Below are positions 1 to 24,758 of a DNA stretch of 24,758 nucleotides, one piece after another. The notes beneath the pieces were generated by a model. It was not told where the DNA came from. It was given only the letters and a program-made list of their open reading frames with translations, and did no database searches. The position numbers were made by a program, and so were the translations under genes. Every line of letters starts with the position of its first letter. Position 1 is the stretch's first letter. This DNA comes from a virus, in IMG/VR virus record IMGVR_UViG_3300046007_008960, positions 1 through 24,758 of that record; one strand, written 5' to 3'.

Positions 1-114
1 GGATTGAATGGTTTTTCTTTTAGTTCTTCCTCTTAAAAAAACAGCATTTTCTGGTCCAAAAAGAGAAACATAATTTAAACTATAATCTTTTAACCTTGGA
101 TGTTGAATCTTCAT
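1..114 (-). CDS. Partial CDS, N-terminal 38 residues of an unknown protein
   Basis: An ATG at 114-112 opens a frame that stays open to the window edge, giving 38 residues that begin MKIQHPRLKDYSLNYVSLFG. The ATG shares one base with the TGA stop of the 477-residue gene upstream (TGATG), the same coupling seen at many junctions here, so I take it as the next gene of the minus-strand virion operon. The fragment is basic (several R/K) with an aromatic-rich stretch. No family is recognisable from so short a piece; position suggests a structural or virion-associated protein, which is inference only. Confidence 0.6.
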   Translation of the reverse strand, partial: MKIQHPRLKDYSLNYVSLFGPENAVFLRGRTKRKTIQS

Positions 115-1547
115 CATATAATATCCTTTACTAAACTACTTGAGATATAACTTTGTACTCCTACATATGTAGCTTGTTCAGATTCCATTTTACCAATTAA
201 TTGCCTTAGTCCCCAAATTTGAATATTAATATCATTTCTTTGATCTCGAAGAGCTGTTGCTGCTGCTAAACGATAATTTAAATCTGTAGTTCCAGATGTA
301 ATTGCGGATTCCGCAGCGTTTGCAGTAGAAATTGCGCTCGTTATTGCAGTTTCTTGGGTAGCACAAGTAGGCAATGCCTCTACATTATAAGATGGGAAAG
401 AATAGAAAGGATCTGTTGTTGAGAATGCAGTATCTCCTTCTACAGCATCTCTAACTTTTGCTCCTGTGGAAGTGTTTCTAATAATTGGTTTTGATGTAAA
501 ACCAAGTTCATAATAAACTTTACCAGCCCCAACATTTGGTTCCGCGACTACAGTTCCATTTGATAAAGTAGATCCCACCAAATTAATATTCCACGATTGA
601 GTTTGTGATGGATACCCAGAGTTATCATACCTAACAGAAACACCTATACCAATATTACTTGAAGTAAGCATTCCGATAGATTGTGGAGAATAAGGATTTG
701 ATCCAAAAGGAATTCCAACATTTCCAATTTCAGATGGTGCCTTTAGAATAGTAAAAGAAACAAATGAACCATCATCCTCAGGTGCTTTTGCAGATAAAAC
801 CGAAGATACTTCTGTAATTATAGTATTAACTGTTGCAGTTGTTGATGCAATACCTACACCAGATAAATCAGCGATTGTTGTTCCTATTCCTATAATTGTG
901 TTTGTCGCTGAATATAGTCCAGTTTTATCACAAACAATTAACTGTCCGACCTTTGCTGCACTCACTGACCCATTTGCAACGGGACTCATTACAGTTACAA
1001 TAGTACTTCCAGCACCAACTGTTCCAATAAATCCAGCAACAAAAGAATCTATAACGTCCGCAGTGTAAGGTTCATCATAGTACTTGATTCCATACAAATT
1101 CTTTGATTGCATTCGAACCAAAGAAGATAGAGGAGCACTTTGTTGCACCAATGATTCGTCAAAGTAAAGAATATTAGTAGAACTTGCTGCATTTGGAGAA
1201 TAACCATTGGGAGTAATCTTTGTGCAAGTCCAATTTGTTTGTGTGTAAGATATGGTAGTTCCTACACCAACAACGGTTGTTGTTGATGTTCTTCTCCAGA
1301 ATAACCTACTCCTACAACCAGCAGTAAACCTAGCTTCATATGCGGTTTTTACAGCAGTTAACTTTGTATTTACATCTACAATATCAGGCAATAGATAAGT
1401 ATCTAAATTTTTTATAGCTGCGTCCAAATCACCTTTTTGATCATCCAGAACTGTAATATTCTCTTTTAAAAAGGTAATTTGATCATTTCTGTCTGTTATT
1501 TTTTTATCTAACGAATCTATTATATTCTTTTGCGTACTCGAAGCCAT
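114..1547 (-). CDS. Virion structural protein with coiled-coil ends (477 aa)
   Basis: No precise family is recognised. The N-terminal ~70 residues and C-terminal ~75 residues are charged, heptad-like and probably coiled coil. The centre (about 75-400) is Gly/Thr/Ser/Val-rich beta-type sequence with recurring IGIGTT/GVGTT motifs, a style common in tail and baseplate proteins of T4-like cyanophages. It lies at the end of the baseplate-hub operon, after the 2OG-oxygenase gene, and a late-promoter-like box (1579-1586) sits 32 bases before its ATG, so late expression is likely. A tail fibre, baseplate or neck component is plausible; I cannot say which. A cluster CRSRLFWRRTSTTT near residue 78 is unusually basic for this chain. 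Confidence 0.7.
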   Translation of the reverse strand: MASSTQKNIIDSLDKKITDRNDQITFLKENITVLDDQKGDLDAAIKNLDTYLLPDIVDVNTKLTAVKTAYEARFTAGCRSRLFWRRTSTTTVVGVGTTISYTQTNWTCTKITPNGYSPNAASSTNILYFDESLVQQSAPLSSLVRMQSKNLYGIKYYDEPYTADVIDSFVAGFIGTVGAGSTIVTVMSPVANGSVSAAKVGQLIVCDKTGLYSATNTIIGIGTTIADLSGVGIASTTATVNTIITEVSSVLSAKAPEDDGSFVSFTILKAPSEIGNVGIPFGSNPYSPQSIGMLTSSNIGIGVSVRYDNSGYPSQTQSWNINLVGSTLSNGTVVAEPNVGAGKVYYELGFTSKPIIRNTSTGAKVRDAVEGDTAFSTTDPFYSFPSYNVEALPTCATQETAITSAISTANAAESAITSGTTDLNYRLAAATALRDQRNDINIQIWGLRQLIGKMESEQATYVGVQSYISSSLVKDII

Positions 1548-1570
1548 ACATCAAAAAATCAGTAAAGATA

Positions 1571-2299
1571 CTACTGGTTATTTATTCGGACCCATGTAGT
1601 GGGATCCATACGACTATATTCACATTTATTCAGATCCTCCTTTAAAGTCAAAGTAATATCTCCACAGATAGAAACTCTTTTATCATTCTCATGATTTAAT
1701 TTAAGTGTTGAATGCATCATTGAACTGGGAAACAGAACAACAGTACCCTCTACAGGAGATACATTATAATGATTGCAATTATATTTGTTGAATCCTGTTA
1801 TTAAATTATTTTTTCCACTCTTAGTAGTTTCAAACATAAACTCAGAAACCTCATTATCATTTTTTGTTTGATGGAAACAAAGTTTATCTGAGTGCTCGCT
1901 GCAATTTATGTAATAGCAAAAAGATATATCACTACAATTGTGTATGTGTATTTTAGTATTTGGAAGATCATTATTGTGAATATTGACCCATGCTTTAGTC
2001 ACATAAACATTCAAAAGAGAATCATCAACATTAAGAACTCTTAAATATTGGCGAACATTATCATCCAAACATCTAAAGAAGTCATGGTATTTTTCATTAT
2101 GATGTAAAAAATGTCTCCCAGAATTTTCAGGAGATTGAATCTCATCTCTAGGAAGTTCTTCTGCCCAATGCCAATATTTACAAAGATCAGTATAATACTG
2201 ATTTTTGAATTCTTTATGACACTTTATTTCTCCTCGATATACTACCGTTGGAAATAACTCATAAAGTTGGTGGTTTAGGTTCTCCTTTGTGTGTTGCAT
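1571..2299 (-). CDS. 2OG-Fe(II) oxygenase-like protein (242 aa)
   Basis: This resembles the phage 2-oxoglutarate/Fe(II) dioxygenase group (2OG-FeII_Oxy_5 type) that is widespread in marine T4-like phages. Visible signatures, numbered from the ATG, are a histidine pair H118/H120 in KIHIHN followed by a beta strand (ISFCYYI), a distal His (H196) in LFPSSMMHST, and an Arg (R208) in KRVSICGD that would hold 2-oxoglutarate; the N-terminal LYELFPTVVY is the usual start of this group. The metal triad is therefore plausible but its acidic member is not clear. I chose ATG 2299 over an in-frame GTG at 2311 because AGGTGG lies about 8 bases upstream of the ATG. The start overlaps the end of the upstream virion gene by 41 bases. 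Substrate unknown: protein, nucleic acid or metabolite. Confidence 0.75.
   Translation of the reverse strand: MQHTKENLNHQLYELFPTVVYRGEIKCHKEFKNQYYTDLCKYWHWAEELPRDEIQSPENSGRHFLHHNEKYHDFFRCLDDNVRQYLRVLNVDDSLLNVYVTKAWVNIHNNDLPNTKIHIHNCSDISFCYYINCSEHSDKLCFHQTKNDNEVSEFMFETTKSGKNNLITGFNKYNCNHYNVSPVEGTVVLFPSSMMHSTLKLNHENDKRVSICGDITLTLKEDLNKCEYSRMDPTTWVRINNQ
1579..1586 (-). promoter_or_regulatory. Candidate late promoter box AATAAATA
   Basis: Read on the minus strand the sequence is AATAAATA, fitting the T4 late consensus TATAAATA at all but the first base and the relaxed NATAAATA form described for cyanophages. Its 3' end lies 32 bases from the ATG of the 477-residue structural gene, the same spacing as the perfect box before gp4. 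It falls in the last codons of the 2OG-oxygenase gene, in an otherwise tightly packed operon, so it would be an internal late promoter. No -35 element is expected for gp55-type sigma factors. Confidence 0.5.
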
Positions 2300-3326
2300 A
2301 ATCCCATCCACCTAAAGCATATTCACTATTATCGCCTGGATAATCATGTGGAGTCAAGCCCTTGTATTCAACTTGCAGTTGATCGTTTGTTACTCTTTCA
2401 GCAAATACAACATAATTACAATGAATCGATGCACCTGATTGATTTTTGACTTTAATTCTACATCCCCACTCAATTTTCTCAACAAATAATTCCTGCCAAC
2501 TTCCAATTGGTGTAAGGTTTACTGTGATTGTTTCTGGTTTACACAACTTTGTCCAATATTCTGGAAGTTCAATCGTATCAGAATCTTTCAACGTTCCTCT
2601 AATATATGCACCAACTTCAGGTCCTTCAAGACAAATATATCTTAAACGATGATCTTGTTTTGTTGGGTGTGGAATATCAAATCCTTTTCCAGCCAGTGCT
2701 AAAGCCTGATTAGCGATTGCATTTGTAGCACCCAATGTTGTGAATGAATTTGCAACATCACCAGCACACACAATTGATCCTTGAACAGTCAATAATCCAT
2801 TAACAACTTGGCTAGCATTCTGACATGCAAGACTTGATTCAGCTCTTGCGCCAGTATCTGCTTTTGCTCCAGTCTCTGCTTTTGCCCCAGTCTGGGCAAC
2901 AGTTCCAACATGTATCTCATTAGCATAAAGACTAAATGATGGTGATGTTATGGATACACTTGTATCATTAATAATGTTAAAGATCAATGAGTTAACAGAT
3001 ACACCAACATGTCCTGTTGGATCTCCAAGCATTACGTCAATAGGTGTAGGGGGAAACCCTCTGCTAGATATTTTAAGGATTGATGGAGCACTGGGGAATG
3101 ATGGATTAACAGATCTAGCAACCATTAACGTTGCCTCTGGTCCACGAGGAATAGGGAAGGAGAGTGGACTTCCTACAAGAGCTGGACCTTCAATATATGC
3201 ACTTCCATTAATTGGTGGTGTTCCAGCACCTCCACCTAAGCAAACGGCTGGTAATCCAGGTACACCACCCGGCAAGTTACCATGAACATATAATTGACTT
3301 CCTACGTGTAAATTTCCTACTTCCAT
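2259..3326 (-). CDS. Virion protein with TGAKA repeats and conserved C-terminal phage domain (355 aa)
   Basis: Likely a baseplate or spike-associated structural protein; exact role unknown. Residues 1-60 are Gly/Pro-rich (starting MEVGNLHVGSQLYVHGN), residues 60-140 look like beta sheet, and 146-163 hold three tandem copies of a TGAKAE-type hexapeptide, which at DNA level are 18-base repeats. Residues 215-311 carry a well-marked block: IPHPTK, RLRYICLEGPEVGAYIRG, ITVNLTPIGSWQEL and HCNYVVFAER. That EGPE...RG block recurs in many phage and viral tail or fibre proteins and probably forms a C-terminal folding or trimerisation domain (family knowledge, not proof). It starts one base after the stop of the 199-residue gene, directly downstream of gp5, hinting at a spike or hub-tip role. 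Confidence 0.75.
   Translation of the reverse strand: MEVGNLHVGSQLYVHGNLPGGVPGLPAVCLGGGAGTPPINGSAYIEGPALVGSPLSFPIPRGPEATLMVARSVNPSFPSAPSILKISSRGFPPTPIDVMLGDPTGHVGVSVNSLIFNIINDTSVSITSPSFSLYANEIHVGTVAQTGAKAETGAKADTGARAESSLACQNASQVVNGLLTVQGSIVCAGDVANSFTTLGATNAIANQALALAGKGFDIPHPTKQDHRLRYICLEGPEVGAYIRGTLKDSDTIELPEYWTKLCKPETITVNLTPIGSWQELFVEKIEWGCRIKVKNQSGASIHCNYVVFAERVTNDQLQVEYKGLTPHDYPGDNSEYALGGWDYATHKGEPKPPTL
2842..2895 (-). repeat. Three imperfect 18-bp tandem repeats coding TGAKA hexapeptides
   Basis: Three contiguous 18-base units (2842-2859, 2860-2877, 2878-2895) differ from each other at a few positions and together encode a run of TGAKAE / TGAKAD / TGARAE inside the 355-residue virion protein. 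Because the unit is a multiple of three, slippage would change copy number without a frameshift. The Ala/Gly/Lys-rich product could be a flexible or helical linker between the N-terminal beta region and the C-terminal conserved domain. Confidence 0.85.
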
Positions 3327-3327
3327 A

Positions 3328-3927
3328 TTATTGCAGTGAACTGAGTAGTTTTCTTATCCCTCTAACTGTATCTAGGATGGTATTTGTTCCTGGAGGATTT
3401 AGAGTTAATTCTTGTGCTTCAGCACATTTCAATAATCCAGTAAGAAGAATGACTCCAGATGACGTGATATTTACACCTTTTGGTGCCGTCAACCCAATAT
3501 CTATTGATGCTTCACCAGTAATTTGTGGTGCTTTCATTTCAATTTTTTTGTTAGATCTCAAATTAATAAATCCACTATCATTTCCAGGTCCTGATGCAAT
3601 CAAATCAATATCTTGTGCAAACATTCTAATTCTTCCATTTGGAGCTCCTATAATTAAATCACCATTCACTGAATGAAGAACAAATCCAACTCCTTCAACT
3701 GGAGAGTCTCCGCATTTAATTTGATAAACCCCAGGACATCTATTTAATGTTCCTCCTGCAAGTTTACCAGTATCATCAAATTGCATGTAGTGAGATTTTC
3801 TAAAAGCTGGATTTCCACTTCTCAGAAGAACAGATGATTTTACCTGATTTGCATCAATGTTTCCAAATCTTATTTCTCCATCACATGTACCATCTCTAAA
3901 TGCATACTGATTTTTAGTTTCTGCCAT
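3328..3927 (-). CDS. Putative beta-helical baseplate/spike protein (199 aa)
   Basis: No exact family is recognised. Residues ~75-165 show short alternating strands (FVLHSVNGDLIIGAPNGRIR, IDLIASG, FINLRS, KIEMKAP, SIDIGLTAPKGVNITSSGVI) of the sort seen in the gp5 C-terminal or VgrG-type beta-helix needle. The start codon overlaps the stop of the gp5-like gene by one base (TAATG), so the two are very likely translated in step. T4 gp5 carries its needle on the same chain; the gp5-like protein here ends in a different repeat, so this small protein might supply the needle or tip as a separate subunit. That is inference. A C-terminal helical segment (TILDTVRGIRKLLSSLQ) closes the chain. Confidence 0.7.
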   Translation of the reverse strand: MAETKNQYAFRDGTCDGEIRFGNIDANQVKSSVLLRSGNPAFRKSHYMQFDDTGKLAGGTLNRCPGVYQIKCGDSPVEGVGFVLHSVNGDLIIGAPNGRIRMFAQDIDLIASGPGNDSGFINLRSNKKIEMKAPQITGEASIDIGLTAPKGVNITSSGVILLTGLLKCAEAQELTLNPPGTNTILDTVRGIRKLLSSLQ

Positions 3928-6176
3928 TAGAATTTACCTACACAATCTACTACCGAAACAATTTGACCCCTGTATCTCTGAAGATCTCTCGCAGTGTCTT
4001 CATCAGTAGCATTACCAAATCTATTTACACACAATACAGGAACGATTTCTGCATTAAATCCAGTGTCACTTTGAATATAAACTCTTGGAACTTCTATAAA
4101 TCCAATTCCAGTATTCACAATTTTTATATCAATTAAAGATCCAACAGAATTAAATCTTGGTTCAAATTGAGCTCCATTAGATGGTTCTACAACAATTTTA
4201 TCTGTCTTAGCATACCCAAATCCAGGATCTTTAATATGAAAATCACATATAAAAGACACTACTGGATATGTACCACTATTAAGTGATGGATTTTTTCCTC
4301 TAATTGGATTAAGGCTATTTGGATCGACAAATGGTATTGTTATTGATTCATCTTTTGATGAAATATATGGTCCCTGACCAGGAAGATTGACCTCATCACC
4401 TACTCTTACATTCATTACTTGACCTGGTTTATATGGTGGATCATACTTTCCGTCAGATCTTTTAACTGTTCCATCTGTTGCTTTTGCCCAAGTATCTCCA
4501 TCCCCACCCCTATCTCCATTATAATAAGGAAGATATCCATATCCAGGGTCAGTCATAACAACTCTCACAACTCCAGTGGTAAATGCTCCAGTTGTTCCAA
4601 TTCCTGCTCCACCAGTTCCAATGCCTGTAGGAACTGGTCCAAGAATTGCGAATGCAGTTGCTCTTGACCCCTTTCCACAATCATCAACGATAGAAACAAA
4701 TGGTGCGGAGTTATAACCAAATCCAGAAGAAACAATATCAACTCCCAATATATCACCAGCTGCTGTAATAATTGCATTTCCAGATGCTCCAGATCCACCG
4801 CCACCAAAGAATTCGACTCTTGGAGGTCCACAGAATATAGGAGCACCATTACAGGTTAGACTATTAAGTACGGAACTGAAGTCTATATTGAAATTAAAAT
4901 TATTAATATCCGTCAAAGATCTAAGACCAGATCCAATTCTTCTGGCATTTTCCATGTATTTGTTAAAATCAATCGTCAAATTTTTACCATTATCATTAGC
5001 ACCACTTAGGAAATTCCATTCTTTTACAGTTGGACATTTTTGCTTTACGTCACAAGTTAAAAAGTCCAATAAAGATTCAACAAAATTGAGAATATCATTT
5101 GTAATATCAATCACTCCTCCTATAATGTCCGATATTGGACCCAAAATATTGCTAAGAGCTCCAGTAATATATCCTAAGAGGTTACCAACTAAAGCACTTA
5201 CAAAATTTTCTATCGCACAGATAGGAGTAAGAATAAATCTATCAATAAATTGTTGTAGGAAATTAGCAATGATGTTTTGCATCCTATCTAATATTCTATT
5301 GAAAAGACATGCAATTAAATCAAGAGCTGTTGCTTGAGCTTCTCTAAGTGCAAATCTTTGATTGAGATATAATAATTGACTTGCTTGGTTAACTTTCTTA
5401 TTTACATATTGCATCGTCCTTTTACGGATCTCTTCAAAAATCCATTTAATATATCCAGAAATTTTTGCTGAAACTGAATTTATTTGTGCTTGAACATCAT
5501 TTATAAAACTTTGACTTGTTACTAGAAAACTATCATCACCTAATAATTCAGTTCTTAGATTTCTAATTTCTTTAATTAAGTTTTTAATATCATTAGTGAT
5601 ACCTTTCATATCGAAAGGTTCGCAAGGAGACGGTATGTTTACCGACAACTCCTTCATTTTTCTTTGATCATCTTTACTTAATTGAACTGGCCAAACTCCA
5701 AGACCTTCAATTAATTTACCATCAGGACTAATTGAGTAATTAGGAACTTTATATGCTCCATTAAAACAAGCAAATCCACTTTTTGGTTTAAATCCAGAAT
5801 CCTTACAAGCTTTTTCTAGTGGAGTTTGTGGATCATTATATTTTGCACCCGTGATTCTTAGGTTTTCCCCATCAAAAATTCCAGTAACAATTGTCCCTTG
5901 GGTATATGTTGATGTTCGCCCATTTCCACCTTGACTACCTCCAGGTGTGGTAATCTCTGCCCAAGGCAAATCAGTCTCCGGAGTATCAGCAGAATGTATT
6001 CCGTAGATTCTAACTTTTACCCTTACTCCCCAACCACCAAGATCCTGAACATCATCAACTAATGCATCAGTAGTATTTTGTCTCCAAGTACTATCAGATG
6101 CAACAATACCATCCCAGAAGATTCCATATCCATCTTTTTGGTTATCGAATGTCTGTCCAGAATAAAGATACGTCAT
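3927..6176 (-). CDS. 5: gp5-like baseplate hub/spike protein with OB-fold, no lysozyme domain (749 aa)
   Basis: Residues ~47-112 match the N-terminal OB-fold of T4 gp5: GVRVKVRIYGIHSADTPETD then LPWAEITTP, a Gly/Ser-rich loop, and GTIVTGIFDGENLRITG. T4 gp5 follows this with a lysozyme domain and a triple-stranded beta-helix; neither is visible here. Instead residues ~190-380 are long amphipathic and hydrophobic helices (FLQQFIDRFILTPICAIENF and on), and residues ~478-715 contain about four degenerate copies of a GxGY/F-x-P-x-V repeat (GFGYNSAPFVSI, GYGYLPY, GFGYAKTDKI, GIGFIEVPRVYI). It follows gp27 and CP12 in the operon with a one-base TGATG overlap, the expected place for the gp27 partner. 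Role: central hub trimer on gp27, tip of the tail tube. The OB-fold call is firm; the function of the rest is inferred. Confidence 0.85.
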   Translation of the reverse strand: MTYLYSGQTFDNQKDGYGIFWDGIVASDSTWRQNTTDALVDDVQDLGGWGVRVKVRIYGIHSADTPETDLPWAEITTPGGSQGGNGRTSTYTQGTIVTGIFDGENLRITGAKYNDPQTPLEKACKDSGFKPKSGFACFNGAYKVPNYSISPDGKLIEGLGVWPVQLSKDDQRKMKELSVNIPSPCEPFDMKGITNDIKNLIKEIRNLRTELLGDDSFLVTSQSFINDVQAQINSVSAKISGYIKWIFEEIRKRTMQYVNKKVNQASQLLYLNQRFALREAQATALDLIACLFNRILDRMQNIIANFLQQFIDRFILTPICAIENFVSALVGNLLGYITGALSNILGPISDIIGGVIDITNDILNFVESLLDFLTCDVKQKCPTVKEWNFLSGANDNGKNLTIDFNKYMENARRIGSGLRSLTDINNFNFNIDFSSVLNSLTCNGAPIFCGPPRVEFFGGGGSGASGNAIITAAGDILGVDIVSSGFGYNSAPFVSIVDDCGKGSRATAFAILGPVPTGIGTGGAGIGTTGAFTTGVVRVVMTDPGYGYLPYYNGDRGGDGDTWAKATDGTVKRSDGKYDPPYKPGQVMNVRVGDEVNLPGQGPYISSKDESITIPFVDPNSLNPIRGKNPSLNSGTYPVVSFICDFHIKDPGFGYAKTDKIVVEPSNGAQFEPRFNSVGSLIDIKIVNTGIGFIEVPRVYIQSDTGFNAEIVPVLCVNRFGNATDEDTARDLQRYRGQIVSVVDCVGKF

Positions 6177-6394
6177 CAGTCTTCGTAAATTTTACATTCT
6201 GCTGCGTCTGGATGTGTATCACAATATAACTCTAATGGAGTTGGATCATGATCATCTTCTGGATGACGTTCTTGGTATGCCTCAAGTTCTCTTAATTCTT
6301 CTTCAGTATGACGACGCCTTTGAGGACTAATGTTGGCGTTATCTAATTCTTTTTTATCAGCATCAATATGCTGTTGGATGTTTTCGTGAGTCAT
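6176..6394 (-). CDS. cp12: CP12 Calvin-cycle regulator homologue (72 aa)
   Basis: The C-terminal third, DDHDPTPLELYCDTHPDAAE followed by CKIYED, matches the GAPDH-binding C-terminal module of CP12: paired cysteines (C58 and C67) eight residues apart, the YC-x(4)-P...EC core and the acidic tyrosine-containing tail. The N-terminal part is helical and charged and lacks the N-terminal cysteine pair and AWDxVEEL motif of many CP12 proteins; as I recall, marine picocyanobacterial CP12 often lacks that pair too. CP12 bridges GAPDH and phosphoribulokinase to inhibit carbon fixation, and cyanophage CP12 genes are established auxiliary metabolic genes thought to steer carbon to the pentose phosphate pathway. 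Here it sits between gp27 (ATGA overlap) and gp5 (TGATG overlap), so its translation is coupled to baseplate proteins. Confidence 0.85.
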   Translation of the reverse strand: MTHENIQQHIDADKKELDNANISPQRRRHTEEELRELEAYQERHPEDDHDPTPLELYCDTHPDAAECKIYED

Positions 6395-7716
6395 AGTCTT
6401 ACTCTGTTAGGTTTTCTCCCGTAAGAATCTCTTACTAATTCTAGTTTAGTAAAAGATTGTTGAGGAGTGAAATAATGACAAAGATCTGATATCATATATA
6501 TACCACTTGTTTTACGACTATAATCTTGGTCACTCTTTGAAGATAATTCTGGAAAATCGCAGAAAATAATATCTCCAGCTCTTAGCATTAAATCAGCGCC
6601 AATTGTAATCGTAAGTTTAATGGTGAATAATTGATTATAGCGCATTGTTGCTTGGGCGACAACATCATCTATTTCTAAATTTTCCTCTCTCGATTTTTCT
6701 AATTGATTATTTACATTTGCTCCCGATGAAAATTTATTCCCAACACTTTTCTTTTTATATACAACTCTACTAAATCCCCTGAATTCCGTTGGTAAATTTG
6801 GATACTCATAACCAGCAAGATTGACTCCTGATCCCTCTCCAGAAGCAGTTAAACCTCCTTTTTCATTATACTCATCATTTACAGGATTAAAGGTTTTAAC
6901 TTTTATTCCATACGCTCCCATCATAAGTTTTTGCTGCACATCAATATTAATATTAGTACTATAACTTAAGATTTTTCCATTATATCCAGGTGGTATATCA
7001 GTTGTATTGTTGTAAATATATGATTTATAAGTTCTAGTTGAATTTAATAACCCATCAAGAGATTTAAATTTAAATCCATCATATGTCTCAAAGAAAAAGA
7101 ATCCTGCAGTTTTTCCTTTAGCTCCACTAATATCAGGAACACTACACTTAGCCAAATATGTACACAGGAAAAGTGGTTTTCTATATTTTCCAAAATCAGA
7201 ATAAGAATTCACTGTTGGGTCAATGTCTAATCTTTTTTGTGTTCTTAGATCTCTGCTCAAAATAGTGTTCACACTATTTGATATTCTACCATCAAATCTT
7301 CTTGAAACTCTAAGGGACTCTAATTCATTTAAGATAAATTCTTTTGATACTAAATCAATTGTGAATACCATATTAGTGGTACTCTCAAGAACATTTCTAA
7401 TTCTTCCCACATACATTGTTAGTTTAAACTTAACACCATAATTATCTTCAAAATCTAAAAGAACCCTCTCACCCCCACTCAACCTTAAACCTTCAATAAC
7501 ACCAACAGTTGCATTTCCTCCTCTATTCGATCTAAGTGCATATCCTGTATCAGCAATTACTGATGTTACCTTTATTGTGTTTTCTAGTATACTCTCATAG
7601 TAATTAAGTTGAGAAACACCTCCGGATACATCAATAGAGACACCCTGATCATAATTTGAAAAGATTTCAAATCTAGTAATATTTGCAGGTAATGTTGACT
7701 GATTAAGTAGTGCCAT
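6391..7716 (-). CDS. 27: gp27-like baseplate hub protein (441 aa)
   Basis: This looks like the cyanophage form of T4 gp27, the hub trimer that links the gp5 spike to the tail tube. Supporting features: an N-terminal beta domain with the sequence NYYESILENTIKVTSVIADT, then GERVLLDFEDNYGVKFKLTM and VGRIRNVLEST (T4 gp27-type strands), a middle FFFFETYDGFKFKSLDGLL segment, and a C-terminal part in MLRAGDIIFCDFPE and SGIYMISDLCHYFTPQQSFT, which corresponds to the end of the second tube-like domain of hub proteins. T4 gp27 is 391 residues, so the length is comparable. Position before gp5 and after the tape-measure-like genes is as expected. Overall sequence identity to T4 is low, so part of the call rests on order. 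It starts one spacer base after the upstream stop. Confidence 0.75.
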   Translation of the reverse strand: MALLNQSTLPANITRFEIFSNYDQGVSIDVSGGVSQLNYYESILENTIKVTSVIADTGYALRSNRGGNATVGVIEGLRLSGGERVLLDFEDNYGVKFKLTMYVGRIRNVLESTTNMVFTIDLVSKEFILNELESLRVSRRFDGRISNSVNTILSRDLRTQKRLDIDPTVNSYSDFGKYRKPLFLCTYLAKCSVPDISGAKGKTAGFFFFETYDGFKFKSLDGLLNSTRTYKSYIYNNTTDIPPGYNGKILSYSTNINIDVQQKLMMGAYGIKVKTFNPVNDEYNEKGGLTASGEGSGVNLAGYEYPNLPTEFRGFSRVVYKKKSVGNKFSSGANVNNQLEKSREENLEIDDVVAQATMRYNQLFTIKLTITIGADLMLRAGDIIFCDFPELSSKSDQDYSRKTSGIYMISDLCHYFTPQQSFTKLELVRDSYGRKPNRVRL

Positions 7717-7717
7717 T

Positions 7718-10447
7718 TTAAGATTGCATCAATCCTTGTGGTATAAGAGTATTTACCCCACCAGAAGAGAGTAAACTTCCACCACCTCCCATTGGGATTG
7801 GTTTTACAACTTCTTTCTCAACTGGTTGTATCATCACAATAACTTCAGGTTGTTCATAGTCTGCATAATCCTGAAGAATACTTGCAAGTTGTGGTTTAGT
7901 TTTTGCAACATTTAACTTTTCTAAAATCCCAGGAGCAAGTCTATCAAGTCCTGCGGTTGTATCACCATCAAAAACAAATTCTTGTCTTCCATCTTCGGCA
8001 AGTGTTGCAAATGTTGGACGATAAACTCTTCCTCCACGTTTAAACGCAACATGAACATGGTGATAATGATTATATGGATCTATTAACCCAACTTTTTTTC
8101 CATCCTTGATACTAAATCCAAGAGGAGTATATAATATTTCTTTAGCAGTTGAACCAAATCTTTTTACCAATGTTTGTGCTAATTTTAACTGTTCTGGTGT
8201 TCCTCCACCCACAGAATCATTAGAAAAATCCATAGCCCTTCCAAGTCCATGATATCCAGGATCTCCAGGTCTTGTATGAGAATATAAAGGAACACCAAAA
8301 CTTTCAGCAATTCTTCTCGCTTCTTGTAGACTTCCCTGTTCACCACCCAATGGAAGAAATCCTCCTGCAGTAGGTGCTTTATATACAGTGATTGCAGGAG
8401 AACCAGCAGATCTTTGTGCTATTGATAGATAACGTTTATAAGATCCCGTCTTATAAACTGTCCAAGCACCAAATCCCTGACTTTGTTTGATTAGTTTTGC
8501 AGCATGTGCATTTACTACAGGATCTTTTAATTCCTCATCATTACCAATACCAAATTGTCTTCTTCTTTCTGGTCCAAGATCACCAATCATATTAATCTGC
8601 CATAATCCATAAGAATTATCTGGTGGTTTATTGTTATGAGCGTTTGAATTACCTCCAGATTCAGCCATAGCAATAGCAGCCATAATAACAGCATCAGAGT
8701 CACTAAAACCAGCGCCTTTAGCCAGTCCAATTAATTGTTCAATTGTTATGTTTCCTCTAGGGAGAGATCCTCTTGCTAATTCTCCACCCATAGAACCAGG
8801 AGGACCATATCCACCAGGAAGTCCCATCTCATTTCTCAATGACTGAAATATTTCATTAACTCTACTATCCAACATCACACCAAAAACTTTACTAATGAGC
8901 GTTCCAATGTTGTATCCGACATTTGAATCTTGTTCCAACATTCTTGGAACAATTCCACCTTCAGCAAGTCCTGCTATCGTTCTTGAAATATCTCCAAGAG
9001 TTGAAGTAATATTATTATCAATAACCCCCTGAATAAAAGATCCAAATGAATTTGCAACTGATTTAAAAATTCTTTTATCTGGTTTTTGTCCTAGTGCTAA
9101 ATCAATCGAAGCACCCATTAAGTTTCCAAATAAAGGAATTTTCTTAAGAGAGCTTGAGGTCTGTTTTAATACTCTTAATGGACTTTTTGTTTTTGGATCT
9201 TTATCATCACCATATAATTTAACAAGTTCATTAATTCCACCAACATCTTTACCTGGAACTGATGGTTGGGGGGAAATCTTTTGTGGCGTTGTTCTATATT
9301 TTTTTATCGACCTTCCAACTTTTCCACCAACTGCTTGTCCACTTCTCGTAGTGACTGAACCACCTTGAGCACGTCCCTTTTTGGGAGATTTTGGACCAGC
9401 AAAAGTATCATATAAAGCACCACCAACAATATCTCCCAATATTCCACCAAGTATTGTACCTGCTAGTGGAACAGGAATTAATGATCCTAAAGCTGCTCCA
9501 GTAGTTGCACCTACCGCTTTTGCTGCAGCTCTTCCAGGATCTTCTCCTAATGCAAGATTAATTGAAAAATCAATTAATCCACCGATAATTGGAATTCTAC
9601 CAAAACTTTTTCCTACTAAACGTGCTGCTCTTTTTCCAAATTGTTGCTTTGCAACTTGTTTTAAGTTTTTTGTTCCAAATCTCTGTACAAAGGGTTTTTC
9701 TCCAAATCTTTTAAGGTATCTTTGTTGTGTTTTTTTAGATACTTTTCTACCAGAAACATCAAATCCAACTTTTCCACCTTTTCCACCAAATCCACCTTTT
9801 GGAGAAGATCCTTTGCTCGCAAGCATTCCAAAAATAATCGCAGCATTTACAAAATCATTCAGAGAATTGGAAAACTTATCAAATAACTTTACCGTCGAAT
9901 CTCCACCAACGTCCTTTAAAAATCCACGAGTAGCATCCGACGCTTTATATCCCCAATCAATAAAAGACATAATTCCATTCAATACGTTTCCAGAAAAATC
10001 CTCAAGGAATTTTGCTACTGGTTCTATTTTTTTAGTGAATAAAATTATCTCAGGAAGATACTTATTAAATTTAGTAAAAGCAGTTCCAAGAAAAGTAAAG
10101 AATAAAAATCTTTTAACAGATTCCAAAAGACCAACCTTAGGCATCGTTGGTAATGATTTTTCAGGAGTTTTATAATCTTTTTTCTTTTCTAATAAACTTT
10201 CTTTCTCTTTTCTTTTTTCATTTTCTTTATCTTTTTTACTATCCTTGGATTCTTTGTTAGTAAGTAAAAGAGTATTTTTTAAAAGTTTATTTACTTCAAT
10301 AGCCTTTACTTTGATTTCATCAACATCTTTATAAACTGTTAATGAAGAATTTGGTGCTAAAAATTTTGATACTTCTGTAGAAGAAGACTTCACAATTGAT
10401 GATGAAGATTTTGCAGATGGTAAGAATTTTTGAGTATTAATAGCCAT
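7718..10447 (-). CDS. Tape-measure/hub-like protein with lytic transglycosylase-like and M15-peptidase-like domains (909 aa)
   Basis: Residues 1-100 are Ser/Lys-rich and low complexity. Residues 101-350 hold hydrophobic helices, including TFLGTAFTKF (118-127) shared with the next upstream protein, and a Gly-rich hydrophobic stretch (300-345) typical of tape measures. IPIIGGLIDFSINLALGEDP (285-304) is echoed by IPLFGNLMGASIDLALGQKP (437-456), an internal repeat. Residues ~565-680 look like an SLT/lysozyme fold, with AESGG (catalytic-type E596) and YGLWQINM (613-620). Residues ~705-805 look like an M15-type peptidase, with HGLGRAMDF (H733, D740) and HYHHVHVAF (H797, H799). The C-terminus has EDGRQEFVFDGDTTAGLD. 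It would measure tail length and cut peptidoglycan, both glycan and peptide bonds, during DNA entry. It is adjacent to gp27. Enzyme folds are recognised from motifs; activity is inferred. Confidence 0.8.
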   Translation of the reverse strand: MAINTQKFLPSAKSSSSIVKSSSTEVSKFLAPNSSLTVYKDVDEIKVKAIEVNKLLKNTLLLTNKESKDSKKDKENEKRKEKESLLEKKKDYKTPEKSLPTMPKVGLLESVKRFLFFTFLGTAFTKFNKYLPEIILFTKKIEPVAKFLEDFSGNVLNGIMSFIDWGYKASDATRGFLKDVGGDSTVKLFDKFSNSLNDFVNAAIIFGMLASKGSSPKGGFGGKGGKVGFDVSGRKVSKKTQQRYLKRFGEKPFVQRFGTKNLKQVAKQQFGKRAARLVGKSFGRIPIIGGLIDFSINLALGEDPGRAAAKAVGATTGAALGSLIPVPLAGTILGGILGDIVGGALYDTFAGPKSPKKGRAQGGSVTTRSGQAVGGKVGRSIKKYRTTPQKISPQPSVPGKDVGGINELVKLYGDDKDPKTKSPLRVLKQTSSSLKKIPLFGNLMGASIDLALGQKPDKRIFKSVANSFGSFIQGVIDNNITSTLGDISRTIAGLAEGGIVPRMLEQDSNVGYNIGTLISKVFGVMLDSRVNEIFQSLRNEMGLPGGYGPPGSMGGELARGSLPRGNITIEQLIGLAKGAGFSDSDAVIMAAIAMAESGGNSNAHNNKPPDNSYGLWQINMIGDLGPERRRQFGIGNDEELKDPVVNAHAAKLIKQSQGFGAWTVYKTGSYKRYLSIAQRSAGSPAITVYKAPTAGGFLPLGGEQGSLQEARRIAESFGVPLYSHTRPGDPGYHGLGRAMDFSNDSVGGGTPEQLKLAQTLVKRFGSTAKEILYTPLGFSIKDGKKVGLIDPYNHYHHVHVAFKRGGRVYRPTFATLAEDGRQEFVFDGDTTAGLDRLAPGILEKLNVAKTKPQLASILQDYADYEQPEVIVMIQPVEKEVVKPIPMGGGGSLLSSGGVNTLIPQGLMQS

Positions 10448-10448
10448 A

Positions 10449-12458
10449 TTATCCTATACCATAAGTTGCAAGATTAAGTTGTCTCGCTGCAGTATTTTGC
10501 GAAGGAGAAAACTCTGGAATAGTCATTGTACCAGTTTTACCTTGAGGTGCAGATCCTCCACCAGATGCTATTGGAGGAAGCGTTATAACAGTAGGAGTTT
10601 TTTTCTTACTTGGACTTAATGATGGAATCGCACTTGATTGTGGACCCAATAGCAATTTTCTTTGCTCTCCTACAGTAGACCTACCAAATTCTTTCATCAT
10701 ATATTCGTTAGCATCTTTTTGGGACATTGTGCCTAATTTATGTCCCAAAATCTCTTCTATTTGTTCGACTCTTCCACCTTTACCTTTTCCAAGGTACTTA
10801 TTTTCCACCATATTAACTAAACCTCGTTCAAATCTTGAACCTTTTGGTTTTGGTCTTGTTGGTGACGTTGACGATGTTGCTCCAGATGGTCTAGTAGTGC
10901 TAATATGTCTCCCAAACATATCCAAATCAAGATAATCTGAGGCTCCTTGTTGTGCTCTTAATTTATTATATCTTTCTACAGATTGTTTTGTATAAGTTTT
11001 ACTTAATGGAAGTCTTTTTCTGCTACCAATATTAAATCCCATAAATTTTCTTTGAAATCCAAGATCCATCCCAGTTGGAGCCATTACTGTTCCAGTACCT
11101 CTACTGAGAAATTCACCAATAGACCCGATCATTCCACCGCCTTGTGCTAGTTGAATATTATTCACCATTTTGGGAATATTAGTTCCTCCAGCAGATTTAT
11201 TTAAATTTAAGAAGAAGTTTGCACCATATCTATCAACTGCTTTTTTGGACATCATAATTTCACCAGGTTGAGCAGCAACTAACTGAGTATCAGGTCCTGC
11301 TCCTGTTATTTTTAACCCACTACCATCATCAATAGATCCACCACCAGCAAATGCAATATCGTTAATATTAACTTCGTTAGAAATTCTTTTGACTTTACCA
11401 CCACCAGATAATGCCCCAAAAGGTCCCAATTTTGAAAATGTTTCACCAAACATTGCCCAAGGTGATGACTTTGCCTGATCAACTTCTTTCTTAACAACTT
11501 CAGGTTTTACATTTCTTTGTTGCGCTTCTCTTCCTATTTGCTTGTTCTCTTCACCTTGCCTCCACATTTCTGCGCCCAGAGTTAAAGCACCTGCTGCAAC
11601 AGCCGATGCAGCAAGGGGATTAGTCATTGCAAAACGAGCAATACCTTTTATTAAGGTAGCAGTAATTGATCTAACAAATCTTCCTAGTGTTGTTCCAAAT
11701 AAGATATATGCTGCTAATAAAGATGGCCAATGATCTTTTAAAAATCTACTAATTGATTTTATCTTTTCAGCATTTTCTGGATTATTTGCCCACTTTACAA
11801 ATTTTGTAAATGCTGTACCTAAAAAAGTATAATAAAGAAAATTAAATATTTTATCCAGAATACCACGAACGGGAGCAAGAAGTTTTGTGGTTATCTTTTT
11901 AATTCTATCAATTGATTTTTCTAATACAGATTCACTCAATCCTCTCTTTTTATTTTCTCTTTCCTTCCTCTTATCATCATTCTCCTTTTTCATCAGTTTA
12001 AACTGATTCAAGAGATTTGAATAAATTGATTCAAAAACTGATTTTATTTGGGCAATATTATCATAAAAACTTTTATTCTGTTCAGAATTAGCGTCTTGAG
12101 AAATACTGCCTATAGTAGGTCCAAGAAATAACTTTTTAGTTGACGCTTGAATTCTTTTAACAGACCCACCTATATTTTTTACGTTTATCTTACCTCTTTT
12201 TACCTTAAATCTACCTGCCTTTCCCCTTACCCTTTTAAATTCTTCGGTTACAAGCATAACCTCTTCTGTAGGAATTGACTTTTTGGTCATCCTACCTTTG
12301 ACCATTGCTTCTTTTAGAAGAGTCAAATAAGTATCATAATCTAAGTCAAAAACGTCTTCCAGACCAAGAAGTCTCAGAATTCTTTCATCGATTTTCTCTT
12401 CGACAAAATTCTGATCTTTTGAAGTATCAATAGACATTTTTGATGGATTATCAGCCAT
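10449..12458 (-). CDS. Tape-measure-like tail/hub protein, paralogue of the following gene (669 aa)
   Basis: Likely a tail tape-measure or hub-associated protein occupying the place of T4 gp28/gp29. Residues 1-200 are highly basic and partly coiled (LNQFKLMKKENDDKRKEREN near 150). Hydrophobic helices follow: FLYYTFLGTAFTKFVKW (207-223), WPSLLAAYILFGTTLGRF (244-261) and an Ala-rich stretch (277-297). A conserved phage motif, QPGEIMMSKKAVDRYGANFF (397-416), is typical of tape-measure C-terminal regions. It shares TFLGTAFTKF and a Gly-rich, Pro-x-Ile C-terminal tail with the 909-residue protein, so the two are probably diverged duplicates; this one has no hydrolase domain. The ATG overlaps the end of gp51 by eight bases. 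Which of the two sets tail length cannot be told from sequence. Confidence 0.7.
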   Translation of the reverse strand: MADNPSKMSIDTSKDQNFVEEKIDERILRLLGLEDVFDLDYDTYLTLLKEAMVKGRMTKKSIPTEEVMLVTEEFKRVRGKAGRFKVKRGKINVKNIGGSVKRIQASTKKLFLGPTIGSISQDANSEQNKSFYDNIAQIKSVFESIYSNLLNQFKLMKKENDDKRKERENKKRGLSESVLEKSIDRIKKITTKLLAPVRGILDKIFNFLYYTFLGTAFTKFVKWANNPENAEKIKSISRFLKDHWPSLLAAYILFGTTLGRFVRSITATLIKGIARFAMTNPLAASAVAAGALTLGAEMWRQGEENKQIGREAQQRNVKPEVVKKEVDQAKSSPWAMFGETFSKLGPFGALSGGGKVKRISNEVNINDIAFAGGGSIDDGSGLKITGAGPDTQLVAAQPGEIMMSKKAVDRYGANFFLNLNKSAGGTNIPKMVNNIQLAQGGGMIGSIGEFLSRGTGTVMAPTGMDLGFQRKFMGFNIGSRKRLPLSKTYTKQSVERYNKLRAQQGASDYLDLDMFGRHISTTRPSGATSSTSPTRPKPKGSRFERGLVNMVENKYLGKGKGGRVEQIEEILGHKLGTMSQKDANEYMMKEFGRSTVGEQRKLLLGPQSSAIPSLSPSKKKTPTVITLPPIASGGGSAPQGKTGTMTIPEFSPSQNTAARQLNLATYGIG

Positions 12459-12615
12459 TTTGTGCTTGCTTGGCTTTTTCTTCTTCTAAATGATTTTTCA
12501 AAAGAGCTACATAGATATCTCTTTCCCAAGGCATCATATTTTCAACCTCCGTTAATGAATATTTATGGTACTGCATTAACGCAAAATTTAATTTAAAATA
12601 ACTTTCAAGGTCCAT
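12451..12615 (-). CDS. 51: gp51-like baseplate hub assembly catalyst (54 aa)
   Basis: A short reading frame between gp26 and the first tape-measure-like gene: ATG at 12615, TGA at 12451. The product has FKLNFALMQYHKYSLTEVEN and MMPWERDIYVALLKNH, a pattern (short helix, H/QKYSLxEVExM, PWERDIYVxLL, then a charged helix) that matches the gp51-type hub assembly factor of T4-like phages and echoes the tail-assembly chaperones (G/GT type) of other tailed phages. Spacing to the gp26 stop is 11 bases, and the 3' end overlaps the next ATG by eight bases, a tight coupling. In T4, gp51 acts catalytically in hub assembly and is not a stable virion part. The reading frame is certain as an open frame; the gp51 name rests on motif plus position after gp26. 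Confidence 0.8.
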   Translation of the reverse strand: MDLESYFKLNFALMQYHKYSLTEVENMMPWERDIYVALLKNHLEEEKAKQAQNG

Positions 12616-12626
12616 ATGGACCAGTG

Positions 12627-13343
12627 CTATGCGAAAAAATCAGATAATCCCTCCAGAACTACTTCACTCTTAACTTTAGTTACTGGATTTTCTACGGTTA
12701 CAGTATGAGATAATTTAGGCATAGTTTCAAAGAACGATTCAATTTGTTTGAACTGAGAAGAATTCATTTGATCTAAAAATTCAACAATCTCTGCTTTAGT
12801 TACATCACTTGCAGACCATACTTCTTCCTCCGTGTAGATTTTATCTACACAAGCAGCAATCAAATCAAAAGATTGATCCATATTGTTTCCACTAATATCA
12901 AAATTATTTTTGATAAATTGGTCCAATGATGGATATTTCATTTCCATCATAATGTTTTCATCTATTTTGATTTTAGACGAATGATTTTTTTTCTTTTGAA
13001 CTTTAATATCATCAATATTGATATTTACTGGAACTGTTGTTTCACCATCATCAGGACAAATAACATTAACTTCTAAATCCTCGCCAACGGATTTACCTCT
13101 AATATTTAAAAACAGATACTCAATATCGAAGGTAGGAAGAGATTCTACTTTGATATTTTTAGTTTGTATGCAACTTTTGATAACTGCTTTGATTGCGGTT
13201 GTAATTTCTTTTATATCTTCGCTTTCAAGAGCTAGTACTAATAATTTTTCCTCTCTTACAAGAAAAGGTCGATATTGAATGGGTTTTCCAGTCGAAGGCA
13301 ATTCCAACTCATATGTTGGCGTAGAAATTTGTGGTAAAGGCAT
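12627..13343 (-). CDS. 26: gp26-like baseplate hub protein (238 aa)
   Basis: It starts MPLPQISTPTYELELPSTGK and continues with IQYRPFLVREEKLLVLALES, the signature of the T4 gp26 baseplate-hub family (also seen in phage tail-assembly proteins of this group). The family is about 200-240 residues, so the length is normal. Residues 80-115 contain a small insertion with VICPDDGETTVPVNI (a lone cysteine, no zinc site). A C-terminal acidic helical region (EVWSASDVTKAEIVEFLDQM) follows. Role: hub assembly together with gp51 and the tape-measure complex. The ATG is preceded by AGGAT at good spacing, and a CTAAATA box 26 bases upstream may start a late transcript at this gene. Confidence 0.88.
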   Translation of the reverse strand: MPLPQISTPTYELELPSTGKPIQYRPFLVREEKLLVLALESEDIKEITTAIKAVIKSCIQTKNIKVESLPTFDIEYLFLNIRGKSVGEDLEVNVICPDDGETTVPVNINIDDIKVQKKKNHSSKIKIDENIMMEMKYPSLDQFIKNNFDISGNNMDQSFDLIAACVDKIYTEEEVWSASDVTKAEIVEFLDQMNSSQFKQIESFFETMPKLSHTVTVENPVTKVKSEVVLEGLSDFFA

Positions 13344-13368
13344 AATATCCTATAAAATTCAGTGTGAT

Positions 13369-13375
13369 TATTTAG
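13369..13375 (-). promoter_or_regulatory. Candidate late promoter box CTAAATA before gp26
   Basis: In the 35-base gap between gp54 and gp26, one of the largest in the operon, the minus strand reads CTAAATA. This matches the relaxed cyanophage late motif (CTAAATA/NATAAATA) and lies 26 bases from the gp26 ATG. It would allow the hub genes to be transcribed from their own late start. Shorter and less exact than the gp4 box, so support is moderate. Confidence 0.4.
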
Positions 13376-13378
13376 TTA

Positions 13379-14140
13379 TTAAAATCCAGGTCCCTGAGAA
13401 CCAAGAGGATTTCTAGTTATATTAAATCCATTTTGTTCGAATTGTCCTGTAGTATCCACCCCAAATTGAGGATTTGTAAATATGGGATTTCCTTGAAATG
13501 ATGAAGAATTTTCTGTTGGTGCTGATAAAGAATCAACGATATACCTTGTATAAACAAAAGAAACCGTCAATTTCAATAAACTAGAAGAATCATAAGAGAC
13601 AGGCATAGAATTAATACTAACAGGAAATGCCTCCAAGAACCTATATCTCAAAATATTTCCTGCAAAATCTCTTTCAAATTTATTAATGTAAATCTCTGTT
13701 TTGTAAGCTTTTGGAAATTGAACTCGATAATGATAAAGTTTTGAATTTATTCCTCCCCTAACCTCAGTTGCAAACTGTTCATCAACAATATAACTCATCC
13801 AATTCTCAAAAAATCTGATGATCTTATGATCAGAGTCTACATAACAAGTAAAATCTGCCCTGTCGTCATATAATCTTCTATAAGCATGTCTTTGTGTTAC
13901 TCCAGTAAAATCATTATTAATTTCAAATGTAGTCAGTGTTGATCCTGGTAAAGAAGCTTCTGAACATGAAAGCGAATAAAATTCGGAATCTGCATCATAA
14001 TTAACACCTCTTATCCTTGACCAATCTCTCACAGTTTGTGGGGGATTAAACCAAACTTGATAATGAGAAGTTAATGCTGGGGATAAAAGCTTTGACTTCA
14101 CGCTCGACATTCTAAGAGATCTTGGAGCTGGAGCAGCCAT
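13379..14140 (-). CDS. 54: gp54-like baseplate tail-tube initiator (253 aa)
   Basis: The chain has a tail-tube-type fold signature: a long N-terminal strand region (SHYQVWFNPPQTVRDWSRIR), SLSCSEASLPGSTLTTFEIN, DFTGVTQRHAYRRLYDDRAD, FTCYVDSDHKIIRFFENWMS, then KTEIYINKFERDFAGNILRY with RFLEAFPVSINSMPVSYDSS. Tube, initiator and cap proteins of T4-like phages share this strand-helix-strand order. As gp48 is identifiable on the opposite strand nearby, this is most simply gp54, on which the tail tube starts to polymerise. T4 gp54 is about 320 residues, so this one is shorter. A Ser/Asn/Gly-rich tail follows residue ~215. It is the first gene of the minus-strand operon and diverges from gp4 over 40 bases. 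Confidence 0.7.
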   Translation of the reverse strand: MAAPAPRSLRMSSVKSKLLSPALTSHYQVWFNPPQTVRDWSRIRGVNYDADSEFYSLSCSEASLPGSTLTTFEINNDFTGVTQRHAYRRLYDDRADFTCYVDSDHKIIRFFENWMSYIVDEQFATEVRGGINSKLYHYRVQFPKAYKTEIYINKFERDFAGNILRYRFLEAFPVSINSMPVSYDSSSLLKLTVSFVYTRYIVDSLSAPTENSSSFQGNPIFTNPQFGVDTTGQFEQNGFNITRNPLGSQGPGF

Positions 14141-14141
14141 T

Positions 14142-14149
14142 TATAAATA
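14142..14149 (+). promoter_or_regulatory. T4-type late promoter TATAAATA before gp4
   Basis: A perfect TATAAATA lies in the 40-base divergent gap between gp54 and gp4, pointing toward gp4. Its 3' end is 32 bases from the gp4 ATG, giving an expected start near 14160. T4-like phages use gp55/gp33/gp45 with this box, and gp33 is encoded in this window. A TATAAT at 14161-14166 in the same gap lacks a good -35 partner. No comparably clear box points toward gp54. Confidence 0.75.
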
Positions 14150-14180
14150 ATTTTACCTTATATAATATGTATGCGAGATA

Positions 14181-14627
14181 ATGGCAGAAAGTATAAAGAG
14201 CAGGTACAAACCATCCCATCCCAAAAAATATAAAGGCAATCCAAATAATATTATTTGTAGAAGTAGTTGGGAAAGAAAATTCTGTACTTGGTGCGATCTA
14301 AATGAAAACATTTTAGAATGGGGATCTGAAGAATTTTCAATTAAATATTTTGATCCCGTAAAAAATAAAGTTAGAAGATATTATCCAGATTTTATCATTA
14401 AAGTTGCTGAAAAAACTGGAAAAATTAAAACCTATGTGATTGAAATCAAACCAAAAAAACAAACTATGCCTCCCAACCCAAATCCCAAAAAGAAAACCAA
14501 AAGTTGGTTAAATGAGATATACACCTGGGAAACTAATAATGCAAAGTGGAAAGCTGCAGATGAATTTTGCAAGGACCACTTGCTTGAATTTAAGATTATA
14601 ACAGAAGATGAATTGGGAATCAAGTAA
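14181..14627 (+). CDS. 4: gp4-like head completion protein (148 aa)
   Basis: Strong match to T4 gp4 (about 150 residues): YKPSHPKKYKGNPNNIICRS, SSWERKF, EWGSEEFSIKYFDPVKNKVR, RYYPDFII, KTYVIEIKPKKQT, then TKSWLNEIYTWETNNAKWKA and FKIITEDELG line up in order. The spacing E31 ... D70 ... E88-x-K90 is the PD-(D/E)XK nuclease-like core of this family. gp4 acts at the last step of head maturation, with gp50 in T4, before head-tail joining. It is the first plus-strand gene, under the TATAAATA late box, and its TAA overlaps the next ATG by one base (TAATG). Confidence 0.95.
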   Translation: MAESIKSRYKPSHPKKYKGNPNNIICRSSWERKFCTWCDLNENILEWGSEEFSIKYFDPVKNKVRRYYPDFIIKVAEKTGKIKTYVIEIKPKKQTMPPNPNPKKKTKSWLNEIYTWETNNAKWKAADEFCKDHLLEFKIITEDELGIK

Positions 14628-15265
14628 TGAAAACTCTTTTTGAAGAAATTAAGGAAGAGTTAGATTTAGAAGCGGGAGATTCTCCATTTTTCTATAGAAG
14701 AGCACTTAAAAGACTAGTTCAAAAATATCAACAACAGCCAACAAGATTTATTCGGGAAGAAAGACAAGATAATAGTGATGCTGAAGAAGAAAGAGATAAA
14801 AATTTATTAAGAACTGTTCCCAAAGTTGGGCACATGTTCATGTTTGAATATGAGTCTGTGACGAAGAATTCAAGATATTATGATAAATTTCCCTTAGTTT
14901 ATGTGTTATCAACTTCTGGAGATAGTTTTATTGGAGCAAATTTTCATTACATTGAACCAAGAAGAAGAATGATTGTTCTAGACAATCTAAAAGAAGGAAG
15001 AATAACAATTCCTTACAATTGCATATCTAAATATAATATGAGTCAAGTGCAAGGTTTATATTTAGATATTGCGTTTAGTGAATGGAATGCTGTTTGTTTA
15101 ATTCCCATTGAAACTTTTGTAAATTATAAAAATGGTGAAGAAAAACCTGTAAAGACTATTGATGTTTGGACTGAAACGAATAAAACTTTCAGAAAGATGC
15201 TAAAGGTAAATAGACAATACAGAGGATATGGTAAAAACGATTCCGACTTCAAAGGAGATGAATAA
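14627..15265 (+). CDS. Conserved phage protein of unknown function (212 aa)
   Basis: I recognise this as a type of protein conserved in marine T4-like phages but cannot assign a function. Residues 1-60 are helical and charged (with DNSDAEEERDKN). The core (70-160) is beta-rich: VGHMFMFEYESVTKNSRYYD, KFPLVYVLST, SFIGANFHYIEPRRRM, GRITIPYNCISKYNMSQVQG and LYLDIAFSEWNAVCLIPIET. The C-terminus is basic (TFRKMLKVNRQYRGYGK). The pattern YYDKFPLVYVLS...GANFHYI...SKY is also found in proteins near head-completion genes in other phages. Position between gp4 and gp48, with one-base overlaps on both sides, suggests a late virion or assembly role. DNA-end protection (gp2-like) is a possibility I cannot support from motifs. 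Confidence 0.7.
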   Translation: MKTLFEEIKEELDLEAGDSPFFYRRALKRLVQKYQQQPTRFIREERQDNSDAEEERDKNLLRTVPKVGHMFMFEYESVTKNSRYYDKFPLVYVLSTSGDSFIGANFHYIEPRRRMIVLDNLKEGRITIPYNCISKYNMSQVQGLYLDIAFSEWNAVCLIPIETFVNYKNGEEKPVKTIDVWTETNKTFRKMLKVNRQYRGYGKNDSDFKGDE

Positions 15266-16728
15266 TGCCTTGGAAAGATAGTCCAGCATCTGCCGATCCA
15301 AACATTATAAGAAATAATGTTACTTGGTCTGTAACAAGGTCTGGTGGTGGGACGGTCGATGAAAATTTTATCATGGATTTAAACAGATCCACAGGATCAT
15401 ATATTCTCTATAGAAGAAATGCTTTAACGGGTGCAGAAATTCCTGTTATTACCTCGGACAAAATAGGTGGTCAATATAGAATTAATTTAGAACAAGGATC
15501 TGGCGGTTCTTATGTTCCTAATGGAGTTGCACCATCTGATTATGCTAATTTAACTCAGACAAGACTAGCACAAATTGCAAATAATCAAAGAAAAGATTGG
15601 TATCAACAAAATGGACCAATAACAGCTGCAAATTTAGGAATTCCTGGATTTAATAACACAGCAAATGCAAATCCCGTCGATCCAAACAATCCAATTGGTA
15701 CAAGTGGACAGGGAGGAGGTGGACAAACACAACCTGGAGCAGCGGCTCAAACTGGTGCTACAGGAACAGTAACAAATACACAAGCAAGTGCATCTATTGC
15801 AGAATATGCAGGAGTTGCGGCAAGATCAGAATATCAAAATCTTTACTATCCAATAGACATTAGAACAACAAAACAAGACTATATTCTTTTTAGACAAAAG
15901 GCATACACTGGAACTTCATTACAAAGAATATCAGGAACCCAAACTTTTGGAAATGTTGACGGAAGAAGAAGATCTGCTCCTCTTAACGAAAGATCTCTCG
16001 GTAGTGTTGTTCTGCCTGTTCAACCATCAATCAATGATGTAAATGCCGTTACTTGGGGTGATGACCGTCTCAACCCAATAAAATCAGCTTTAGCTGGATC
16101 ATCATTTAATGCAATGAATACAGGTTCTTTCACTCCAGCAGGTGGAGCTTTAGTTGATGATGCTGCTGCAGCTGCTGAGATTTTCAAGTCAAATTCTAGC
16201 GTTGGAAATGCGTTGAGAATGTATTTTGCTGGTCAGGCAGTAAATGCAGAAAACTTATTAGCAAGAACTTCAGGTGCTGTTCTCAATCCAAACTTAGAAT
16301 TGCTTTTCAGTGGTCCAACTCTTAGACCATTTACATTTACATTTCAATTATCTCCAAGAGATAAAGACGAAGCAATAATGGTTAAAAAAATTATTAGATA
16401 TTTCAAACAAGGAATGGCAGTCAAAAGGGGGGACAGAAATTTATTTCTAAAAGCTCCTAATGTATTTGATATTAATTACATATTTGGACCTACACAAAGA
16501 GATCATAACTCGTTAAATAGAATAAAAACATGTGCTCTCCAAAGTTGTGGCGTTGATTATACACCAAATGGAACATATATGACTTTTGGATCCGAAGATA
16601 GTGGAGATGACGGCACAATGGTTACATATAGTTTAACATTACAATTTACAGAGTTAGAACCAGTTTACTCTGATGATTACAATGCAATCGATGGTCAATC
16701 AAACGATTCCGCTGGTATAGGATACTAA
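15265..16728 (+). CDS. 48: gp48-like baseplate tail-tube cap (487 aa)
   Basis: The C-terminal half is a clear T4 gp48-type tube-cap region: VLNPNLELLFSGPTLRPFTF, FQLSPRDKDEAIMVKKIIRY, FKQGMAVKRG, LFLKAPNVFDINYIFG, LNRIKTCALQSCGVDYTPNG and TYSLTLQFTELEPVYSDDY. The N-terminal half (1-240) is longer than in T4 gp48 (about 364 residues) and includes a Gly/Ala/Thr/Gln-rich linker (139-180), so the protein has an expanded N-terminal extension. gp48 caps the baseplate and, with gp54, starts tube polymerisation. It follows the 212-residue gene with TAATG overlap, and gp53 starts one base after its stop. Confidence 0.9.
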   Translation: MPWKDSPASADPNIIRNNVTWSVTRSGGGTVDENFIMDLNRSTGSYILYRRNALTGAEIPVITSDKIGGQYRINLEQGSGGSYVPNGVAPSDYANLTQTRLAQIANNQRKDWYQQNGPITAANLGIPGFNNTANANPVDPNNPIGTSGQGGGGQTQPGAAAQTGATGTVTNTQASASIAEYAGVAARSEYQNLYYPIDIRTTKQDYILFRQKAYTGTSLQRISGTQTFGNVDGRRRSAPLNERSLGSVVLPVQPSINDVNAVTWGDDRLNPIKSALAGSSFNAMNTGSFTPAGGALVDDAAAAAEIFKSNSSVGNALRMYFAGQAVNAENLLARTSGAVLNPNLELLFSGPTLRPFTFTFQLSPRDKDEAIMVKKIIRYFKQGMAVKRGDRNLFLKAPNVFDINYIFGPTQRDHNSLNRIKTCALQSCGVDYTPNGTYMTFGSEDSGDDGTMVTYSLTLQFTELEPVYSDDYNAIDGQSNDSAGIGY

Positions 16729-16729
16729 A

Positions 16730-17398
16730 ATGTCTTCATATTTTCGCAACATCCCAGATTTTGAATATGTTAATAGATTGAAAGAATCTAATAGTCTTCA
16801 AGATTATGTGGTTTCAAAAAATCTCTTTAAAAGAGCAAAGTTACGCGAAGATATATTTGGAGATTTATCATTTTTTACCAAATACAGTATTGTTGGCGAT
16901 GAAAGACCAGATGAATTGGCATACAAATTCTATAACGACGCAACTTTAGATTGGGTTATTTTAATTTCGAACAATATTATTAACGTTCAATCTGAGTGGC
17001 CATTATCACAAACAGCTTTTGATAAGCATTTATTGCGTAAGTATAAGTCTTATTCTAATTTTTCAGCGGTTCATCATTATGAAACCGTACAAGTCCAAAA
17101 CAGTTCTGGATACACTATTGTCCCTGCAGGATTAGAAGTTCCATCAAATTATAGTGTGTCTTTTTATGATTATGGGTTGGATACCCAGATTACTAGAACA
17201 AATATTACGACCTCAATTACAAACTATGTTTATGAAACACGTCTTGAAGAAAAGAAGAGAAACATTTTTATTTTAAAATCAAGATATCTAAACATTATTA
17301 TCAATGATCTTGAAGAATCTATGGAATATAAAAAAGGTTCTACTCAGTATGTAAGTAGAACCTTAAAGCGTGGAGATAATATTAGACTACTATCTTAA
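16730..17398 (+). CDS. 53: gp53-like baseplate wedge protein (222 aa)
   Basis: Matches the T4 gp53 wedge family: YFRNIPDFEYVNRLKE, KNLFKRAKLREDIFGDLSFF, TKYSIVGDERPDELAYKFYN and DATLDWVILISNNIINVQSE with WPLSQTAFDKHLLRKYKSY are the usual conserved stretches (the GDxRPxxLA...NDxxLDWxIL part is LysM-like). The length is close to T4 gp53 (about 196). gp53 locks the gp7/gp10/gp8/gp6 wedges together around the hub. It is the last gene of the plus-strand block; its TAA stop ends directly against the gp32 stop on the other strand. Confidence 0.93.
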   Translation: MSSYFRNIPDFEYVNRLKESNSLQDYVVSKNLFKRAKLREDIFGDLSFFTKYSIVGDERPDELAYKFYNDATLDWVILISNNIINVQSEWPLSQTAFDKHLLRKYKSYSNFSAVHHYETVQVQNSSGYTIVPAGLEVPSNYSVSFYDYGLDTQITRTNITTSITNYVYETRLEEKKRNIFILKSRYLNIIINDLEESMEYKKGSTQYVSRTLKRGDNIRLLS

Positions 17399-18349
17399 TC
17401 ATTCATCAACTAGACGTTGAAAATAACTCAGAGCATCATCTTCATCTTCATCGGAATCATTCGATGAGATTTTTGGAAGACTGGGAGCTGGAGTTTTACT
17501 ACGAGCATAAGACTCTTCCAGTTCTTCCATTACACGAGTTTCTTTTGAAGGAGTTTGAACATAGGATTCATATTCTTCCTCTTCTGTGACAGATTGCATA
17601 CGCGAACTGCCCTTAGTTCCAAGAACATAATCAAGACGCTTTTTCAGTTCATCATAGGACTTGAATTGATCAGGAGCAACAATTGCAGAAAGAGAATACT
17701 CCTTCTTCCAAATTGCTTCAAGAGCATCATCGTCATCTAGAAGAGCAGAAGAACGATCAAATTCTGATTTATCGTAGTTCCAGTATCCTTCAACCTTACG
17801 GATCTTCATGCGGAAGTTAGCACCAGTCCAAAAATCAAAAGGATTAATGGGCTCTTCATCTTCAAACTCAGGTTGCATAGCATTCAGAATCTTATCAAAG
17901 ATTTTTTTACCGAACTTGAAGAGAAAAACTTTACCTTCATTTTCAGGATGTGCAGGATCCTTAACAACATAGATGTTGCTGTAGTAATTCAGTTTACGCT
18001 TTTGCTTACGAACTGTTTCTTTATCCTTATCGCTTCCACTATTCCACAGTTCGCGGTTATATTCAGAGACAGGATCTTTTTGTCCAACCGTGGTCAGTGA
18101 GTTTTCAATGTACCAACCACCAGGTCCTTGAAATGCATGAGAATACATTTTTACCCAAGGGAGTTCTTCGCCATCAGGGGCGGGGAGAAAACGGATAACT
18201 GCGGAACCTACTCCCGCTTTATCCATTTCTGGTTTCCAGAAGCGTTCGTCACCACCACTAGAACCAGTGCTCATTTTCTCAACTTCTTTAACCAATTTTT
18301 CAGTCAGAGAACCAAGTTTGGACTGACTCTTAAGCTTATCAAAAGACAT
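17399..18349 (-). CDS. 32: gp32 single-stranded DNA-binding protein (316 aa)
   Basis: Clear T4 gp32 homologue. The N-terminus MSFDKLKSQSKL is the basic cooperative-binding segment. The core has GVGSAVIRFLPAPDGEELPW, VKMYSHAFQGPGGWYIENSL, KLNYYSNIYVVKDPAHPENE, KVFLFKFGKKIFDKILNAM and INPFDFWTGANFRMKIRKV (OB-fold). The C-terminus is acidic (SNDSDEDEDDALSYFQ), the protein-interaction tail. The T4 zinc site (His-x-Cys...Cys-x2-Cys) is not conserved: the chain contains no cysteine at all, with NSLTTVGQKDPVSEYN in the place of the cysteines. Function: coats ssDNA at the replication fork and interacts with gp59. A strong sigma70-type promoter lies just upstream (18395-18423), and AGGT is near the ATG. 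Its 3' end abuts gp53 with no gap. Confidence 0.96.
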   Translation of the reverse strand: MSFDKLKSQSKLGSLTEKLVKEVEKMSTGSSGGDERFWKPEMDKAGVGSAVIRFLPAPDGEELPWVKMYSHAFQGPGGWYIENSLTTVGQKDPVSEYNRELWNSGSDKDKETVRKQKRKLNYYSNIYVVKDPAHPENEGKVFLFKFGKKIFDKILNAMQPEFEDEEPINPFDFWTGANFRMKIRKVEGYWNYDKSEFDRSSALLDDDDALEAIWKKEYSLSAIVAPDQFKSYDELKKRLDYVLGTKGSSRMQSVTEEEEYESYVQTPSKETRVMEELEESYARSKTPAPSLPKISSNDSDEDEDDALSYFQRLVDE

Positions 18350-18394
18350 TTTTGTACCTCGGATTAATTGGATTTGGCTTTTGTGTACTTCGTT

Positions 18395-18423
18395 ATTCTA
18401 CAGGTCTGAACCTGTTAAGTCAA
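18395..18423 (-). promoter_or_regulatory. sigma70-type promoter for gp32 (TTGACT-17-TAGAAT)
   Basis: On the minus strand the -35 is TTGACT (18423-18418), the spacer is 17 bases, and the -10 is TAGAAT (18400-18395), each hexamer matching consensus at five of six positions. The expected start is near 18388, leaving about a 39-base leader to the gp32 ATG. The -10 overlaps the TAG stop of the DUF1825-like gene. The spacer contains ACAGGTTCAGACCTGT, a 6+4+6 inverted repeat. It would let host RNA polymerase make extra gp32 early, independent of the gp59 transcript. It is based on sequence match only. Confidence 0.65.
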
Positions 18424-18742
18424 TACGTTCTTTCATAACTTCAATAACTTTAGTCATGTTATTGAAGATAACATTCATATCAACATTAGGCGGAAGTCCC
18501 ATCATGATTGCCGAATCACGAACACGTTGTTTCATTTGTTTAGCTTCTTCATCATCAGATAAACTCAATCTTGTATAAAGAATTTTTTGTTTATCCAATA
18601 GTCTTTGAAGAACTGCTACATGCTCAAGTTTTTCCTCCTTACTCATTGAAGGAAACTTGAACACATTTTGATATATCTCTTCCTGAAGTTCTGTTATCTC
18701 AGACATCTCTGCCCGTACAACTTCAGAATCAAAAAAACTCAT
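18398..18742 (-). CDS. DUF1825-like small protein of cyanobacterial type (114 aa)
   Basis: The N-terminus MSFFDSEVVRAE and the later pattern (FPSMSKEEKLEHVAVLQRLL, then DKQKILYTRLSLSDDEEAKQ, then an MGLPPNVDMNVIFNNMTKVI segment and a Met/Lys-rich helix) resemble DUF1825, a cyanobacteria-specific family of similar length that begins FFDSEIVQ and has an RFELSDD core. Function of that family is unknown to me. The protein is mostly helical and has no cysteine. It lies between gp59 and gp32, with an ATGA overlap at gp59 and the gp32 promoter inside its last codons, so it is co-expressed with replication proteins. Alternative: an unrelated phage gp with chance similarity; the match is by eye. Confidence 0.6.
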   Translation of the reverse strand: MSFFDSEVVRAEMSEITELQEEIYQNVFKFPSMSKEEKLEHVAVLQRLLDKQKILYTRLSLSDDEEAKQMKQRVRDSAIMMGLPPNVDMNVIFNNMTKVIEVMKERIDLTGSDL

Positions 18743-19335
18743 ACTTCTCCTAAGATTACTTCTTTCAATATTTTACGATAACGAAATACATCAATATTTA
18801 GGAAGGGGTTATATTTTTTGATCTTTAAACTTACGGTTCCCCACACTGGGTCCAAAAGTTGCTTATCAAATCTATTCCCGAACAGGAATATTCTATCATA
18901 GATTACTAGGGTTTCAAGGCTAATTTTCCCGCTTAGGAACTTCTTAAGAACGGGTGGATGACCTTTGGAACAGTCAAAAACTTCTTCAAATTTATATTCT
19001 TGAAATAACTTTTCTGTTTCTTCTTTAAAAATATAAGATAATGACTGAATTCTTTTCTGCCATTGCTTATATCTTTCTTCCCCTTCTCTAATCATTTCAC
19101 CAATCCAAAGTGTTTCTGGATCTGGACACGATACAAAATTAGCAACAAAAAACTCTATTGCTTCATTGTCTCCCTTTTGGCGACTTATTCTTTCAAACCA
19201 ATATCTATCCTTCCTTTTATAAAAGGACTGCAGACTCGCATTGGTCTTACCACAATACTTGTGAAAATCGTATTTTTCCTTTGTAAAGTGATTTTTGATC
19301 GCCAAATAGGTTTTATATACTTCAAAAGGAACCAT
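18739..19335 (-). CDS. 59: gp59-like helicase loader (198 aa)
   Basis: Matches the T4 gp59 family (217 residues in T4). The visible order is: VYKTYLAIKNHFTKEKYDFH, KYCGKTNASLQSFYKRKDRY, WFERISRQKGDNEAIEFFVA, NFVSCPD, LWIGEMIREGEERYKQWQKR, FLSGKISLETLVIYDRIF and DPVWGTVSLKIKKYNPFLNI. It is all-helical, basic, and forms two domains in T4. It loads gp41 helicase onto gp32-coated fork DNA and coordinates leading and lagging strands. The same neighbourhood in T4 is 33-59-32, conserved here with one extra gene between 59 and 32. The ATG at 19335 lacks a clear Shine-Dalgarno; a 56-base leader with a perfect palindrome precedes it. Confidence 0.92.
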   Translation of the reverse strand: MVPFEVYKTYLAIKNHFTKEKYDFHKYCGKTNASLQSFYKRKDRYWFERISRQKGDNEAIEFFVANFVSCPDPETLWIGEMIREGEERYKQWQKRIQSLSYIFKEETEKLFQEYKFEEVFDCSKGHPPVLKKFLSGKISLETLVIYDRIFLFGNRFDKQLLDPVWGTVSLKIKKYNPFLNIDVFRYRKILKEVILGEV

Positions 19336-19365
19336 TTTAAAAAAGTAATATAGGGATTTTTTGCC

Positions 19366-19379
19366 GGGAAAATTTTCCC
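19366..19379. repeat. Perfect 14-base palindrome in the gp33-gp59 gap
   Basis: GGGAAAATTTTCCC lies in the 56-base gap between the end of gp33 and the start of gp59, and the flanking bases add to a G/C-rich run (CCGGG on the left, CCCCCC on the right on the plus strand). It could be an operator, a protein-binding site or an RNA stem (GGGAA-AATT-TTCCC). It is not a typical terminator, since no U-run follows on the minus strand. Confidence 0.6.
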
Positions 19380-19391
19380 CCCTAAAATGGA

Positions 19392-19649
19392 TTAAAAAAC
19401 CAATTTTGCACGAGAAGTCTTCTTAATAAAATTAAGTTGCATGGCTTCATACTTAATTTTTTCTTTGAGTGGTTTTGAAATAAGTTTAGGAACAGATTCT
19501 AAGTCAATATTATTATTTTCGCAAAAGTGAATAACTGCATCAATATAACTCATATCTGAATTGTATTGGACCAGTTTTTCAATTTCTTGTGCGAACCTGG
19601 AGGGGCAAAAGAACTTATTCTCTAATACCTTTTCTAATTCATTCTCCAT
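19392..19649 (-). CDS. 33: gp33-like late-transcription co-activator (85 aa)
   Basis: The middle (EIEKLVQYNSDMSYIDAVIH, then FCENNNIDLESVPKLISKPL, then KEKIKYEAMQLN) matches the T4 gp33 pattern of K-V/I-E...MSY-x-A-x-x-F-x-E-x-N-x-I...I-x-x-x-I/L-x-E/Y-x-A. In T4, gp33 (112 residues) bridges RNA polymerase core and the gp45 clamp and works with gp55 at TATAAATA promoters. The start at 19649 is an ATG overlapping the exonuclease stop by 11 bases; a longer frame with a TTG at 19673 is less likely. It is shorter than T4 gp33, which is common in cyanophages. The perfect late box before gp4 agrees with its presence. Confidence 0.85.
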   Translation of the reverse strand: MENELEKVLENKFFCPSRFAQEIEKLVQYNSDMSYIDAVIHFCENNNIDLESVPKLISKPLKEKIKYEAMQLNFIKKTSRAKLVF

Positions 19650-20319
19650 TGGGTTTAGTGTTGTGATATACAAATTCTTTGAGATAACGAACTAATAACT
19701 TAATATAATCCCCTTTGTTTCTTTTGTCAAATATTTTTACCTCTCCGCCTGGAGTTACCATAATAGTAATAAGTTTAACTGGAGGTATTTCTGTTAACTC
19801 ATAATAAGCAGCAGCATAAAAAGTTTCTTGAACGAAATAATTTTCAATCCATTCTTCAGGTTTAATTTTTTCAGAAGTCTTAAAGTCAATGACTGCTAAT
19901 TCTCCTTCATATTCAGCGATACAATCTACTCTACCAGCAAGTCCAAGGTATTCGGAGTAAAGTGTTCTTTCAATCGCATGAATATTATTTATCTTATCAA
20001 GATATGGCTTTGCATGATGAAACATGAACTTAGTTAGTGGTTGATAACTTTCCCAATTCAATTCTTTGTTCTCAAGATAATCCTGACAGACTTGGTGAAA
20101 ATCTGTACCTCTCGCAGTTGCTTTTTTAGTAATTGCATTTGCCTTTTCATCACCAACTCTCTTTCGCCATTCAATAAATGTTTGGCGGTTATAGAAAGAA
20201 GTTACGGAGGTAATTGATGGAACCCATTGCCCACTAGGCAATTCATAAAGACGGACTCCGTTTGTTTCTTTTTTATTGAGTTCAAGATCACCCAAATAAT
20301 TACAATGAATAAAACTCAT
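19639..20319 (-). CDS. PD-(D/E)XK exonuclease, MGME1/RecB-like (226 aa)
   Basis: The order of motifs fits the mitochondrial-genome-maintenance exonuclease/RecB nuclease superfamily: VPSITSVTSFYNRQTFIEW, RGTDFHQVCQDYL (H75), AIERTLYSEYLGLAGRVDCI (E117, D132), AVIDFKTSE (D145-x-K147) and QETFYAAAYY (Q164, Y168). These give the D...D-x-K plus QxxxY pattern needed for two-metal catalysis. It probably trims ssDNA or dsDNA ends in phage DNA processing or host DNA degradation. It sits between PhoH and gp33, overlapping both (ATGA; 11 bases). I recognise this gene as common near phoH in T4-like cyanophages. Substrate polarity cannot be seen from sequence. Confidence 0.85.
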   Translation of the reverse strand: MSFIHCNYLGDLELNKKETNGVRLYELPSGQWVPSITSVTSFYNRQTFIEWRKRVGDEKANAITKKATARGTDFHQVCQDYLENKELNWESYQPLTKFMFHHAKPYLDKINNIHAIERTLYSEYLGLAGRVDCIAEYEGELAVIDFKTSEKIKPEEWIENYFVQETFYAAAYYELTEIPPVKLITIMVTPGGEVKIFDKRNKGDYIKLLVRYLKEFVYHNTKPNGE

Positions 20320-21074
20320 AGATTTAATTCCATTTTTGCAATAATATATTCTTTAACGAGCCCAGAGCGAACGATATCTTCAGCACCAAATTCAATAATA
20401 TCAAATGAAGGCATCACACGAAGAATTTTCATAAAATCAATAATTCCATTACGCTCATTCGTTTTGATCAAGTCAGTCTGTGTTGCATCACCGCAGAACA
20501 TAATTTTAGAATTTTCACCAACACGAGTAATAATAGAATCGAGTTCGTGGAAGTTTAAGTTTTGGAATTCATCTACAATAATAATTGCATTATCAAGTGT
20601 AGTTCCTCGAATAAAAGAAGTAGACCAAAAACTAATAGTTCCTTGGGTTTTAAGATTTCCGTAAAGCATTTCAAAAGATGCTTCATCAGGCATCTCAAAC
20701 ATATACTTTACCATATTCTTATATGGAATTTGGTAAAGAGAAGACTTATCTTCATGATCCCCAGGAAGAAATCCAATTTCACGAGTTGCTACAAGAGATC
20801 TTACAATATAAATTTTTTCATATGGAGATCTTTCATCTAAGACATCTCTCAGAGCATTGTAAAAAGTGATGAAAGTTTTACCAGTACCTGCAGCTCCATA
20901 TGCAACTAGATTTTTTCCATCACTATAAGATTCAAATAATTTTTTTTGATTATCCGTGAGAGGATCAATGTCTAAAAGAAGATCCCAATTAATGGGTTTT
21001 TTACGTTTCATCTGCTTAACAGTCATACCAACCCCGATGGGTTGATCACCATTCCTTCTTTTACTTCTAGCCAT
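20316..21074 (-). CDS. phoH: PhoH-like P-loop ATPase (252 aa)
   Basis: It carries Walker A GAAGTGKT (60-67), a Walker B IIIVDEFQN (164-172), KIYIVRSLVATREIGFLPGD (PhoH-characteristic), FWSTSFIRGTTL and FCGDATQTDL, in the normal PhoH order. PhoH-like genes are frequent in marine phages. The function is not firmly known; the host protein is phosphate-starvation-inducible in E. coli and PhoH domains are linked to RNA metabolism. The N-terminus is basic (MARSKRRNG). It is downstream of the FmdB-like gene (5 bases between them) and overlaps the exonuclease by four bases, so PhoH-exonuclease-gp33 probably form one translational unit. Confidence 0.95.
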   Translation of the reverse strand: MARSKRRNGDQPIGVGMTVKQMKRKKPINWDLLLDIDPLTDNQKKLFESYSDGKNLVAYGAAGTGKTFITFYNALRDVLDERSPYEKIYIVRSLVATREIGFLPGDHEDKSSLYQIPYKNMVKYMFEMPDEASFEMLYGNLKTQGTISFWSTSFIRGTTLDNAIIIVDEFQNLNFHELDSIITRVGENSKIMFCGDATQTDLIKTNERNGIIDFMKILRVMPSFDIIEFGAEDIVRSGLVKEYIIAKMELNL

Positions 21075-21079
21075 AAAAT

Positions 21080-21322
21080 TTAGTAAGGTTTAATGTTTGA
21101 TCCTGGAGCTTGTGCTGCTTTTTTAATTACATCATTCCATCCAGGATTTTTTTGAATAAGTTTGGTTTGCCAGTCTCCGACTTCTCCGACACCAGCACAA
21201 CCCTGAGACCAGTCTTTATCCCATTCTGGGTTGTCTTTTCTCCACTGTTCATACTCCACCATAGGCATGTAGAGTTCTTTTGTTTCACCTGTTTTTTGAT
21301 TTTTAACTGGATATGTAGGCAT
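21080..21322 (-). CDS. Small FmdB-like protein, zinc ribbon absent (80 aa)
   Basis: Start at ATG 21322; an in-frame TTG at 21379 would overlap the carbamoyltransferase gene and is less likely. It begins MPTYPVKNQKTGETKELYMP, resembling the N-terminus of FmdB-type regulatory proteins and of small phage proteins found near phoH in T4-like cyanophages, but only one cysteine (in QGCAGVGEVGDW) is present, so there is no zinc ribbon. The C-terminal KNPGWNDVIKKAAQAPGSNI is basic. Role unknown. A TATAAATA box on the minus strand at 21345-21352 lies 23 bases from its ATG. Confidence 0.65.
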   Translation of the reverse strand: MPTYPVKNQKTGETKELYMPMVEYEQWRKDNPEWDKDWSQGCAGVGEVGDWQTKLIQKNPGWNDVIKKAAQAPGSNIKPY

Positions 21323-21344
21323 AAAATTCAATAATATGTAAGGA

Positions 21345-21352
21345 TATTTATA
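21345..21352 (-). promoter_or_regulatory. T4-type late promoter TATAAATA before the FmdB-like gene and phoH
   Basis: The minus strand reads a perfect TATAAATA whose 3' end is 23 bases from the ATG of the 80-residue gene. It overlaps the last codons of the carbamoyltransferase N-domain gene. A late transcript from here would cover the small gene, phoH, the exonuclease and possibly gp33. The 23-base spacing leaves a short leader of around 11 bases, tighter than the 32 bases seen at gp4. Confidence 0.55.
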
Positions 21353-22493
21353 GTTGTTCCCCGAGATATAAATGCTCAAGTTTTCTAATAGTCTTATCTC
21401 TAGTTAAATCCCACCACAAATATCTTGCGGCACCTAGAGAAAGACCACCATCATAAGCAATCGGATCTACAAAAAAATTAACATCAGGAAATGCTTTTAA
21501 GTAGTGATAGTTATTTACGCAATTTAAAAAATATCCTCCAGACAAAACAATATTCTTTGTGTTGCAGACGTTTAGACTCTTTTCTATAAGAAATATTGTA
21601 TGTTCTTTAGTCTCCTCCTGAAGTGTTTTTATAATATCTTTTTGCTCATCTAAAGATCTTTTATCAAAGTATTTTTCAGCAAAAAGTTCATAAACCAAAT
21701 TATTATGAGTTTTTCCGACTCCTCTATTATAAAAAAACCATTTTCCATACTTATCAGTTTTTTTACCATAAGAACTAAAACCCATAACTTTACCAGCATC
21801 AGTTTCTTTATTAAGTCCTAAGGCACGGGTAGCTAAACCAAAAAGACTACCACATCCTACAGAAGTAGAATAAGCATATTGTGCTACTTGGGGTTTTCCA
21901 GAATTTTCTGAGGTAACAGTTTCAATTTTAAAGTCACCTATTTGTTCTTTCCCATAACCATGATCTCCTCTTTGAGAAAAATGTTTAAATCTTTCTTGCA
22001 ATCCATTAGAATAGTCAAAAGAATAAATTGATTCAATCTCTCTAAAAGGTTCTCTGGTTATAAAATCATATCTATTTTCAAAAAAAGTTCCAACCCCATC
22101 AGAAACTAAACAAGCACATTCTTCAAATCCAGAAAAGAAAGCTGCATTAGATGCATGATAAAAATGATGATCATTTTCTCTATAAATTACTTTTTTCCAG
22201 TCAATATCGTTATCTTTAAATCCATTTAAAATGTCGAGTATGATTTCATAATCACTTCCAGCTGGATCTTTATAAGAAGCAAAAATAATATAATCAAGAA
22301 AATTAGTATGTTTTTTTATAGATTCATACTGATAAAATTTAGTAGGTTTTAATCCTTTTCTTCCAGGTCTAGGAAATTCATCATGATGTTTTATCTTACT
22401 TATTCTCTCATCCTCATGATAAAAAACAATTTCACCATCTTTAATTAAGGCACAAGATGAATCATGAGATATGTTAATTCCCAAAATGTACAT
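21348..22493 (-). CDS. Carbamoyltransferase N-terminal (Kae1-like) domain as a separate protein (381 aa)
   Basis: The sequence follows NodU/TobZ-type carbamoyltransferases up to the domain boundary: ILGINISHDSSCALIKDGEI at the start, HHFYHASNAAFFSG (H109, H110, H113: the metal site), CLVSDGVGTFFENRYDF, YSTSVGCGSLFGLATRALGL, GKVMGFSSYG, VLSGGYFLNCVNNY and DGGLSLGAARYLWW. It stops at HLYLGEQL, about where the Kae1-like domain normally joins the YrdC-like domain. The YrdC-like half is a separate gene immediately upstream, with TAATG one-base overlap. Single-chain members are around 500-600 residues; the two products add up to 578. The product would transfer a carbamoyl group to an acceptor hydroxyl. 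The acceptor is unknown. Confidence 0.85.
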   Translation of the reverse strand: MYILGINISHDSSCALIKDGEIVFYHEDERISKIKHHDEFPRPGRKGLKPTKFYQYESIKKHTNFLDYIIFASYKDPAGSDYEIILDILNGFKDNDIDWKKVIYRENDHHFYHASNAAFFSGFEECACLVSDGVGTFFENRYDFITREPFREIESIYSFDYSNGLQERFKHFSQRGDHGYGKEQIGDFKIETVTSENSGKPQVAQYAYSTSVGCGSLFGLATRALGLNKETDAGKVMGFSSYGKKTDKYGKWFFYNRGVGKTHNNLVYELFAEKYFDKRSLDEQKDIIKTLQEETKEHTIFLIEKSLNVCNTKNIVLSGGYFLNCVNNYHYLKAFPDVNFFVDPIAYDGGLSLGAARYLWWDLTRDKTIRKLEHLYLGEQL

Positions 22494-23086
22494 TAAACAT
22501 TCTCCTCTATTACTAATTTCATTATTTCAGGTAAAAATAAATACTCAATTTCAGATCTCTTTAAAGTATCTATAGCATCATCAATCGTTTCGACTAATGT
22601 TTCTCCCCCCAAATTGAAAGAAGTATTAAAAATGATAGGGACATCAGTTTTTTGATAAAAAGATTCTATCAAGTTATAATAATGATAATTTTGTTTTCTT
22701 GTTACGGTCTGTAATCTACAAGTATCATCAACATGAATAATTCCAGGTATTAGATGTTTTTTGTTAGGAAGAACTTCTAAAGCATAGGACATAAATGGAC
22801 TTTCATCAAGACCAGCCATATCAAACCACTCATGGGCATATTCGAGCATCATTGATCCAGCAAATGGTCTAAACCATTCTCTTTTTTTAATTTTATTTAC
22901 GTGATCTTTAGCATTTGGATCACGAGGATCATAAAGAATAGAACGATTTCCAAGAGCTCGTGGACCAGCTTCACATCTTCCCTGATATATTGCAACAATA
23001 TTTTTTCCAATTAATAAATCAGAAACGTCAGAGTAATCTGCATCTATAATATTGTTTACTTTCAAAATTATTTCTTCTAATTTCAT
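22493..23086 (-). CDS. Carbamoyltransferase C-terminal (YrdC-like) domain as a separate protein (197 aa)
   Basis: It carries the C-terminal motifs of NodU/TobZ-type enzymes in order: YQGRCEAGPRALGNRSILYD (34-53), KREWFRPFAGSMMLE (68-82), IHVDDTCRLQTV (117-128) and NTSFNLGGETLVET (154-167). In the TobZ model this YrdC-like domain makes carbamoyl-adenylate from carbamoyl phosphate and ATP, for transfer in the Kae1-like domain. The gene precedes the Kae1-like gene, the reverse of the normal protein order. It starts with its own ATG at 23086, two bases after ThyX, and overlaps the next gene by one base. A short N-terminal helix precedes the domain and could mediate pairing with the partner. It looks intact, not like decay debris. 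Confidence 0.85.
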   Translation of the reverse strand: MKLEEIILKVNNIIDADYSDVSDLLIGKNIVAIYQGRCEAGPRALGNRSILYDPRDPNAKDHVNKIKKREWFRPFAGSMMLEYAHEWFDMAGLDESPFMSYALEVLPNKKHLIPGIIHVDDTCRLQTVTRKQNYHYYNLIESFYQKTDVPIIFNTSFNLGGETLVETIDDAIDTLKRSEIEYLFLPEIMKLVIEENV

Positions 23087-23088
23087 TT

Positions 23089-23805
23089 TTATTCAATAGT
23101 AATCGATGGAGCATCTACACATTCTAAACATCCATTCCGAGTCCAACCAAGTGCTTCCGATACCGCTGGAAATTTGCAAGTAAAGATACAACGAACCAGT
23201 TCAGCAATTTCCATATGTTCTTTTTGAGTTCCGTGTGATGAACGAAGATCAATATAGTGAATCCAAGAACGCACAGAACCAGTCATATAAAGGCGTGTAG
23301 GCGTCGCTAAAGGCAATACAAACCTTGCACACTCTTTTGCTACTCCTGCATCTAGAAGACGATTGTAGAGGCGCAGAGAGTGTTCAAAATGAACACGAAT
23401 ATCTTCAGTCAAAACTAGATTCAGATAATCAGGAATATCATCAATACTGTTCTGACGATTCTTGGTATCCTGTCTGCGAAGTTCGGGAAGAGGAATTGTT
23501 TTACTTAGAAGATTCGTATCAGCATATCGTTGCGAAAATTCTTGATATGTAAATGAACGATGCCTTAGAATCTGTGCTGCAATACCACGAGTGGTATTAA
23601 TCTCCACAGTCATACTTGCTTGCTCAAAAATGCTCCAGTGTTGATGCTGAATACAATACTTAAGCAATCCAGAAAACTTTTCGTTCTCTTGATTTGATGG
23701 ATTGCTTACTCTAGCACAATAAGCCATATGCTTTTCTGCATCAGGAGTAACGCTGATAAGTTTAACTTCTGGCTTCATAAATTCAAAATCAATCGGGGTA
23801 TCCAT
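23089..23805 (-). CDS. thyX: ThyX, FAD-dependent thymidylate synthase (238 aa)
   Basis: It has the diagnostic RHRx7S motif: RHRSFTYQEFS (81-91 from the chosen start), preceded by ISVTPDAEKHMAYCARVSNP and HWSIFEQASMTVEINTTRGI, and followed by LDAGVAKECARFVLPLATPT and SWIHYIDLRSSHGTQKEHME, all as in ThyX. The reaction is dUMP to dTMP using methylene-tetrahydrofolate, FAD and NADPH. The start is a cluster ATGGAGATGATGATGGAT; GGAG lies six bases before the last ATG of the cluster at 23805, which I chose. ATG 23817 and, further in, ATG 23778 (MKPEVKL) are possible. Overlaps the upstream small gene. ThyX is common in marine cyanophages for dTTP supply, and the two carbamoyltransferase-domain genes follow it. 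Confidence 0.95.
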   Translation of the reverse strand: MDTPIDFEFMKPEVKLISVTPDAEKHMAYCARVSNPSNQENEKFSGLLKYCIQHQHWSIFEQASMTVEINTTRGIAAQILRHRSFTYQEFSQRYADTNLLSKTIPLPELRRQDTKNRQNSIDDIPDYLNLVLTEDIRVHFEHSLRLYNRLLDAGVAKECARFVLPLATPTRLYMTGSVRSWIHYIDLRSSHGTQKEHMEIAELVRCIFTCKFPAVSEALGWTRNGCLECVDAPSITIE

Positions 23806-23968
23806 CATCATCTCCATCGTAAAATACTTCGTCGTAATCTGTAATATAATTGTTAATTTTTTCTTGTGTTGTTTTATATGAATCTAAATCAGAATAAACT
23901 TCCGATTTTAAACAATCTACTAGAGATTCAAGATTCTGTACAATCAATTTTAATTTTTCCCTATCCAT
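23789..23968 (-). CDS. Small acidic protein beside thyX, unknown function (59 aa)
   Basis: Start at ATG 23968; the in-frame GTG at 24004 would overlap the methyltransferase-like gene much more. The product has a basic N-terminal half (MDREKLKLIVQNLESLVDCL) and an acidic C-terminal end (VFYDGDDDGYPD), both helical in part. I recognise it as a small protein that lies next to thyX in several marine T4-like phages, without a known role. It overlaps the upstream methyltransferase gene by eight bases and the thyX start cluster at its 3' end. Confidence 0.6.
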   Translation of the reverse strand: MDREKLKLIVQNLESLVDCLKSEVYSDLDSYKTTQEKINNYITDYDEVFYDGDDDGYPD

Positions 23969-24725
23969 ATTGCTTGTTGTTTTGGTATATCCTAAACATC
24001 TCACCTATTTTATCAGATTTATGCATAAAAATAAACATTTCTAAAACATCTGGTGAAATTTCTGGGAGAGTCTGTAAATTATATTTTTTTTTCAAATCTA
24101 GATAAATTTCATGAAAATTTAAATACTCTTGGGTGAATCTATATCTGGGAGAGATTTTATTATTAAATGGGAGAGCTAAAAGCTTTGGATTGCAATATCT
24201 TAAACCAATTTCATATATTATTGATTCAAATGGCCAAAACCACAATGTTTCATGTTTGATATTTTTATGAACGGTATAAACATTATTAATTATGTCTTTA
24301 GAATCATGATGTTCATAATGATCCAACAATAAGGTATCACACTTACCAAAATATTCATTTGCATCGCAATGTATTAATTCTATATTGTCTAAAAATGGAG
24401 ATTTAATATGTTGATGATATTCAATTACTTCTTTATTTTTTTCTAATACTGTTATTTTGGAAACGTTCTTTTTTGTTAACAACCAATTTTCTCTTATTCC
24501 AAATCCAAGTCCGCTACAAATACAATGCCCTTCAGCCAAATAATAATGAGAAAAGAGATGATATGCTTCTAGATGAGTTTCTAGATTATAGGACATCCAT
24601 TGCTCACCATTAACCTTTAAAACAAATCCAGACGAATTTTCCCATTTTTCAACCTCTAAAGATCCTTTGCTAAAAGGTTCTATTTTAGGGACATCATAAT
24701 TTAACATTTTTAAAAGATCTAACAT
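23961..24725 (-). CDS. SAM-dependent methyltransferase-like protein (254 aa)
   Basis: The central part has a Rossmann-type motif I CSGLGFGIRENWLL (GLGFG at 72-76), an acidic motif II end in ITVLEKNKEV (E95), LIHCDANEYFG and TLLLDHYEHHD, the class I methyltransferase order, also seen in spermidine-synthase-like folds. The target is not predictable. ATG 24725 is chosen because AGGAG lies seven bases upstream; an in-frame TTG at 24755 extends the frame without support. The C-terminal ~70 residues are helical and basic with no known signature. It could modify nucleic acid, protein or a small molecule. It is followed by an eight-base overlap into the next small gene, then thyX and the carbamoyltransferase pair. 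Confidence 0.7.
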   Translation of the reverse strand: MLDLLKMLNYDVPKIEPFSKGSLEVEKWENSSGFVLKVNGEQWMSYNLETHLEAYHLFSHYYLAEGHCICSGLGFGIRENWLLTKKNVSKITVLEKNKEVIEYHQHIKSPFLDNIELIHCDANEYFGKCDTLLLDHYEHHDSKDIINNVYTVHKNIKHETLWFWPFESIIYEIGLRYCNPKLLALPFNNKISPRYRFTQEYLNFHEIYLDLKKKYNLQTLPEISPDVLEMFIFMHKSDKIGEMFRIYQNNKQYG

Positions 24726-24757
24726 TAGCAAACTCCTATGTATGATTGAGACCAATT
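24724..24757 (-). CDS. Possible C-terminal end of an upstream gene cut by the window edge
   Basis: A minus-strand frame coming in from the right edge would read NWSQSYIGVC and stop at a TAA that overlaps the methyltransferase ATG by one base (TAATG), a junction style used repeatedly in this genome. Only ten residues are visible, so this is a weak call made from junction geometry alone. Confidence 0.3.
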
Positions 24758-24758
24758 T

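Follow-up and report, generated by a model that had tools for sequence, protein, structure and literature searches.

Class III O-carbamoyltransferases of the NodU/TobZ/GdmN type consist of one chain in which a Kae1-like domain comes first and a YrdC-like domain second. For GdmN, the metal ligands His, His, Asp and Asp and the general-base His of the Kae1-like domain have been named, and this domain binds the acceptor (PMC9633730). Two other systems pair the same kinds of domain. HypF carries a YrdC-like domain before a Kae1-like domain (PMC9654439) in a single chain with acylphosphatase and zinc domains, and its domains belong to other sequence families. In t6A synthesis, TsaC and TsaD are YrdC-like and Kae1-like proteins that are made from separate genes and act in sequence. 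Among phages, a 5-hydroxymethylcytosine carbamoyltransferase of the TobZ type is encoded as one 63-kDa ORF together with a ThyA-type gene (PMC8670742), and cyanophage carbamoyltransferases of 1524-1803 bp were listed by Sullivan 2010 (PMC3037559). In two other cyanophage papers (PMC9146016, PMC10436341), the name carbamoyltransferase is taken to denote a pyrimidine synthesis enzyme; the S-MS29 gene so named was of the PF02543/PF16861 type by our matches, and the pyrimidine label looks mistaken there.

The stretch of DNA analyzed here (the window), an IMG/VR record 24,758 bases long, comes from a virus of marine bacteria and also encodes a phage tail tube, baseplate and DNA end protector. Profile searches revealed two adjacent minus-strand genes, both with ATG start codons, that match the two halves of a TobZ-type enzyme. 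The first gene (22493-23086, minus strand, 197 aa) encodes the YrdC-like half, hereafter C, and matched Carbam_trans_C (PF16861) with an E-value of 1.3e-58 over profile positions 2-166 of 170. The second gene (21348-22493, minus strand, 381 aa) encodes the Kae1-like half, hereafter N, and matched Carbam_trans_N (PF02543) with an E-value of 1.5e-20 in two stretches, profile positions 2-42 and 121-345 of 346. Both halves passed the curated cut-offs, with 197.7 bits versus 27 for C and 74.4 bits versus 24 for N. The PHROGs label of both was 'Nol-like carbamoyltransferase': within the 528 positions of phrog_1601, N covered positions 1-334 (E 2e-57) and C covered positions 353-526, and C additionally matched a separate family, phrog_20469. 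As judged from these matches, the two genes jointly span one complete predicted class III O-carbamoyltransferase that is cut between its domains. A preliminary description, made from the sequence alone, had proposed such a split enzyme with the YrdC-like gene first, intact starts and motifs and a cut at the domain boundary, and the searches bear it out in each of these respects.

The two genes overlap by one base in a TAATG stretch (22491-22495, minus strand), also as described earlier; the TAA stop codon of C was read from the sequence at 22495-22493 and the ATG start codon of N at 22493-22491, with base 22493 common to both. A GAGGAG Shine-Dalgarno-like stretch is located 8 bases 5' of the N start codon, within the 3' end of the C gene. 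The KxR...SxN motif residues K67, R69, S156 and N158 were present in C, and H10 and the metal ligands H109, H113, D132 and D348 were present in N, where the GdmN numbering was matched to window residues by our own alignment. The window therefore resembles NodU, TobZ and GdmN in both domain families, the metal ligands and the motif, but it differs from them in being two genes in reversed order and in that N outnumbers C in many related loci. It likewise differs from HypF in consisting of two ORFs, which matched just the Carbam_trans families at E-values of up to 0.1, and from TsaC and TsaD, since the TsaC (YrdC/Sua5) and TsaD families gave no match to the window halves at E-values of up to 0.1.

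Upstream of C and outside the enzyme lies a gene for ThyX (23089-23817, minus strand; PF02511, E 6.4e-47). Downstream of N, a small transcriptional regulator (21080-21322, minus strand; phrog_385, E 8.3e-33) and PhoH (20316-21074, minus strand; PF02562, E 1.8e-42) are encoded, so that the minus-strand order in the window is ThyX, C, N, small regulator and PhoH. An ORF upstream of ThyX (window positions 23961-24755) showed a weak methyltransferase match (phrog_15480, 1.6e-05).

Of the 47 phage records in which N was matched, tblastn coordinates place C directly upstream of N in at least 10. These ten comprise five records of S-RIM44, two of S-SCSM1, and Sf-FP1, Sf-CH3 and the single-cell virus AG-345-D19; S-RIM44, S-SCSM1, Sf-FP1 and Sf-CH3 are isolated cyanophages, and four of the five sources, AG-345-D19 included, were inspected more closely. 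The order in S-RIM44 and Sf-FP1 is ThyX, C, N, regulator and PhoH, with the Sf-FP1 regulator annotated as hypothetical and recognized by profile, and the order in S-SCSM1 is ThyX, C, N, C, N, nucleotide-sugar epimerase, regulator and PhoH. AG-345-D19 is deposited without annotation, and C followed by N was read from its sequence. When whole genomes were searched, S-RIM44 and Sf-FP1 each contained one PF16861 match, located in the separate C gene, which is thus the sole copy in these two complete genomes; the matches in S-SCSM1 were two separate C genes and one in a 526-aa frame, and a 192.7-kb contig (G013) contained one C match and one N match. Chance is excluded because the arrangement recurs in isolated phages and in many contigs. 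An assembly error was ruled out on the same grounds, as separately deposited phage genomes and many contigs show the same order. The preliminary description had named a fused relative in normal order, combined with an assembly rearrangement in the window, as evidence that would speak against its reading; fused relatives in normal order proved to be common, but the order recurs in independent genomes and is not a rearrangement.

In S-RIM44 (NC_047734.1; L003:4001-5086), the deposited N CDS starts at 4076, while the homologous start is at 4001; the annotated protein is thereby 25 residues short at its N-terminus, and the conserved His10 is among those missing. In S-SCSM2R (L007:4001-5590), the gene of a fused N-C carbamoyltransferase bears the deposited label '2OG-Fe(II) oxygenase'. 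Among the matches listed in our searches of the open-access literature, no paper was seen to describe a split, reversed arrangement, and the name S-SCSM1 was absent from the papers listed. The arrangement is present in deposited records yet, as far as we searched, undiscussed in this literature.

To survey gene architecture, 336 stretches were compiled from four viral-contig scans, six phage regions, one genome-contig scan and the window, and dereplication at 98% identity yielded 150 viral and 80 cellular representatives. The viral counts hold as far as the contigs reach and are shaped by the queries, and they do not represent natural frequencies. C-N was the sole arrangement in 37 of the 150 viral representatives, and tandem arrays were found in 21 (C-N-C-N in 15, C-N-C-N-N in 3, C-N-N-C-N in 2 and C-N-C in 1). 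The halves were split in normal order (N-C) in 17 of 150 and arranged as N-C-N or N-C...N in 2, and 14 contained N only. The fused enzyme (NC) was alone in 40, accompanied by a separate N in 10 and doubled (NC-NC) in 5; a C cut by the contig end preceded N in 3 and was alone in 1. The window locus, first seen as a single odd case, is one member of a widespread set.

Within the C-N-only class, ThyX or the regulator was located directly before C in 33 of 37 loci; the exceptions were L145, L152, L158 and L165, the last two of which start close to the end of a contig. The sequences of L026, L037 and L131 stop within N or directly behind it, and further genes may follow there. In the N-only class, the regulator was directly before N in 12 of 14; the contigs of the other two, L190 and L251, start inside N or close to it, so their C may be missing just by truncation. 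N outnumbered C in 29 of the 150 viral loci as seen (12 + 10 + 3 + 2 + 2), some of which, such as L046, L136, L160 and L174, are followed by a contig end. C outnumbered N in two, namely L132, whose contig ends 27 bases past the second C, and L082, whose C is cut. In the scan with the C query, N was beside C in 79 of 80 loci, the exception being L082. The largest sets of halves at one locus, three N and two C, were observed in L160, L174, L172, L252 and L136. The N-C and N-C-N sets of L028, L193, L194 and L195 lie elsewhere, near clamp loader, Hsp20 and translation repressor families.

In the cells sampled, TobZ-type enzymes are as a rule fused. The 80 cellular loci, which are the 80 best genome loci, contained no case of a separate C immediately followed by a separate N; in L302, N and then C occupy overlapping frames, and in L335, N is broken over three frames. 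In L322, the end of the contig truncates a C fragment that lies about 2 kb before a fused NC, and the separate C of G004 likewise extends past the end of its contig. Among 117 genomes of the hosts' phylum (that of G022), 20 contained C, and all 22 of 22 matches were in frames of at least 489 aa. In the phylum of G018, 92 of 200 further genomes contained C, with more matches than the 150 listed; of those listed, 4 were in frames shorter than 450 aa: that of G018 itself, the genome with the broken gene of L335, that of G215, which runs off a contig end, and those of G214 and G294, which are near contig starts by their coordinates. We read the phyla of G022 and G018 as cyanobacteria and Pseudomonadota, respectively.

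Since fused relatives are common among related phages, the two halves could be relics of a broken fused enzyme. This is extremely unlikely in light of the complete catalytic residues, the selection on both genes, the recurrence of the arrangement in divergent phages and the sole C in two complete genomes. H10, H109, H113, D132 and D348 were invariant in 14 aligned reversed N proteins. In N located after a C, H109, H113 and D132 were kept in 82 of 82, H10 in 81 of 82 (Asn in one) and D348 in 79 of 82, with three gaps; in C located before an N, K67, R69, S156 and N158 were kept in 81 of 81. The five N residues were also kept in all 15 proteins formed by the N-only class (14) and the third N of L234, apart from one gap at H10. 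In 11 hand-picked locus pairs, some with missing genes and with one N comparison that gave no value, all values obtained for dN/dS were below 1; the window compared with L011 gave 0.03 (C) and 0.42 (N). Both halves are therefore under purifying selection, in agreement with the earlier view that decay was unlikely.

The two genes are tightly spaced. With the start codon taken as the one nearest the domain start, the C-N gap ranged from -13 to +6 bases in 82 neighbors measured, 58 of which overlapped. These overlaps, and the in-frame single stop codons seen in some loci, might be taken as signs of a programmed frameshift or read-through that joins C and N into a single chain. However, the spacing varies over this range and C and N share one frame in just 9 of the 82 neighbors, and we regard such a joined product as scarcely credible.

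To understand how the reversed order arose, trees of the domains were inspected, in which N domains shorter than 240 aa, C domains shorter than 150 aa and near-copies were excluded and the bacterial rows were a random sample plus named ones, with most others left out. In the N tree of 109 rows, 50 separate N (reversed, normal-order and N-only) formed one set that included none of the fused rows (SH-aLRT 95), a further set united second N from tandem arrays with adjoining additional N (97), the extra N of fused-plus-N loci formed a third (100), and L006 stood apart on a long branch. In a tree of 51 rows, obtained by removing 58 of the 109 rows by hand, the first set contained 28 rows (100/99) and the second 6 rows (95/85). 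Of the 10 rows from fused phage enzymes, 8 grouped with the first set (98/92). This position of the fused rows indicates that N was separated repeatedly, or that it passed through a fused state in the meantime. In the 51-row tree, the N of the normal-order split loci formed one group (100/99) nested in the first set, including the second N of L028; in the 109-row tree, the first N of L234 was outside this group. Two N-only rows of the 51-row tree were located inside the group of C-N pairs from the regulator-PhoH site (100/99), and since they are nested among pairs from the same place, their C was probably lost.

The two N of L028, which has the order N-C-N, were sisters in both trees (100/99 in the 51-row tree and 99 in the 109-row tree). 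Loss of the first N from such a locus would leave C-N, and among the routes to the reversed order that these loci reveal, none is simpler. The preliminary description offered two interpretations, a two-subunit enzyme or a permuted fusion that was later split. The former probably holds, while the latter fared poorly. HypF shows that YrdC followed by Kae1 in one chain can exist (PMC9654439), but a single ORF with C before N was found in none of the 150 viral and 80 cellular genome representatives, and L028 with its sister N offers a simpler path. We consider a permuted C-N fusion as the first step very unlikely; the reversal probably came about when an N was acquired on the far side of C and the previous N disappeared.

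The genomic site was compared among phages with and without the pair. ThyX, the regulator and PhoH were present without C or N in five records, S-RIM2, ACG-2014f, MA10, ACG-2014a and AG-345-O18, and the C-N pair is a cassette inserted in this ThyX-regulator-PhoH backbone. The cassette is between ThyX and the regulator in loci of the window type and between the regulator and PhoH in others. N-only genes are also located between the regulator and PhoH; such a C-less N with the full catalytic residues is seen in L345 (G001) and in 12 representatives, for example L186, L219 and L236. Ten N-only contigs were searched whole: four of them (24-119 kb) contained at least one fused NC, and no C was seen in the remaining six (5.9-28 kb).

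The proximity of ThyX raised the question of whether the pair acts with it to carbamoylate a hydroxymethyl pyrimidine in phage DNA. A fused phage relative that is accompanied by a thymidylate-synthase homologue does make 5-carbamoyloxymethylcytosine (PMC8670742). The pair in the window is instead split and beside ThyX, and a search for the ThyA/dCMP-hydroxymethylase family, PF00303, gave a match in 0 of 7 records, comprising three whole phage genomes and four metagenome records (the window included) that are possibly fragments. ThyX also occupies this site in the five records without the pair, which weakened its candidacy as a functional partner, and some pairs lie between the regulator and PhoH. 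A DNA-base acceptor thus appears improbable. For the predicted acceptor, a sugar would be our first guess. A nucleotide-sugar epimerase gene was present in 10 loci, all of them among the 21 tandem representatives; this argument is weakened because ACG-2014f, which has the empty site, also has a nucleotide-sugar epimerase near ThyX. Neighbors of the fused-plus-N loci matched PfkB-type kinase, heptose kinase/adenylyltransferase, tryptophan halogenase and 2OG-Fe(II) oxygenase families, in one representative each.

Structure models were compared with known enzymes. The predicted model of L054, a natural fused phage relative, had a pTM of 0.90 and TM-scores of 0.75-0.82 against TobZ, VtdB, GdmN and NovN; with TobZ in particular, the folds were alike over most of the length (TM 0.75-0.78). 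Co-folding of the two halves, a check proposed in the preliminary description, was approached with a read-through single chain of a relative, the C-N locus L129, in which the one-residue link may forbid the natural arrangement. The model gave a mean pLDDT of 88.9 and a pTM of 0.71, which by our estimate hardly exceeds the value expected from a single confident domain (361 of 549 residues); in this model, each domain was predicted with confidence and their mutual placing was not. The L129 N domain showed Z-scores of 28-29 with GdmN, NovN and TobZ versus about 21 with TsaD, and both domains of the chain could be aligned with HypF only at an rmsd of 23. Of the alignment columns that never vary among fused phage enzymes, 34 of 41 in C and 23 of 28 in N were kept at 80% or more in the reversed halves, and the corresponding numbers in bacteria were 29 of 41 and 21 of 28; this conservation is compatible with a kept interface and is no proof of one.

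Divergence of the two halves was also compared, with 4 of 26 single loci and 1 of 18 tandem loci left out beforehand. The mean between-locus distance was about twofold higher for N (0.87) than for C (0.43). Because the Kae1-like domain binds the acceptor, this faster divergence fits N as the acceptor-specific part. C and N distances were correlated across 22 loci (r 0.77), and the correlation persisted when ThyX, PhoH and regulator distances were removed (partial Mantel r 0.58, p 0.0005; 22 of 26 loci). This correlation favors a bond between the halves, although joint transfer of the cassette would look alike. In the 17 tandem loci, correlations among the first C (C1), first N (N2), second C (C3) and second N (N4) were all 0.92 or more; C3 tracked N2 (0.64) better than N4 (0.17), and consequently the tandem neighbors cannot be matched into pairs.

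These data bear on whether the halves form a stable complex. If they did not, C would release carbamoyl-AMP, N would take it from solution, and gene order would be free to change. The labile order seen here (C-N, N-C, N-C-N and N alone) and the C-N chain model without a confident domain arrangement are in keeping with this, as is the fact that TsaC/Sua5 make their intermediate independently of TsaD/Kae1 (PMC9654439). On the other hand, TobZ and HypF channel the intermediate between domains (PMC9654439), and the tight spacing in 82 neighbors and the co-divergence of C and N fit a fixed partnership. We regard a freely diffusing intermediate as rather unlikely.

The explanation that we consider likely is a two-component class III O-carbamoyltransferase whose gene order was shaped by gain and loss of N. 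The roles proposed for its halves follow the chemistry described for YrdC-like and Kae1-like domains (PMC9633730, PMC9654439); catalysis, contact between the subunits, sharing of C and the acceptor are what we infer beyond the observations. The YrdC-like subunit, the first gene product, would form carbamoyl-AMP from carbamoyl phosphate and ATP, and the Kae1-like subunit, the second, would hold the metal and the acceptor and move the carbamoyl group to a hydroxyl. C and N would be translated together across the stop-start overlap. The Kae1-like half would be the acceptor-specific, faster-evolving part, which related phages carry in duplicate, on its own or next to a fused enzyme, and one adenylating half may serve several acceptor halves. 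A point against this explanation is that some N halves, those of N-only loci, could use another activating enzyme. As a more tentative extension, cyanophages might possess a kit in which a free C serves several exchangeable N, even N without an adjoining C, and in which added N set the range of acceptors.

The architecture of these loci suggests that the two halves of the enzyme are interchangeable working parts. Natural separate halves in both orders, together with the loci in which N is in excess, provide material to test a channelled against a diffusing intermediate. The same loci offer a testbed for one adenylating part that serves several acceptors, and for how a two-domain enzyme can change its order without passing through a permuted fusion.
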